64,000 bases of DNA from Pseudidiomarina tainanensis. GTDB lineage: Bacteria > Pseudomonadota > Gammaproteobacteria > Enterobacterales > Alteromonadaceae. The position numbers and the translations under genes are program-made. The notes below the pieces were generated by a model, which ran no database searches, was not told where the DNA came from, and saw only the letters and a list, made by a program, of their open reading frames with translations. Within the stretch, counting starts at the first letter, position 1. Each line of letters starts with the position of its first letter. Below, one piece after another: positions 1 to 64,000 of the stretch. The stretch covers positions 1,240,001 to 1,304,000 of the forward strand of contig NZ_PIQJ01000001.1 of NCBI RefSeq assembly GCF_004214835.1, given 5' to 3'.

Positions 1-224
1 GCCCCTAACGTGCCTACGCCCAGCAGCAACCAAAGTTGTTGATTCACGCCGTCTTGGTTCAGTTGCCAAGCGAACAATAGCGCCAATAAAAAAGAGCCTG
101 TTATGTTAACGATTAGTGTGGCGAAAGGAAATAATTTGCTGAGATTAATTAGCCACAACCCGATACTGTAGCGGCCAACAGCCCCAATAGCGCCACCTAA
201 TGCCACCCAAAAAAAATTAGTCAT
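1..224 (-). CDS. crcB: CrcB/FluC fluoride channel, partial (C-terminus outside window)
   Basis: The reverse strand encodes a hydrophobic N-terminus starting [20 protein letters not shown], followed by a [13 protein letters not shown] stretch. The Gly-rich start with an Arg-Tyr pair and the TLxxNxxGSF motif are typical of CrcB/Fluc dual-topology fluoride channels of the inner membrane, which are about 125 residues long. Only the first 74 or so codons are present and the frame stays open to the window edge. The ATG lies at 222-224 and overlaps the end of rarA by 8 bases, which suggests translational coupling downstream of rarA. Confidence 0.88.
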
Positions 225-1563
225 CGCCACCTCGTTGCCAAGTGCTGGCTTGGTGCTGCTGGTTCATCCAATTTAGCTTTTCCTGCAACTGTTTTTCCAA
301 ACCGCGATTACTCGGTTGATATAGTGAGATATTGTCGAGCTTACTTGGCAAATAGCGTTCGCCGGCAACAAATGCATGAGGATAATCGTGTGCGTAGCGA
401 TAGTCGACGCCATACCCTTCGGTTTTATGTAATTGGGTCGGGGCGTTCGTGAGATGCTTCGGTACTGGCAAGTCAGGATACTGCTCTGCTAATTTTTGGG
501 CTTGATTAAATGCGTTATACACGGCGTTACTTTTCGGTGCCATGGCGCAAAATATTAATGCTTGAGCAATCGCACGCTCACCTTCAGCTGGTCCCACCCG
601 AGTAAACGTATCCCAAGCGTTCAAGGCTAGTTGCATGGCGCGCGGATCGGCATTACCAATATCTTCCGATGCAATCGCTAAAACGCGCCGAGCGACAATC
701 AACGGGTCACCGCCCCCCTGGAGTATACGAGCATACCAATACAATGCGCCATCTGGCGAAGAACCGCGCACCGATTTATGCAATGCTGATAACAGCTCGT
801 AATACGCATCGCCTTGCTTATCGAATATGGCTTGCCGACTACCAACAGCCTCTTGAACCAGATTAAGATCAATTTGCTCGTCTGTCGTCGCGTCGGCGCA
901 AATCTCAAGAAAATTAAGTGCGCGCCGTGCATCACCTGCCGCGGCATAGATTAAATAGTTGAATGCATCATCAGCAACCGTTAAGTGTCGGTTGCCGAGG
1001 CCTCGATCTGAGTCTTTTAGCGCTTGCGTAAGAACGTGCTGTATATCGGTGTCATCTAAATGCTTCAAACGGTAGACGCGGGTACGTGATAAGAGCGCAT
1101 TATTGAGCTCGAATGCGGGATTCTCTGTGGTCGCACCAACAAATATAATGGTACCGTCTTCAATGTGCGGTAAAAACGCATCTTGCTGGCTTTTATTAAA
1201 CCGGTGTACTTCATCCACAAATAGAACAGTACGACGCTGTTGTGCTTGTGCGCGTTGCTTGGCCGTATCGATTGCCGCTCGAATGTCCTTCACTCCGGCG
1301 GTTACCGCGCTGATTCTGTCCAATGTTGCATTGGCGCTGTTCGCTACCATTTCTGCCAAGGTTGTTTTGCCAGTACCTGGCGGGCCCCACAGAATCATGG
1401 AATGCAAAAGCCCCCGGTTTATCGCCTCATAAAGCGGCTTACCAGGGGCTAACAGGTGTGACTGCCCAATATACTCATTGAGCTGCCTTGGCCGCATGCG
1501 CGCGGCCAAAGGCCTAAAATCAGGTTCTAAATCCAAACGACCGTTAGCGCTGGTCATCCACAT
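217..1563 (-). CDS. rarA: Replication-associated recombination protein A (AAA+ ATPase RarA/MgsA)
   Basis: About 448 residues, the usual size of bacterial RarA/WRNIP1 proteins, which act at stalled replication forks. The N-terminus has the family motif [11 protein letters not shown]. Walker A is GPPGTGKTT near residue 60, Walker B is LFVDEVHRF, and sensor 1 is in [10 protein letters not shown] chose the ATG at 1563 because a GGAAGG motif sits 5-6 bases upstream; the ATG six bases later (1557) is also possible, and an upstream extension to 1584 is unlikely. The gene overlaps the end of lolA by about 20 bases and is followed by crcB with an 8-base overlap. The lolA-rarA order is also found in E. 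coli. Confidence 0.95.
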
Positions 1564-2185
1564 CAATCCCTTCCGGCACTTCAAATTTAAATAGCTCGCG
1601 GCTCAATGCACGATTGAGCTTCACATTTTCAAGCTCAATCGTGCTGATTTGACCTTGACCATCATCAAGAATAATTCGTTGCAGCTGTGCCGCTTCGCCC
1701 TTTTCGTTGAACACGAGTTGCAAACTCTGCGTGCTATCTGCACTGGGTAATGGTTGCAAAGCGTAGCTGTTGGCCTCAGCTTTCACTTCGTAATCAGCCC
1801 ATGCTTGGCTATCGCCATCTAACAACAATAATAGCGGGCTTTGCGCCACCGCGTCGGCTTGCGCATAAACAGTTACTTGCTCAACGAATGGATTGTAATA
1901 CCAAAGATTCTGGCCGTCCGCGACCATGAGCGTTTCATCTGGTGCATCGGTTTGCCAATGCAACAGGTTCGGTCGCGCCAAAGCCATATGCCCGTGCAAC
2001 TGTTGCACTAATTCACCGTTACTGTCAGTCACTTCTTGCGAAAAATCAGCTTCCAGCGTTGTTAAGCCATCAAGACGCGTTAACAATGCTTGTCGATCTG
2101 CATCAGCGGCCATAACGGGCAACGCTAACAGCGAGCTAAATAAACTACCGATAAGCACTACCGAGATTTTCTTAAATACATTCAT
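1544..2185 (-). CDS. lolA: Outer-membrane lipoprotein carrier protein LolA
   Basis: 213 residues with a Sec signal peptide; cleavage is likely after VMA near residue 26. The mature part contains the LolA features [21 protein letters not shown] and [19 protein letters not shown]. LolA is the periplasmic chaperone that accepts lipoproteins from LolCDE and hands them to LolB at the outer membrane. It lies 24 bases after ftsK and overlaps rarA, as in the E. coli ftsK-lolA-rarA cluster. Identity rests on length, signal peptide, motifs and synteny. Confidence 0.95.
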
Positions 2186-2209
2186 AATTTTTTCCGTTAC
2201 AACTTTGAG

Positions 2210-4612
2210 TTAATCGCGCGGTGGGCGCGGCGCAAGAACTTCGCGTTGGCCATTATTTCCGGCACTAGTAACGACACCGCTCGCTTCCATTTGTTCCACA
2301 ATACGGGCGGCGCGATTGTAACCAATTCTGAATTTACGCTGCACACTGGATACCGATACACGGCGAGTTTCGGTGACAAAAGCAACAGCCTCATCGTAAA
2401 GTGGATCGCTTTCCTCGTCACCCAAATCAAGTTGTTCGCCGGGTAATAGATTATCCTCATCCAAACTACCGTTAAGAATTTCGTCTAAATAGTTCGGTTT
2501 GCCGCGTTTTTTCCAATCCGCAACCACCGCATGAACTTCATGATCATCAACAAATGCGCCATGTACACGAGTAGGAACACCGCTTCCTGGCGGTAAGTAA
2601 AGCATATCGCCCTGCCCCAATAACTGGTCGGCACCGGGCTGATCTAGAATAGTCCGTGAATCAATTTTTGACTGCACTTGGAACGCGATTCGCGTTGGAA
2701 TATTCGCCTTAATCAAACCCGTAATAACGTCTACTGATGGACGCTGGGTCGCTAGAACTAAATGAATTCCAGCCGCACGGGCTTTTTGCGCGATACGCGC
2801 AATCAATTCCTCAACTTTCTTACCCACAATCATCATCATGTCAGCAAATTCATCGATGACGACAACGATACTAGGTAACTTCTCTAAATACGGCGGTAAC
2901 TCATCCATCGAATCGCCTGGCTTCCAAATTGGATCGCGTAGCGGTTCGCCCGCTTCTTTCGCCTCTAAAACCTTTTGGTTGTAACCTTTTAAGTTACGCA
3001 CGCCAAGTGCTGACATGAGTTTATAACGTCGCTCCATTTCACCAACGCACCACCGCAACGCATTTGCGGCGTCTTTCATGTCCGTCACAACTTCAGTCAA
3101 CAAGTGCGGGATGCCCTCGTACACCGAAAGTTCAAGCATTTTCGGGTCGATCATGATCAAACGAACATCTTCCGGCGAGCTCTTATAAAGCAAGCTCAAG
3201 ATCATTACGTTCACGCCCACTGATTTACCAGAACCTGTGGTACCGGCAACGAGTAAATGTGGCATTTTCGCCAAATCCACAACAACTGGCGCGCCAGAAA
3301 TACCTTTACCCAGCACCATGGTTAATGGCGATTGACTCTGTTGGAATGCATCACATGCGATAACTTCGCTAAAGAATACGGTTTCTCGCGATTTATTAGG
3401 TAGCTCAAGTCCCACGTATGATTTGCCCGGTATCACTTCCACCACGCGCACTGAAATTGCACTCAACGAACGCGCAATATCTTTATCGAGGTTGGAAATC
3501 TTTGATACCTTCACACCAGGCGCTAAATCGAGTTCAAAGCGCGTAATTACTGGGCCAGGCTGCACGTTCGCAACTTTGACTTCCACACCGAAATCTTGCA
3601 ACACCGCTTCAACCGTTTGGCTAATTTGTTGAAGCTCTTCAGGCGTTAATGGATTACCGGTTTTATTTGGTCGATCCAACAGTTCAATCGATGGCAACGG
3701 ATCAACGCTCAATACTGGCGCGCCATCGGTATCATCGTCTTGGTCAGCCTGGATTGTTGATTTATCTTCATCATCAGATGGCACCGCAACTGACTTCGAT
3801 GATTTTGGCTTGAATCGCGCATTATCGGCTGGTTTGGATACATCTTTACGTGGCGTTATATCACCAAGTGCTGACTCATCCTCGTCGAGCGCAGATAATG
3901 TTAAGTCGAGATCAAGCTCAGGTTCTTGTCGGATGGTCGTAGCCGGCAGAGTTTTCTGGCTTGGCGACAATTGCTCTGGAACCTTGGCCTTCTCAGTTTT
4001 AACTGGGCGCTCATAAGCCCGGACTTTCGCAACGAGCTTCTTCGCCAGAGCGATCAAACCAAGCGTTCCAGTGATGGTTACTTCACCAAGTTTATCGGCT
4101 AACCAAATCCAAGAAATACCTGTGACTAGCGTTAAACCAGTACACAAGAACGTCAACAATAATAATGTTGTGCCAATAAGGTTGAAATACGGCAGTAACG
4201 AGGTACTGATCACATCACCAACCACACCACCGGCTGAAAATGAGTAGATATCGCTAAAGTTTAACGCCGCTAGTGCAGAAGCGCCGATTAAGGTTAGCAC
4301 GAGTCCGATTAAACGTAGTCCGACGGCTAAATAATCCAGCTCAAGTAATTTATGGGGCTGGCGAAACATCATGTAGCCCAGTGAAGCCAATCCGAACGGA
4401 ATGAGATAGGCGACAAATCCAAAAGCAAACAACAAGGCATCAGCAAACCAAGCGCCAATTGCGCCGGCAGCATTATGAATATTGCCTTCATAGGCTGTTT
4501 GTGACCAACTTGGATCGGCTGGATTGAAGCTAGCTAATGCTAAAAATAGAAAGATAGCAAAAGCGCCGCAGAGTATGAGGCCAACCTCTAAAACGCGTTG
4601 TACACCACTCAT
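2210..4612 (-). CDS. ftsK: DNA translocase FtsK
   Basis: 800 residues. About four N-terminal transmembrane helices (roughly residues 10-165) are followed by an acidic, low-complexity linker to about residue 300. The RecA-like motor has Walker A GTTGSGKS near residue 459 and Walker [15 protein letters not shown]-terminal gamma winged helix ([19 protein letters not shown]) normally reads KOPS sequences and contacts XerD. The linker is far shorter than the roughly 600-residue one of E. coli FtsK (1329 aa), giving a compact SpoIIIE-like layout. Its role is to pump chromosome termini through the septum and activate dif recombination. It lies between lrp and lolA, as in E. coli. Confidence 0.97.
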
Positions 4613-4757
4613 AAACCACTCCAGCTCGCTGATTGACTTACCATAGGGTTCTGTCGTCCTTTTGTTCTGAGCTTTACGTTATTATTATTTTAAATTTATT
4701 ATCGCAACCATTGTAACTTGCTTGACCGTGTTATTCAGCTATTTATCCAGCCTTTTC

Positions 4758-5249
4758 TTAACCTTTAATCAGTACCTTATTATCATCCTTAACTTCTTCC
4801 ATAACCACATAGGTACGTGATTCATTCACACCCGGCATGGTGAGAATGGTCTCACCCAATAGTTTTCGATAGGCAGGCATATCGGGAACACGTGCCTTGA
4901 TTAAAAAATCAAAATCGCCGGCAACCAAATGACATTCTAAAATTTCCGGGGTTTTCCGCACCGCTTCACTAAACTCAGCAAACGCATCTGACGAGGTTCG
5001 AGTTAAGGTTATTTCAACAAACACCATTAAGTTTGCACCCAATTTAGCGGGATTGATACGGGCGTGATAGCTATCAATAACCCCTTCACGTTCAAGCTTA
5101 CGGACGCGTTCATTACATGCGGTTGCACTCAATCCCACACGCTGAGCGAGATTGACGTTACTAATGCGGCCATCGTCTTGCAGGATACGCAGAATCTTCC
5201 TATCGATTCGATCAATAGTTATTTCCACTGGTTCTTCGGCACTAAACAT
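4758..5249 (-). CDS. lrp: Leucine-responsive regulatory protein Lrp
   Basis: 163 residues. The N-terminal AsnC-type helix-turn-helix starts at DRIDRKILRILQDDGRIS and includes VGLSATACNERVRKLE. The C-terminal RAM ligand-binding fold includes GDFDFLIKARVPD and the ending YVVMEEVKDDN. Lrp is a global feast/famine regulator that responds to leucine or alanine. The gene sits upstream of ftsK as in E. coli, but here it is divergent from ald, so an Lrp-alanine control circuit is plausible. A palindrome in the shared spacer is a candidate autoregulatory site. Confidence 0.95.
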   Translation of the reverse strand: MFSAEEPVEITIDRIDRKILRILQDDGRISNVNLAQRVGLSATACNERVRKLEREGVIDSYHARINPAKLGANLMVFVEITLTRTSSDAFAEFSEAVRKTPEILECHLVAGDFDFLIKARVPDMPAYRKLLGETILTMPGVNESRTYVVMEEVKDDNKVLIKG

Positions 5250-5281
5250 ATTTTTTCTCTATTTTAAGCGTTATATACCTA

Positions 5282-5296
5282 TTTATAGCCTATAAA
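5282..5296. promoter_or_regulatory. Perfect 7-1-7 palindrome in the lrp/ald divergent spacer, candidate Lrp operator
   Basis: TTTATAG-C-CTATAAA is a perfect 15-base palindrome, 33 bases upstream of the lrp ATG, in an A/T-rich stretch. Lrp-family proteins bind imperfect A/T-rich 15-bp palindromes, so the location fits autoregulation and/or control of ald. A TATAAT at 5337-5342 is a possible -10 element for ald; no good -35 is visible, as expected for an activator-dependent promoter. Binding by Lrp is inferred. Confidence 0.5.
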
Positions 5297-5417
5297 CAGC
5301 CTTAAAAAAAGTACGAAACACACCTAGGTTATCATCTATAATTGCCGCCGACTAAAGTTGCTGAATAAAAGCGACTCAACAACCTTTAATACAAGCAATA
5401 ATCGGAGACGCACAACC

Positions 5418-6545
5418 ATGTTAATTGGTGTACCTAAAGAGATTAAAAACCACGAATACCGCATTGGCTTAACCCCTGCAGCAGTTCGCGAGTATGTTGC
5501 CCATGGTCACCAAGTCATGGTTGAGCAAAACGGCGGCTTAGCGATTGGTTTCACCAATGAAGACTACGAGCAAGCTGGTGCCACGATTGTTGCAGATCCG
5601 AAAGAAATTTTCGCTAAAGCAGAAATGATTATTAAGGTAAAAGAGCCGCAGCCACATGAATGTGAACAATTACGCGAAGGCCAAATCCTTTATACCTACC
5701 TGCACCTTGCACCAGATCCAGTGCAAACTGAATTGTTAGCCAAAGCTGGCGTAACGGCTATTGCGTATGAAACCGTTACTGATCGCAATGGTGGCTTACC
5801 CCTACTAGCACCAATGAGTGAAGTTGCTGGCCGTATGTCGATTCAAGCCGGCGCCCACCACCTTGAAAAAGCGAACGGTGGTAGTGGTACCCTATTAGGT
5901 GGCGTACCGGGCGTTGCTCCAGCAAAAGTATTGGTTGTCGGCGGCGGTGTGGTTGGTACCCAGGCTGCTAAAATGGCAGTTGGCATGGGTGCTGACGTGA
6001 CAATTCTTGACCGCTCACTTCCACGTTTACGTCAGCTTGATGACATCTTCGGTGGCCGTGTGAAAACCATCTACTCAACGGTTGATGCCATTGACGTGTT
6101 CTCACGTGAAGCTGATTTGGTGATTGGCGCTGTATTGATTCCGGGCGCCGCAGCACCGAAATTGCTAACCCGTGAACATTTACAAAACATGAAACCAGGC
6201 TCGGTTGTTGTTGACGTTGCGATTGACCAAGGCGGTTGTTTTGAAACTTCCAAAGCAACAACCCATCAAGATCCAACCTACGTTGTTGAAGATGTGATTC
6301 ACTACTGTGTTGCTAACATGCCTGGTGGTGTTGCACGTACGTCAACTATCGCGTTGAACAACGCAACTCTACCATTTGGTCTCGCGCTAGCGAACAAAGG
6401 CCTGAAAGCAATGGCAGATGACCAGCACTTGTTGAATGGCTTGAACATGCATAAAGGTAAAATCACTTACAAAGCAGTTCATGACGATTTAGGTGCGCAA
6501 CTCGGCCTTGAATATCAAGACCCAGCAGAAGCTATCAAAGCCTAA
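5418..6545 (+). CDS. ald: Alanine dehydrogenase
   Basis: 375 residues, matching the usual 371-378. It catalyses NAD-dependent oxidative deamination of L-alanine to pyruvate and ammonia in the cytoplasm. The N-terminus [20 protein letters not shown], the segment [16 protein letters not shown], and the nucleotide-binding [18 protein letters not shown] are family hallmarks. I chose the ATG at 5418 because a GGAG at 5404-5407 precedes it and the protein then begins exactly as the family does; the frame extends further upstream without support. It is divergent from lrp and ends in a strong hairpin terminator. The gene suits use of alanine as carbon and nitrogen source. Confidence 0.96.
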
Positions 6546-6581
6546 GCTGTATCGGCCCAGAGTGCCGGAGCGATTGCTTGA

Positions 6582-7661
<1,080 letters not shown>

Positions 7662-7688
7662 GCGCTTTGGTTACATGGCAGAACTCCG

Positions 7689-8387
7689 GTGTTGTTTGAA
7701 CTAGCGAACGACTCGGTCTGGTTTCCTTCACCAGAGTTCGCCTTACGCGATCCCGATGGCCTCCTCGCAGTTGGCGGAGACCTTCATCCCGCACGTTTAA
7801 TTGAAGCTTACCGCAACGGTATTTTCCCTTGGTATAGTGCAGCAGATCCTATCTTATGGTGGAGCCCAGACCCGCGCACCGTTTTTACGCCGAACAGTCT
7901 TCATATAAGCCGTTCGATGCAACGCTTTCTCAAACGTACTTCCCTGCATGTCACTTTGAATAAGGCGTTTGAACAAGTTATCCAGGCTTGTGCGAAAGTT
8001 CATGAACTCGCTGATCGTGGCGTGTGGATCCATCCGGAAATGCAAAAAGCCTATACTCAGTTGTATCAATTAGGGCATGCGCATTCAGTCGAAGTCTGGG
8101 ACAACAACCAGCTGGTCGGCGGTTTATATGGCGTTAGTGTCGGCAACGTTTTTTGCGCTGAAAGCATGTTTCATACCGTGACCAATGCCAGTAAAACGGC
8201 ACTTTTAGTGTTTGCAGAAGTATTCTTTGCAGCTGGCGGGCAATTGATTGATGCCCAAATACGTAATGAACACACTGCCAGCCTTGGCGCTCATGATATT
8301 TCTCGACAACGTTATCTGAACAAATTACACACTCAAAACACGCTATTGCGTACAAATTTTTGGACACCACGTTCCTTAAAAGCCTGA
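7689..8387 (+). CDS. aat: Leucyl/phenylalanyl-tRNA-protein transferase
   Basis: About 232 residues. The hallmark N-terminal part includes [20 protein letters not shown] and [20 protein letters not shown], and later [18 protein letters not shown]. Aat attaches Leu or Phe to N-terminal Arg/Lys of proteins, creating N-degrons that ClpS delivers to ClpAP; clpS and clpA lie 0.4-3 kb away. The start appears to be GTG (7689) or the next codon TTG, because no in-frame ATG is near and the ribosome site is weak. In E. coli cydCD lies between aat and trxB; here the two are directly adjacent. Confidence 0.94.
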
Positions 8388-8529
8388 TCAATCATGATAA
8401 GCAGTGGCAATTGTCATCAAAAACGGCTAAAATTCTGCCACTTTTCGCGGCGTAAGCCTTATTCTACGTTAGCAATTTAATCAAATTTGCGAATTCATCG
8501 CATCATTAGAAAATTTATCGAGGACTTGA

Positions 8530-8748
<219 letters not shown>

Positions 8749-8759
8749 TTCAGGCCACT

Positions 8760-8786
8760 CGCGGTTCAATCAGTGGTTGAACCGCG
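8760..8786. terminator. Hairpin at the infA/clpA convergent junction
   Basis: CGCGGTTCAA and TTGAACCGCG form a perfect 10-bp stem with a 7-base loop, overlapping the clpA stop codon. Neither strand has a T-tract after it, so it may be a bidirectional 3'-end stabiliser or a weak terminator. It is not a textbook intrinsic terminator. Confidence 0.45.
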
Positions 8787-11039
8787 TGCCTCCCGCTCGT
8801 CAATCTTCAGTTCTAACTCACCTTTAGAAACCGATACTTTCACCGCACCACCGTGCGCCAATTTCCCGAATAATATCTCGTTGGCTAACGGCTTCTTCAA
8901 ATGCTCTTGAATTACCCGAGCCATCGGCCGCGCCCCCATTGCTTTATCGTAGCCCTTTTCAGCTAACCAGCGAATCGCAGCGGGTTCCAGTTCAAGTGAC
9001 ACATGTTTCTTGTCAAGTTGTGCCTGAAGTTCGCAAATAAATTTATCGACGACTTGCTCAATCACCTCTTGGTTCAGGTGATTAAACCAGACAATACCGT
9101 CTAAACGATTGCGAAATTCTGGTGAGAATGTCCGATTAATTTCAGCCATCGCGTCAGGCGCATGATCTTGTTGTTGAAAACCAATCGATTGGCGCACCGT
9201 TTCTTGCACGCCTGCATTGGTCGTCATCACCACAATCACGTTACGGAAATCAGCTTTGCGACCGTTATTATCGGTTAACGTGCCGTGATCCATCACTTGC
9301 AACAAGATGTTGTAGATGTCGCCATGCGCTTTCTCAATTTCATCGAGGAGCAACACACAATGCGGATGCTTGATCACTGCGTCAGTCAACAAACCACCTT
9401 GCTCAAAACCAACATACCCAGGCGGTGCACCAATCAAGCGGCTCACCGCATGACGTTCCATATATTCCGACATATCAAAGCGAACAAATTCAATCCCCAG
9501 TACTTTGGCGAGTTGTTGCGTGATTTCAGTCTTGCCGACCCCAGTTGGCCCCGCAAATAAGAACGAGCCAATTGGCTTATGTTCCTGACCTAAACCAGAG
9601 CGCGACAAGCGAATCGCCGATGTCAGCTGATCAATAGCCTGATCTTGACCAAACACCACGAGCTTCAAATTACGATCAAGATTTTTCAGAATTTGCTGGT
9701 CGCTACGCGAAACCGATTGCTCAGGAACCCGTGCAATTTTAGCAATGATATTTTCAATATCCTGAACACCAATGGTCTTCTTACGTTTTGACGGTGGTAA
9801 CAATCGCTGGCTCGCGCCCGCTTCATCAAGTACATCAATCGCTTTGTCTGGCAAATGCCGCTCATTAATATAACGTGCTGACAACTCTGCTGCCGCGCGA
9901 ATGGCCGGCTGGGTGTAGCGAATACCATGGTGCTCTTCGTAACGCTCTTTTAAACCCTGCAGAATGCGGGTAGTGTCGTCAACAGATGGCTCCGCTACAT
10001 CAATCTTTTGGAACCGGCGCACCAACGCACGGTCTTTTTCAAAAATATTCTTGTACTCAGTGTATGTTGTCGAGCCAATACATTTCAGCTCACCACTACT
10101 TAACAGTGGCTTGAGCAAATTGGAAGCATCTAATACACCGCCGCTCGCTGCGCCGGCACCGATAATCGTATGAATTTCATCAATAAATAGAATCGCATCA
10201 GGTTGTTCAGCAAGCTCTTTCAATAACTGCTTAAAGCGCTTTTCAAAATCGCCGCGGTATTTGGTACCGGCGAGCAATCCCCCCATATCCAACGAATAGA
10301 TAACCGCATTTTGAATCACGTCGGGAACGTCATCGGTTACGATGCGATGCGCTAAACCTTCTGCAATCGCTGTTTTACCAACGCCGGCTTCGCCAACCAA
10401 TAACGGATTATTTTTGCGGCGACGGCACAACACTTGAATACAACGCTCGACTTCAAAGTCCCGCCCGATGAGAGGATCAATTTTCCCTTCACGCGCACGC
10501 GCGTTTAAATTCGTACAAAAACGCTTCAAAAAGCTTTGTTGCTCTTCGGTTTGGGTTTCGATGGTCTCTGCGTCGTTACTATCCGTTTGTGCCGACTCAT
10601 CGTCGATTTTGGTCATACCGTGTGACAAATAATGCACAACATCAAGGCGAGTAATATCGTGTTTATTTAACAGATATACTGCGTGCGATTCTTGCTCACC
10701 AAAAATAGCAACCAATACGTTGGCACCGGTCACTTCACTATTACCAGATGATTGCACATGGAACACAGCTCGTTGTAATACGCGCTGAAACCCTAGAGTC
10801 GGTTGGGTGTCGGTATCTGCACTTTCATCGTCGAAACTTGGTGTGCTGCGATCAACATAACTCAATAATTCTTGCTTTAACTGCGTGAACTCGAGCCCGC
10901 AGGCGCGCAACGCTTGCGCCGCTTCTGGATTATCCAGTAACGCTAACAATAGATGCTCTACCGTCATTAATTCATGACGATGATCTCGGGCTAACCGAAA
11001 TGCATCATTTAAAGTGATTTCTAGCGCTTTATTTAACAT
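8766..11039 (-). CDS. clpA: ATP-dependent Clp protease ATP-binding subunit ClpA
   Basis: 757 residues, the normal ClpA size. An N-domain ([20 protein letters not shown]) is followed by AAA+ module 1 with GEAGVGKT and AAA+ module 2 with GPTGVGKT. A ClpP-docking loop appears as [11 protein letters not shown] where E. coli has IGL. It unfolds substrates and feeds them to ClpP. It is preceded by clpS with a 40-base gap on the same strand, and the two are probably co-transcribed. Together with aat nearby it completes the leucine/phenylalanine N-degron pathway. Confidence 0.97.
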
Positions 11040-11079
11040 GAGCTACTCCTCAAAAGGCCCAGTGTTCAGCTTGCAAGCT

Positions 11080-11394
11080 TTAGGCTTTCTCCATTGAACA
11101 CAACAATGGATGTTGATGTTCACGGGCATACTGGTTCACTTGTACTACTTTAGTTTCTGCAATTTCTGCAGAATAAACGCCACAAATTGCGCGTCCTTTA
11201 TAGTGGATGGTTAACATGGTGTCGGTTGCCCGCTCCTGATCCATCCGAAAAAACTTAATTAATACTTCAACGACAAAATCCATTGGTGTGTAGTCGTCAT
11301 TATTCAAAATCACCCGATACATTGGCGGTGGCTGCAACTTCTGCTTTTCAGCAATACGTTCACTGCCCTGTTGGTGATGATCTGCCATACCCAT
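11080..11394 (-). CDS. clpS: ClpA adaptor protein ClpS
   Basis: 104 residues. A flexible N-terminus is followed by the core [20 protein letters not shown], which includes the Asn-Asn-Asp and Met residues that line the N-degron pocket, and then [18 protein letters not shown]. ClpS hands N-end-rule substrates to ClpA. It is the upstream partner of clpA and divergent from cspD, the same arrangement as in E. coli. Confidence 0.96.
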
Positions 11395-11650
11395 GGATGA
11401 CCCTTTCTTTATATATAGTAGCTATTTGTACAATTGGCTTAAAAATTTGTAAGTTCGGTGAAAAATACCCACCATAAAACTCAATTTGTTCACAAAACAA
11501 TCAAAAAACGGCTTGACTATCACCAGAACTCACCTAGAGTAAAACATGGTGTTAACAAGACGACATTTCAAGTGTGTTAAACACGTCGTTTCGTTAGCAA
11601 CCATTCTAACAATAACTAAATTTTAAATGCAGAATAAAGGAAGTAGAAGT

Positions 11651-11866
11651 ATGGCAACCGGTAAAGTGAAATGGTTCAATAATTCGAAGGGTTTTGGCTT
11701 TATCGAGGCAGAAGATCGCGAAGGCGATATTTTTGCACATTACTCAACCATCGATATGGAAGGCTATCGTACATTGAAAGCTGGACAAGACGTTGAGTTT
11801 CAACTCGAAGAAGGTCCAAAAGGTCTTCATGCAACCAACATTATTCCGGTGCAAGGCAGTAAATAA
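11651..11866 (+). CDS. cspD: Cold-shock-like protein CspD
   Basis: 71 residues forming one cold-shock domain, starting MATGKVKWFNNSKGFGFIE, with RNP1 KGFGFI and RNP2 DIFAHY. It ends soon after the domain, in HATNIIPVQGSK. I chose the ATG at 11651 because AAGGAAG lies about 8 bases upstream and the protein then begins exactly like other Csps. The position divergent from clpS supports CspD, a stationary-phase inhibitor of replication in E. coli, over another Csp paralogue. The 256-base clpS-cspD spacer carries short inverted repeats but no clear motif that I can name. Confidence 0.9.
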   Translation: MATGKVKWFNNSKGFGFIEAEDREGDIFAHYSTIDMEGYRTLKAGQDVEFQLEEGPKGLHATNIIPVQGSK

Positions 11867-11887
11867 AACTCCGCACGCACCATTTAA

Positions 11888-11915
11888 AACGCCGACTCGT
11901 TAGTCGGCGTTTTTT
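11888..11915. terminator. Bidirectional terminator between cspD and yejK
   Basis: AACGCCGACT-CGTT-AGTCGGCGTT is a perfect 10-bp stem followed by TTTT on the plus strand. On the minus strand the hairpin ends in TTTT-AAATG. It can therefore end both cspD and the convergent yejK. Confidence 0.9.
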
Positions 11916-11930
11916 GTTGGCTAGTCAGAT

Positions 11931-12974
11931 TTAACTATCAATGCCAAAGTAACGGCGTAATTGGTCACGCAAATTCGGGGGGGTGCCATGAATCGTCAAT
12001 TTGTCAGTATGCGGATCATATTCCACTCGAGCACCAAGCAACTCTTGATCAAAGCCAACACTCAAGCCACCACCCTGACCTTGAAACTTCACTAACTTTC
12101 GCAGTGTACTTCGATCAGCGCGAATTTCTTCAGGTAACGGCTGTGCTTGTTCAGCGCTAAAGTCTGCGAAACTGCGCTCAGCTGGCACGGCTTGTTGCAA
12201 TTGCTCCGACAAATCTTTGACTCGTACGGGCTCGTTGCTTTTCCATGACGTGTCGCATATGTCGTACACCGATTTGCGCAAAGCGTTAGCTTGCTCCGTG
12301 GGCAGCTCAGCCGCTTTCACATAATCTTGTAGACTTTCCACTAAATGCTGTGATTGCTTCTTCGCATTGAGACCTTCAGCGCAACCTAAAAAATCTAAGA
12401 AAAAGTCTGAAACTTTGCGCCCTACGCGACCTTTAATAAAGGAAATATAGGTAGCTGAATCCGGCTCTTCTTGCCATTCAGTTAAATTAATAGTGGCCGC
12501 AAGCTGTACTTTATTAATGTCCAGTTGCGATGAGCGGTCGACAGAAAGGTCTGGTGCAATTGTTACACCGTCTTTGCTCGGTAAGAATGCGACGACTAAA
12601 TAATCCTGGCCGCGTTCCGTATAACTCGCAATCACCAAAAAACCGTCTTCAAGAATGCCATAGTGCTGAAGTTGCTGATGAAGAATTTTTGATGCTTGCT
12701 GCGAAAATGCGACGAACTCTTCATCACCACTACGCCAGGCTCTTAATTTATCAGGAAACTCGCTAATTTGATGTTCTTCGGCATCATCAGAAATAGGGTC
12801 AATAAAGCGCGCATAACCTTTACTCGGCTTCGCATTATAAACTTCGGTCAACTCGCTCAATAACAACCCAACCTCGTCGTTAATCGCCAGTGTTGCCGGC
12901 GCGACACGCAGTCCGATTTGACCGTCATTGGTGTAAAATTGATGGATAATGCTATGTTTCACATCAGCTTGCAT
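11931..12974 (-). CDS. yejK: Nucleoid-associated protein YejK/NdpA
   Basis: 347 residues, close to the 335 of E. coli YejK. It carries family stretches such as KPSKGYARFIDPISDD and FIKGRVGRKVSDFFLDFLG, and a C-terminus ending DQLRRYFGIDS. YejK is a 37-kDa nucleoid-associated protein reported to interact with topoisomerases. It is divergent from yejL-yejM, the conserved yejK/yejL/yejM arrangement, which strengthens the call. Confidence 0.93.
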   Translation of the reverse strand: MQADVKHSIIHQFYTNDGQIGLRVAPATLAINDEVGLLLSELTEVYNAKPSKGYARFIDPISDDAEEHQISEFPDKLRAWRSGDEEFVAFSQQASKILHQQLQHYGILEDGFLVIASYTERGQDYLVVAFLPSKDGVTIAPDLSVDRSSQLDINKVQLAATINLTEWQEEPDSATYISFIKGRVGRKVSDFFLDFLGCAEGLNAKKQSQHLVESLQDYVKAAELPTEQANALRKSVYDICDTSWKSNEPVRVKDLSEQLQQAVPAERSFADFSAEQAQPLPEEIRADRSTLRKLVKFQGQGGGLSVGFDQELLGARVEYDPHTDKLTIHGTPPNLRDQLRRYFGIDS

Positions 12975-13045
12975 CTTATCTCGGTGTCCTCTGTCATTCC
13001 CTGTGATACTATGTGCGCTAGTTTAACATGTTGAGAATTAAAACC

Positions 13046-13267
13046 ATGCCGATTGTTTCGAAATACGACGTAAAAACCCAACAACAGTTGCTGGATGCGG
13101 TCATTGATGTATTGAATCAACACAAAGCGCCAACTGATTTAGCCCTGATGACGCTTGGTAACGCCGTCTCAAATATTATCAATGCCAGTTATAAATCCGA
13201 AGATGCGTACAAGGTTGCTGAACAATTCGGTAAAGTACTGCTACAATCGATGGAAAAACAAGCATAA
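13046..13267 (+). CDS. yejL: YejL/UPF0352 family small protein
   Basis: 73 residues starting MPIVSKYDVKTQQQ and containing NQHKAPTDLALMTLGNAVSN, the UPF0352 signature. The function of the family is unknown. I chose the ATG at 13046 because homologues start with Met-Pro; an ATG 18 bases upstream is in frame but less likely. yejM starts 15 bases after its stop, so the two are probably co-transcribed. Confidence 0.92.
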   Translation: MPIVSKYDVKTQQQLLDAVIDVLNQHKAPTDLALMTLGNAVSNIINASYKSEDAYKVAEQFGKVLLQSMEKQA

Positions 13268-13282
13268 AGGTTCAAGCAGCGC

Positions 13283-14899
13283 ATGAAACAACGTAAACAA
13301 CGTCGCGACAAAATTGCTCGATTAATCAGTTGGGGCCACTGGTTTACGTTCTTCAATATTCTGATTGTACTCGCCATCGGAACTCTTTATATCGAAGCAA
13401 CCGAGTCACCAGGTAGCGCTCTTGGCGTACTCTATATGTTAGTGAATTGGCTTGGGCATTTTGCCTTTTTGCCGTTCATCGTTTTTATTATTCTGATTTT
13501 TCCATTTTGCTTGCTTATCCCGTTTACTCGGATATTGCGCGGTATCGCCACATTAGTCGCGTCATTCGGTCTCATTGCGCTGGTAGCCGACGCCCTGTTC
13601 TATCGCCAATATGGTTATCATCTCAATACCTATTCACTGTCGCAGTTAGCCACCGATGCAGAAACTGTATTCGCCGGTGCCAGCTTCGTCATACTGCTTG
13701 GCATGTTATTAATTTTCGTTGTGCTACTGATTTTTGAACTGGGTTTAGCGAATATCGCTTGGAAGCGGCTCGACAAGTTACAGCAGAAACACTGGGGCAA
13801 CGCGTTTAGCGCCGTCTTCGTGCTGTGTTTTTTAGCAAGCCACAGTATACATATTTGGGCTGATGCAGTGTTTTATACGCCGATAACCAAGCAAGACGAC
13901 ATGTTTCCATTGAGTTATCCAACCACAGCCAAAACTTTAATGAGCAAACATGGATTGTTGGTAGAGCAGCGCCTTGAAGCAACTGAGAATCTTATTCGTC
14001 AGGGCACCGCAGTAAAATTGGCCTACCCGACACGGGCGTTGCAATGTGCTCGCGTTCCAGATGCTCCAAATACGTTAGTAATTGCTGTGAATCAGCTCGA
14101 CACAGCAACGGTAACGGTATTACAAAGTGAATTTCCTGAATTACGCTTGTATTCAAGTCCTATGCTTGGCCATCGTGATAGCAGCAGTGGTTTATTTGAA
14201 TTAATTTATGCGTTACCTGATCTTTATCAAGCACCCATGGCTCACGCCGACAAGCACCCTGTCTATTTTTCAACACTGCGTGATTATCGCGTTGAAGTAA
14301 CACTTCAAGATCAATTTCAAAAATCATCACTGCCTGAGCCACTGGAAAAATTTAACGCATTTAATTTACCCGAACCGTCCGCCTACATCGGTATAGCAAC
14401 TGCTGACACCATAACCGCCGAAATGAAGCGTGTGTTACGTCGACAGCTGGACGATAATACGCAAGTGATTGTCGTCGGTATTGAACCGCAACAAACTGAA
14501 GATAAGGAAGAACTTGCGATTGCATCAATGCAAGTCACGTTACTACATACCGAAGGACTGCCGTTAAAGCAGCAACCTTTAGCGTTGCTTACTGACATCA
14601 TGCCGACGGTACTGGCGCGCTATATTAATTGTGTTGATGAAGCAGATGCCTATTCAATTGGTATTGATTTGACCGCGGAACAACGACGCTTACCGGTAAT
14701 GACAAGCTTTGGTCATGATCTAGTTGTGTACGACGAAGAAATGACCTCTATCATTAAAGCGGACGCGAGTATTCGCACTTTCGATAACCAAGAACAAAAA
14801 CTCTTACCTGGCGTATCACCGGCGACACCAGTATTAGTTGATGGTATTCGAAAGTTAAAACGTTTTAGTCAAGACCAGCAATCCCCTGCTGAACAATAA
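13283..14899 (+). CDS. yejM: Inner-membrane protein YejM/PbgA/LapC, LPS-biosynthesis regulator
   Basis: 538 residues. About five N-terminal transmembrane helices (roughly residues 17-155) carry the DUF3413 pattern NTYSLSQL in a loop. They are followed by a periplasmic sulfatase-fold domain. In enterobacteria YejM senses LPS and restrains LapB/FtsH turnover of LpxC; lapA and lapB lie at 52-53.4 kb of this window. The protein is about 50 residues shorter than the 586-residue E. coli form, the reduction falling in the periplasmic part. Synteny with yejK and yejL supports orthology. Confidence 0.9.
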   Translation: MKQRKQRRDKIARLISWGHWFTFFNILIVLAIGTLYIEATESPGSALGVLYMLVNWLGHFAFLPFIVFIILIFPFCLLIPFTRILRGIATLVASFGLIALVADALFYRQYGYHLNTYSLSQLATDAETVFAGASFVILLGMLLIFVVLLIFELGLANIAWKRLDKLQQKHWGNAFSAVFVLCFLASHSIHIWADAVFYTPITKQDDMFPLSYPTTAKTLMSKHGLLVEQRLEATENLIRQGTAVKLAYPTRALQCARVPDAPNTLVIAVNQLDTATVTVLQSEFPELRLYSSPMLGHRDSSSGLFELIYALPDLYQAPMAHADKHPVYFSTLRDYRVEVTLQDQFQKSSLPEPLEKFNAFNLPEPSAYIGIATADTITAEMKRVLRRQLDDNTQVIVVGIEPQQTEDKEELAIASMQVTLLHTEGLPLKQQPLALLTDIMPTVLARYINCVDEADAYSIGIDLTAEQRRLPVMTSFGHDLVVYDEEMTSIIKADASIRTFDNQEQKLLPGVSPATPVLVDGIRKLKRFSQDQQSPAEQ

Positions 14900-14962
14900 A
14901 ACATCAGTTGACGCGCTAACCCTTGCCTATTTGTTGGTAATCGGTAATATAGCCACCTCGGT

Positions 14963-15039
14963 CGGCGTGTAGCGCAGCTTGGTAGCGCACTGTCATGGGG
15001 TGTCAGGGGTCGCTGGTTCAAATCCAGTCACGCCGACCA
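14963..15039 (+). tRNA. tRNA-Pro (anticodon GGG)
   Basis: A 77-base cloverleaf with acceptor CGGCGTG/CACGCCG, D arm GCGC/GCGC, anticodon loop ATGGGGT (GGG at positions 34-36), T loop in CTGGTTCAAATCCAG, discriminator A and an encoded CCA. The anticodon stem CTGTC/GTCAG has one T-T mismatch, also present in E. coli proL. It lies just after yejM and 9 bases from the end of the convergent diguanylate cyclase gene. Confidence 0.95.
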
Positions 15040-15047
15040 ATTTCCTT

Positions 15048-16922
15048 CTACTCAGCGAAAAAGAACTGGTTTCGTCCAGCCTCTTTTGCCCGATACATTG
15101 CCGCATCGGCAATCTTCAGTAACTGTTTCGGCGTGTCAGCGTGCTCGGGATATAATGCCACACCCATTGATGCGCCAATTTGCAAGGTCAGCGAACCAAC
15201 ACGGAATGGTCGTTGGAGTGCGTCAATAACCTCGTTAGCTATTTTTTCAATATCGCTACGCGTCTGAATATGTTCCAACAAAATAATAAATTCATCGCCG
15301 CCTAAGCGCCCCACAATATCAGTTGAGCGCAGGCATTCCCTAACCCGCGGGCCGACAGCCTGTAATAACGCATCGCCAACATCATGACCATGCGTATCAT
15401 TCACTGGTTTAAAGAAATCTAAATCAAAAAATAATAACGCGCAGGATCGTTTTGATGTGTGGGTTCGTTTTATGGCATCGTCAAGGTGTTGCAACACCGC
15501 AAATCGATTAGGTAAATGTGTCAGAGTGTCAGTAAGCGCGAGTTGTTGCATTCGCTCTTGGTCATGTTTCTCCGCTGAAATATCATTAAAAATATGAATG
15601 AGCTGTAATGCCTCACCTTTATCATTACGCACAGCGGTAATCGTTTGCAGCGCTGGAAAACTATCACCATTTGGCTTCTTATACCAAACCTCACCCTGCC
15701 AGCTATCGTTCTTCACAATATGCCGTCTTACTTGGCGCTGAATATCGTTAGTCATGCGTTCTTTATCAAGGAATGCTAAAAGGCTGGTATCCCTAAAATT
15801 ATCAACGCCAAGATTAAACAACTCCGCAAAAGCTTGGTTGACGCGCAAAACCATTAACCCATTATCCGTAATCACAATAGCTTCTTGCGCTTTTTCAAAC
15901 ACCGTATTGGCGAGTTTCAGCTTGCGGTTTGATTCATGTAATTGTTTGTGTTGCGCCAATTGCGCGCGAATAATCGGCTGCGAGTATTTGTGCAGCCACC
16001 AAGCGCCAATAGCAACGGTCATAATAATGACGAACCCAACCGATGCAAATTCGGTGATCAATGCGCCAAAAAGCGAGGTGTCCGCATGAATAACAACCAA
16101 ACCCCAAGCGGAATCGTTGAACGGAATAAAGTAATGTAAGCGCGTGTCATCCTTAGATGTATCGCGATATACAAACGGCGCGCTGCCATATGCGGCGATA
16201 TAGAAATTCTCACCAGAACCGAACTCTCGTTGTTTTAATTGATTTGATACCTGATCAAACTCGATATATAAACGTTCACGCGAGTTTACCAAACGAAAAT
16301 TTGTATCCTGTCCAAAAGTATTTAACTCTCGCAAAATATCAAGAACTTCGGTTGGTCCGAATAAGAGAATGTCGATACCGATTATTCGATTATCATCGTC
16401 AACAATCGGTGCGGCGGCAGAGAGGAATAAGTTGTCAGCCAGATTGACATAATGAAGACCATACGCGCGTAGTTGCTGTATGTTTTTACTTAAATCAAAG
16501 TCTAATAAATCACTCGCTGGGCCTTTATATTCGGCAATGGTTTCACCGGAATTGGTAATGCGTATGCCGGCAGCAAGATTAGGAATAAAGGCCGCAGCAT
16601 CAGCTATACGGTTAATCGTTTCATTTGCAACCTGGTCTAAATCGATATCACCGGCTGAATATGCGATTAACGCTTTACGAATTTGAGTGCGACTCGCGAA
16701 CTGTTTGGCAATTGACTGATAATGTTGCAATTGCTTTTGCACTGACATCGCCTGCGCAGAAGCATAGGTTAAGCCGGTGCGTTCTTGGGATTGTGAGATG
16801 TAAAACGATAGTGGAATTAACGTTGCTAAACTTGCGATAACACCTGTCAACAAAATACCCCACACGACTTTGCGGATTAGCGTACGATATTTCCCTGAAA
16901 TGTCCTTTGCAGTTCTAGTCAC
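15048..16922 (-). CDS. Membrane diguanylate cyclase (periplasmic sensor, PAS, GGDEF)
   Basis: 624 residues. The N-terminal helix (about 17-40), a periplasmic CACHE-like sensor to about residue 285 and a second helix (VGFVIIMTVAIGAWWL) are followed by a PAS domain (about 335-450) and a GGDEF domain. The active site GGDEF is intact near residue 541. An inhibitory I-site RSTD stands five residues before it, so product feedback is likely. It makes cyclic di-GMP from two GTP; there is no EAL domain. The signal sensed cannot be deduced. The gene ends 9 bases from tRNA-Pro on the opposite strand. Confidence 0.93.
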   Translation of the reverse strand: MTRTAKDISGKYRTLIRKVVWGILLTGVIASLATLIPLSFYISQSQERTGLTYASAQAMSVQKQLQHYQSIAKQFASRTQIRKALIAYSAGDIDLDQVANETINRIADAAAFIPNLAAGIRITNSGETIAEYKGPASDLLDFDLSKNIQQLRAYGLHYVNLADNLFLSAAAPIVDDDNRIIGIDILLFGPTEVLDILRELNTFGQDTNFRLVNSRERLYIEFDQVSNQLKQREFGSGENFYIAAYGSAPFVYRDTSKDDTRLHYFIPFNDSAWGLVVIHADTSLFGALITEFASVGFVIIMTVAIGAWWLHKYSQPIIRAQLAQHKQLHESNRKLKLANTVFEKAQEAIVITDNGLMVLRVNQAFAELFNLGVDNFRDTSLLAFLDKERMTNDIQRQVRRHIVKNDSWQGEVWYKKPNGDSFPALQTITAVRNDKGEALQLIHIFNDISAEKHDQERMQQLALTDTLTHLPNRFAVLQHLDDAIKRTHTSKRSCALLFFDLDFFKPVNDTHGHDVGDALLQAVGPRVRECLRSTDIVGRLGGDEFIILLEHIQTRSDIEKIANEVIDALQRPFRVGSLTLQIGASMGVALYPEHADTPKQLLKIADAAMYRAKEAGRNQFFFAE

Positions 16923-17038
16923 TGCGAATCCTTATGCTGGCATTAATGTGATAGTTTTATATCCTTTTAAAAACAGTATAGCTAGTTTCGTTTGAATTTT
17001 GTGCAAAAAGGAGTGGGTATTATCCTACCCCATTGTGA

Positions 17039-18439
17039 CTAATTTGCCTGACTCCAGAAACCACGACACAGTTCGGTAACATCGCGCACACATTCTTGAC
17101 GTTGAGCGTCGCGAACAAAGCTACGCTGATTTAAGCTCGACCACTGTGGGTGACGACGTGCTAATTTTAATCGTCCTGACAACGCACGTAAGAATTGCTC
17201 GCGTAATTTTGAAGATTGCGTCACTAACAATAAATCTTGTGAACCGTGACCGCGTGTTGCCAGCTGTTGTAATAAATTTAATTGGCGCAAGGTCAATAAC
17301 TTTAAAATTTCATCATCGACAATTAATTCGCGTTCACCTTTAAAGTGTCCCAGTAACTTTTTACCGTAGTGATTCCAGCCCTGCCAAATACCACCGACAG
17401 CAGCACCAAGCGCAGTACCAGCGCCCAAACTCATACCACCAACCATTAAATCAACACCGGCGCCAATCGCTGCACCACTGCCTACGCCAACACTGGCTTT
17501 GATACCGAACTCTTTCAGCGTGTCCAGTTCGAATAAATCATCTTTCCACGTGCCGTCAGTTTGTCGGAGTTGTTGCAATCGAACGTGCTCTAACCGAAAC
17601 GCGTATAACGCAAGCATTTCAGTGATACAGTTACGTTCCCGGCGCTTAACCAAGTTTTGCATTTGTTCAACAATAGGTTTCAACTGGGCTTCATTAATAT
17701 TTGCTTTGATTTGTTCGTGAAATGCCGCAACGTCAACCAGTAATTCAGCAATTTGGGTTAGGCCGGTGTTTAACCGATGCGCGCGTTGCTGGGTTCGATA
17801 TTCAGCCAATTGTTCAAGTTGACTTTGGAAGCCCGGAACAATCGCACTCAGGCGGTTAAACAATATTGCTTCTCCACCTTCTGGTGGACTCACGGCGTCA
17901 AACTCAATATGCGCATGCAGGTTCACTTTCGTTAACGCTAGCTTCCATTCATTTACATTGTTGGGCTTTTGCGCAGTAAAATTTAAGATGGGTAATATTG
18001 GTTTGCCACAGCGCGCCAGCACGCTTAATTCATCTTGATACTTTGGCAAGACAGGGTCACGTACGTCAATCACGTAAAGTGCGGCATGACATTTGAGTAA
18101 TTGACGTAAAACCTTCGACTCTTGCTCAAACTGATGCGCTGCAGCCATGGTGCTTAGAAAATGACGAACCTGTGCTGGTCCGTCATGTCGAAAGCTGGAT
18201 TCACTGTGGATTAAATGTTCGTATAAATCGGAGCCGGCTTCTAATCCTGGCGTATCAAATAAACGCAGTAAAACTTGACCATCGGCATCAACATCAATAC
18301 TCGTGACTTCGCGTGTTGTGCTTGGCCGTGAGTCAACTTCACCGAATTGGCTATCATGTAATAATGTGCGCATTAACGAGGTTTTACCGGTGTTGGTATG
18401 CCCAACCACCGCTAACATAAGAGCGTTTACTGTTTCCAT
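17039..18439 (-). CDS. DUF3482-type predicted GTPase with glycine-zipper C-terminal region
   Basis: 466 residues. Walker A is GHTNTGKTS at 13-21 and the G3 motif is DTPG at 62-65. At the expected NKxD position there is NFTAQK (153-158), so guanine specificity is not obvious. The C-terminal half has a glycine-rich GSGAAIGAGVDLMVGGMSLG run that could insert in or associate with membrane. The ATG at 18439 has an excellent AGGAGG seven bases upstream, although the frame is open further. It overlaps the upstream DUF2868 gene by 13 bases. The pair looks like one membrane-linked NTPase unit, analogous in layout to YcjX/YcjF. Function unknown. Confidence 0.85.
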   Translation of the reverse strand: METVNALMLAVVGHTNTGKTSLMRTLLHDSQFGEVDSRPSTTREVTSIDVDADGQVLLRLFDTPGLEAGSDLYEHLIHSESSFRHDGPAQVRHFLSTMAAAHQFEQESKVLRQLLKCHAALYVIDVRDPVLPKYQDELSVLARCGKPILPILNFTAQKPNNVNEWKLALTKVNLHAHIEFDAVSPPEGGEAILFNRLSAIVPGFQSQLEQLAEYRTQQRAHRLNTGLTQIAELLVDVAAFHEQIKANINEAQLKPIVEQMQNLVKRRERNCITEMLALYAFRLEHVRLQQLRQTDGTWKDDLFELDTLKEFGIKASVGVGSGAAIGAGVDLMVGGMSLGAGTALGAAVGGIWQGWNHYGKKLLGHFKGERELIVDDEILKLLTLRQLNLLQQLATRGHGSQDLLLVTQSSKLREQFLRALSGRLKLARRHPQWSSLNQRSFVRDAQRQECVRDVTELCRGFWSQAN

Positions 18440-19740
18440 ATTACGCCCTCCTCGTCTAAACACTCTTGCCAATGCACAATTCTCTTTTCATCGCTTTTTT
18501 CAGAAATAATCAATAGTGCTTCAACGTTTAAACAATATTGTTGGAGTAGCGCGAGAAAACGCATGGCTGCTCTATCCGGTGTGAGTTGTGCATTTAAACG
18601 CACGGTAATTTTTGCAACTGGCTCGGCATCAAGTCGTGCCAGTAAACGGTGTTTTTCGTCACTGCTAGCAATTACCCCTGCATACCAATCTTCACGTTGA
18701 TGTTGTGCAGCCCACGCAGTATCCGCTTCATGATCCAGGCTCAGCACCAATTCGCCATGCCCCGGTTTAGGCGTTCGCCATTGTGATGAATCGATACCCG
18801 ACACATCACTATCGGCATCAACGAGTTCGGTAGCGGCTGACACCGTTAGTTTGCGAATAATCGGGGCATAACCAGGTAGTGTCAAATCGATGGTCATTTT
18901 ACGAATACGGGCAATCAAAACTCCAATTGCACCGATTAAAAACAATAACCGCCATGCGACACCATAAATAATGACGCAGCTTAATAACCAACGTCCAGCT
19001 TCAAGTTGTGCACTCTCGCTCGGCTGATCCCACAATGCGGCAACCGAGGGCGCATCAACGCCGAATAAACTCGGTAAAAATCCGATAACACTAACCCAAG
19101 TCTGCAAGGTCGCGGCTGGCCAAATCGTGGTTGCCCATGTGAAAGCATAAGCACTGGTACTCAGATGAAAGAATAAGACAAACCATACCGCCAACATGAA
19201 CAACGTCCAATAACCGTGGGTTAGCGCGGCGCCCGCAGGTTTTGTCAGGCCGTATTGGTTAGCGATGGTAAGCAGGGTGTTATTAAACTGCTGATTGTAT
19301 TGGCGCTGGCCAATATGCTCGAGACCCCATAACGACACGCGACCAACCCAACCATAGCTATCTTTAATAATCAGCGAAAAACACCACAAGACGAATAGAA
19401 TAATGTGTAAACCCAATAGCATCATCAAGGCGTAACTGAGCGAAATAGGTTGTGAGACGCTTAACGTACCGCGAACTACTGCAACAGCACCAATTATTGC
19501 GAATAGACTCAGAAGAATAGCGATAAGACGACGAAAATGGTCCCACAAACGAAGTTGGTGGACTAAGCCAAGCCGCGCCGCCAAAAGTTCGGCACGTTTA
19601 AACACGCGCTGTTCCATAGTCGGTAACTGGCGAGCTTGTTGTTCGATGGCATCGGCGCGTTGAAAGCCATTTTGTAATTCATGGCGACGAACGAGCTCGG
19701 CCATCCACACTGATCGAAAACGAGAGAATATTTTAAGCAT
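18427..19740 (-). CDS. DUF2868 multi-pass membrane protein, partner of the DUF3482 GTPase
   Basis: 437 residues. A charged N-terminal segment is followed by four or so hydrophobic helices (around residues 70-90, 100-122, 150-175 and 250-285). A soluble C-terminal domain containing DADSDVSGIDSSQW follows. The tight overlap with the downstream GTPase gene implies coupled translation and a shared role at the inner membrane. No catalytic motif is visible. The ATG at 19740 was chosen because the N-terminus continues without a better ribosome site downstream; Met13 is an alternative. Function unknown. Confidence 0.8.
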   Translation of the reverse strand: MLKIFSRFRSVWMAELVRRHELQNGFQRADAIEQQARQLPTMEQRVFKRAELLAARLGLVHQLRLWDHFRRLIAILLSLFAIIGAVAVVRGTLSVSQPISLSYALMMLLGLHIILFVLWCFSLIIKDSYGWVGRVSLWGLEHIGQRQYNQQFNNTLLTIANQYGLTKPAGAALTHGYWTLFMLAVWFVLFFHLSTSAYAFTWATTIWPAATLQTWVSVIGFLPSLFGVDAPSVAALWDQPSESAQLEAGRWLLSCVIIYGVAWRLLFLIGAIGVLIARIRKMTIDLTLPGYAPIIRKLTVSAATELVDADSDVSGIDSSQWRTPKPGHGELVLSLDHEADTAWAAQHQREDWYAGVIASSDEKHRLLARLDAEPVAKITVRLNAQLTPDRAAMRFLALLQQYCLNVEALLIISEKSDEKRIVHWQECLDEEGVIWKQ

Positions 19741-19854
19741 TGAACCGCTATCTACTTAGCTAAACTGCATTGTAATTATTATTTTTATTAGCCTTCATTT
19801 AACCTGAGAAGCGGTCGATTTACAACGCTTGATTCGGGTATTTCGAACGAAGAT

Positions 19855-20091
19855 TTATAATTGAGTACGTTGACGACAAGTCGCTTCAGATAAGTCGTAA
19901 TTAACACTCACATAGTGGTCATTAGGGCAAACTAACTTTTCTGAATCTTTTTTCGAGTTTGAGGATAACTGCGTTAACTTAACTGCCCAATCGTTCAAGT
20001 TGACGTTGGGTGTCACATCAATCTGTTGATCGCGGTTAAAATATTGAAACGCAACGCCGCCGAATATGAAAAGCAACAATAGTTTGCGCAT
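19855..20091 (-). CDS. Small exported two-cysteine protein, unknown
   Basis: 78 residues. It begins MRKLLLLFIFGGVAFQYF, which looks like a signal peptide or signal anchor, followed by a polar domain with two cysteines (VCPNDHY and ATCRQ) that could form a disulfide in the periplasm. An AGGT lies about 10 bases upstream of the ATG. I do not recognise the family. Upstream stand three GTAAA repeats at 11-base intervals (20185-20211) and a possible -10 TACTAG at 20143-20148 on this strand. The presumed transcript would begin close to a perfect hairpin (20122-20138). This layout suggests an envelope-stress-controlled gene, by inference only. Confidence 0.6.
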   Translation of the reverse strand: MRKLLLLFIFGGVAFQYFNRDQQIDVTPNVNLNDWAVKLTQLSSNSKKDSEKLVCPNDHYVSVNYDLSEATCRQRTQL

Positions 20092-20184
20092 GGCTATATC
20101 TACCTAAATTGCAGTTAACGAAGAGATTGGTAATCTCTGCCTCTAGTACAGCAATGAGTCTAAGCAAATCTTCTTATTTGCACC

Positions 20185-20211
20185 GTAAATTTAGGGTAAA
20201 TTCAGTGTAAA
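20185..20211. promoter_or_regulatory. Triple GTAAA direct repeat, CpxR-like box
   Basis: GTAAA occurs at 20185, 20196 and 20207 on the plus strand, so three pentamers lie on one helical face with 11-base spacing (N6 gaps). The known CpxR box is GTAAA-N4-8-GTAAA. It lies upstream of the small exported protein gene (minus strand, start 20091), with the near edge 37 bases from the possible -10. Recognition by CpxR or a related response regulator is inferred. Confidence 0.55.
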
Positions 20212-20232
20212 TATTGAACCATGCACCTAGTG

Positions 20233-20832
20233 CTATGATTTTACTCGCAATAACTTTACGGCAGTGCCATATGCCAGTAGTTCGGCCGCACCATGCGCAA
20301 GCATAGAGGTACTAAAACGCACATCAATGACAGCATCAGCGTCAAGCGAACGGGCTTCGTCGACCAATCGGTCTAACGCTTGCTCACGGCTCTCAGCAAG
20401 TAACTTTGTGTAATCGTGTATTTCACCACCAACAATGTTACGAAAAGCAGCAAAAATATCGCGTAACATCAGAATTTCTCGTTGCTCAGTTGATAACTTT
20501 TGCAAGCCCGTACGAACCCATTGTTGAGTTTGCCAGGTCTCGAGTTGACAATCAGGCTCAATCGAAACAGGAGCTGATTGTTCTTCGGTTTCACTATCAA
20601 TTGGTTGCTCTTTGCGCTCATGCCGAATCACGTCAATCGCCGCGTTGTGTACCGAACGCAAAAACCAAGCTTTAAGATGCTGGCTTTCGTGCGGCATGTC
20701 GGAGAGAAACATTGCCTTGGCTAATACCTGCTGAACACTATCGGCGGCGCGTTGCTCGCACTGCTGAATTGCCATAGCGTGAGCCATCGCATCAGCTAAA
20801 AACGGGCGTAATAACGCCAACCGATCAGACAT
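20233..20832 (-). CDS. Chimeric ORF: ECF sigma factor N-terminal part fused to YbjQ/UPF0145 C-terminal part
   Basis: 199 residues in one open frame. Residues 1-126 read as an ECF sigma factor: AADSVQQVLAKA and LKAWFLRSVHNAAIDVIRHE in region 2, then LQKLSTEQREILMLRDI, the start of region 4. The helix-turn-helix that should follow is absent. From residue 127 the sequence continues as a YbjQ-type domain (FAAFRNIVGGEIHDYTKLL, ARSLDADAVIDVRF, ending YGTAVKLL) lacking its own N-terminal third. The join falls at codons for Arg-Asp-Ile (about 20455-20463), a tripeptide plausible in both parents, so an in-frame deletion between neighbouring genes is likely. A good AGGA precedes the ATG. It probably cannot act as a normal sigma factor. 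Confidence 0.75.
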   Translation of the reverse strand: MSDRLALLRPFLADAMAHAMAIQQCEQRAADSVQQVLAKAMFLSDMPHESQHLKAWFLRSVHNAAIDVIRHERKEQPIDSETEEQSAPVSIEPDCQLETWQTQQWVRTGLQKLSTEQREILMLRDIFAAFRNIVGGEIHDYTKLLAESREQALDRLVDEARSLDADAVIDVRFSTSMLAHGAAELLAYGTAVKLLRVKS

Positions 20833-20919
20833 ATAAGTTCCTAGTAAAATGGTCGCTTACTTATAAAACGAACGAGGTAATCCTTTTATTCCCTTTTTTC
20901 TAAAAAATATTTTAAGTGA

Positions 20920-22746
20920 TTAATCTGGCAAAAAGCCGCCAGACTGACGTGCCCATAGCTGCGCATATAAACCGCCATGCGCTAACAACTCCTCGTGGCT
21001 ACCTTGCTCCACAATTCGGCCTTCATCCATCACCACTAACCGATCCATCGCGGCAATCGTGGATAATCGATGAGCTATGGCAATAACCGTTTTACCTTCC
21101 ATGAGTCGATATAAGTTTTCCTGAATTGCCGCTTCCACTTCTGAATCCAATGCTGAGGTGGCCTCATCAAGTATCAGAATTGGCGCATCTTTTAACATGA
21201 CTCGCGCTATCGCAATGCGTTGCCGTTGCCCTCCTGAAAGCTTCACACCGCGCTCACCAACATGCGCTTCATAGCCACGTCGGCCTTGCGAGTCCTCTAA
21301 ATCGGCAATAAAGGCATCGGCTTCGGCGCGATGCGCAGCTTGATCAATCATCTCTTGCGTTGCATCTGGGCGACCGTACGCAATATTGCCGCGGACCGAA
21401 CGATGTAATAGCGACGTGTCTTGGGTGACCATGCCAATATGTTGGCGTAGGCTTTCTTGCGTCACCATAGATATATCCTGACCATCAATGGTAATCCGCC
21501 CTTCTTTCACTTCATAAAAGCGCAGCAACAGATTCACTAGGGTTGATTTACCAGCACCGGAACGACCGACTAAGCCAATTTTTTCGCCTGCTTTAATCGC
21601 AAGTTCAAGATCGCGTAATACGGGTTTATCTTCGCTATAAAAGAAATTGAGATGTTCAAAATGAATATTGCCCTGCTTAACAACAAGCGGCTTCGCTTGC
21701 GGCTTATCTTGAATATCTTGTGGAACTGAGACGGTCTTAATACCGTCTTGCACGGTTCCGATATTTTCAAAGAGTGACGAAATCTCCCACATGATCCACT
21801 GGCTCATACCCCACAGGCGAAGTACCAAACTGAGCGCAACTGCAATGGCACCAACTGTAATCAGACTCTCGACCCATAAGTAAATTGCCAAAAATCCGAC
21901 ACTAAATAACAATAGCGAATTTAGAAGATACAAACACGTATACAGCTTCGTCACTAAGCGCATTTGCCGGTGCACAGTTCCGAGGAAATCAGTCATACCC
22001 TCTTTTGCAAAGGCGAGTTCACGTTGCGCATGAGAAAACAGTTTGACCGTTTGAATATTGGTATAACTATCGACAATTCGACCAGTCATGATTGAACGCG
22101 CGTCGGCTTGCGCAGCGGCCACTTTCCCAAGACGCGGCACAAAATATCGCAACAAAACAACATATAGCGCTAACCAAACGATAAGCGGCAATGCTAAGCG
22201 CCAATCAGCAGCACCAATAATCACCACAGTACCGATGAAATAAACCGTGACATAGTTCAGCACATCGAACAGCTTGATCACACACTCTCGTACCGCTAAA
22301 GCTGTTTGCATTACTTTAGTTGCAATTCGACCGGCAAATTCATCTTGATAAAAGGTGACAGACTGGTTGAGTAGATATTTATGCACTAACCAACGAATCC
22401 GCATTGGGTAGTTGCCCAACAGACTTTGATACGTAATCAAAGAATGAAATATCACCAATAACGGCAAGCCGATGAGCACGACCGCGGCCATACCTGTTAG
22501 CCCCCAAAACTGTTCTTGCACAAACGTTTCGCGGTTTTGTTCAGCCAGCCAGTCCACAATATTACCAATGAAACTGAATAACCAAACTTCGGTCAGTGCA
22601 ATCAACATCATCAAGGCGCCAGCGGTGAAGATAAACGGCCACGCACCTCGACTGTAATACAAACAAAAGGCAACCAACGTTTTCGGTGGCTGCTCTGGGT
22701 TACCATCCGGAAATGGTTTAAGACGACGTTCAAACCAACTGAACAT
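20920..22746 (-). CDS. ABC-type exporter, fused permease and ATPase
   Basis: 608 residues in the half-transporter layout. A six-helix type I exporter domain (about residues 30-330) precedes a nucleotide-binding domain with Walker A GRSGAGKST, signature LSGGQRQRIAIARVML, Walker B ILILDEATSALD and the H-loop IAIAHRLST. Such proteins work as dimers in the inner membrane and export lipids, peptides or drugs; the substrate cannot be read from the sequence. It resembles the multidrug/lipid exporter group. The gene stands upstream of the sigma-YbjQ chimera on the same strand with an 87-base gap and no clear terminator. Confidence 0.9.
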   Translation of the reverse strand: MFSWFERRLKPFPDGNPEQPPKTLVAFCLYYSRGAWPFIFTAGALMMLIALTEVWLFSFIGNIVDWLAEQNRETFVQEQFWGLTGMAAVVLIGLPLLVIFHSLITYQSLLGNYPMRIRWLVHKYLLNQSVTFYQDEFAGRIATKVMQTALAVRECVIKLFDVLNYVTVYFIGTVVIIGAADWRLALPLIVWLALYVVLLRYFVPRLGKVAAAQADARSIMTGRIVDSYTNIQTVKLFSHAQRELAFAKEGMTDFLGTVHRQMRLVTKLYTCLYLLNSLLLFSVGFLAIYLWVESLITVGAIAVALSLVLRLWGMSQWIMWEISSLFENIGTVQDGIKTVSVPQDIQDKPQAKPLVVKQGNIHFEHLNFFYSEDKPVLRDLELAIKAGEKIGLVGRSGAGKSTLVNLLLRFYEVKEGRITIDGQDISMVTQESLRQHIGMVTQDTSLLHRSVRGNIAYGRPDATQEMIDQAAHRAEADAFIADLEDSQGRRGYEAHVGERGVKLSGGQRQRIAIARVMLKDAPILILDEATSALDSEVEAAIQENLYRLMEGKTVIAIAHRLSTIAAMDRLVVMDEGRIVEQGSHEELLAHGGLYAQLWARQSGGFLPD

Positions 22747-22872
22747 GAATAATCCTTAATTGCAGGTTACACGTAACAAGCTAGACTTTGGTCGTATGTC
22801 AGTTGTTAGTGTGCATGAAGTAACATAACGCAGTTATTGTTGTACCAATAATAAACTAAAAAGGGTAACGTC

Positions 22873-24549
22873 ATGAATGCAATTCTGCTAATGCTACTCG
22901 GTTTAGGTGCGATGTTTTTGGGCTATGTGTTTTATTCAAAATTCGTAGCCGAAAAAATATTCAAACTTGATCCGAATTTCCGAACACCAGCTCATGAATT
23001 TGAAGATGGTGTCGACTTTGTTCCGACCAACAAATATGTGTTGTGGGGACATCACTTCACTTCAGTAGCTGGTGCTGCTCCTATTATTGGACCAGCCATT
23101 GCGGTCATTTGGGGTTGGGTTCCAGCATTTTTGTGGGTGGTTTTCGGTACCATCTTTTTCGCGGGTGTGCATGATGCCGGTGCAATTTGGGCCTCGAACC
23201 GTAATAAAGCTCGCTCAATTGGTGCCTTGACGGGAGATGTTGTCGGCAAGCGTTCACAAAGCTTGTTCATGATCGTTATCTTCTTGGTTTTACTAATGGT
23301 CAATGCAGTATTTGCCACAGCTATCTCAGGCCTGCTGATTAACTTCCCAAGTTCAGTCGTACCGGTTTGGGGGGCAATTTTTGTCGCACTTATTATTGGC
23401 CAAGTAATTTTCCGTAAATGGATGAATCTTGGTACGGTATCGATTCTTGGTGTTATCGCACTGTACGCATTAATTTATGCGGGTCCGTCATTGCCTATTG
23501 CGTTGCCTGAGACGGTTTTTGGCGTTTCTGATAATGCGCAGTGGATTATCGTGCTCTTCCTATACGCTGCCATTGCCTCACTATTACCAGTATGGATGTT
23601 GCTGCAACCGCGTGACTATATTAATGGTCTGCAATTATTTATTGGTTTAATTTTGGTGTACGGTGCGGTGTTAATTAGCGGCCCCGAACTTGTGGCACCA
23701 GCGTTCAACACCAACACGCCAGAAGGAACCCCAAGTTTGGTGCCGTTACTATTTGTAACGATTGCCTGTGGTGCGATTTCAGGCTTCCACGGTTTGGTTG
23801 CTTCAGGTACCACCTCAAAACAGCTCGATAAAGAAACCGATGCACGATTTGTTGGTTACTTCGGCGCGATTGGTGAAGGTTCATTGTCTTTGGCCACCAT
23901 CATTGCCGCTACTGCGGGCTTTGCAACACTTGCTGATTGGCAAGCGGTATATCATAGCTTCGGACAAGGTGGTGTATCTGCCTTCGTACAAGGCGGCGCG
24001 AATATCTTAAACAACGGTATTGGGCTCGATGTGGAGCTATCACAAACATTGCTGACTGTAATGGCTGTTTTATTTGCTGGTACCACCATGGACACCGGCT
24101 TACGTCTGCAACGTTATATCTTCCAAGAATGGGGCAATATCTACAATATTAAGTGGATGGAAAAGGCGGCACCAGCAACCTTGCTTGCTGTGATTTCGTG
24201 CCTACTTCTCGCCTTTGGTGCAGGCGGTGCTGATGGTTCAGGTGGCCTATTAATTTGGCCATTATTTGGAACCACCAACCAATTGTTAGCAGGCTTAACG
24301 TTGCTTGTGATTACCACCATGTTGGTTAAGTTGGGACGTCCAATGTACGTCACCTTAATCCCATTGTTGTTCTTGTTAGTCATGACAATCTATGCCCTGT
24401 TAATTCAGCTGATGGGCTTTTATCAGAAATCAGATTGGTTCCTGTTCGGCTTAGACTTAGTTGTGTTAGTAGCGGCTATTTGGATTGCTCTGGAAGCTGC
24501 TGGAACATTAACGCGCCTCCGCCGTGAAGCACGTCAATCAGCTAATTAA
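22873..24549 (+). CDS. CstA-family carbon starvation / peptide-pyruvate carrier (short form)
   Basis: 558 residues with about 15 hydrophobic segments. Family stretches include YVLWGHHFTSVAGAAPIIGP, FFAGVHDAGAIWASNR, ISGFHGLVASGTTSKQL and FAGTTMDTGLRLQRYI. E. coli CstA and BtsT (around 700 aa) take up peptides and pyruvate; this is a shorter subfamily. A GGTAACGTC sequence precedes the ATG. It is followed 9 bases later by a Cys-Cys-stop mini-protein and then an ArsA-like ATPase, forming a three-gene operon. I therefore leave the symbol blank rather than call it cstA. Confidence 0.88.
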   Translation: MNAILLMLLGLGAMFLGYVFYSKFVAEKIFKLDPNFRTPAHEFEDGVDFVPTNKYVLWGHHFTSVAGAAPIIGPAIAVIWGWVPAFLWVVFGTIFFAGVHDAGAIWASNRNKARSIGALTGDVVGKRSQSLFMIVIFLVLLMVNAVFATAISGLLINFPSSVVPVWGAIFVALIIGQVIFRKWMNLGTVSILGVIALYALIYAGPSLPIALPETVFGVSDNAQWIIVLFLYAAIASLLPVWMLLQPRDYINGLQLFIGLILVYGAVLISGPELVAPAFNTNTPEGTPSLVPLLFVTIACGAISGFHGLVASGTTSKQLDKETDARFVGYFGAIGEGSLSLATIIAATAGFATLADWQAVYHSFGQGGVSAFVQGGANILNNGIGLDVELSQTLLTVMAVLFAGTTMDTGLRLQRYIFQEWGNIYNIKWMEKAAPATLLAVISCLLLAFGAGGADGSGGLLIWPLFGTTNQLLAGLTLLVITTMLVKLGRPMYVTLIPLLFLLVMTIYALLIQLMGFYQKSDWFLFGLDLVVLVAAIWIALEAAGTLTRLRREARQSAN

Positions 24550-24558
24550 GGTATTACT

Positions 24559-24831
24559 ATGAAAATACGAGCGATTGTGGAATGGTTAAAGCAGGCAAAT
24601 GAATACGCGACCAACGTGTACAACGCCCCTTACCGTTCTGCGATTGCTCGTGCCAAGCGGGATGAAGATGATTTATTCATGCTTTTAGTGTTCTCCGAAC
24701 TCATGGGCGTTCCGAATCCCGCTTCTTATTACACACTGGAATTACAGCCGTTATTATTAGAGCGCTTCCACGAATGGCATTTACGCATGGGAATGGAGCA
24801 TTCGCCGTTAGACGGTTTTCGGTGTTGTTAA
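24559..24831 (+). CDS. Cys-Cys-stop mini-protein (cory-CC-star type)
   Basis: 90 residues, mostly helical in character, with FMLLVFSELMGVPNPASYYT in the middle and the exact C-terminus DGFRCC before the TAA. It fits the small family annotated as cory-CC-star, known from genomes next to CstA-like carriers and ArsA-like ATPases. No signal peptide or clear transmembrane helix is visible. The vicinal cysteines could bind metal, form a redox pair or be modified. It lies 9 bases after the carrier gene and 42 before the ATPase gene. The molecular function is unknown. Confidence 0.85.
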   Translation: MKIRAIVEWLKQANEYATNVYNAPYRSAIARAKRDEDDLFMLLVFSELMGVPNPASYYTLELQPLLLERFHEWHLRMGMEHSPLDGFRCC

Positions 24832-24873
24832 GCCCCCTACCTCGTTTTATTCCGCTAATTTTATGGTGACCTG

Positions 24874-25875
24874 ATGTTCTCGCTGAATACGAAAAAAATC
24901 ATTTTTGTTGGAGGTAAAGGTGGCGTTGGAAAAACCACCGTGTCATCGGCTATCGCCTTACAACAAGCGGAATTAGGGCGTCGTGTTTTACTTATTTCTA
25001 CCGACCCCGCCCATAGCTTAGCTGATGCTTTTGACCGGCCGATTGGTGACAGTAAAACCAAAGTTGCAGTTGGTGTTGATGCGTTAGAGATTGATCCGGA
25101 TCGTGAAGTTGATGCGCATATTGAGCGAGTCATGCGTACGATGAAACGGTTCAGCAAACCCGATATGTTCCCAGAAATAGAGCGCCAAATGCGTTTAACA
25201 CAGCAGTCGCCGGGTGCACAAGAAGCTGCTTTGTTAGAGCGAATTGCCCGCATTATTGATGAAGAACCTGCCCATTACGATGTCATGATTTTTGACACGG
25301 CACCAACGGGTCATACGTTACGTTTATTGAGCCTTCCTGAGGCGATGGCGGCATGGACACAAGGCCTATTAAAACAAAGTCAGAAAGCAAAACAGCTTGA
25401 AGGTGTGCTTGAACATCTCTCGCCCAAAGCCGGTAAAGACATTACCAATCCAATGGCTGATCCAACACAACATGAAACAGCAACGATGGATGATCGTACC
25501 GCCGAGATTACCGAAACGTTGCTGCGGCGCCAGCGCTTATTTCATCGTATTCGGCATGTGTTGACCGACCCACAACAAACTGGATTAGTATTTGTATTAA
25601 CGCCGGAAAAATTACCGATTTTAGAAACAACGCGTGCCGTTGCGGCGCTTAAATCTGAGCATCTGCCGATTGCTGGTTTAGTCATCAACCGTAACCTGCC
25701 TGATCTTATTGATAGTGACTTTTTTGCACAGCGGCGTCAGCAAGAATCACTCTATCGCGAAGAAATTGAAAATACCTTTGCTGATTTATCGCGCGTTTAT
25801 TTGCCGTTGTTTCCAACCGATTTACATGGTTTAGCTGCGTTGCAAAAAGTTTGTGCAGAATTGCCCCGCGACTAA
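24874..25875 (+). CDS. ArsA/Get3-family ATPase
   Basis: 333 residues with the deviant Walker A GGKGGVGKTT at 13-22, switch I in STDPAHSLADAF and switch II in FDTAPTGHTLRLLSLPEAM. A later VINRN motif matches ArsA/TRC40 proteins. There is one nucleotide-binding domain, unlike the duplicated ArsA of arsenite pumps, and no ars genes are nearby, so arsenite resistance is unlikely. The operon with a CstA-like carrier and a C-terminal-cysteine mini-protein suggests a role in membrane insertion or in energising or regulating the carrier. That role is inference. Confidence 0.88.
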   Translation: MFSLNTKKIIFVGGKGGVGKTTVSSAIALQQAELGRRVLLISTDPAHSLADAFDRPIGDSKTKVAVGVDALEIDPDREVDAHIERVMRTMKRFSKPDMFPEIERQMRLTQQSPGAQEAALLERIARIIDEEPAHYDVMIFDTAPTGHTLRLLSLPEAMAAWTQGLLKQSQKAKQLEGVLEHLSPKAGKDITNPMADPTQHETATMDDRTAEITETLLRRQRLFHRIRHVLTDPQQTGLVFVLTPEKLPILETTRAVAALKSEHLPIAGLVINRNLPDLIDSDFFAQRRQQESLYREEIENTFADLSRVYLPLFPTDLHGLAALQKVCAELPRD

Positions 25876-25884
25876 ACCACGACC

Positions 25885-26475
25885 TTAGACAAGCAGGTAA
25901 CTCACATAGGCTACGAGGCCTAGGCCTAGAAGCCACCACCCTGCTTGTCTACTTTGCTGTTGCCACCAATTCAACACTCGCTCCCCAAACCAATAAACCA
26001 GCAGTGCGAGTCCGTAATAACGAATACCCCGAGCAATTAACGAAGCCAGCATGAAGAGGCTAAATGGATACTCGCTACTCCCTGCCGCTAACATACCAAC
26101 TTGAAACGGTACTGGGGTAATCCCCACTAACAATAACGTAGCAAAACCATGTTCACTAAAACGCGCGGTAAACGCTTCGAAGGCATCCTGATAACCCAAG
26201 GTGGTGAGTAACCAATCGCCTAGATCGTCTAAAAACCAATAGCCAACGCTGTAGCCAATGCTAGCGCCGACTAAACAGCCTAACAACGTTGCCGTAGCAA
26301 TAGCCCAAATACGGTCGCGTTGATGAATTAATAGCGGAATAAGGATAAGTTCCAATGGGATGGGAACAATCAGACTTTCCAACAACGAAGCGAGGAAAAT
26401 AAGCGGCAATATCGCTTTTGAGTCAGCAAAACGAGCTAACCAACGGTCAGCGCGTTTATTGTGAGTTGACTGCAT
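25885..26475 (-). CDS. YqaA/DedA-like (VTT-domain) membrane protein
   Basis: 196 residues with about four to five hydrophobic helices. FLASLLESLIVPIPLELILI includes the acidic residue and Pro-rich turn typical of DedA/VTT re-entrant loops. The internal VGITPVPFQVGMLAAGSSEY matches YqaA-type proteins. DedA-superfamily proteins are lipid scramblases or flippases of the inner membrane; the substrate of this one is unknown. The start lies 5 bases after the upstream peptidase gene, so they share a transcript. Confidence 0.85.
   Translation of the reverse strand: MQSTHNKRADRWLARFADSKAILPLIFLASLLESLIVPIPLELILIPLLIHQRDRIWAIATATLLGCLVGASIGYSVGYWFLDDLGDWLLTTLGYQDAFEAFTARFSEHGFATLLLVGITPVPFQVGMLAAGSSEYPFSLFMLASLIARGIRYYGLALLVYWFGERVLNWWQQQSRQAGWWLLGLGLVAYVSYLLV
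25886..25951. repeat. 12-bp perfect inverted repeat at the ArsA/YqaA convergent junction
   Basis: TAGACAAGCAGG (25886-25897) and CCTGCTTGTCTA (25940-25951) are perfect complements separated by 42 bases, with a GGCCTAGGCC palindrome in the loop. It lies inside the last 22 codons of the YqaA-like gene and 10 bases after the ArsA stop. It may form a 3'-end structure on either transcript. There is no T-tract. Confidence 0.6.
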
Positions 26476-26479
26476 TCAA

Positions 26480-27856
26480 CTATTCGCCAAACGCACCAGC
26501 AGCACCTGGATATACCACAGGGCTTTCAAAGTCATCGTCGCTCACACTAGCAACACCGAAAAAGTAATTATCAATCACCACATTTTCGAGTGTGTATTCA
26601 GTGACGTTGCCAACATAGCGGCTGAATTCCCAATTTGGTGCATCAGTATGACGCCAATAAATGCGATAACCTTTCACATGGTCTTTCTCGGCAGCTGTTG
26701 GCGCCGCCCAACTCAATGTTGTACTTGGACTCACTGCTCCGGCAATTTTCACTTGTGCCGGAGGGCTTGGTGCCCACGCCATACTCGCCAGAGATACGGC
26801 ATTTAATGCGGTTAATTTAGCTGCATAATCAAAGTCTACGCCATCGATGGTGTCGCCGTATGCAATGCCATTCTCAACGCGCAAATCTTGATGTTGACGA
26901 TTATAGTTTTCGTTGGTTTCCATAATGCGTACGCCAGGAAATCCAAGATCGTTAAACGGTCGATGATGTCCGCCACGCGCAAAACGGTCTAAGCGATAAA
27001 TCACCATGGTATCTAAGTTTGGGATATAACGATCCGCCATCCAGTCAATGTAGCGTGCGACATTTCGGCTTGGTGAATCGACTTCACCACCCATGAAACG
27101 ACGCCGACGAATATCCTCTGGCGTTTCGTCTTGGCGCGTTCCTTCAGCAAAAATTCGCGCGGTCGTATTATCGATGACACCGTTTATACCTTCAATATTA
27201 CCGATCATGTCATTATTCAAGACAGCTTTAATACGCCAACCATCTTGTTTTGCTTGCTCAGCCATGATCTTACCGCCAAAAAGCCCCTGCTCTTCGCCGG
27301 CTAATGCGGCATAAACAATACTTCCGGCAAATTTATATTTACTTAATACGCGCGCGGCTTCGATAGTCCCTGCAACCCCTGAGGCGTTATCGTTGGCACC
27401 CGGGGCATCGGAAGTGTAATCCATAACATCACTCACACGTGAATCGATATCCCCCGACATAATCACGTAACGTGATGGGTCGACAGTCCCCTTCTGTACC
27501 GCAATCACGCTGACCACCTCAACAGGATCAGGAATACGCGGCTCACCCGAGATCACTCGCGACTGGTAATAAACTTCAAGGCAACCACCACATTCGGCAG
27601 AGATTTTATCAAATTCAGCCTTAATCCAGCGGCGTGCAGCACCTATGCCGCGGGTATCCGATTCAGTTTCTGATAACGTATGACGCGTACCAAAGCTCAC
27701 CAGCTTTTCAATATCGTGTTCAATACGATCAGCCGAAACTGCTTGTTGAATGGCATGCAATTGTGGCTGGTCGGTATATTCGACATCGGCATGCGCGCTC
27801 ATGGCGAAAACACCAGCTGCGACAGACGACAATAGCGCCGACGGTTTAAGTTTCAT
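26480..27856 (-). CDS. Secreted M28-family zinc peptidase with fibronectin-type C-terminal domain
   Basis: 458 residues with a Sec signal peptide (cleavage near SAHA-DVEY, residue 23). The M28 catalytic core shows metal-site motifs SGDIDSRV, GANDNASG (bridging Asp), AGEEQGLFG (catalytic and ligand Glu) and LNNDMIGN. GGHHRPFNDLGFPGVR follows further on. From about residue 370 an FN3-like domain follows (PSTTLSWAAPTAAEKDHVKG). It probably acts as an aminopeptidase in the periplasm or outside the cell. It shares an operon with the YqaA-like gene and is divergent from the reductase gene at 27933. Confidence 0.9.
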   Translation of the reverse strand: MKLKPSALLSSVAAGVFAMSAHADVEYTDQPQLHAIQQAVSADRIEHDIEKLVSFGTRHTLSETESDTRGIGAARRWIKAEFDKISAECGGCLEVYYQSRVISGEPRIPDPVEVVSVIAVQKGTVDPSRYVIMSGDIDSRVSDVMDYTSDAPGANDNASGVAGTIEAARVLSKYKFAGSIVYAALAGEEQGLFGGKIMAEQAKQDGWRIKAVLNNDMIGNIEGINGVIDNTTARIFAEGTRQDETPEDIRRRRFMGGEVDSPSRNVARYIDWMADRYIPNLDTMVIYRLDRFARGGHHRPFNDLGFPGVRIMETNENYNRQHQDLRVENGIAYGDTIDGVDFDYAAKLTALNAVSLASMAWAPSPPAQVKIAGAVSPSTTLSWAAPTAAEKDHVKGYRIYWRHTDAPNWEFSRYVGNVTEYTLENVVIDNYFFGVASVSDDDFESPVVYPGAAGAFGE

Positions 27857-27932
27857 CGCGACTTCCTCTAGTTGGTCTGTTAAGAATGGCGTACTATACC
27901 TTTATACGTTATCCATAAAAGAGGACGCAACC

Positions 27933-28967
27933 ATGAAAGCAGTTGGTTATCGACACTCTGGGTCGATTGATACAGAAAATGCGTTAATTGACACGACTGT
28001 GCCCGATCCTGTGCTCGGGCCAAATGATATTTTGGTCGCTGTTTACGGTATTGGCGTGAACCCAGTTGATACCAAAATTCGCTCGCGCCGTGAGCCGGCA
28101 GCCGACGAAATCGGTATTTTGGGCTGGGATGCCAGCGGCGCTGTACTCAGCGTTGGGGAAAATGTCTTTGATTTTAAAGAAGGCGATGAGGTTTGGTATG
28201 CCGGCGCAGTCAATCGACATGGCTGCAACGCTCAATATCAGGTGGTTGATGCGCGCATTGCCAGCAAAAAACCAAGAACCTTATCATTTGCCGATGCTGC
28301 CGCAATGCCCCTTACTTTTTTAACTGCTTGGGAATTACTCTTCGAGCGTCTCGGTTTAACTGAAGAAAATAACGCCACGGACTCAGCTACGTTATTGATT
28401 ACTGGCGCCGCTGGTGGCGTTGGCTCTGCATTATTACAATTAGCTAAACTGAACCAAAACCTAACAACAATCGCCACCGCATCCCGAACTGAATCCCAGC
28501 AATGGGCGAAAAAGATGGGTGCCGACATCGTCATCGATCACAGTCAACCACTAGCGCCTCAGCTTCAGCAACATGGGATTCAACAGGTGACTCATGTCGC
28601 CAGCTTGACGCATACCGATCAGCATTTTGCCGCGTTAGTTGAGCTGTTGGCGCCACAAGGTCACTTTGCCCTGATTGATGATCCTGAGCAGCCGTTAGAT
28701 ATCAAACTCATGAAACAAAAAAGTCTCGCATTGCATTGGGAATTCATGTTTACCCGCTCGTTATTCGAAACCACTGATATGCATCGGCAAGGTCAAATAT
28801 TACGTGAAGTGGCTGAATTAACGGATGCAGGTAAACTGCAAACCACAAAAACTGAGCACTTTGGTGATTTAACTGCCGCAAATTTAATCCGCGCGCACAA
28901 GCAACTCGAATCGCACAGTACTGTCGGCAAAATCGTACTCGACGGTTACAATGCTCCCCTTGCCTAA
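27933..28967 (+). CDS. MDR-superfamily NAD(P)H-dependent reductase (zinc-type alcohol dehydrogenase-like, QOR group)
   Basis: 344 residues. The GroES-like N-terminal half contains GIGVNPVDTKIRSR and LGWDASGAVLSVGENV. The Rossmann part has LLITGAAGGVGSALLQLAK. The catalytic-zinc cysteine and histidine pattern of true alcohol dehydrogenases is not visible, so a zinc-independent quinone/enone reductase is most likely. I chose the ATG at 27933 because GAGGA precedes it and the protein then begins MKAVGYRHSGSI, as in the family; the frame extends upstream into the divergent peptidase gene. Its last bases overlap the convergent gene by 4. Confidence 0.88.
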   Translation: MKAVGYRHSGSIDTENALIDTTVPDPVLGPNDILVAVYGIGVNPVDTKIRSRREPAADEIGILGWDASGAVLSVGENVFDFKEGDEVWYAGAVNRHGCNAQYQVVDARIASKKPRTLSFADAAAMPLTFLTAWELLFERLGLTEENNATDSATLLITGAAGGVGSALLQLAKLNQNLTTIATASRTESQQWAKKMGADIVIDHSQPLAPQLQQHGIQQVTHVASLTHTDQHFAALVELLAPQGHFALIDDPEQPLDIKLMKQKSLALHWEFMFTRSLFETTDMHRQGQILREVAELTDAGKLQTTKTEHFGDLTAANLIRAHKQLESHSTVGKIVLDGYNAPLA

Positions 28968-29407
28968 CTGGTGCACTGGTCAGCGGTGAAACGTAGCTCA
29001 AACAGCAACGTTTCATCGCGATCTAAATAGCGGATAACCAAAAAATCAGCCTGTTCGCGATAGAATTTAAGTGATTCACTCGCACAATATTGACGCAACA
29101 TTGCCGGCTGTAGCTGCTGGCGGATATCCTCAATATTGTGTTGGTATTTATCCACATCAACAAGGCTATAAATAAAACGCATCCCGTAATTAACCACCTC
29201 CGCGCGTTCGAAACGTGTCTGACGATCCAGTAGTTTGGGTAAATCACGATTCAACTTACCTGAGCGCTCTAACAGCTGTTGATACAAATCGTTACGATTT
29301 TTAATTGTTGAGCTAGTTGCTAACTGGCGATAGAGCAAAATCATCACACATCCCAATAAAAGAACCCCACCCCCAAGCAAAAGCTGGCGTTTAAAGCGAT
29401 TTGTCAT
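28964..29407 (-). CDS. Single-helix membrane-anchored protein, unknown
   Basis: 147 residues. After a basic start (MTNRFKRQLL) comes one hydrophobic helix (LGGGVLLLGCVMILLY), then a helical polar domain likely in the periplasm with two cysteines (RQYCASE and TADQCTS). I chose the ATG at 29407 because AGGTG lies 8 bases upstream; a GTG nine bases earlier is in frame. I do not recognise the family. It is divergent from the RND pump operon, in the place where a TetR repressor is often found, but it has no helix-turn-helix. Confidence 0.7.
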   Translation of the reverse strand: MTNRFKRQLLLGGGVLLLGCVMILLYRQLATSSTIKNRNDLYQQLLERSGKLNRDLPKLLDRQTRFERAEVVNYGMRFIYSLVDVDKYQHNIEDIRQQLQPAMLRQYCASESLKFYREQADFLVIRYLDRDETLLFELRFTADQCTS

Positions 29408-29473
29408 AAACTTCACCTATTATTTGCACCGTATTTTCAGATTGAACGTATCGAAAATATTGAGACCAGTCAC

Positions 29474-29502
29474 TTACAAACATACATGAATGTATGTATA
29501 AT
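29474..29502 (+). promoter_or_regulatory. RND pump promoter with an embedded palindromic operator
   Basis: A -35 TTACAA (29474-29479) and a perfect -10 TATAAT (29497-29502) are 17 bases apart. The spacer is a perfect palindrome ACATACAT-GA-ATGTATGT (29480-29497). The half-site words ACATACAT and ATGTATGT also occur in the E. coli AcrR operator at acrAB, with a different centre. A TetR-family repressor bound here would block RNA polymerase directly. No tetR-type gene is adjacent. Confidence 0.8.
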
Positions 29503-29543
29503 TATGGTCGTCGAAAATCATTAACCGAATACGAGGTATTTAC

Positions 29544-30689
29544 ATGCAACAACGTTTTCGTAAGCCGTTGTTCGTATCTGTGTTAGCAAGTTCTATTTTG
29601 CTAGCTAGTTGTGGTGACGCCGAGCAAGGCGCTGCAAACGCAGGTCAACAGCAACAAATGACCGTTGGAATCGTCACTGTTAGCGCGCGCGACGTTGATT
29701 TAACCACTACCCTACCTGGCCGTGCAAGTGCCTTTCGCGTTGCCGAAGTGCGTCCGCAGGTCAGCGGTATTTTAGAAAAGCGCCTATTTGAAGAAGGCTC
29801 AATGGTTGAAGCTGGCCAACAGTTGTATCAAATTGATGCCGCGATGTACGAGGCAGAGCTAGCTAGCGCAAAGGCTGAAATTGCGCGCGCTACCGCCGCA
29901 GTAAAATCAACCAAGTCGCGCTTTGAGCGCAGCCGTGACTTGTTAAAAGATAAAGCGATAAGCCAACAAGATTTTGATGAAGCTGAAGCAGCGTACCTGC
30001 AAGCAGAAGCACAATTAAAAGTTGCTCAGGCGAACTTAGCTCGTGCCGAACTCAACCTAGAATATACCAAGGTAAAAGCTCCAATTGCGGGTCGCATTGG
30101 CCGCTCACAGCTTACCGAAGGTGCATTGTTGAGTGTTGGCCAAGCACAAGCGCTAACGACAATTACTCAGCTTGACCCAATTTATGTCGATATCGCACAA
30201 AGCACCAGTGACTACCTTACTTTACAGCAAGCGATTGCTGATGGCCGTATTGAGACGGATGCAAATAATCGCGCCAAAGTGGTAGTCCGTGTAGGCGAAA
30301 ATGATAACTTCAGCACACAAGGCGAGTTGCTATTCAACGAAGTTACCGTTGACCCGCAAACCAGTGCTATCACGCTACGCGCTCGTCTCGATAATCCGGA
30401 CCACGCTATTTTACCAGGTATGTATGTGCGCGCTGAAGTTGCTGCTGGCAACCTGAAAAACGCAATCTTAGCGCCACAAACCGGTGTTTCAAGAGACCCG
30501 CGCGGTCGCGCCATTGCCTATGTTGTGAATTCAGAGGGCAATGTTGAACAACGTTATTTGCAAGTCGATCGTACTGTTGGAACCGATTGGGTCGTCACAG
30601 ATGGCCTGCAACCTGGCGACAAAATTATTGTTGAAGGGCTTCAGAAGATTCAGCCTGGTATGCCTGTACAAACTGAAGAAGTGAAGTAA
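29544..30689 (+). CDS. RND efflux periplasmic adaptor lipoprotein (AcrA/MexA family)
   Basis: 381 residues. The lipoprotein signal ends in LLASC (lipidated Cys23). The barrel-sandwich halves (VRPQVSGILEKRLFEEGSMV and VKAPIAGRIGRSQLTEGAL) flank a long alpha-hairpin with heptad-like Ala/Glu pattern (about residues 105-175). Beta-barrel and membrane-proximal domains follow to residue 381. It links the RND pump to a TolC-type channel encoded elsewhere. The pump gene starts 3 bases after its stop. Its promoter carries the palindrome at 29480-29497. Confidence 0.94.
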   Translation: MQQRFRKPLFVSVLASSILLASCGDAEQGAANAGQQQQMTVGIVTVSARDVDLTTTLPGRASAFRVAEVRPQVSGILEKRLFEEGSMVEAGQQLYQIDAAMYEAELASAKAEIARATAAVKSTKSRFERSRDLLKDKAISQQDFDEAEAAYLQAEAQLKVAQANLARAELNLEYTKVKAPIAGRIGRSQLTEGALLSVGQAQALTTITQLDPIYVDIAQSTSDYLTLQQAIADGRIETDANNRAKVVVRVGENDNFSTQGELLFNEVTVDPQTSAITLRARLDNPDHAILPGMYVRAEVAAGNLKNAILAPQTGVSRDPRGRAIAYVVNSEGNVEQRYLQVDRTVGTDWVVTDGLQPGDKIIVEGLQKIQPGMPVQTEEVK

Positions 30690-30692
30690 ATC

Positions 30693-33600
30693 ATGGCAAA
30701 ATTTTTTATAGATCGCCCTATTTTTGCATGGGTTATCGCTATTGTGATCATGCTCGCTGGTGGCCTTGCGGTAACGCAGCTTCCAGTAGAACAGTATCCT
30801 GAAATTGCGCCACCTTCGGTGCAGATTAACGCAAGCTATCCGGGTGCTACTGCGGCAACCTTGGAAGAGAGCGTCACGCAGGTTATTGAACAGAACATGA
30901 ACGGTATTGATAACCTCAAATACTTTTCATCAACCAGTGATTCTGCCGGTAACGCGAGTATCACGTTAACCTTTGAAGCTGGTACCGATGCGGATATCGC
31001 GCAGGTGCAGGTGCAAAATAAGTTGCAACTTGCGCTACCGTTATTGCCGCAAGAGGTTCAAAACCAAGGCTTAGTTGTTGCCAAATCAAATAACTCGTTC
31101 TTGCTGGTTGCTGCGCTTATCTCGAGCAATCCGGAAATTACCCAAATCGATCTCGGCGATTATATCGCCAGTAATATGCAAGATCCGATTAGTCGTACAC
31201 CGGGTGTCGGTAACGTACGCTTGTTTGGTGCGCCTTACGCCATGCGTATTTGGTTGGATCCGAATAAATTGGTGCGCTATAACATGACCACCTTAGATGT
31301 GGTGATGGCACTTCGGGAACAAAATAACCAAGTTGCAGCGGGACAAATCGGTGGTACGCCGGCAGTTGAAAATCAACGTCTCACGGCCTCTATTATTGCG
31401 CAAACGCGGCTAGAAACCGTTGAGCAATTTGAACAGGTGCTACTGCGTGTTAATGGCGACGGCTCGAAAGTGACTGTGGGCGATGTCGCGGAAGTTGAAC
31501 TGGGTGGCCAGGATTATGGCGTTATTGCTCGCTATAACCGTCAGCCTGCGAGTGGTCTTGCGGTAAACCTTGCAACCGGAGCGAACGCATTAGAAACCGC
31601 AGAGGCTGTGAAAGCGAGATTAGCTGAACTTGAGCAATTCTTCCCGCAAGGCGTTGAGCTGGTCATTCCATATGACACCACACCGTTTGTCGAGATCTCA
31701 ATCAAAGAAGTTGTAAAAATTCTCTTTGAAGCGGTCGTGTTAGTGTTCATTCTGATGTTTATCTTTTTGCAGAACCTGCGCGCAACCATTATTCCATCGC
31801 TGGCTATCCCGGTAGTTTTACTCGGTACCTTCGGCATTATGTCGGCGTTGGGATTCTCGATTAACACGCTAACCATGTTTGGTTTAGTTCTCGCCATCGG
31901 TCTATTAGTGGATGACGCGATTGTTGTGGTCGAGAACGTTGAGCGCTTAATGAGTGAAGAGAAGCTGACCCCACGCCAAGCCACGATAAAATCCATGCAG
32001 CAGATTACCGGTGCACTCGTCGCTATCGGTTTGGTAATGGCTGCGGTATTCGTGCCCATGGCATTTTTCGGTGGTTCGACTGGTGCGGTTTATCGACAGT
32101 TCTCGATTACCATTATTTCTGCCATGTCATTATCAGTTTTGGTCGCGATTATTTTCACACCTTCGTTGTGTGCGACAATTCTAAAACCTCTGAACCATGA
32201 TCATGAAGCAAAAGGTATTCTCGGCTGGTTCAACCGTTCGCTCGATCGAGCAACCAAAAAGTACACCAGTTCGGTCCAATCAATCATCAAACGAAGCACA
32301 CGTTTTGTATTGATTTATCTCGGCCTGATTGTGGTGCTTGGATTCCTATTTACGCGGATGCCAAGCTCATTTATTCCAAACGAAGACCGCGGTGTATTTT
32401 TAACGCAGATGCAATTGCCATCTGGCGCAACGCAAGAACAATCGCGTCAGACCATGGCAAAAATCGAAGATTATTACCTCGATCAAGCGCAAGGTGTTCG
32501 TTCGGTATTCTCAGTTGTCGGCTTTAGCTTCAGCGGCCAGGGCCAAAACTCAGGCTTGGCCTTCGTGCGCTTAACCGACTGGAGTGAACGGACGTCGCCA
32601 GAACTGCAAATTGACGCCATTATTGGACAAGCATTTGGCTACTTCATGCAAATACGTGAAGCCATGGTGTTTGCTTTCAACCTACCATCGATTCCTGAAC
32701 TTGGTACCGCAAGTGGCTTTAACTTGTATATTCAAGACCGTGGCGGACTGGGTCATGAAGGTCTGTTAGAAGCCCGTAATCAGCTACTGGGAATGGCGGC
32801 ACAAGAACCGATGTTGACTGGTGTGCGTCCGAATGGTTTAGAAGATACGGCACAGCTACGCATTGATGTCGATTATGAAAAAGCCAAAGCACTTGGGCTA
32901 AGTATTAGCGATATCAACTCAACCTTATCTAACGCGTTTGGTACTACCTATGTGAACGACTTTGTCGACCGTGGTCGGGTGAAAAAGGTATACCTCCAAG
33001 GTGTTCCTGAAGCACGCATGACCCCTGCCGATATCGGCAAATGGTATGTTCGCAATGCCAGTGGTGAGATGGTGTCATTTTCATCATTCTCAACAACCCA
33101 TTGGGACTTCGGACCACAGCGTCTCGAACGCTATAATGGCGTACCAGCAATGAACATCCAAGGCGAAGCGGCACCAGGCTATTCGTCTGGAGATGCCATG
33201 CTCAAAATGGAAGAACTCATTGCCCAATTGCCTCCTGGCATTGGCTTTGAATGGACCGGCATTTCATTGGAAGAACGTACGTCAGGTGATCAGGCACCAT
33301 TGTTGTATGCGCTATCACTGTTGATTGTATTCTTATGCTTAGCTGCACTATATGAGAGTTGGTCAATACCATTCTCTGTCATGCTCGTTGTGCCGTTGGG
33401 TATTCTTGGTGCAGTTATTGCGGCAACGATGCGTGGGCTTGAAAATGACGTATATTTCCAAGTAGGTTTGTTAACCACCGTCGGTGTTTCTGCACGTAAC
33501 GCGATTCTTATTGTGGAATTTGCGAAAGATTTACAAGCCCAAGGTAAAGAGTTATTGCAAGCAACTTTAGAGGCTGTACGTTTACGTTTGCGCCCTATTT

Positions 33601-33800
33601 TGATGACTTCATTGGCATTCACCTTTGGTGTGCTACCGTTAGCGTTATCAACGGGCGCCGGCGCCGTTAGCCGTCAAGCAATCGGTACCGGTGTCATTGG
33701 TGGTATGTTAGGTGGCACCATTTTAGCTATCTTCTTCGTACCATTGTTGTTCTATATTGTACGACGTGCATTCCCGCCAAAGCCTCCTTATGAGGACTAG
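30693..33800 (+). CDS. RND multidrug efflux pump, HAE-1 family (AcrB/MexB-like)
   Basis: 1035 residues in the duplicated twelve-helix RND layout with two large periplasmic loops. It starts [20 protein letters not shown]. Asp407 and Asp408 of the proton relay are present ([13 protein letters not shown]), as is the helix with [11 protein letters not shown]. At residue 935, where AcrB and MexB have the essential Lys940 in [12 protein letters not shown], this protein has Arg ([12 protein letters not shown]). It expels lipophilic compounds using the proton gradient together with the adaptor encoded just upstream. No outer-membrane channel gene follows; a terminator lies 33 bases after the stop. 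Confidence 0.95.
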
Positions 33801-33832
33801 CGGAGACTAGCAGCCATAAATAAGAACGTGCT

Positions 33833-33868
33833 AAGGTTGAGTGGTGTTTCATCACTCAACCTTTTTTT
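33833..33868 (+). terminator. Rho-independent terminator after the RND operon
   Basis: AAGGTTGAGTG pairs perfectly with CACTCAACCTT (11 bp, 9-base loop), followed by seven or more T. The T-tract runs straight into the ATG of the next gene at 33869. Confidence 0.93.
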
Positions 33869-34399
33869 ATGCTGCATCGTTACTTGGTTTTAGCTATCGC
33901 ACTTATCGCTGTACTCATCGGTGTGCAGGTACCTAATTTTATTACGCAATATCAGCAGCGGCTGGATTCTCAGCTGACTGAAGCAATGGTGTATTACAAA
34001 GAGTATCAACGCATCGCTGATAAGTACTTAAATGGCGATATGAATGCGTTAATTCAAATGCATGAGCAAAGTGATAATCCAGTCTTCAAAGACGAAGCAG
34101 TGCCAATTCGTGAACTAATTCGGCGCGTGGATTTATATCGTCATGAACAGCAACAATTGCAGCGCGGTTATTTACAGCAGATTTGGTTTGTAGCGACCGA
34201 AGCGAACCGTGAAATGGTCGATAATACTTGGCGTACTTATAGCTTTAACGTACCGCTGACGCGCCAAGCAGTGTTTTCCGGCGTTATTGGCGCCCTACTT
34301 GCGGTCATTTTATTTGATGGCTGTGTGGGTGGGTGTAAGTTGGCTTATCGCCGCTGGCGACGTAAGCGCCAGCAGCCTCATCAGCAGACAAATCGTTAG
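33869..34399 (+). CDS. DUF2937 family membrane protein
   Basis: 176 residues. The N-terminal signal anchor (YLVLAIALIAVLIGVQVP) is followed by FITQYQQRLDSQLTEAMVYY, a helical periplasmic part, a second helix (AVFSGVIGALLAVILFDG) and a basic tail. The QYxQRLxxQ pattern near the N-terminus fits DUF2937, of unknown function. The ATG is fused to the T-tract of the preceding terminator, leaving no Shine-Dalgarno sequence. Translation may start poorly, or a downstream TTG may be used. The stop overlaps the convergent gene by 4 bases. Confidence 0.75.
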   Translation: MLHRYLVLAIALIAVLIGVQVPNFITQYQQRLDSQLTEAMVYYKEYQRIADKYLNGDMNALIQMHEQSDNPVFKDEAVPIRELIRRVDLYRHEQQQLQRGYLQQIWFVATEANREMVDNTWRTYSFNVPLTRQAVFSGVIGALLAVILFDGCVGGCKLAYRRWRRKRQQPHQQTNR

Positions 34400-34737
34400 C
34401 GCCGTTCGTCGCTATCTTTAACTTGATATTCACCTTCGATAACCGAGTCATCCTGCCGGTTTTGTTGTTGTTCGCGCTGTTGTTGATACTGACGCCGCGC
34501 TTGCTGCTGCGCCTGCCGGGTTGCTTTGGTGAATTGCCACATCTGTTTCATTTCGCGGCGTTTACGCCACATTAATGGTAACAATAAAATCCAGCCGAAC
34601 AGCAACATCAGTAAGCCAAGGCTAAGACCAACAACTAAAAGTAAGCCGAACAACAACCAGCTTAGAATCACCACAAACGGATTTGCGCCTGGTTGCGGTT
34701 TAATTTTATTTTGCCATTGGCGGATATATATCAGCAT
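34396..34737 (-). CDS. Small membrane protein with glutamine/arginine-rich tail, unknown
   Basis: 113 residues. Two hydrophobic segments (about 21-40 and 40-57) are followed by a basic, Gln/Arg-rich tail likely forming a cytoplasmic coiled coil (QQQARRQYQQQREQQQ). It ends with a VIEGEYQVKD motif that resembles short proteobacterial membrane proteins of unknown role. It is probably real because of its composition, its consistent N-terminal anchor and the tail-to-tail 4-base overlap with the DUF2937 gene. No function can be assigned. Confidence 0.65.
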   Translation of the reverse strand: MLIYIRQWQNKIKPQPGANPFVVILSWLLFGLLLVVGLSLGLLMLLFGWILLLPLMWRKRREMKQMWQFTKATRQAQQQARRQYQQQREQQQNRQDDSVIEGEYQVKDSDERR

Positions 34738-34789
34738 GCTCTCGTCACTTTTCTCAAAATGAATTACTTTCTTTAAGACTATATTGGGA

Positions 34790-35308
34790 TCAATTTAGTT
34801 CAGACAAGCGTGAACGCCGATAATCTTGTAACAATTTGAGAATAATGCTCGTTAAATTGACGATATTAAACACGGTTCCCGACACACTACCGACCATAAT
34901 TGCATAGGCCAAACCTAACACTTCAGCCAGTAAAAACCACTGACGGATACGGTGTGGATCGTTGAGAACGATCGAGCCCACAGTGAATATGAGTGACGAC
35001 GTGTACGCCATTATAAGTGGCACTAATGGTGCATCTGTCGTTAGTTCCCAGGCTAAAAATATGAAATTAACAAGTACAAAGCCCCATAGCACAATGGGTC
35101 CGCGCCAACGCAATGCAATAACATTACGTACAACAGCAATTGCCGTGACCACGCAGCCCGCAATAGCACCGAGCATAAAAAAATGTAACGATAGAGCCCC
35201 AAGTGCACAGGCGCTGACTATACGGTAACGGTTCGCCGTACCCTGTCGGTAAGCGATAAAATTTGCAATCAGTGCGAATAAACCAAATAGCTCTGCAATA
35301 GAAATCAC
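34790..35308 (-). CDS. YgjV-family inner-membrane protein
   Basis: 172 residues with about six hydrophobic helices, beginning MISIAELFGLFALIANFIAY. Arg-containing short loops (VVRNVIALRW) and LNDPHRIRQWFL match the YgjV family of small integral membrane proteins, whose function is unknown. The start is GTG at 35308; the nearest ATG upstream is out of frame. It lies after the peptidase at 35375, separated by that gene's terminator, so it needs its own promoter or read-through. Confidence 0.78.
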   Translation of the reverse strand: MISIAELFGLFALIANFIAYRQGTANRYRIVSACALGALSLHFFMLGAIAGCVVTAIAVVRNVIALRWRGPIVLWGFVLVNFIFLAWELTTDAPLVPLIMAYTSSLIFTVGSIVLNDPHRIRQWFLLAEVLGLAYAIMVGSVSGTVFNIVNLTSIILKLLQDYRRSRLSELN

Positions 35309-35320
35309 AATTCACCATTA

Positions 35321-35360
35321 AAAAACGGTAATGAGAGCAGTTGTTGCCTCATTACCGTTT
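35321..35360 (-). terminator. Rho-independent terminator of the M28 peptidase operon
   Basis: AAACGGTAATGAG and CTCATTACCGTTT form a perfect 13-bp stem with a 12-base loop. On the minus strand the stem is followed by a T6 run. It lies 15 bases after the peptidase stop codon. Confidence 0.9.
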
Positions 35361-35374
35361 ATATTCAAACAAAA

Positions 35375-37042
35375 TTACTGACGTTCGCTTGCACTCGCAT
35401 CGCGGATGCCACGGAATTCATTACCAGCATACCAATTCGGCCAATCGCCACTATTCGCGAGCTCTTGTCCAACCCAGTAATATAACCAGAGGTCTTGCTG
35501 AACACCGCGCAGATCCCATTCTGGATCAAATTCATCAGCAGGTTTGTGATAAGCAACTTGCACATACTCAGCACGTTTTTGCTTACCGTATTCTTCGCCA
35601 AATTCAACGTGATCATTGCCACCTTTTGCATACAACATCGGTACACCACGTTTGGCTAGGTTGAAGTGATCTGAACGATAAAATGAACCCGCTTCAGGTG
35701 TTGGCTCTGGCGCAATATAACGATCTTGTTGTTCAACATACTTGGCTAAGTACTCTTCCATTTCGGAGTTACCATGACCAACAACCACCATGTCACGCAT
35801 CGGACCATAGACATTCAGCACGTCGGTATTAATACCACCAACTGCTTTACTCAATGGCAACATAGGGTTATCCGCATACCAATCTGAACCCAGCAAACCA
35901 CGCTCTTCAGCGGTAACCAAAACAAATACGACTGAGCGCTCTGGTTGCGGTTGGCTGGCAAAAAACTCGGCTAACGCCATAACTCCAGCGGTACCGCTAG
36001 CATTATCTTGCGCGCCATTATAAATACCATCATCCGGATTAATTGGGTCAACACCCATATGATCCCAATGCGCCATATAAATCACGTGTTCTTCTGGCTT
36101 CGATTTACCTTCAATATAGCCAATTAAGTTTGGTGAGTTTAAGTAATCGAACTTAGTCGCTACGCTAATTGACATGCTGGTATCAAGTGATACCGGTTTG
36201 AAATCAGCTTGTTGCGCTGCTTTGCGCATTTCTTCGTAGCTACTACCTAAACGGGCGAACAACGTATCAGCGCTTTCCTGCGTCATCCATCCCTCAATCG
36301 CAACACGATCCATGTTTTTATTCTCGCGTGCCAAATCAAAACGCATTGGTGAGCCGCCCGCGACCACACCCCAGCCATATCCTGCCGGACCAGTTTCATG
36401 GATCACAATTGCGCCCGCAGCGCCTTGGCGTGCTGCTTCTTCAAATTTATAGGTCCAACGACCATAATAGGTCATCGCTTTACCATTAAATACTTCCGGG
36501 TCGAGGGTGTCATAGCCAGGGTCGTTAACGAGCATGACAACAGTTTTGCCTTCAACATCTAACCCTTCGTAATCGCTCCAACCAAACTCAGGAGCAACAA
36601 TGCCATAACCGACAAACACCATTTCGCTGTCAGTTAGTTCAATGTTCTCTTGAACGCGCGGACTCCATGCCATCATCTCGGTACGATATTCAAAGGCTTC
36701 CAAGTCATCAGCACTAAAACTCATTGGCGATACTTGTGTTGGCAACATCCGCACTAATGGCACCTGTTGTTGATAGGTATTATTTTCTGCGTCATAAGGT
36801 TTTAATCCCCACTCGCGAAATTTCCCTTCAACAAACGCAACAGTTTTCTTCTCGCCTTCAGATGCTGGTGCGCGACCTTCAAATTCATCAGAGCTGAGAG
36901 TTTGCAAATAGCTACTGTAGTTTTCGTTAAAACTATAAGGGTCTACACTCGCATGAGGTTGTTCGGGTGTACTGACCTGCTCTGCTGGACTACATGCAGC
37001 AAGCACAAGCCCAGCGGCAGCAAGTACCGAAAGGTGTTTCAT
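35375..37042 (-). CDS. M28-family peptidase lipoprotein with PA-domain insertion
   Basis: 555 residues. The lipoprotein signal ends in VLAAC (Cys17). A protease-associated domain (about residues 150-260, with AAGAIVIHETGPAGYGWG) precedes or interrupts the M28 core. Zinc-site motifs are AHWDHMG, GAQDNASG, TAEERGLLGS and RSDHFNLAKRGVPMLYAKGG. The usual first motif is AHYDHLG; Trp replaces Tyr. It probably acts as a membrane-anchored aminopeptidase digesting peptides in the periplasm or at the surface. It is preceded 13 bases upstream by a DUF192 gene in the same operon. Confidence 0.92.
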   Translation of the reverse strand: MKHLSVLAAAGLVLAACSPAEQVSTPEQPHASVDPYSFNENYSSYLQTLSSDEFEGRAPASEGEKKTVAFVEGKFREWGLKPYDAENNTYQQQVPLVRMLPTQVSPMSFSADDLEAFEYRTEMMAWSPRVQENIELTDSEMVFVGYGIVAPEFGWSDYEGLDVEGKTVVMLVNDPGYDTLDPEVFNGKAMTYYGRWTYKFEEAARQGAAGAIVIHETGPAGYGWGVVAGGSPMRFDLARENKNMDRVAIEGWMTQESADTLFARLGSSYEEMRKAAQQADFKPVSLDTSMSISVATKFDYLNSPNLIGYIEGKSKPEEHVIYMAHWDHMGVDPINPDDGIYNGAQDNASGTAGVMALAEFFASQPQPERSVVFVLVTAEERGLLGSDWYADNPMLPLSKAVGGINTDVLNVYGPMRDMVVVGHGNSEMEEYLAKYVEQQDRYIAPEPTPEAGSFYRSDHFNLAKRGVPMLYAKGGNDHVEFGEEYGKQKRAEYVQVAYHKPADEFDPEWDLRGVQQDLWLYYWVGQELANSGDWPNWYAGNEFRGIRDASASERQ

Positions 37043-37055
37043 GTTGTTATTCTCC

Positions 37056-37508
37056 TTATTGACACTGTTTGAATTTGCGCCCTAAACCAATGTTAAAGCG
37101 TTCAAAATAACCTTTGTTTAATTCAATCGCCCCATAATACGGCACGCCGGGGCGATAAGCCGGACAACGGTTCGGATCAATGCTTGGGCATGGCTCCATC
37201 GTAATAATAGAGACAATTTTCATGTCGCTGTCTAAATAAGCGATATCTAATGGAATTAACGTATTGTACATCCAAAATCCGGCATTAGCGGGACGCTCTG
37301 AAGTATATTTAAACCACATACCCGCATGTTCTGCTAGATTTTCGCGGGTCATTAAACCGCGCGCGCGGCTTTCAAAAGTATCCGCAATTTCCAGTTGTAA
37401 GCGATGCGGATGCTCATCAATACACAGCTCGACTGTCTGTGTAGCTGCACTCGCCATTGGCAGCGTCATTGGAATCAATAACGCACCTAACATTAAAGCT
37501 TTCTTCAT
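37056..37508 (-). CDS. DUF192 family exported protein
   Basis: 150 residues with a Sec signal peptide (cleavage near ASA-ATQ, residue 21). DUF192 motifs are ARGLMTRENLAEHAGMWF and FWMYNTLIPLDIAYLDSD. The C-terminal part has YYGAIELNKGYFERFNI. The family consists of small periplasmic or secreted single-domain proteins of unknown function. Four cysteines are present after the signal, three of them near the C-terminus. It lies directly upstream of the M28 peptidase lipoprotein and is likely co-transcribed with it. Confidence 0.9.
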   Translation of the reverse strand: MKKALMLGALLIPMTLPMASAATQTVELCIDEHPHRLQLEIADTFESRARGLMTRENLAEHAGMWFKYTSERPANAGFWMYNTLIPLDIAYLDSDMKIVSIITMEPCPSIDPNRCPAYRPGVPYYGAIELNKGYFERFNIGLGRKFKQCQ

Positions 37509-37573
37509 AGTAAACCTTACATTCGGTCAGCAATTGGCTTCTAGTATCGCTTGAATAGCATCAGAAAAAAAGG

Positions 37574-37601
37574 CAAAAAAAAGCCCCCAATAAAGGAGGC
37601 T
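37574..37601 (-). terminator. Rho-independent terminator after the DUF4382 lipoprotein gene
   Basis: On the minus strand AGCCTCC-TTTATT-GGGGGCT forms a 7-bp stem (one G-T pair) followed by eight T. It lies 30 bases after the stop codon of the DUF4382 gene. Confidence 0.85.
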
Positions 37602-37631
37602 CAACGGGAGAGATTAAAAGCACAATCTCAA

Positions 37632-38597
37632 TTACTCAATCGTTACTGTGGTAACCGCTTCACCCGCTTCTACCGAAACGTTTTGCGCACTGATGAAGAC
37701 AAGCTCATCATCAACTTCTGGATCATCAGTAGTATTACAAGTCCATGCAGCAGTGTAATCGCCAGCTGCAACATAGCCTAATTCGAAGTTATATGCTGTG
37801 GCGCCATCAAATTGTACTGGCGTGGCAGCGTAAGCTTCCGCTTCTTCGGTACCACCGAAATCAGCCATGCTTTCAAGCATCACATCGGCACCTGAGTACA
37901 GATACACAACCGCAACAGGCTCGCTAGTATCGGTTGGCGCTACGGTACATTGGTTCTCAATCAATAACGCTTCCGCTAAGGTGCCCTCAATATGACCCAC
38001 TTCCATATTATCAACGAGACGCACACCGCGTGGCTTCAAGAAGTAACCAGCTTGACCCACAGGGTTGACCAACGCCTGACGCAAATCAAATTCGATGGTG
38101 TACGCAACATTGCTACCGGCATCAAGCGTGAAGCTATCAAACTTCAATTCATTTGACGGCACTGACAATGGAATACGTTCCTCACCTACAAGAACATACG
38201 AGCCTTCAGCCATTTCTAGGCGCAATTGACCATAAACGCCGGCAGGAACTTCAACTCCCGACAACAAATCCTCGGATTCTGAGCCGGTGAACTCGAGTAA
38301 ATTGATACCACGTGTATTTGGAATCACGTTACCGTCAGCATCTAAACAAGCATCGTTCGACTCAATTGTGTTGGTGTCTTCACCAATGGTAAAAGTTTGA
38401 TTACCTTCGGTGTTGCCTACCAACTCAACGCTATGAAAACAAGCCCAAACCTCGTCGGCAGCATCCACTGGTGCGTCGCTGACGCCCAAGCTAAACATGG
38501 CGGTGTTTGAGTCATTCGAATCAGAACCACATGCTGAGAGTAAAGTAGATGCCGCCATAACGGCTGCGAGTGTTGTCAATTTACGATTCATCAACAT
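37632..38597 (-). CDS. DUF4382 domain lipoprotein
   Basis: 321 residues. The signal ends in LLSAC (Cys23). The DUF4382 domain spans about residues 33-200, starting MFSLGVSDAPVDAADEVW and including INLLEFTGSESEDLLSG. A second beta-rich domain with a likely disulfide (CTVAPTD and AWTCNTTDD) follows. It is acidic, as exported proteins of marine bacteria often are. The function of DUF4382 proteins is unknown. AGAGG stands 7 bases before the ATG at 38597. Upstream on the same strand is a GTAAA-N6-GTAAA motif. Confidence 0.88.
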   Translation of the reverse strand: MLMNRKLTTLAAVMAASTLLSACGSDSNDSNTAMFSLGVSDAPVDAADEVWACFHSVELVGNTEGNQTFTIGEDTNTIESNDACLDADGNVIPNTRGINLLEFTGSESEDLLSGVEVPAGVYGQLRLEMAEGSYVLVGEERIPLSVPSNELKFDSFTLDAGSNVAYTIEFDLRQALVNPVGQAGYFLKPRGVRLVDNMEVGHIEGTLAEALLIENQCTVAPTDTSEPVAVVYLYSGADVMLESMADFGGTEEAEAYAATPVQFDGATAYNFELGYVAAGDYTAAWTCNTTDDPEVDDELVFISAQNVSVEAGEAVTTVTIE

Positions 38598-38662
38598 AAA
38601 ACACCTCTTGTGTTATGAAAGTTGTTGTAGTTATAGCAAAGGTAATTACTGAGCGCATTTGA

Positions 38663-38678
38663 TTTACCCTGCTTTTAC
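38663..38678 (-). promoter_or_regulatory. GTAAA-N6-GTAAA box upstream of the DUF4382 lipoprotein gene
   Basis: On the minus strand two GTAAA pentamers are separated by AGCAGG, an 11-base period identical to that of the triple box at 20185-20211. It ends 66 bases before the lipoprotein ATG. It fits the CpxR consensus GTAAA-N4-8-GTAAA, but a two-pentamer match can arise by chance in 64 kb. yvcK is divergent from the same spacer. Confidence 0.4.
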
Positions 38679-38797
38679 GTTGCTGAAATGAAGTTAACAC
38701 CACCCGTATTTGTGGCGATTTAGCTTATTTGAAACGTTGATTGTCAGGGAAATAGCGCTTAAAGTAGCGCAGATTACGACAACAACATGAAGCTAAC

Positions 38798-39727
38798 ATG
38801 AGCCAGCAGCACGCCCAATTAACACCGGTTTCCCCTACCCCGCATACTATTGCGCAATTGCAATGTGTTACCGCGATAGGTGGAGGTCATGGCCTTGGGC
38901 GCGTGCTCTCCACTTTATCTTTTTTAGAACGACGCCTGATTGGCATTGTCGCCACCACTGATGATGGTGGCGCGAGCGGTTTATTGCGCCGGCACCATGA
39001 GTGCATTGCCTGGGGCGATATCCGCAATTGCTTATCGCAGCTTGCCCAACACCCGCTGGCTGCCGATGTACTCAATTACCGGTTTAGCTCCGATCATGAG
39101 TTAAAAGGCCATAACCTCGGTAATTTGATTTTATACACGCTGGATCAGATTAGTGCGCGTCCGCTCGACGGTATTCAGCTGTTAAGCCGACTGCTAAATA
39201 TCAATACGCGCTTATTACCCATGTCAGAAATGCCGGTCGATTTAGTTGCATCAACTTACGACGGATTGGAATGCTTTGGTGAACTGCATGTCGACGGTCT
39301 GCTCCATATGCCCGAAAAACTTGGCTTATCACACCCAGTTAAACCGACTCCCGAAGCGCTTGCTCATATTCGTCGTAGCGATTTAATTATCTTAGGCCCG
39401 GGTAGTTTTCTTACTTCGGTGATGCCGCCGTTGCTGGTAGATGAATTTGCGCAAACTATCGCAGAAAGCAAAGCACCTGTTGTTTTTATTGATAATCTGG
39501 CAGCAGAACATAGCCCTGCGGGTGAATTATCATTAAGTGAGCGGTTACAGTGGATGACCGAGCAACTTGGTTTTAATCTGGTTGATGCCGTGATTTCGAA
39601 TCGCCCAGATGAACAACTTCAAGTGCCGGTTTTTGACCATGTTCATTCCGCTCCAGAAGCACCGCAGCGCCATGAACCAAGTTCATTGTTAGCGGCACTA
39701 AATGCCGCTGTCACTCACTTTTGTTGA
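38798..39727 (+). CDS. yvcK: YvcK/YbhK-type gluconeogenesis factor
   Basis: 309 residues, near the 302 of E. coli YbhK. Family motifs are IGGGHGLGRVLSTL, TDDGGASGLLRR, WGDIRNCLSQLA, LKGHNLGNLILY and ILGPGSFLTSVMP. The CofD-like fold binds UDP-sugars, and in Bacillus YvcK affects cell-wall synthesis and growth on gluconeogenic carbon sources, which would suit an amino-acid-using organism. The M14 peptidase gene starts 9 bases later, so they share an operon. Confidence 0.9.
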   Translation: MSQQHAQLTPVSPTPHTIAQLQCVTAIGGGHGLGRVLSTLSFLERRLIGIVATTDDGGASGLLRRHHECIAWGDIRNCLSQLAQHPLAADVLNYRFSSDHELKGHNLGNLILYTLDQISARPLDGIQLLSRLLNINTRLLPMSEMPVDLVASTYDGLECFGELHVDGLLHMPEKLGLSHPVKPTPEALAHIRRSDLIILGPGSFLTSVMPPLLVDEFAQTIAESKAPVVFIDNLAAEHSPAGELSLSERLQWMTEQLGFNLVDAVISNRPDEQLQVPVFDHVHSAPEAPQRHEPSSLLAALNAAVTHFC

Positions 39728-39736
39728 GGAAATACC

Positions 39737-42394
39737 ATGCGTTTTAAGAAACTTTTAGCGGTATCTTGCGTTGCCGCAGCGCTGCAGTTAACGGCTACCG
39801 TTAATGCGCAGGAATTAGGTCTGGATGTCAATTACGATCCGGCCGTCCCCACTCTGGACGAACTTCTTGGCTACCCAGCCGGTTCGCGTATTAGCAGTCC
39901 TGATGCGATTCAGAGCTACTTTGAGACAATAGCTGAGAAATATCCAACGCAAGTTAAGCTTATTAACTATGGCAAAACGTGGGAAGGCCGTGACTTATTC
40001 TTTGTTGCGCTTTCAAATGCCCAAAATATGCAAAACTTTGAGCAATACCAACAAGGTATTCAAAAGTTGAGCGCCGCTGATAAAACCAGTAACACGGAAG
40101 CACAACAACTGATTAAGTCATTACCAGCAAGTGTTTGGTTATCTTACGGCGTGCACGGTAACGAAATTTCTTCACCTGAAGCCGCCATGCTGACTGCCTA
40201 TCATTTATTGGCAGCCACTGATGCAAAAACCAAAAGCTATCTGGATAACACCATCGTGTTTATCGATCCAATGCAAAACCCAGATGGTCGTGCTCGCTTC
40301 GTTTCACGTTATTACATGACAACCGGTATCCAACACAGCGCCGATAGAAACTCAGCTGAGCACAACGAGCCTTGGCCAAGCGGCCGTTCGAATCATTACC
40401 TATTTGACCTCAACCGCGACTGGTTAGCACTGACGCAACCAGAAATCAGCGGCCAAGTTGATGCTTTATTAGAAAATATGCCGTTAGTGTTTGTTGATTT
40501 GCATGAGATGGGCGGTGACACCAGTTATTACTTCACACCAGAAGCAGACCCTTATAATCCATTGATCACGCCAAAGCAGCGTGAAACCCTTTGGGCAATT
40601 GGCGAGAATAACGGCCGTTGGTTTGATGAGCGCGGCTATGATTATTTCACTCGTGAAATTTTCGATGCGTTTTACCCAGGCTACGGCGCCAGTTGGCCGC
40701 TGTACCACGGTTCGATTTCAATGACCTATGAGATGGCTTCAGCTCGTGGTCATGTATTCAGAACCAAAGATGGTGAGATTTTGACCTATGGTGATGGTGT
40801 GCAACGTCATTTTGTCGCCTCAATGTCGACTATCGAGAGCGTTTCTCAGCAACGTGAACAACTCTTGTCGAATTTCTGGAACTATCGCAAACAAGGTATC
40901 GCACTGGGTAAAGATAGTAAGCAACGCACCTATTTATTCTCAGGTAAAGATGATGCCGCTGCAGCGCAAAAGCTAGCTGGGTTGTTAACCCGCCACGGCG
41001 TTGAGGTTCATCAAGCGCAAGAAAGCTTCAAGGTTTGTGGCGTCGATTACCCAGCAGGTAGCTTCTGGGTCGACTCAGCACAGCCAGCGCATTACATGGT
41101 TCGCACTATGCTCGATAAAAATATCGCCATGGATGATGACTTCTTAGCTGAACAAGAACGTCGTCGAGCGAATAACTTGCCGGATGAAATTTATGACGTG
41201 ACTGCTTGGTCGTTGCCTTTGATGTTTAACATTGACTATCAAACATGTAACCGTGTACCAAGTGCTGACAGCCAAGTTGCATCACGTGATTTGATCAAAC
41301 CAGGCAAGGTCGTCAACAAAGACGCGAAGGTCGCATTTATTGTGCCTTGGGGTGATATGAATGCGGGACGCTTCCTAACCACTGCCGTTCAAGCAGGTTA
41401 CACCGTCAAACGCGCTGACATGGCATTTAAACACAAAAATGGAACAACTTATCCTGCCGGAAGCTTGATTCTCACCACAGCGGAAAATCCAGACATCAAC
41501 GCTGCCGTTGAGCATTTGGCTGAAGCGACTGGCGCCACGATCTATGGTGTCGACAGCAGCTGGGTTACAGAAGGACCAAACTTCGGTTCGAATAATACCC
41601 AGCGAATTCACGCACCGAACATTCTCATGCTATGGGATGAACCGGTGTCAAGCCTAAACGCTGGGCACACTCGTTTTGTTATCGAGCAACAATTTGGTTA
41701 CCCAGTTACAGCTATGCGGGCACAAAATATGGCTCGTGCGGATTTATCGCATTATCAAGTGTTAATTATGCCAGCGGTGTACGGTAATCTCGCCAATAGC
41801 CTTGGTGACAGCGGCAAAGCGAATCTAACCGAATGGGTTGAGCGCGGTGGTGTTCTCATTACGCTTGGCAATGCAACGCAATGGGCGGTTGATTCAGAGC
41901 TATTGAGTAGTGCTCTGGAGAAAGTCATTACTGAAGATCCGCAAGGTCACGGTAACGAGAAACGAGTCGATGGCATGGTGTTTGAATCAAAAGCCCAACT
42001 CATGCACTACATTACGCCTGACTCAGCTGATCCATATTGGACTTCTGGCGTGCTGACTAACCTTGATGTTGACCAAGAGCATTGGTTAAGTGCTGGGGTG
42101 AAACCTAATCTGGTGAGCGTCACTGTCGGTAACCAAATCTATCGTCCACTGAGCATCGAAAATGGCCGCAATATTGTCAGCTATTCAGAAGATGTTTTGG
42201 CGAGCGGCTATCTGTGGGCTGAAAACCAGAAGCAATTACAGTACAAGCCGTATTTGATGTGGCAACCGCGTCAAAAAGGTATGGTGATTAGCTTCACTCA
42301 AGAGCCAACCTATCGCGCTTACTTAGATGGTTTAAATGTACTCTTGTTGAATGCCATCTTCGGTGGTGCCGCACACGCGACACCACTACGTTAA
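39737..42394 (+). CDS. Secreted M14-family zinc carboxypeptidase
   Basis: 885 residues with a signal peptide (cleavage near VNA-QEL, residue 25). The M14 domain has the ligand motif YGVHGNEISSPEAA (HxxE). The third ligand His and acidic context lie in FVDLHEMGGDTSYYF, and a substrate-binding segment in DPMQNPDGRARF. The second half looks like a glutamine-amidotransferase-like/DUF-type beta-alpha domain (VLIMPAVYGNLANSLGD). It probably trims peptides outside the inner membrane. GAGGAAA precedes the ATG. The stop abuts the convergent dcd stop with no spacer, so no terminator separates them. Confidence 0.9.
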   Translation: MRFKKLLAVSCVAAALQLTATVNAQELGLDVNYDPAVPTLDELLGYPAGSRISSPDAIQSYFETIAEKYPTQVKLINYGKTWEGRDLFFVALSNAQNMQNFEQYQQGIQKLSAADKTSNTEAQQLIKSLPASVWLSYGVHGNEISSPEAAMLTAYHLLAATDAKTKSYLDNTIVFIDPMQNPDGRARFVSRYYMTTGIQHSADRNSAEHNEPWPSGRSNHYLFDLNRDWLALTQPEISGQVDALLENMPLVFVDLHEMGGDTSYYFTPEADPYNPLITPKQRETLWAIGENNGRWFDERGYDYFTREIFDAFYPGYGASWPLYHGSISMTYEMASARGHVFRTKDGEILTYGDGVQRHFVASMSTIESVSQQREQLLSNFWNYRKQGIALGKDSKQRTYLFSGKDDAAAAQKLAGLLTRHGVEVHQAQESFKVCGVDYPAGSFWVDSAQPAHYMVRTMLDKNIAMDDDFLAEQERRRANNLPDEIYDVTAWSLPLMFNIDYQTCNRVPSADSQVASRDLIKPGKVVNKDAKVAFIVPWGDMNAGRFLTTAVQAGYTVKRADMAFKHKNGTTYPAGSLILTTAENPDINAAVEHLAEATGATIYGVDSSWVTEGPNFGSNNTQRIHAPNILMLWDEPVSSLNAGHTRFVIEQQFGYPVTAMRAQNMARADLSHYQVLIMPAVYGNLANSLGDSGKANLTEWVERGGVLITLGNATQWAVDSELLSSALEKVITEDPQGHGNEKRVDGMVFESKAQLMHYITPDSADPYWTSGVLTNLDVDQEHWLSAGVKPNLVSVTVGNQIYRPLSIENGRNIVSYSEDVLASGYLWAENQKQLQYKPYLMWQPRQKGMVISFTQEPTYRAYLDGLNVLLLNAIFGGAAHATPLR

Positions 42395-42985
42395 TTAAGT
42401 GTTCTTATCGGCGCCAATGCGTGAGGCAACGGCGCCACGTTGATCTTTATATTTTGCGTCTTTACGCTTGCTGTAAGGACGCAAACAATCCTGCTCTAAT
42501 AATTCGAAACTCAACGCGCCAATTTTCATTAATGGCCGCAATGCCAACGGCAGTTTACCGCTATTAAAAAACTCTAATACAACCTGCCCCGACCAACCTG
42601 GATCAATCCGGTGTGCGGTGACGTGCACCATGAGGCCTAAGCGCGCCAATGACGAGCGTCCGTCTAACCAGCCAACCATATTTGCAGGGAGCGTTACCGA
42701 CTCATGGGTCACAGCTAATGCAAATTCGCCTGGATGAATAAAGAACGCTTGATCTGGCGTTAACACAATGGCATCACTCATGACAGAATTAATCGCACGG
42801 TCAATTTCTTCGCGAGGCCCGCTGATATCAATAAATGGCGCTGCATGGTCCTGCAAAACACGAAATTCGTTACCTAAGTGGATATCAACTGTAACGCCGC
42901 TGATATCTTCCGGAATCGGGCGAGGATCAAGCACAATGCGGCCGTCATTAAGGTATTGTTCAATTTGTCCATCTGTTAAACGCAT
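42395..42985 (-). CDS. dcd: dCTP deaminase
   Basis: 196 residues. Start [17 protein letters not shown] and core signature [20 protein letters not shown], followed by GWSGQVVLE, are diagnostic. Glu of the VVLEFFN segment is the expected catalytic residue. It deaminates dCTP to dUTP, the main source of dUMP for thymidylate synthesis in enteric bacteria. It is transcribed after apbC on the same strand with a 22-base gap, the apbC-dcd order also seen elsewhere in gammaproteobacteria. Confidence 0.96.
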
Positions 42986-43007
42986 GCAAAGATTATCCTT
43001 TTGATTA

Positions 43008-44072
43008 TTATCGTGTTGCCGGCTGTCGGGTTTGTGCTTGGCGATATAGCTCCACAGCTAATTGGTATGCACTGTTTTTCATCATCACACTCAACTCATG
43101 CTCAGGCTGTTCAGCAACCAATGGTTTACCCTCATCAAGTCCCGCGCGAATCCGCGCGTCCAAAGGCCACTGGCCAAGTAACGGGACTTGTTCTCGTTGC
43201 GCAACATTGGCGCCGCCATCAGCTCCAAAGATAGCATCGCGATGTCCGCATTGGCTACATTGGTAATAGCTCATATTTTCAATCAAACCAGTAATCGGCA
43301 CGCCGACTTTACGGAACATGGTGATGCCCTTCTCAGCATCAGCCAATGCAACCGTTTGTGGAGTGGTAACGATTACTGCACCGGTAATGGGAAGCTTTTG
43401 CGCGAACGTTAATTGGATATCGCCGGTACCCGGTGGCATATCGACAATTAAATAATCGAGTCGAGGCCATTTGGTATCACGGAACAATTGTTGTAACGCC
43501 GCACTCGCCATCGGCCCGCGCCAGATAGCCGCGTCTTTAGTGTCGGTCAGATAACCAAGCGAACTCACCCAAATGCCATGGCGCTGATGCGGGATCATTT
43601 TTTGTTGCGCATTAATTTCAAGCTTTTGTTCTTGACCGCCTAACATGGTTGGCAACGATGGCCCGTAAACATCGGCATCGAGAATGCCGACATTTGCACC
43701 AAGTTGGTGCAACGCAAGAGCAAGCTGGACACTAACAGATGATTTCCCAACACCACCTTTCCCCGATGAAACGACAATGACATTGCCGAAGGTCATCGGT
43801 AATTCCGGCTGTGAGTTTGGGAGTTTGGCTATATTTCGCTGTAATGACCAACTCAATTGACCTAGCTCTGGGTGCTGCTTAAGTGGTTCTAAAATGCTGT
43901 TATCAGCCGCAAAAGGCACAGTTAGTTGCGCATGCTGCCCGTCTACCGTAATCCACTCCGGCGGAACCGGTGTTGGCCAGTGCGGCAAACTAACTTGCGC
44001 TAAAGCATTACTCAGTTGCTGTTGGGATAGCGAGGATTCTTGATTCTTTGACTTTTTAAAACGACCAAACAT
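43008..44072 (-). CDS. apbC: Mrp/ApbC iron-sulfur cluster carrier ATPase
   Basis: 354 residues. An N-terminal MIP18-like part (to about residue 80) precedes the ATPase domain, with deviant Walker [27 protein letters not shown], and [13 protein letters not shown]. The cluster-binding CxxC lies in [11 protein letters not shown]. Mrp/ApbC proteins transfer Fe-S clusters to apoproteins in the cytoplasm. It is divergent from metG, the conserved mrp/metG arrangement in E. coli. dcd follows. Confidence 0.95.
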
Positions 44073-44188
44073 TTAGTTCTCCCACAACTCGCATGAACCC
44101 GCATGATACGGTGACTTCGGCTGGATTGCCAGCGCTGATTCAGGTACACTTCAAGCCTTTCAGTAACGCAGAATTAATGGAAACATTC

Positions 44189-46222
44189 ATGCCAACAGCA
44201 ACACGCAAAATTCTGGTCACCAATGCATTACCATATGCCAATGGTCCAATTCATATCGGCCACATGTTGGGTTACATTCAAGCCGACATTTGGGTGCGTT
44301 TTCAAAAGCTTCGTGGTCACGAATGCCACTATGTGTGCGCAGATGACGCACACGGCACGCCAATTATGCTCAAAGCGCAACAATTAGGTATTGAGCCAGA
44401 GCAGATGATTGCTGAAATGAACGCTGCGCACCAAGCTGATTTTGCGGATTTCCACGTTGCCTTTGATCATTATCATTCCACACACAGTGAGGAAAACCGT
44501 GAGCTAGCGGAGCTCATTTATACTCGCCTTCGCGATAATGGTTACATTAAAACAAAGACGATTGAGCAACTTTATGATCCGCAAAAGCAAATGTTCCTGC
44601 CGGATCGCTTTGTAAAAGGCGACTGCCCGAAATGCGGTGCTACTGACCAATATGGTGATAACTGCGACGTTTGTGGTGCGACTTACGCACCGACTGAACT
44701 GAAAAATCCAAAATCTGCGGTATCTGGAGCGACTCCGGAGCTGCGTCAATCGGAACACTATTTCTTTGATTTGCCAGCGTTTGAAAACATGCTGAAAGAG
44801 TGGACGCGTTCCGGTTCACTGCAAGATGAAATGGCAAACAAGCTTAACGAGTGGTTTGAATCAGGCTTACAAATGTGGGACATCAGTCGTGACGCCCCCT
44901 ACTTCGGCTTCGAAATTCCAGATGCTCCGGGTAAGTACTTTTATGTTTGGCTTGATGCCCCTATTGGCTATATGGGTAGCTTCAAGCACTACTGCAATAC
45001 CACCGGTAAAGCAGATTTTGATAGCTATTGGCAAGTCGATAGCGATGCTGAGCTGTACCATTTTATCGGTAAAGACATCATTTATTTCCACAGTTTATTC
45101 TGGCCATCCATGCTCAAGGGTGCGAACTTCCGTCAACCAACCAACGTTTGGGCGCACGGTTTTATTACCGTGAATGGTACGAAGATGTCGAAATCCAAAG
45201 GCACGTTTGTGATGGCGCGTACTTATCTTGATCACTTAGATCCAGATTACTTGCGTTACTATTTTGCCGCTAAACTAACAAATCGTATAGATGACTTAGA
45301 TTTGAACCTGACTGACTTTGCTCAGCGCGTTAATGCCGATCTGGTTGGTAAAGTTGTAAATATCGCGAGTCGTTGCGCTGGGTTTATCAGTAAGAAATTC
45401 GACGGTAAATTAGCAGCGACGATTAGCGACACAAGCTTGCTCGATGAATTCCAAGCAGCTGCTGAAGGCATTGCACAAGCCTATGAAAAGCGTGAATTTT
45501 CAAAGGCAATGCGTGACATTATGGCGCTTGCTGATAAAGCCAATTTCTATATTGCTGAAAAAGAACCTTGGCAGTTAATTAAAGACCCAGCGAAAGCTCA
45601 AGAAGTGCATGAGATTTGCTCGATTGGGATTAATCTTTTCCGTCTCTTAATGATTTATCTGACGCCGGTTGTGCCAGCATTAGCGGAGCGCGTGCAAGCG
45701 TTCTTAAATGATAAATTTGAATGGGCGAGCCACCAAGTTATCTTAAAAGATCACGCCATTACCCCGTTTAAAGCCCTATTACAACGAATTGAAATGGAAA
45801 AAGTTGAAGCCATGATTGACGATTCAAAAGCACAAAACGAAGCTAATGCAACAGCGACGAAGAGCAACGGCGAGTTGGACAGCGATCCGATTAGCGCAGA
45901 AATCAATTATGACGACTTTGCTAAAGTTGACCTGCGTGTTGCTTTAATTGCTAAAGCAGAACACGTTGAAGGCGCCGATAAGCTATTAAAATTAACACTC
46001 GATTTAGGTGGTGAGACACGTCAAGTTTTTGCTGGAATTAAGTCAGCCTATGCGCCGGAAAAACTGATTGGTCAACATACCGTGATGGTGGCAAATTTAG
46101 CACCGCGTAAAATGCGTTTTGGTATGTCAGAAGGTATGGTGCTCGCTGCAGGCCCAGGTGGCGAAGAACTCTTCATCCTCAATCCTCATGATGGCGCGAA
46201 GCCTGGGATGCGTGTGAAATAA
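44189..46222 (+). CDS. metG: Methionyl-tRNA synthetase
   Basis: 677 residues, equal to E. coli MetG. The class I HIGH motif is HIGHML, the zinc knuckle has CPKCG and CDVCG, and the KMSKS loop is [11 protein letters not shown]-terminal Trbp111-like tRNA-binding domain starts at about residue 575 ([14 protein letters not shown]). I chose the ATG at 44189 because GGA lies about 8 bases upstream and the protein then begins [19 protein letters not shown]; the frame extends upstream without support. rlmI follows with a one-base TAATG overlap. Confidence 0.96.
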
Positions 46223-47412
46223 TGGTGGCAACTGTACACCTGCTGGCAGGTAAGGAAAAATCATTACGCCGTTTACATCCATGGGTATTCAGCGGCGCTA
46301 TTGCGCGGGTAAAAGGCACACCCAAAGCAGGTGAAACCGTGTCATTACACAGCGCCGATGGCGATTGGCTTGGTTATGCTGCATGGTCACCGCAATCGCA
46401 AATTCGTGCACGCGTTTGGAGTTTTCAGCAGAACGAAGTGATTAATGCCGACTTCTTTAAAGCGCGCATTGCCGCGGCAAAGCATTTACGTGACGGTTTA
46501 AGCATTCGTAGTAATGCTTTTCGCTTAGTTGCTGCTGAGGCCGATCAATTACCCGGCATCACGATTGATAAATATGATAACTGGCTGGTTTGTCAGCTCT
46601 TAAGCACCGGCGCCGATTTTTGGCGTGATGCCATTGTTAATGCACTCCGCGAGTTGTTTCCTGAGTGCAATATCTTTGAACGCTCAGATGTCGATGTACG
46701 ACAAAAAGAAGGCTTGGCACCTATCGTACAGCTGCTTTATAGCCATGATGGCGAATTGCCACCAGAGACAGTTTGGATAGAAGAAAACGGCCTTGAACTC
46801 GGGGTTGATATCCAAACGGGTCACAAAACCGGTTATTACCTTGATCAACGAGATAGTCGCGCAGCAATTCAGAAATACGTTACTGGTAAGCGTGTCTTGA
46901 ATGCGTTTAGTTATACTGGCGGCTTTGGTCTTTATGCCGCTGCTGCGGGCGCGGCCGAAGTTGTGAATCTTGATGTTTCGGCTCCAGCGCTCGAACAAGC
47001 AGTCAGAAACCACCAACGAAACGAGTTGAAAACCGATACACTCACGAATCAACAAGAAGATGTCTTTGAAGCGTTACGCAAGTTTTATCAAAGTGGCGAG
47101 CGTTTCGATGTGATCGTGCTCGATCCACCAAAGTTTGTTGATAGTAAAGCAAACCTCATGCGTGCATGTCGCGGTTATAAAGACATTAATCGTTTGGCTT
47201 GTATGATTTTGAAACCAGGTGGTACTCTCCTGACATTTTCGTGTTCAGGGTTACTCTCAGGCGATTTATTCCAAAAGGTGGTTGCTGATGCCGCACTGGA
47301 TGCAAAACGGCCTCTGCATATAATTGAGCGTTTATATCAAGGCGCTGATCACCCAGTACGGACAAACTTTCCAGAATCATTGTATTTAAAGGGATTGGTA
47401 CTTCGCGGTTGA
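46222..47412 (+). CDS. rlmI: 23S rRNA m5C1962 methyltransferase RlmI
   Basis: 396 residues, the same length as E. coli RlmI. An N-terminal PUA domain (RRLHPWVFSGAIARVKG) is followed by an EEHEE linker and a Rossmann SAM domain with VLNAFSYTGGFGLYAAAAGA and the catalytic-region motif VLDPPKF. It methylates C1962 of 23S rRNA. The start codon shares one base with the metG stop (TAATG), so translation is coupled. Confidence 0.92.
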   Translation: MVATVHLLAGKEKSLRRLHPWVFSGAIARVKGTPKAGETVSLHSADGDWLGYAAWSPQSQIRARVWSFQQNEVINADFFKARIAAAKHLRDGLSIRSNAFRLVAAEADQLPGITIDKYDNWLVCQLLSTGADFWRDAIVNALRELFPECNIFERSDVDVRQKEGLAPIVQLLYSHDGELPPETVWIEENGLELGVDIQTGHKTGYYLDQRDSRAAIQKYVTGKRVLNAFSYTGGFGLYAAAAGAAEVVNLDVSAPALEQAVRNHQRNELKTDTLTNQQEDVFEALRKFYQSGERFDVIVLDPPKFVDSKANLMRACRGYKDINRLACMILKPGGTLLTFSCSGLLSGDLFQKVVADAALDAKRPLHIIERLYQGADHPVRTNFPESLYLKGLVLRG

Positions 47413-47491
47413 GTTCGTTACTATAAGTTTAAATAACGAGTTATGAAAGAAACGGCTTATTTATTCATTCGATGAAGTTGAGGTGGATGGC

Positions 47492-47863
47492 ATGAGTACA
47501 ACTATTTTTGACAAGATTATTGCCAAGGAAATACCTGCAGAAATTGTCTACGAAGACGAGCTCAGTTTGGCCTTCAAAGATATTAATCCGCAAGCCCCAG
47601 TGCACGTGTTAATTATTCCCAAAAAGCAAATTGCCACCATTAACGATATTGAAGAATCAGACCGTGAGTTAGTTGGGCATCTATATGTGGTTGCTGCGCG
47701 TTTAGCACAGCAGTTTGGCTTTGCGAAAGACGGTTATCGCGTGGTAATGAACTGCAACGAAGATGGCGGTCAATCGGTTTATCATATTCACTTGCATTTG
47801 CTTGCAGGCGTGACAATGGGCTGGCCGCCTTTTGCCAATAATCGTCCCAAACAAGTTGGCTAA
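47492..47863 (+). CDS. hinT: HIT-family nucleotide hydrolase HinT
   Basis: 123 residues (E. coli HinT 119). It starts [20 protein letters not shown] and has the histidine triad HIHLHLLAG near the C-terminus. It hydrolyses purine phosphoramidates such as AMP-lysine. I chose the ATG at 47492 because GAGG lies about 9 bases upstream; a GTG three codons earlier is in frame. msrB starts 5 bases after its stop. Confidence 0.94.
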
Positions 47864-47868
47864 ATAGT

Positions 47869-48312
47869 ATGGGATCGTCAAACAAACCATCACCAGAAGA
47901 GCTTAAGCAGCGCCTTTCTGAGATGCAGTACTACGTGACGCAAGAAGATGGCACCGAACCGCCCTTTCAGAATGCGTATTGGAATGAAAAGCGCCGCGGT
48001 ATATACGTTGATATTGTCAGCGGCGAACCACTCTACTCCTCAGCAGATAAATTCGACTCGAGCTGCGGCTGGCCAAGCTTCACAAAAACCATTACTGAAC
48101 AGGCGGTTACCGAACATCAGGATTTAAAGTTCGGTATGGTTCGCACCGAAATCAGAAGTGCTCATGCTGACTCTCACTTGGGCCATGTCTTCAACGACGG
48201 ACCTTTACCGCTCGGTACACGGCACTGCGTTAACTCCGCTGCGGTGGAATTCATTCCAGTGGAAGAAATGGAAGAGCGCGGATACGGCGACTGGGTAAAA
48301 TTTATTACCTAG
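47869..48312 (+). CDS. msrB: Peptide-methionine (R)-S-oxide reductase MsrB, zinc-ligand-free form
   Basis: 147 residues. Catalytic Cys120 lies in [11 protein letters not shown], a possible resolving Cys66 in DSSCGWPSF, and the substrate region in [10 protein letters not shown]. The four zinc cysteines of E. coli MsrB are all replaced: Asp48 and Ser51 where CxxC is expected, and Ser97 and Ala100 for the second CxxC. This is the known zinc-free MsrB class. It repairs methionine-R-sulfoxide using thioredoxin, whose reductase gene trxB is at 6.7 kb. It is co-directional with hinT with a 5-base gap. Confidence 0.94.
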
Positions 48313-48328
48313 TCACCGTTGTTCACAA

Positions 48329-50077
48329 TTAATGCCCTACTGCAATACCCTCACGACGTGGATCTGCGCCTCCATAAAGGGTCCCGTCGCTCAACAAACT
48401 AATGCCATGTAAGCCACTATTTAAGTCTTGAACTTTCACTTCATGACCGCGTTGACGCAATGTATCTGCCAGTTGCTCGATGGCTGTGCCCCGTTCTAAA
48501 CTCGTCACACCGTTCAGGTTTGTCACATGTGGCAGATCGATAGCGGCTTGCATATCAAGATTCCAATCCAGCAAACCGACAAGCGTTTGTGCAACATAAT
48601 TAATAATACGTGCACCACCTGGCGAACCAACCGCATGGATAGGCTCTCCAGCGGCATTGAAAATCATCATTGGTGACATTGAACTACGCGGACGTTTGCC
48701 GGCTTCAACACGGTTAGCAACCAGTTCTCCGTTCACCTCAGGGACGATTGAGAAGTCGGTTAATTGGTTATTCAATAAGAAGCCCGCAGCCATCACACCT
48801 GAGCCAAAGCCCATTTCGATACTGGAAGTCATCGAAAATACGTTACCTTCAGCATCGACAATAGTTACATGCGTGGTATTTGGGAATTCCGGCGATTGAT
48901 CGTTCGCATAACTATATTGAGAAAATACGCCAGCTTGCGCTTTACCCATATCACGAGTCTGGATCAGTGCTGCCCGTTCACGCAGATAATTTTTGTTTAA
49001 TAGTTCGGTTACTGGTACATCAACAAAGTCGCTATCTGCAATGTAACGATTACGATCGGCGAACGCTAACCGCGAAGCTTGAGTGAAATGATGAACGGCA
49101 TTTTCTGAATTAACTTCCCACTCGTTGACTGGAAAGTTCTCGAGAATTCCTAATATTTGTAATACCGTAAGGCCACCGGAACTTGGTGGTCCCATACCAC
49201 ACACTTCATAAACCCGATATTCAGCACACACTGGCTCGCGAATGATTGCGTCATAACTTGCGAGATCATCCAATGTTAGCTTGCCGGGATTAATGCTCGA
49301 GTTTTGTACTGCTGACACAATCTCCTTCGCAATATCGCCGCGATAAAAAGCATCAGCACCTTGCTCAGCAATCACTTTTAACGTTTGCGCGTACTCTCGG
49401 TTTTGCTTAAGTGAACCTGCTTGTAACGCTTGTCCATTTGGGTAGAAATAGGCATTGCCTGGTGCCATTTCTAATAAACCTGGACTGAGCTTTAATTCCA
49501 GTAATTTTTGTAACCGTTCACCAACCACAAAGCCCTGCTCTGCACGATCGATAGTTTCTGCAAATAACTCAGACCAAGCTAAGTTGCCCCAGCGTTGATG
49601 CGCCATTTCCAAGCCACGTAATATCCCCGGTGTTCCGACCGAGCGCCCGCCCGTCACCGCATCCATAAATTGTTTCGGTGGTTTACCTTGAGCATCTAAA
49701 AATAGCTCTGGTGTCGCAGCAAGTGGCGCCGTTTCACGCGCATCAATCGTATAAAGCTTTTGCTCGTCGGCATCCCAATAAAGCATAAAGCCACCACCAC
49801 CAAGGCCAGATGATTGGGGCTCAGTTAAAGTCAGCATCGCTTGCACGGCTACCGCGGCATCAATCGCACTGCCACCTGCAGCTAACACGGTTTCACCTGC
49901 TTTCGCAGCGGCCGGGGTGGCGGCTGCGACCATATAGTTCGAAGCACTCACGCCTGATTTTTCAACAAATCCAGTCGAAGCTTCGGGGTCAAGGGCGGTG
50001 GTTTTGTCGACGTTAGTCGGGGCAACATCGCTACACGCTGAAATAGCGACGGCAGCGAACAACATCAAATAGCGCAT
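48329..50077 (-). CDS. ggt: Gamma-glutamyltransferase (lipoprotein form)
   Basis: 582 residues. The signal ends in ISAC, so a lipid anchor at Cys15 is likely instead of free periplasmic secretion. GGT motifs include GGSAIDAAVAVQAMLTLTEP, SSGLGGGGFMLYWD and the small-subunit start NTTHVTIVDAEGNVFSMTSS, with the nucleophilic Thr at the autocleavage site. GSPGGARIINYVAQ follows. It cleaves glutathione and other gamma-glutamyl compounds. I chose the ATG at 50077 because AGGA lies 8 bases upstream and the lipoprotein signal starts there; the frame runs further upstream. It adds to the peptide-degrading set of this window. Confidence 0.93.
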   Translation of the reverse strand: MRYLMLFAAVAISACSDVAPTNVDKTTALDPEASTGFVEKSGVSASNYMVAAATPAAAKAGETVLAAGGSAIDAAVAVQAMLTLTEPQSSGLGGGGFMLYWDADEQKLYTIDARETAPLAATPELFLDAQGKPPKQFMDAVTGGRSVGTPGILRGLEMAHQRWGNLAWSELFAETIDRAEQGFVVGERLQKLLELKLSPGLLEMAPGNAYFYPNGQALQAGSLKQNREYAQTLKVIAEQGADAFYRGDIAKEIVSAVQNSSINPGKLTLDDLASYDAIIREPVCAEYRVYEVCGMGPPSSGGLTVLQILGILENFPVNEWEVNSENAVHHFTQASRLAFADRNRYIADSDFVDVPVTELLNKNYLRERAALIQTRDMGKAQAGVFSQYSYANDQSPEFPNTTHVTIVDAEGNVFSMTSSIEMGFGSGVMAAGFLLNNQLTDFSIVPEVNGELVANRVEAGKRPRSSMSPMMIFNAAGEPIHAVGSPGGARIINYVAQTLVGLLDWNLDMQAAIDLPHVTNLNGVTSLERGTAIEQLADTLRQRGHEVKVQDLNSGLHGISLLSDGTLYGGADPRREGIAVGH

Positions 50078-50188
50078 GGTTATTATCCTAATTAAGCGAA
50101 ATCTCGGCTGCTTTCGGTTTACAGCCACGCGAATAACAACTTATCATACGGGTTCAAACCGTTCAGAACAATCATAAAAAGGTCGCAT

Positions 50189-50785
50189 ATGTCGGAGCGA
50201 ATTCAAGTTATCATTTGCGCAACAATTATTGCCGTCATTGCCATCTGGTTGCCGTTTTATCAAGCTGAAACGAGTTCGCTTCTCGACCAATATGACTATT
50301 ATGCTCAGGTTATTTGGCAAGAACCATGGCGCTTTTTTACGGCCCATATATTCCACCTTGACACGACTCATGCGGTTACCAATGCTATCGCTTTGGTTAT
50401 CGTGACGGTTTTCTTTGCGCACCACTACACCGTGCGCACTTGGTTCAACGCCGTGATTGTTATTATGGTTATTTGTACCACGGTTGTATGGCTACTTGGC
50501 ACACCCGAGCGTTTTGTTGGTTTATCCGCACTTATCCATGGTTTATTGCTTACGAGCTTATTACTTGAATGGTCGCAACAGAATTACGCTCGAACCGACT
50601 GGTTGTCGCCGCTTGTTATTGGTTTACTCGTATTGAAGGTTTTACTAGAAATGATGGGGGCAATGCACAGTGCAATATTACTTAGTGCCGGCAGCGACTA
50701 TGGTTATATACATCTAGCTGGGCTTGCGGGCGGCATTATCGCGTGGCGCCTTCACCGAAAGCGTTTGGCCTCGCTCACCGCGTAA
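50189..50785 (+). CDS. rrtA: Rhombosortase-like rhomboid protease
   Basis: 198 residues with about six transmembrane helices. HIFHLDTTHAVTNAIAL matches the rhomboid loop and helix 2. GLSALIHGLL carries the catalytic Ser113, with Ala instead of Gly after it and His117. His175 (YGYIHLAGLAGG) is the second catalytic residue. The compact size and GLSxxxHG pattern fit rhombosortase, which cleaves GlyGly-CTERM proteins before surface attachment. No protein in this window ends with a GlyGly-CTERM tail. AAGG stands 8 bases before the ATG. It is convergent with comEA across a tandem-repeat spacer. Confidence 0.8.
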   Translation: MSERIQVIICATIIAVIAIWLPFYQAETSSLLDQYDYYAQVIWQEPWRFFTAHIFHLDTTHAVTNAIALVIVTVFFAHHYTVRTWFNAVIVIMVICTTVVWLLGTPERFVGLSALIHGLLLTSLLLEWSQQNYARTDWLSPLVIGLLVLKVLLEMMGAMHSAILLSAGSDYGYIHLAGLAGGIIAWRLHRKRLASLTA

Positions 50786-50806
50786 CCGAGACCACCCGCT
50801 AACCAT

Positions 50807-50860
50807 TAATATCTAATAGCTAATATCTAATAGCTAATATCTAATAGCTAATATCTAATA
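50807..50860. repeat. Tandem repeat, 14-base unit, about 3.9 copies
   Basis: The unit TAATATCTAATAGC occurs three times without change (50807-50820, 50821-50834, 50835-50848) and a fourth time through 12 of 14 bases (50849-50860). It fills most of the 87-base spacer between the convergent rrtA and comEA genes. Exact copies suggest recent slippage expansion. It has no spacers, so it is not a CRISPR. Confidence 0.95.
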
Positions 50861-50872
50861 TCGCTCTTGCTC

Positions 50873-51175
50873 TTAAAGCACAATGCGATCTTTATTCAGC
50901 TCCAGCATACGCGGCCCAATGCCTTTCACCTGCATCAACTGATTAATATCACTAAATTGCCCCAATTCTTCACGAAGTTTGACGATATCTTTAGCCCGCT
51001 TAATACCTACGCCCGTCAATGCATAGGCTAATTGCTCTGCATCGGCCGTATTAATATTAATTGAAGCGCTCTGGCTTGCTGCTTGCAGAGGCGCCACAAC
51101 CGGAGCTGCATGCAATGGTGAGAGCATCACCAGAGGCGCAAGCATTGATGTGAAAATCAGTGTTTTCCGTAACAT
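50873..51175 (-). CDS. comEA: ComEA-family helix-hairpin-helix DNA-binding protein
   Basis: 100 residues with a Sec signal peptide (cleavage near LHA-APV, residue 23). Two helix-hairpin-helix motifs follow: ININTADAEQLAYALTGVGI and INQLMQVKGIGPRMLELN. Exported ComEA proteins bind DNA in the periplasm during natural transformation. It lies downstream of pyrF on the same strand, with a hairpin in the 131-base gap. Confidence 0.9.
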   Translation of the reverse strand: MLRKTLIFTSMLAPLVMLSPLHAAPVVAPLQAASQSASININTADAEQLAYALTGVGIKRAKDIVKLREELGQFSDINQLMQVKGIGPRMLELNKDRIVL

Positions 51176-51232
51176 AAACTCTCCTCAGTAATTTAAGTTC
51201 ATTGGCACCCGTGTTTACCGGTACCTAAAGCA

Positions 51233-51253
51233 TCCCCAGAGCGCGTCTGGGGA
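51233..51253. terminator. Hairpin between pyrF and comEA, possible terminator
   Basis: TCCCCAGA-GCGCG-TCTGGGGA is a perfect 8-bp stem with a 5-base loop, 54 bases after the pyrF stop. No strong T-tract follows on either strand, so termination would be weak or Rho-assisted. Confidence 0.4.
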
Positions 51254-51306
51254 CATATGAGAGAGTTTAGAAGGAGTCGCTAACGAGCGCGACGAATTAA
51301 AGCGGA

Positions 51307-52005
51307 TTAAGCTGTCAGCGATAACTGTATTTGCTTTAATGCGGCCACCGGATCCGTCGCTTGCGTAATTGGACGACCAATGACTAACACCTCAATGCCC
51401 AAAGCGGCGGCTTCCGGCGGGGTCATGATGCGACGTTGATCACCTTGTTCGGCTCCCACCGGCCGAATGCCAGGTGTCACTCTCAAGAAGCCTTTTCCGC
51501 ACGCTGCAGCAATCGCTTCAGCTTCCCATGCTGAACATACAACGCCATCAAGACCTGCTGATTTGGTTAATTGCGCGAGTTTAATCACATGCTCAGCCGG
51601 CGAGGTATCAATGCCAACTTCACGTAAATCCTCTGCCGTCATACTGGTTAATACCGTTACGGCAATAACATAGGGACGATTGGGCATATTAGCTACGGCA
51701 TCACGCGCAGCCTCAAGCATACGCCGCCCGCCGCTTGCATGAACGTTGACCATCCATACACCTAATTCTGCTGCAGCACGAACGGCTTTATTCACTGTCG
51801 TCGGAATATCGTGAAACTTAAGATCGAGAAAGACCTTAAAGCCACGTTTAACAAGCTCTCGAACAAAATCAGGCCCGGCACTGGTAAACAGTTCTTTGCC
51901 AACTTTGAGACCACACTGCTCTGGTGATAATTGATTAATCAACGGCCATGCTGATTTTGCATCTGCGTAATCTAGAGCGACAAATATGAGTGATTGCTGA
52001 GTCAT
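51307..52005 (-). CDS. pyrF: Orotidine 5'-phosphate decarboxylase
   Basis: 232 residues. The catalytic Asp-Lys-Asp set lies in [13 protein letters not shown]. Phosphate-binding motifs include VTPGIRP near the C-terminus and [11 protein letters not shown]. It catalyses the last step of UMP synthesis. The start codon directly abuts the lapB stop, as in the E. coli lapA-lapB-pyrF unit. Confidence 0.97.
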
Positions 52006-53163
52006 CTATTCTCCATCCAACCCAATAATAGGCTTAATTTCACCCCACGTGCGGCATGACGGACAATGCCAATACAGGGTACTTCCAGAAAAACCACAAT
52101 GACGGCAACGATATTTCGGCCGCTGTTGCATTTGTTGTTGCACCATTCGTTGCAACATTTTGAGGCTGTCACGTGCCTTACCAACATCGGCAGCTCGGAT
52201 ATGAAAATCCATCAGCTTATGGAAGCCTTTCATGGTCGGATTTTCTAATAAGGTGTTTTGAACAAACTGCTCCGCTGCTTCAACGCCATTTTCACGGGCA
52301 ATCATTTCTGACAACATCACGGCCGCCGAGGTTGAGTGCGCAGATTTGACGCACTGATGCAAGAATTGAATCAGTCCACCAATATCCTGTAATTCATCAA
52401 AACAGGCCTTTATAAGTGGTAACGCTTCGCTGATAAACTCGGCGTCTTCGTCAAGAATCCCAACCAATATCTTTTGTGCTTTACGATATAACCCTTGGTT
52501 ATACCACATGCGTCCCAATGCAAGAGCTGCACGCACACAATCCGGATCATGCTGGCGCGCCTTTAAATAGTACTTTTCAGTATGCTCCGTTTCGTTTTGA
52601 CGCTCAGCTAGCTCACAGTACAATTGTGCGACCAACAGTTCCGCACTGCGATCATAACGCATTAACTTCAAAGCGACTTTGATTGCCTTGTCCCATTCAT
52701 GGGTCGATTCATATAATTCCAGTAAATGTCGCTGGCAGGCTTCACGAAACTGCTTATCGTTGTGCAATGCCAATAACATTTCTTCGGCACGGTCATAAAT
52801 GCCAGCAGCCAGATAGTCGAGCCCTAACTCGAACATCGCTTGGCGTCTATCTTGCTCGCTAATCGTTGGTCGTGAAGTAAGGTTTTGGTGGATTTTAATT
52901 GCCCGATCGAGTTCACCACGACGGCGGAAGAGTTTACCTAGTGCCCAGTGCGTTTCTAGCGTATCGGAATCGACGTCGAGTAATTCTATAAATAGATCAA
53001 CCGCTTTGTCGGGTTGATCGGAAAGCAATAAGTGCAAACCGGTAACGTATTGACGAGAAAACTGTTCTTGTTCTTGCCGATTTTCGTTACGAACACTGTT
53101 ACGCCCCATGAACCAGCCATAGGCAGCAGCAACCGGAAGTAACAGAAACAGTAATTCTAACAT
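52006..53163 (-). CDS. lapB: Lipopolysaccharide assembly protein LapB (YciM)
   Basis: 385 residues. One N-terminal membrane helix (MLELLFLLLPVAAAYGWFMG) precedes about nine TPR repeats. A C-terminal rubredoxin-like knuckle has CRHCG and CPSCR. LapB recruits FtsH to degrade LpxC and so balances LPS synthesis; YejM/PbgA, encoded at 13.3 kb, opposes it. The start shares one base with the lapA stop (TAATG), and pyrF follows without a gap. Confidence 0.95.
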   Translation of the reverse strand: MLELLFLLLPVAAAYGWFMGRNSVRNENRQEQEQFSRQYVTGLHLLLSDQPDKAVDLFIELLDVDSDTLETHWALGKLFRRRGELDRAIKIHQNLTSRPTISEQDRRQAMFELGLDYLAAGIYDRAEEMLLALHNDKQFREACQRHLLELYESTHEWDKAIKVALKLMRYDRSAELLVAQLYCELAERQNETEHTEKYYLKARQHDPDCVRAALALGRMWYNQGLYRKAQKILVGILDEDAEFISEALPLIKACFDELQDIGGLIQFLHQCVKSAHSTSAAVMLSEMIARENGVEAAEQFVQNTLLENPTMKGFHKLMDFHIRAADVGKARDSLKMLQRMVQQQMQQRPKYRCRHCGFSGSTLYWHCPSCRTWGEIKPIIGLDGE

Positions 53164-53423
53164 TAAGCCGAGCTCTTAGAATTCACCAATTGTTTTTTCA
53201 ATTTGCGTACATCGCGACGTAGCATCCATTGCGCGCCCAGCATACTTAACAGGCCAATGATGAAGCCTACCGCTAAAAATACCGCAGTTAATGTAGCCAC
53301 ACTGATTTGTTGTTGCGCGACAATAAAATCAACCGCAATCACTTGCTTATTCAACGCACCAAAAGCAACGGCTATCAGGAATAAAACTATTAAAGGAAGG
53401 CTAACAAAAATGAATCGAATCAT
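53163..53423 (-). CDS. lapA: Lipopolysaccharide assembly protein LapA
   Basis: 86 residues with two transmembrane helices (about 5-25 and 42-65) and a basic, coiled-coil C-terminus (LRRDVRKLKKQLVNSK). I chose the ATG at 53423 because AGGA lies 6 bases upstream; the frame extends further but into the ihfB terminator region. It overlaps lapB by one base. It partners LapB in LPS assembly. Confidence 0.92.
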   Translation of the reverse strand: MIRFIFVSLPLIVLFLIAVAFGALNKQVIAVDFIVAQQQISVATLTAVFLAVGFIIGLLSMLGAQWMLRRDVRKLKKQLVNSKSSA

Positions 53424-53446
53424 ATTCTTTCCTGTCTTGCGCATAT

Positions 53447-53480
53447 AAAAAAACGGCATGCTTACTATAGCATGCCGTTT
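53447..53480 (-). terminator. Rho-independent terminator after ihfB
   Basis: AAACGGCATGC pairs perfectly with GCATGCCGTTT (11 bp, 8-base loop); on the minus strand a T7 run follows. It starts 20 bases after the ihfB stop and ends only 24 bases before the lapA ATG, leaving almost no room for a separate lapA promoter. Confidence 0.92.
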
Positions 53481-53499
53481 TCGTTAACTCGACGTTAAA

Positions 53500-53784
53500 T
53501 TATCCGAGATTATCAACCCGCTCTCGCAGCTCTTTACCCGGTTTGAAGTGCGGTACATGTTTAGCTTCAAGCTGCACTTTTTCACCGGTTTTCGGATTTC
53601 GCCCTTCACGTGGAGCTCGATAATGCAGTGAAAAACTACCGAAGCCACGTATTTCAATACGTCCACCAGAGGCCATATATTGCGCCATCTGTTCGATTAG
53701 TTCTTTCACCGCATCTTCAACCTGACGCGGAGAAAGCTCTGGGTACAACTTCGTTAACTGGGTAATCAGTTCCGATTTTGTCAT
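53500..53784 (-). CDS. ihfB: Integration host factor beta subunit
   Basis: 94 residues, exactly as in E. coli IHF-beta. It starts [18 protein letters not shown] and has [35 protein letters not shown] and the arm Pro that bends DNA. I chose the ATG at 53784 because GAGGAG lies 7 bases upstream; the preceding GTG is less likely. It follows rpsA by 52 bases, as in E. coli. Confidence 0.96.
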
Positions 53785-53836
53785 CACATGCTCCTCTACA
53801 AATGCGTCAATGCATCAAGCCCACGTTCAGCTTATT

Positions 53837-55513
53837 TTAGTCGTCGCTCTTAGCCGCTTTGAAGGCTTCAGCCATTGCGTTTGTGAAGTCAGCTTCGTCT
53901 TGTTGCTTGTTCACAGACTCAAGAGCTTCTTTCTCTTCAACTTCGTCTTTCGCGCGAATTGACAGGCTCAAGGTACGGTTTTTACGGTCTACGCCCATGA
54001 AACGAGCTTCAACTTCGTCGCCTACTTTCAATTCAGTGGTAGCGTCTTCAACGCGATCACGTGAAATGTCAGCTACGCGAATGTAACCTTCAACACTATC
54101 AGCTAGCTCAACTTTAGCGCCTTTAGCATCAACTTCGATGACCTTACCTTTAACAATAGCACCTTTTTTGTTAGCTGCTAGGTAATTGTTAAACGGATCT
54201 TCTTCAAGTTGTTTGATACCCAAAGAAATACGCTCACGCTCAGCATCAACTTGTAATACCACAGCAGTAACTTCTTCGCCTTTCTTGAAGTCACGAACCG
54301 CTTCTTCACCAGTTGCGTTCCAGCTAATGTCTGACAAGTGAACCAAACCGTCGATGCCGCCATCAAGACCGATGAAGATACCGAAGTCAGTGATTGACTT
54401 GATCTTGCCTGATACTTTATCGCCCTTGTTGAAGTTCTTCGCGAACTCTTCCCATGGGTTAGCTTTACACTGTTTCAGGCCAAGTGAAATACGACGACGT
54501 TCTTCGTCGATTTCGAGAACCATAACTTCAACAACGTCATCCAAGTTAACAACTTTAGAAGGATGTACGTTCTTGTTGGTCCAATCCATTTCAGAAACGT
54601 GAACCAAACCTTCAACGCCTTCTTCGATTTCAACGAAGCAACCGTAGTCAGTTAAGTTGGTTACGCGACCAGTCAAACGATGACCTTCTGGGTAACGTGC
54701 TGCGATATCAGCCCATGGATCAGCACCCAACTGCTTCAGACCCAACGATACGCGAGTACGGTCACGATCAAACTTCAATACTTTCACGTTGATTTCGTCA
54801 CCAACGTTCACAACTTCGCTTGGGTGCTTCACGCGTTTCCAAGCCATGTCGGTGATGTGCAACAAGCCGTCTACGCCGCCTAAGTCTACGAATGCGCCGT
54901 AATCAGTCAGGTTCTTAACGATACCTTTAACTTCTTGGCCTTCTTGTAGGTTCTCAAGCAACTCATCGCGCTCTGCACTGTTCTCAGTTTCAATAACCGC
55001 ACGACGTGAAACAACAACGTTGTTGCGCTTCTGGTCAAGCTTGATAACTTTGAACTCTAATTCTTTGTTTTCGAGGTGCGTGGTTTCACGAACCGGACGA
55101 ACGTCTACCAATGAACCTGGCAAGAACGCACGTACGCCACCCAAATCAACTGTGAAGCCGCCTTTAACTTTACCGCTGATTAAGCCAGTAACAGTTTCTT
55201 GGTCTTCGTATGCTTTCTCAAGCTGCAACCAAGCTTCGTAGCGCTTCGCTTTCTCGCGAGACAGGATAGTTTCACCAAACCCGTCTTCAACCGCGTCCAG
55301 AGCAACGTCGATTTCGTCGCCGACTTGAACTTCAACAACGCCTTCAGCGTTACGGAATTGTTCAACTGGGATAGCACTTTCAGATTTCAGACCGGCGTCA
55401 ACAAGAACAACGTCACGGTTGATAGCTACGATGGTGCCTTTAACGATAGAACCTGGGCGAGTTTCAACCTCTTTGAGGCTTTCTTCAAACAGTTGTGCAA
55501 AATTTTCTGACAT
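53837..55513 (-). CDS. rpsA: 30S ribosomal protein S1
   Basis: 558 residues, close to the 557 of E. coli. Six S1 OB-fold repeats are visible, marked by recurring [19 protein letters not shown] and [20 protein letters not shown] segments. It binds mRNA leaders and unfolds them for initiation. The leader has no Shine-Dalgarno sequence and instead a short hairpin just before the ATG, as expected for S1 autoregulation. It lies in the conserved cmk-rpsA-ihfB unit. Confidence 0.97.
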
Positions 55514-55518
55514 ATGTG

Positions 55519-55536
55519 TTAACTACTTTTAGTTAA
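55519..55536 (-). promoter_or_regulatory. rpsA leader hairpin without Shine-Dalgarno sequence
   Basis: TTAACTA-CTTT-TAGTTAA (plus-strand notation) is a perfect 7-bp stem ending 6 bases before the rpsA ATG. A further GGTAGCT/AGCTACC hairpin (55616-55634) spans the cmk stop. No GGAG-like sequence lies in the 30 bases upstream of the ATG. In E. coli the rpsA start region also lacks a canonical site and folds into hairpins that mediate S1 autogenous control. The analogy is inferred. Confidence 0.55.
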
Positions 55537-55625
55537 GTACGTCCACCAAGCATTCCCGAATGGCGGGGTTGTTAAATTTGATCTGTTAGCTTTCCTTGCT
55601 ACAGACCCCTAAGCTGGTAGCTCGA

Positions 55626-56327
55626 TTAGCTACCCGTCTCAGATTGAGTTAGTTTGCCGTGGGCAAACTGTAAAATTTGATCAACTACTTCCGTGATGCT
55701 CAAATTCGTTGAATCTATAAATAACGAACCCTCAGCAGCACGCAGTGGCGCAACCGAGCGGTAGGTATCCCGATCATCGCGCTCACGAATTTCGGTGATT
55801 AATTGGTCGATTTTAGCATCGATTCCCTTTTCCTGCAATTGCTCAAAGCGACGACGAGCGCGCTCTTCAGGGCTCGCCGTTAAAAATATTTTCGCTGCAG
55901 CATCAGGAAAAACGACCGTGCCCATATCGCGACCGTCGGCAACTAAGCCTGGCAGTTCTTTAAAAGCCCGTTGGCGGCGTAATAACGCCTCGCGAACACG
56001 CGGCAATGCTGCGACTTTTGATGCCATATTGGCGACATCTTGTGTCCGAATCGTCATCGTCACATCTTCGCCTTCCAAGATGATATGGGTCAGCTCTGGA
56101 TCTTCTTCGACATCAAACTTCACATCCAAAGAACCAGCTAACGCTACCAAGCTTTCTTCATCGTCAGCGGCAAATCCATGATGCAACGCTGCGAGCGCAA
56201 GTACGCGGTAAATAGCGCCGCTGTCGAGTAAATGCCAGCCCAGTTGATCGGCAAGAATTCGACTAACGGTTCCTTTACCCGAGCCGCTTGGGCCATCAAT
56301 CGTGATAACAGGTGTGTTTTTGGTCAT
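55626..56327 (-). CDS. cmk: Cytidylate kinase
   Basis: 233 residues. P-loop GPSGSGKGT near residue 11, [16 protein letters not shown], and [20 protein letters not shown] are typical. It phosphorylates CMP and dCMP. I chose the ATG at 56327 because GAGGA lies 6-7 bases upstream and the protein begins [13 protein letters not shown]; the frame is open 10 codons further. It lies between aroA and rpsA as in E. coli. Confidence 0.96.
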
Positions 56328-56413
56328 GCGATCCTCTACCAAATAAAAGCGCCGCAATTATACGGATCTGGCAGGAAATTGCACCCTAAATTGGTGAACG
56401 TTCCATGATATCT

Positions 56414-57721
56414 CTATGAAGATTGCGTGATCGCACAAAACTCATCAAAGAACGATGGGTAGGTTTTTGAACAACATTTTGGGTCCAGAATGGTCACACC
56501 AGTACGACTAAAACCCAACAACGCAAAGCTCATGGCCATGCGATGATCGTTGTAAGTTGCTATCTCGGCGTGATTAATTTCGTCTGGCGGAGTCACCGCA
56601 ATCGCATCTTCGGTTTCAACCACATGAGCACCAACTTTGCGTAGCTCAGTTGCCATGGCCTCCAGACGATCCGTTTCTTTAATACGCCAGTTTGCGATGT
56701 TGCGGATATGAGTGGTGCCGCTTGCAAACAAGGCCAGTGTGGCGAACGTCATGGCAGCATCTGGGATGGCATTAAGATCAGCGTCTAAAGCGCGTAGCTC
56801 ACCGCGTTTGACAGTAATCGAATGTGCCTCAATTATTACTTCAGCGCCCATATCAGCTAGGTAATCAGCAAATTTAACATCACCTTGAATACTTTCACTG
56901 CCGACACCATGCACCGTTAAGGGGCCACCACCAAGCGCTGCTGCGGCAAGCCAATAAGATGCCGCGCTTGCATCACCTTCAACCCAGTATTCACCTGGAC
57001 TTTGATATGTTTGCTGCCCTGGAATTAAAAATTCCTGCCGACAAATACGATGCACTTCAATGCCGAAGCGCTTTAACATCGCCAGTGTTAACTCAATATA
57101 CGGCCATGAAACCACGGTACCGGTAAGTTGCAGCACACTGTCCTGTGTTAATAGTGGCAACGCCATCAGCATGGCTGATATATATTGACTCGACGCACTA
57201 CCATCAATACTGAGCATACCGCCCTGTAGACCGCCCTGCACTTCTATTGGCGGATAGCCCTCGTGCTGTAAGCAGTTGAGTTGTGTGCCGCCAGCGCGCA
57301 AGGCATCCACCAATGCCTGCACCGGTCGCTCTTGCATTCGTGCATCACCCGTTAACACACACGCTGTATCGTGCAATGTCGCGCTTAATACGGCAAGTAA
57401 CGGGCGCATTGCGGTGCCAGCATTACCCAAGTCAAGCACCTGTGGTTGCTTTGGCCAATGGCCGCCACAACCGGTAACAGTCATGGTCGTCTCGCTGTCA
57501 GACGCAACATCAATAATAACGCCAAGCTCACTCAATGCTTCAAGCATTCGTTCAGTGTCGTCGCTACGCAATACGTTAGTTAACGTGGTTTTTTGACCGT
57601 CCACACAAAGTGCAGCCATCAATAGCGCACGGTTGGCAATACTTTTCGAACCCGGCAGTGTCACGTCGCCGCGACACTGCTGCAAGTTTTTGAGCGTAAT
57701 TGATGGGGAGCCTGAGGTCAT
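56414..57721 (-). CDS. aroA: 3-phosphoshikimate 1-carboxyvinyltransferase (EPSP synthase)
   Basis: 435 residues. Motifs are LPGSKSIANRALLMAALC, the PEP-site LGNAGTAMRPLLAVL, DGSASSQYISAMLMALPL, and IKETDRLEAMATELRKVGA. It is the sixth step of the shikimate pathway. It starts 8 bases after hisC and precedes cmk. In E. coli serC directly precedes aroA; here hisC lies between them. Confidence 0.96.
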   Translation of the reverse strand: MTSGSPSITLKNLQQCRGDVTLPGSKSIANRALLMAALCVDGQKTTLTNVLRSDDTERMLEALSELGVIIDVASDSETTMTVTGCGGHWPKQPQVLDLGNAGTAMRPLLAVLSATLHDTACVLTGDARMQERPVQALVDALRAGGTQLNCLQHEGYPPIEVQGGLQGGMLSIDGSASSQYISAMLMALPLLTQDSVLQLTGTVVSWPYIELTLAMLKRFGIEVHRICRQEFLIPGQQTYQSPGEYWVEGDASAASYWLAAAALGGGPLTVHGVGSESIQGDVKFADYLADMGAEVIIEAHSITVKRGELRALDADLNAIPDAAMTFATLALFASGTTHIRNIANWRIKETDRLEAMATELRKVGAHVVETEDAIAVTPPDEINHAEIATYNDHRMAMSFALLGFSRTGVTILDPKCCSKTYPSFFDEFCAITQSS

Positions 57722-57729
57722 GTAAGGAG

Positions 57730-58830
57730 CTACAAAATAGTTTTCATCGCATCAATGAAGGCTTGGTTTTCGCTTGGCAAACCAATACTGACGCGCAGAT
57801 GATTGGGCAGCTGATATCCTGCAACCGGGCGCACGATCACGCCTGATCGCAGTAATTTTTGATACATTTCACCAGCTTCTGGGCCCACTTCAATGGTGAG
57901 GAAGTTGCCGTGCGAAGGAATATAGTTCAAGCCATGCTCCTCACAGAACGCGACAAGCTGTTGCATGCCTTGTTTGTTCACACGAATTGATTCCGCCAAA
58001 TACGCTTCATCATCCAGCACTACTTCTGCGGCGCGAAGACTTAAACTATTCATATTAAACGGCTGACGAATACGGTTCATCAAATCGGCAATTTCAGGAT
58101 GTGAAATCGCATAGCCGGCACGTAACCCAGCTAGGCCATAGGCTTTTGAAAAAGTGCGGCTGACAATCAAATTCGGGTACTTCGCGACCCACTCAACGGA
58201 AGGTGCACGTTCAGCTTCGTCAACATACTCGTAGTAAGCTTCATCAAGTACCACCAAGACATTGCTTGGCACTTGCGCAATAAACTCAGCCAACGCTTCG
58301 GTTGTTAAAAAAGTACCGGTTGGATTGTTCGGATTGGCGATGAAAATCATGCGAGTTTTTGGCGTAATTGCTTTTAACATGGCTGGTAGATCGTGGCCAT
58401 AATCTTTCGCTGGCACAGCGACACCTGTTGCACCAATCGCTTGGGTTACCAGCGGGTAGACCACAAATGCGTGCTGGGCAAAAATGACCTCATGGCTGGC
58501 ATCAACGAACGTGCGAGCCAATAACTCCAGCACATCATTCGAACCATTCCCCAAGGTGATTTGATTCGTATTTACGCCAAATTTGCTTGCCAATTTACTT
58601 TTCAAATAAAAGCCATTGGCGTCCGGATAACGCGCTAATCCATTTAACGCGTCTTGTAATGCCGCTTTTACCTGTGTACTCAATCCCAACGGGTTCTCGT
58701 TTGAAGCGAGCTTCACGATGTTTTTAATTCCAAGCTCACGCTCCACTTCTTCAATGGGCTTGCCAGCTTGATAAGGACTCAAGTTACGAACGCCTGGGTT
58801 CGCAAGTTCTTTCGCATTAAATTCAGTCAT
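57730..58830 (-). CDS. hisC: Histidinol-phosphate aminotransferase (HisC2-type)
   Basis: 366 residues of the class I/II aminotransferase fold. Substrate and PLP motifs are KLASNENPLGLS, GNGSNDVLELLART, FIANPNNPTGTF, and the Schiff-base Lys in RTFSKAYGLAGLRAGYA. It sits in an aromatic/serine cluster (serC-hisC-aroA) away from any his operon. This matches the HisC2 paralogue of Pseudomonas, which may mainly handle aromatic amino acids. Confidence 0.92.
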   Translation of the reverse strand: MTEFNAKELANPGVRNLSPYQAGKPIEEVERELGIKNIVKLASNENPLGLSTQVKAALQDALNGLARYPDANGFYLKSKLASKFGVNTNQITLGNGSNDVLELLARTFVDASHEVIFAQHAFVVYPLVTQAIGATGVAVPAKDYGHDLPAMLKAITPKTRMIFIANPNNPTGTFLTTEALAEFIAQVPSNVLVVLDEAYYEYVDEAERAPSVEWVAKYPNLIVSRTFSKAYGLAGLRAGYAISHPEIADLMNRIRQPFNMNSLSLRAAEVVLDDEAYLAESIRVNKQGMQQLVAFCEEHGLNYIPSHGNFLTIEVGPEAGEMYQKLLRSGVIVRPVAGYQLPNHLRVSIGLPSENQAFIDAMKTIL

Positions 58831-58843
58831 AAATTTCTCGTTG

Positions 58844-58950
58844 TTCGTACACTTCGTTGTTCGTACGCTTCGCTATTCGTCCGCTTCGCTATTCGAACAG
58901 TGCGTAGCACGCACGAACAGTGAACAAAGTGAACGGACGAAAACCGAACA
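58844..58950. repeat. Mosaic of direct and inverted TTCG/CGAA repeats between serC and hisC
   Basis: A 16-base unit (TTCGTACGCTTCGCTA and variants) recurs at 58844, 58860 and 58876, followed by a partial fourth. Next comes the hairpin TGCGT-AGC-ACGCA (58901-58913) flanked by two direct CGAACAGTG copies (58894-58902, 58914-58922). After that come reverse-complement-like segments (GAACGGACGAA at 58931-58941, CGAACAACG at 58945-58953). The whole 140-base spacer can fold back on itself. I see no open frame or terminator in it. Confidence 0.8.
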
Positions 58951-58970
58951 ACGCTTTTGTGTTTTATGTT

Positions 58971-60053
58971 TTAGGCTTTGCGCTCGAATTCGCGCATAAA
59001 CTCAACCAACGCATCCACTCCGGCCATCGGCATCGCATTGTAAATACTTGCGCGCATACCGCCGACAAAACGGTGTCCTTTAAGCCCCAACAGACCAGCT
59101 TGCTCTGCTTGCTTGAGGAATTCACCGTCGAGGCGGTCATCAGCGAGCAGAAATGGTACGTTCATAATTGAACGATAGTTAGGGTGAACTGGATTACTAT
59201 AAAAGTCAGAACTGTCAATATATTGATACAGTTTGCTCGCCTTGGCGTGGTTTTGTTGCCCCATCGCCGCAACGCCACCTTGGCGTTTCAACCACTGGAA
59301 AACTAACGCCGACAAATACCAAGCGAAGGTATTTGGGGTGTTATACATGGAGCGTTCTTTTGCTTGAACGGTATAATCCATGATGGTCGAGGTGTTACCC
59401 TGGGCATGGCCAAGCAAGTCATCGCGAACAATCGCAATGGCAAAACCAGACGGCCCAATATTCTTCTGGGCGCCAGCGTAAATAATACCAAAACGGCTCA
59501 CGTCTAAAGGTTCAGACAGAATATTCGAAGACATATCCGCAACAATGGGCGCATCAACATCCGGAATTTCATGTAAGGCAATGCCGTCAACGGTCTCGTT
59601 TGGACAATAATGGAAGTAGGCTGCGTTATTGGACAACTGCCAGCTGTCACGCGGTGCCAATGCTTTACCTTGCTCGGTTTGCACTGCCGCACCCACAACA
59701 TTGACATGTTGCACGTACTTCTGTGCTTCTCGAATGGCAAAGTCAGACCAAATACCACAATTTAAGTAATCGACAGTGGCGTTTGGTCCGGCGATATTTT
59801 GAGGCACGGCACTGAACTGGCCGCGCCCCCCCCCATGCATGAACAGCACTTGATAGTTATCAGGAATCGCCATCAAATCACGCAAGTCTTGTTCAGCTTG
59901 CTCGGCCATCCGAATGAAACTCGGATCACGATGACTAATTTCCATCACTGAAATGCCCAAGTTGTTCCAATTTAGGAATTCTTCCTGGGCTTGTTTCATT
60001 ACTTCTGCCGGCAACATTGCCGGCCCCGCAGAAAAGTTAAACGGGGCGCTCAT
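58971..60053 (-). CDS. serC: Phosphoserine aminotransferase
   Basis: 360 residues (E. coli 362). It starts [19 protein letters not shown] and has [16 protein letters not shown] and the PLP Lys in [16 protein letters not shown]. It makes 3-phosphoserine, and also acts in pyridoxal phosphate synthesis. I chose the ATG at 60053, 4 bases after the gyrA stop, with AGGA about 9 bases upstream. The repeat-rich spacer separates it from hisC. Confidence 0.96.
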
Positions 60054-60057
60054 GCAA

Positions 60058-62712
60058 TTATTCCTCACTGACATCATCAGGCGTTGCGTCATCATCCGCA
60101 TCGTCATCTAAAGGTTCACTGTTGTCCTCGCCTTCTACTGGCTCATTCAACAGCGCATCGGTTTCATCATCTTCGTCTACTTCATCAATCCGCTGCATAC
60201 CGACCACTTGCTCATCAGAACCCGTGCGAATCAGGCGCACACCTTGGGTGTTACGACCGACAATCGATACTTCACTGACGCGGGTGCGTACCAAGGTACC
60301 TTTATTACTAATGAGCATGATCTGGTTCGCTTCAACCACTTCCATGGCACCAACCACTTCGCCGTTTCGCTCGCTTACCTTGATTGAAACAACGCCTTTG
60401 GTTGCGCGACTCTTCGCTGGATAATCAGTAATTGGGGTACGTTTACCGTAACCATTTTCGGTTACCGTCAAGATGCACGGCACCTCTTCTTCGATAGTTC
60501 GAGGCACAATCAATGACACGACTTTCTGACCGTCAGCGAGGCGAATACCACGGACACCGGTTGCGGTACGACCCATAGAACGCACTTGATCTTCACTGAA
60601 ACGGACCACTTTACCGCCATCAGAGAACAACATGATCTCATCGCCCGCAGTAGTAACGTCAACACCAATCAATTCATCACCTTCGTTGAGATTCAAGGCA
60701 ATGATACCGCCGCTACGCGGACGCGAGTATGCTTCCATCGGCGTTTTCTTAACCGTACCGTTACGGGTGGCCATCACAATGTACTTATCTTCTGGGTAGT
60801 CACGTGTTGGCAAGATGGCGGTAATACGTTCGCCCTCTTCGAGTGGTAACAAGTTTACAATAGGTCGACCACGCGCGGTACGCGTCGCCAATGGCAAGTT
60901 GTAAACCTTCATCCAGTAAATACGGCCGCGAGTTGAGAAGCACAAAATCGTATCGTGCGTATTGGCAACCCATAGCCGCTCAATAAAGTCTTCATCTTTC
61001 ATCTTGGTGGCAGATTTACCCTTACCGCCACGACGTTGCGCTTCATATTCCGTCAATGGTTGATACTTCACATAACCATGATGCGAAAGTGTTACAACAA
61101 CGTCTTCTTCATTGATCAGATCTTCCATGCTGATATCGTGCGCAGCTGCAGTGATTTCAGTACGGCGCGCATCGCCATACTCTGCTTTCACTTTTTCTAG
61201 CTCTTCACGAATCACTTCCATTAAGCGCTCAGCGCTATTCAGAATGTGCAGCAATTCTTCAATGATTTGTAGAAGGTTTTTATACTCTTCGAGGATTTTT
61301 TCGTGCTCAAGACCAGTTAACTTGTGTAAGCGCAAGTCCAAAATTGCTTGGGCTTGTTCTTCCGTTAAATAGTATTGACCCTCGCGAATACCGAATTCAG
61401 GGCTAAGGTGATCTGGGCGCGCAGCGTCAACACCGGCACGCTCAAGCATTGCTGCAACATCACCTAACTGCCATGCGCGACCCGTTAAACCAGCTTTCGC
61501 ATCCGCGGCAGTTTGTGAGCGGCGAATTAACTCAATAATTTCGTCAATATTCGCCAACGCAATCGCTAAACCTTCTAAGATGTGCGCGCGTTCACGTGCT
61601 TTGCGCAACTCATATACTGAGCGCCGTGTCACCACTTCGCGGCGGTGTAAAATGAAGCACTCCAGCATGTCACGCAGATTGAACAAACGTGGTTGGTTCT
61701 TATCAAGCGCAACCATGTTAATACCAAACACAACTTGCATTTGAGTGTTGGCATATAAATGGTTCAGGATAACTTCAGAAACTTCACCGCGCTTGATTTC
61801 AATGACGATACGCATGCCATCTTTATCTGATTCATCGCGCAGACCACTGATACCTTCTAGGCGCTTTTCTTTCACTAGCTCAGCAATTTTCTCAATCAGC
61901 TTCGCCTTGTTCACCTGATAAGGTATTTCGGTAACGATAATCGCTTCGCGACCGTTGCTATCCGTTTCAACCTCGGCTTTAGCGCGCAGGTGAATCCGAC
62001 CACGTCCAGTTTTGTAGGCTTCAATGATGCCTGCACGACCAGAAATGCTTGCCGCCGTTGGGAAGTCAGGGCCTGGGATATATTCCATCAATTCATCAAT
62101 TTGAATATCTGGATTATCAATCATTGCCAAGCAACCATTAACCACTTCGGTTAAGTTGTGTGGCGGAATATTGGTCGCCATACCTACGGCAATACCTGAT
62201 GAACCGTTTACCAGAAGGTTCGGTACGCGAGTTGGTAAGACTTCAGGAATTTGTTCAGTGCCATCGTAGTTTGGCACAAAATCGACGGTTTCTTTGTCGA
62301 GGTCGGAGAGTAATTCGCTGGCAATTTTTGCCATTCTGATTTCGGTGTAACGCATGGCAGCTGCGGAGTCACCGTCAACGGAACCAAAGTTACCCTGGCC
62401 ATCCACCAGCATATAGCGTAGTGAGAATGGTTGCGCCATACGTACAATGGTATCGTACACAGCGCTATCACCGTGTGGGTGATACTTACCGATAACGTCA
62501 CCAACAATACGTGCTGACTTTTTATATGGCTTATTGAAATCATTGCGTAGTTCATTCATCGCAAACAATACGCGACGGTGAACCGGCTTGAGACCATCAC
62601 GTACATCCGGCAATGCCCGTCCTACAATTACGCTCATCGCATAATCGAGGTATGAACTTTTCAGTTCGTCTTCAATATTGACCGGAACGACTTCTCTGGC
62701 GAGATCACTCAT
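60058..62712 (-). CDS. gyrA: DNA gyrase subunit A
   Basis: 884 residues. The catalytic Tyr lies in [12 protein letters not shown]. The quinolone-determining segment [17 protein letters not shown] has the sensitive-type Ser and Asp at positions equivalent to 83 and 87 of E. coli. The GyrA-box is QRRGGKG. Six beta-propeller blades follow, and the protein ends in a very acidic tail ([12 protein letters not shown]). I chose the ATG at 62712 because the protein then starts [18 protein letters not shown]. It heads the leftward serC-hisC-aroA-cmk-rpsA series and is divergent from ubiG. Confidence 0.97.
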
Positions 62713-62854
62713 AGTAGTTATATCCCTAAACGCTCTGTCTTTCTTATAATTCGTACGATAGCGCATTGTACCCGTAGCGAGCCGCTATCGCATCTTTTTT
62801 TATCCCTGTAGGTTGAGTACACTGTACCGACTTTTAAGCCGTAGCAGAAGCCCT

Positions 62855-63565
62855 ATGACCGCAAATTCGAATGTAGATCCAGCAGAAATTGAAAAATTTA
62901 GCGCCATTGCCTCCCGTTGGTGGGACCCCGAAGGTGAATTTAAACCACTTCACCTCATTAATCCGTTGCGCCTTGATTATATTTTGCGTCACTGCGACGG
63001 TGTCTTTGGACAAAAGATTTTAGACATCGGCTGTGGCGGCGGCCTCCTGGCTGAAGGTTTAGCAAAAGCTGGTGCAACAGTTACTGGTATCGACATGGCA
63101 GAACAATCGCTGCAAGTTGCGCGTCTGCATGCCCTTGAAAGCCAACTTTCAATTGATTATCAGTGTATTCCCGCTGAGCAATTTGCGCAGGAGCACGCAG
63201 CGCAATTCGACGTGGTCACTTGTTTAGAAATGCTTGAACACGTGCCTGATCCCGGCGCCATTGTCCAAGCCGCTGCCAATGCTGTGAAGCCAGGTGGTTA
63301 TGTATTTTTCTCCACGTTAAACCGAAACGTCAAATCATGGCTATTAGGTATTGTTGCCGCTGAATATGTATTGGGCTGGGTGCCAAAAGGAACACACCAG
63401 CATCAAAAATTTATTCAGCCAGCCGAACTACTGCGCATGACTGATGCAGCAGGCCTTGACGCGCAAGCCATGACCGGTATGCACTATTTACCGTGGCGTG
63501 GTTTTTATCTTGATAATTCGAATGTGGATGTGAATTACATCGTATGTCTACACAAGCCAAGTTAG
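62855..63565 (+). CDS. ubiG: Ubiquinone biosynthesis O-methyltransferase UbiG
   Basis: 236 residues (E. coli 240). It has the family segment [20 protein letters not shown] and the SAM motif [19 protein letters not shown], then [13 protein letters not shown]. It performs both O-methylations of ubiquinone synthesis. I chose the ATG at 62855 because the protein then begins as homologues do ([14 protein letters not shown]). It is divergent from gyrA, as in E. coli, and overlaps the next gene by 22 bases. Confidence 0.95.
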
Positions 63566-64000
63566 CACCACCGCAAGCGGTCTTGTTTGATCTCGACGGG
63601 ACCTTGTTAGATACCGCGCCAGATCTCGGCGCGGCCTTGAATACGGTACTTGCCGCCGAGCAGCGTCCCTTAGTCAGTCCTGCAGAATACACGCCGCTAG
63701 CGTCGCATGGATCTGCTGGGCTGTTACGCTACGCCTACGGTGATGAGTTTGAGCAACGTAGCGATGAACTACGCAGCGCTTTTTTAGATGCCTATGCCGC
63801 CCAAATTGCCGTACACACGCAATTATTTGATGGCGTTGCAGACTTGCTCGAGCAATTGCATCAGCAACACATCGCGGTGGCAATTGTCACGAACAAACCA
63901 CAAGCACTGACGCAACAGTTAGTGCCGCACTACCCACAGTTGGCGACAATTAAGGTGGTAGTCAGTGGCGATACGCTGCCGGTAGCAAAGCCTGATCCTG
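63544..64000 (+). CDS. HAD-superfamily phosphatase (Gph/MupP type), partial
   Basis: The frame from the ATG at 63544 stays open to the window end (152 codons seen). HAD motif I is [14 protein letters not shown], motif II is IVTNKPQ, and motif III begins KPDP at the edge. Phosphoglycolate phosphatases and MupP have this layout; in pseudomonads mupP directly follows ubiG, so a MurNAc-6-phosphate phosphatase is a good alternative. It overlaps ubiG by 22 bases, implying translational coupling. Confidence 0.85.

Follow-up and report, generated by a model that had tools for sequence, protein, structure and literature searches.

The window, a 64,000-nucleotide stretch of the Pseudidiomarina tainanensis genome, carries a fused gene that is very probably the recent deletion remnant of a three-gene ECF sigma factor operon, and most likely non-functional. 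The gene (20233..20832, minus strand) is a single open frame of 199 codons with an ATG start and no internal stop. The first-pass annotation had described it as an in-frame chimera of an ECF sigma factor and a YbjQ domain in an open, well-initiated frame, a description confirmed by the Pfam and NCBIfam matches and by the parental genes of a sister genome.

The profile matches show how much of each parent is left. Sigma70_r2 (Pfam) covers residues 11-74 with an E-value of 6e-5 and 23.2 bits, slightly below its curated cut-off of 24, and Sigma70_r4_2 covers residues 104-127 with an E-value of 0.028, which alone is not significant. NCBIfam ECF models match roughly residues 13-126, with a best E-value of 2.6e-16, and every one of them scores below its curated cut-off. 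The Pfam match, together with 67% identity to the sister genome's sigma factor, identifies region 2 of an ECF sigma factor. The YbjQ_1 profile matches residues 122-194 with an E-value of 1.6e-24. As predicted from the sequence at first pass, the sigma helix-turn-helix and the YbjQ N-terminus are both missing: the Pfam match to region 4 comprises only profile positions 2-25 of 54, and that to YbjQ begins at position 31 and runs to 103 of 103, so that neither a complete region 4 nor a complete YbjQ domain is found in the fused protein.

For either half, the best match is in the sister genome, Pseudidiomarina marina PIM1 (G022). Residues 1-128 align with an intact sigma factor (67% identity, E 4.4e-51) and residues 122-199 with a separate YbjQ gene (87% identity, E 1.2e-37) lying about 660 bp beyond the sigma match. 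The G022 locus encodes a sigma factor of 168 aa, an anti-sigma factor of 147 aa and a YbjQ protein of 111 aa, in genes that overlap by ATGA. The sigma factor displays regions 2 and 4, both above cut-off (region 4 over profile positions 2-54), and is encoded next to an anti-sigma gene, as in other ECF/anti-sigma operons. The anti-sigma product carries a zf-HC2 domain (E 8e-9), an Hx3Cx2C motif and two hydrophobic segments judged by eye. The operon is flanked by the same genes as the fused gene, namely an ABC transporter gene and the 78-aa, DUF2868 and GTPase genes. A cognate anti-sigma gene adjoining the fused gene is not found in the window, whereas G022 has one.

The fused gene arose by deletion between genes that are intact in relatives. 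The deletion origin suggested at first pass therefore stands, but the supposed adjacency of the two parents does not, since a 147-codon anti-sigma gene sits between them; relatives with both parents intact exist, but they carry them as the outer two of three genes. The distance from Arg codon to Arg codon on G022 is 679 bp; because the parental genes overlap in different frames, an in-frame join does not require a length divisible by three. The Arg-Asp-Ile at the joint is indeed plausible in both parents, being encoded as CGT GAA ATT in the G022 sigma gene and CGA GAT ATT in the G022 YbjQ gene, with 7 of the 9 bases common to the two. The first residue past the joint is Phe in the window and Leu in the 17 other aligned sequences. 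In the comparison of the joint codons and their distances, the sigma rows and distances of G003, G004 and G006 were dropped, the motif having matched elsewhere in the sigma gene, and G016 and G005 were not included. The join may have formed via a short CGnGATATT-like repeat, which would be compatible with the shared bases, yet one parental copy is now gone, which places such an event beyond proof.

Table 1. Features of the fused gene and its surroundings in the window
Feature	Position	Strand	Basis
Sigma-derived part, codons 1-124: region 2, linker and start of region 4	20461..20832	-	67% identity to G022 sigma over residues 1-128; Pfam, NCBIfam
Joint CGC GAT ATT (Arg-Asp-Ile)	20455..20463	-	G022 alignment and codons of 13 relatives
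YbjQ-derived part and stop codon, from about YbjQ codon 36 or 37 (G022 numbering)	20233..20463	-	87% identity to G022 YbjQ; YbjQ_1 profile 31-103
Predicted ECF-type operon promoter: GGGAATAAA (20893-20885) and CGTTTTA (20870-20864), 14 bases from GAATAAA to CGT	20864..20893	-	Sequence conservation
ABC transporter gene, upstream syntenic neighbour	20920..22746	-	Same neighbour in intact and operon-less relatives
78-aa gene, downstream syntenic neighbour	19855..20091	-	Synteny comparison

The join could in principle reflect the collapse of an operon that is intact in the organism, as it is seen in one assembly only. We consider such an artefact very improbable. The stretch shared at the joint amounts to about 9 bases at most, and a repeat of this length does not suffice to make an assembly collapse. 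At 99.93% completeness, the genome comprises 5 contigs, the locus lying inside one of 1.76 Mb, and the truncated copy is its only PF01906 match.

Sized on G022, the deletion of about 680 bp removed the helix-turn-helix with which the sigma factor reads the -35 box, the whole anti-sigma gene and the first YbjQ strand (residues 15-30 when the intact protein is modelled with AF2). The YbjQ part thereby lacks 6 of the 29 columns that are invariant among 15 sequences. PDB relatives of YbjQ (2gtc, 1vr4 and 1y2i; PF01906) are listed with 5 chains per entry, from which we read the family as probably pentameric.

Comparison across the genus places the fusion between two other states of the same site. 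Of 26 Pseudidiomarina genomes, 14 carry intact sigma, anti-sigma and YbjQ genes in this order at the corresponding locus, the operon is absent from 11, and the fusion occurs in one, the window's species being represented by a single genome. The three genes also stand in order in a genome of another family (G040). The first-pass annotation had reasoned that a fusion carried by all close relatives would speak against recent decay, a case that the single occurrence does not bear out. In eight of the 11 operon-less genomes, the ABC gene is directly followed by downstream genes: the 78-aa gene after about 185 bp in G024, G017, G011 and G019, and DUF2868 in G007, G010, G021 and G014, where no 78-aa gene was found. 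For G020 and G015 no downstream neighbour was found in the stretch taken, and a close match of the ABC gene was not found in G023 (88% complete). YbjQ is present elsewhere in the genome of G014, and G015 has one weak sigma match. A partial YbjQ match in G010, which has no operon (contig C5, 13165-13326; profile 36-89 of 103, 23.3 bits), is either a remnant or a diverged copy.

On an ABC protein tree of 25 genomes (all but G023), 4 changes are needed to account for the absence of the operon, 2 of which are forced by strongly supported branches; G000 is grouped with G022 with a support of 90/83. Loss of the operon has occurred more than once, and the state seen in the window resembles an incomplete loss, within a clade in which 7 of 9 members are operon-less. 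The main use of the chimera is that intact operon, empty site and half-way state coexist in one genus.

Substitution patterns offer a further level of detail about the age of the fusion. Between the window and G022, pS and pN are 0.75 and 0.20 in the sigma half and 0.70 and 0.08 in the YbjQ half. Synonymous sites are saturated in this comparison and several dS values are undefined; pN and pS were compared in place of dN/dS dating. The corresponding pN values for the intact pairs G001-G013 and G003-G006 are 0.22 and 0.27 over the first 124 aligned sigma codons and 0.05 and 0.10 for YbjQ, and the close pair G008-G018 displays dN/dS of 0.18 and 0.03. Since diverging from G022, the two halves in the window have thus evolved in much the same manner as intact genes. 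An unbroken frame with intact-like pN despite saturated synonymous sites implies either a recent deletion or selection on the chimera.

When neutral evolution is simulated without indels, the probability that the frame is still open is 0.10 at 0.10 substitutions per site and 0.04 at 0.15. The 78-aa neighbour has a dS of 1.3 to G022, and the other neighbours with a defined dS have higher values. Unless the frame is selected, the neutral phase therefore takes up at most about a fifth of the window lineage (half of 1.3). Leave-one-out counts of departures at invariant sites do not set the window apart from its relatives: the YbjQ half has 1 departure against 0-4 in 15 relatives, and the sigma half 1 against 0-1 in 13 relatives (G016 and G005 not included). 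In the YbjQ half, changes restricted to the window number 4, 3 and 4 against 2, 1 and 0 restricted to G022, with G001, G013 and G009 as outgroups, a slight lean toward relaxed constraint. Decay is not visible in the fused frame, which contains no stop and has mostly kept its conserved residues.

A selected chimera would show the same lack of decay as a recent deletion. Such a working protein would bind core RNA polymerase through its region 2 part and use the YbjQ remnant as a soluble control or oligomerising part, acting as a competitor or modulator rather than as a sigma factor. The frame open over 199 codons, residues that evolve as in intact genes, the retained promoter sequence and the block-mean pLDDT of 92-98 for residues 1-70 in the AF2 model of the chimera all agree with this explanation. 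We nevertheless regard it as unlikely, because the fusion is confined to one of 26 genomes, its YbjQ part has lost the first strand and invariant columns, and the operon is frequently lost in the clade. The YbjQ half also has low pLDDT in the chimera model, although the alignment was poor and the model is weak for this second half, since MAFFT placed region 4 of the relatives over the YbjQ columns. In its boldest form, a single deletion would have turned a membrane-tethered sigma/anti-sigma/YbjQ circuit into one selected soluble protein, a region 2-only fragment able to bind core polymerase but not to recognise a -35 box, with a minimal YbjQ for control or oligomerisation and with expression from the old promoter via another sigma factor; this form seems quite improbable.

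A search for comparable fusions also weighs against a selected chimera. Among 369 genomes of the class, 121 have a match to the fused protein, the window's own included, and among the matches listed none apart from the window spans both halves to the YbjQ end. Seven of the matches listed (G417, G348, G284, G151, G204, G357 and G302) begin within the sigma half and end beyond residue 150, at residues 151-171; we read these as probable ordinary sigma factors aligned through region 4. Three loci (L105, L106 and L109) that looked like natural sigma-YbjQ fusions, in that a single tblastn stretch extended into the sigma half, resolve into three separate genes at the level of open reading frames. Viral contigs gave no match to the fused protein.

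Of the two fates proposed at first pass, a dying gene or a core-binding protein, the dying gene fits better, albeit with visible decay not yet present. For a recent deletion remnant, the events can be pictured as follows. Sigma, anti-sigma and YbjQ genes would have stood in this order behind a GAATAAA-N14-CGT promoter until a single deletion of ~680 bp fused the sigma gene at codon 124 to the YbjQ gene at about codon 37. Without the region 4 helix-turn-helix, the product should fail to read the -35 box of its own promoter, and the YbjQ part would be without its invariant N-terminal stretch. With both lost, the circuit is presumably dead and the operon silent or at basal expression. About one third of such joins would fall in frame, and we infer that the frame is still open because the deletion is recent, with too little time for decay.

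The promoter sequence itself is conserved. GAATAAA (GAATAGA in G004), 14 bases and CGT precede the sigma gene in all 14 intact genomes of the genus and in the window. A strict pattern, GGAATAAA-N14..17-CGTYTTA, has 7 matches in the 26 genomes, 6 of them at the operon, against 2 for the reversed control; its single match in the window's genome lies upstream of the fused gene. The looser GAATAAA-N14-CGTYT is found at the operon in 12 of the 14 intact genomes (not G025 and G004) and in the window, with 61 matches overall, compared with 29 of the control pattern. Of the 48 off-operon matches, several are near-identical strings in many genomes, which we take to be coding, and the promoter may have further targets beyond the operon. 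Across a wider set of loci, GAATAAA lies upstream in 22 of 24, compared with a shuffle mean of 0.7 and a maximum of 4; it precedes the sigma gene in 7 of 8 loci outside Idiomarinaceae, the distant loci having no CGT at the same place. Passages of one account of ECF sigma factors (PMC8103513) give a CGT -10 box and autoregulation as usual and quote the -35 element as AAC. Judged from these motifs, the operon promoter is most likely recognised by its own sigma factor, i.e., autoregulated.

The parental module extends well beyond the genus. A scan of genome contigs, seeded with the fused protein and thus favouring its kin, yielded 16 loci (L097-L112; e.g., L105 at 3071-4432 and L106 at 2999-4321), all 16 with sigma, anti-sigma and YbjQ genes in the same order and on the same strand. 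The hosts span several phyla; eight of them are Idiomarinaceae, the rest being Pseudohongiella, Balneolaceae, spirochaetes and a planctomycete. The anti-sigma factor has the Hx3Cx2C motif in 9 of the 16 loci. Its C-terminus is in all 16 a short tail containing [DE]-x-Tyr (e.g., DRYKKVQL or ERYKDIQR), encoded immediately ahead of the YbjQ start, and we speculate that this tail may contact YbjQ. The layout differs in 29 further YbjQ loci of gammaproteobacteria (L150-L178, examined with flanks of 1.5 kb): 28 have two YbjQ matches side by side, usually without a sigma gene in the flanks, and one (L154) has a sigma match nearby.

We know of no settled account of YbjQ function. The invariant order of the module (16/16), the presence of GAATAAA in 22 of 24 loci and the concentration of the strict pattern at the operon (6/7) together make YbjQ look like part of a dedicated ECF circuit, either as its main output or as a feedback part. 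If so, the signal that frees the sigma factor would give a way to test YbjQ function. The parental module is a better lead than the chimera, which is one more deletion remnant. The module is undescribed in the literature searched on YbjQ, UPF0145 or DUF74 with ECF or anti-sigma, and may be listed in the main ECF classification. Co-mentions of YbjQ or DUF74 with ECF words came, in the text portions retrieved, from separate lines of gene or protein tables, or concerned DUF748 rather than DUF74. In a table excerpt of sigma-B regulated genes (PMC3788345), ybjQ of Bacillus cereus (BC1012) appears beside rsb genes, another link of YbjQ to stress sigma factors.

A conserved element (20157-20215) in which ATTTAC recurs every 11 bases (ATTTACACTGAATTTACCCTAAATTTACGG) lies in the interval that separates the fused gene from its 78-aa neighbour. 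It is kept in relatives without the operon as well, and looks like a putative regulator site of the 78-aa gene.

Several known systems come close to the chimera or its parental operon. As in the autoregulated ECF/class I anti-sigma operons outlined in parts of two papers (PMC8103513, PMC7406223), the parental operon combines sigma regions 2 and 4, an adjoining anti-sigma gene with Hx3Cx2C in the genus and a CGT -10 box just upstream. It differs from the operons outlined there in that its -35 GAATAAA is not of the AAC type and YbjQ is a third gene, and the copy in the window has neither a complete region 4 nor an anti-sigma gene. With ECF41, as portrayed in sections of PMC3426412, the chimera shares the combination of an ECF sigma part with a further domain in a single polypeptide, as well as a conserved promoter, the targets of ECF41 being few. 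However, ECF41 members are described there as widespread, active sigma factors to whose C-terminus a regulatory domain is fused, whereas in the chimera region 4 is cut and the occurrence is limited to one genome. Relative to the YbjQ/UPF0145 family (PF01906), the chimera keeps profile positions 31-103 and 87% identity to the sister genome, but it is without the N-terminal strand and its invariant residues and is fused to a sigma factor. Deletion-fusion pseudogenes arise when a single deletion joins two operon genes in frame, with the parts at the joint being lost. Although no decay is visible yet, the chimera displays the same architecture of loss.
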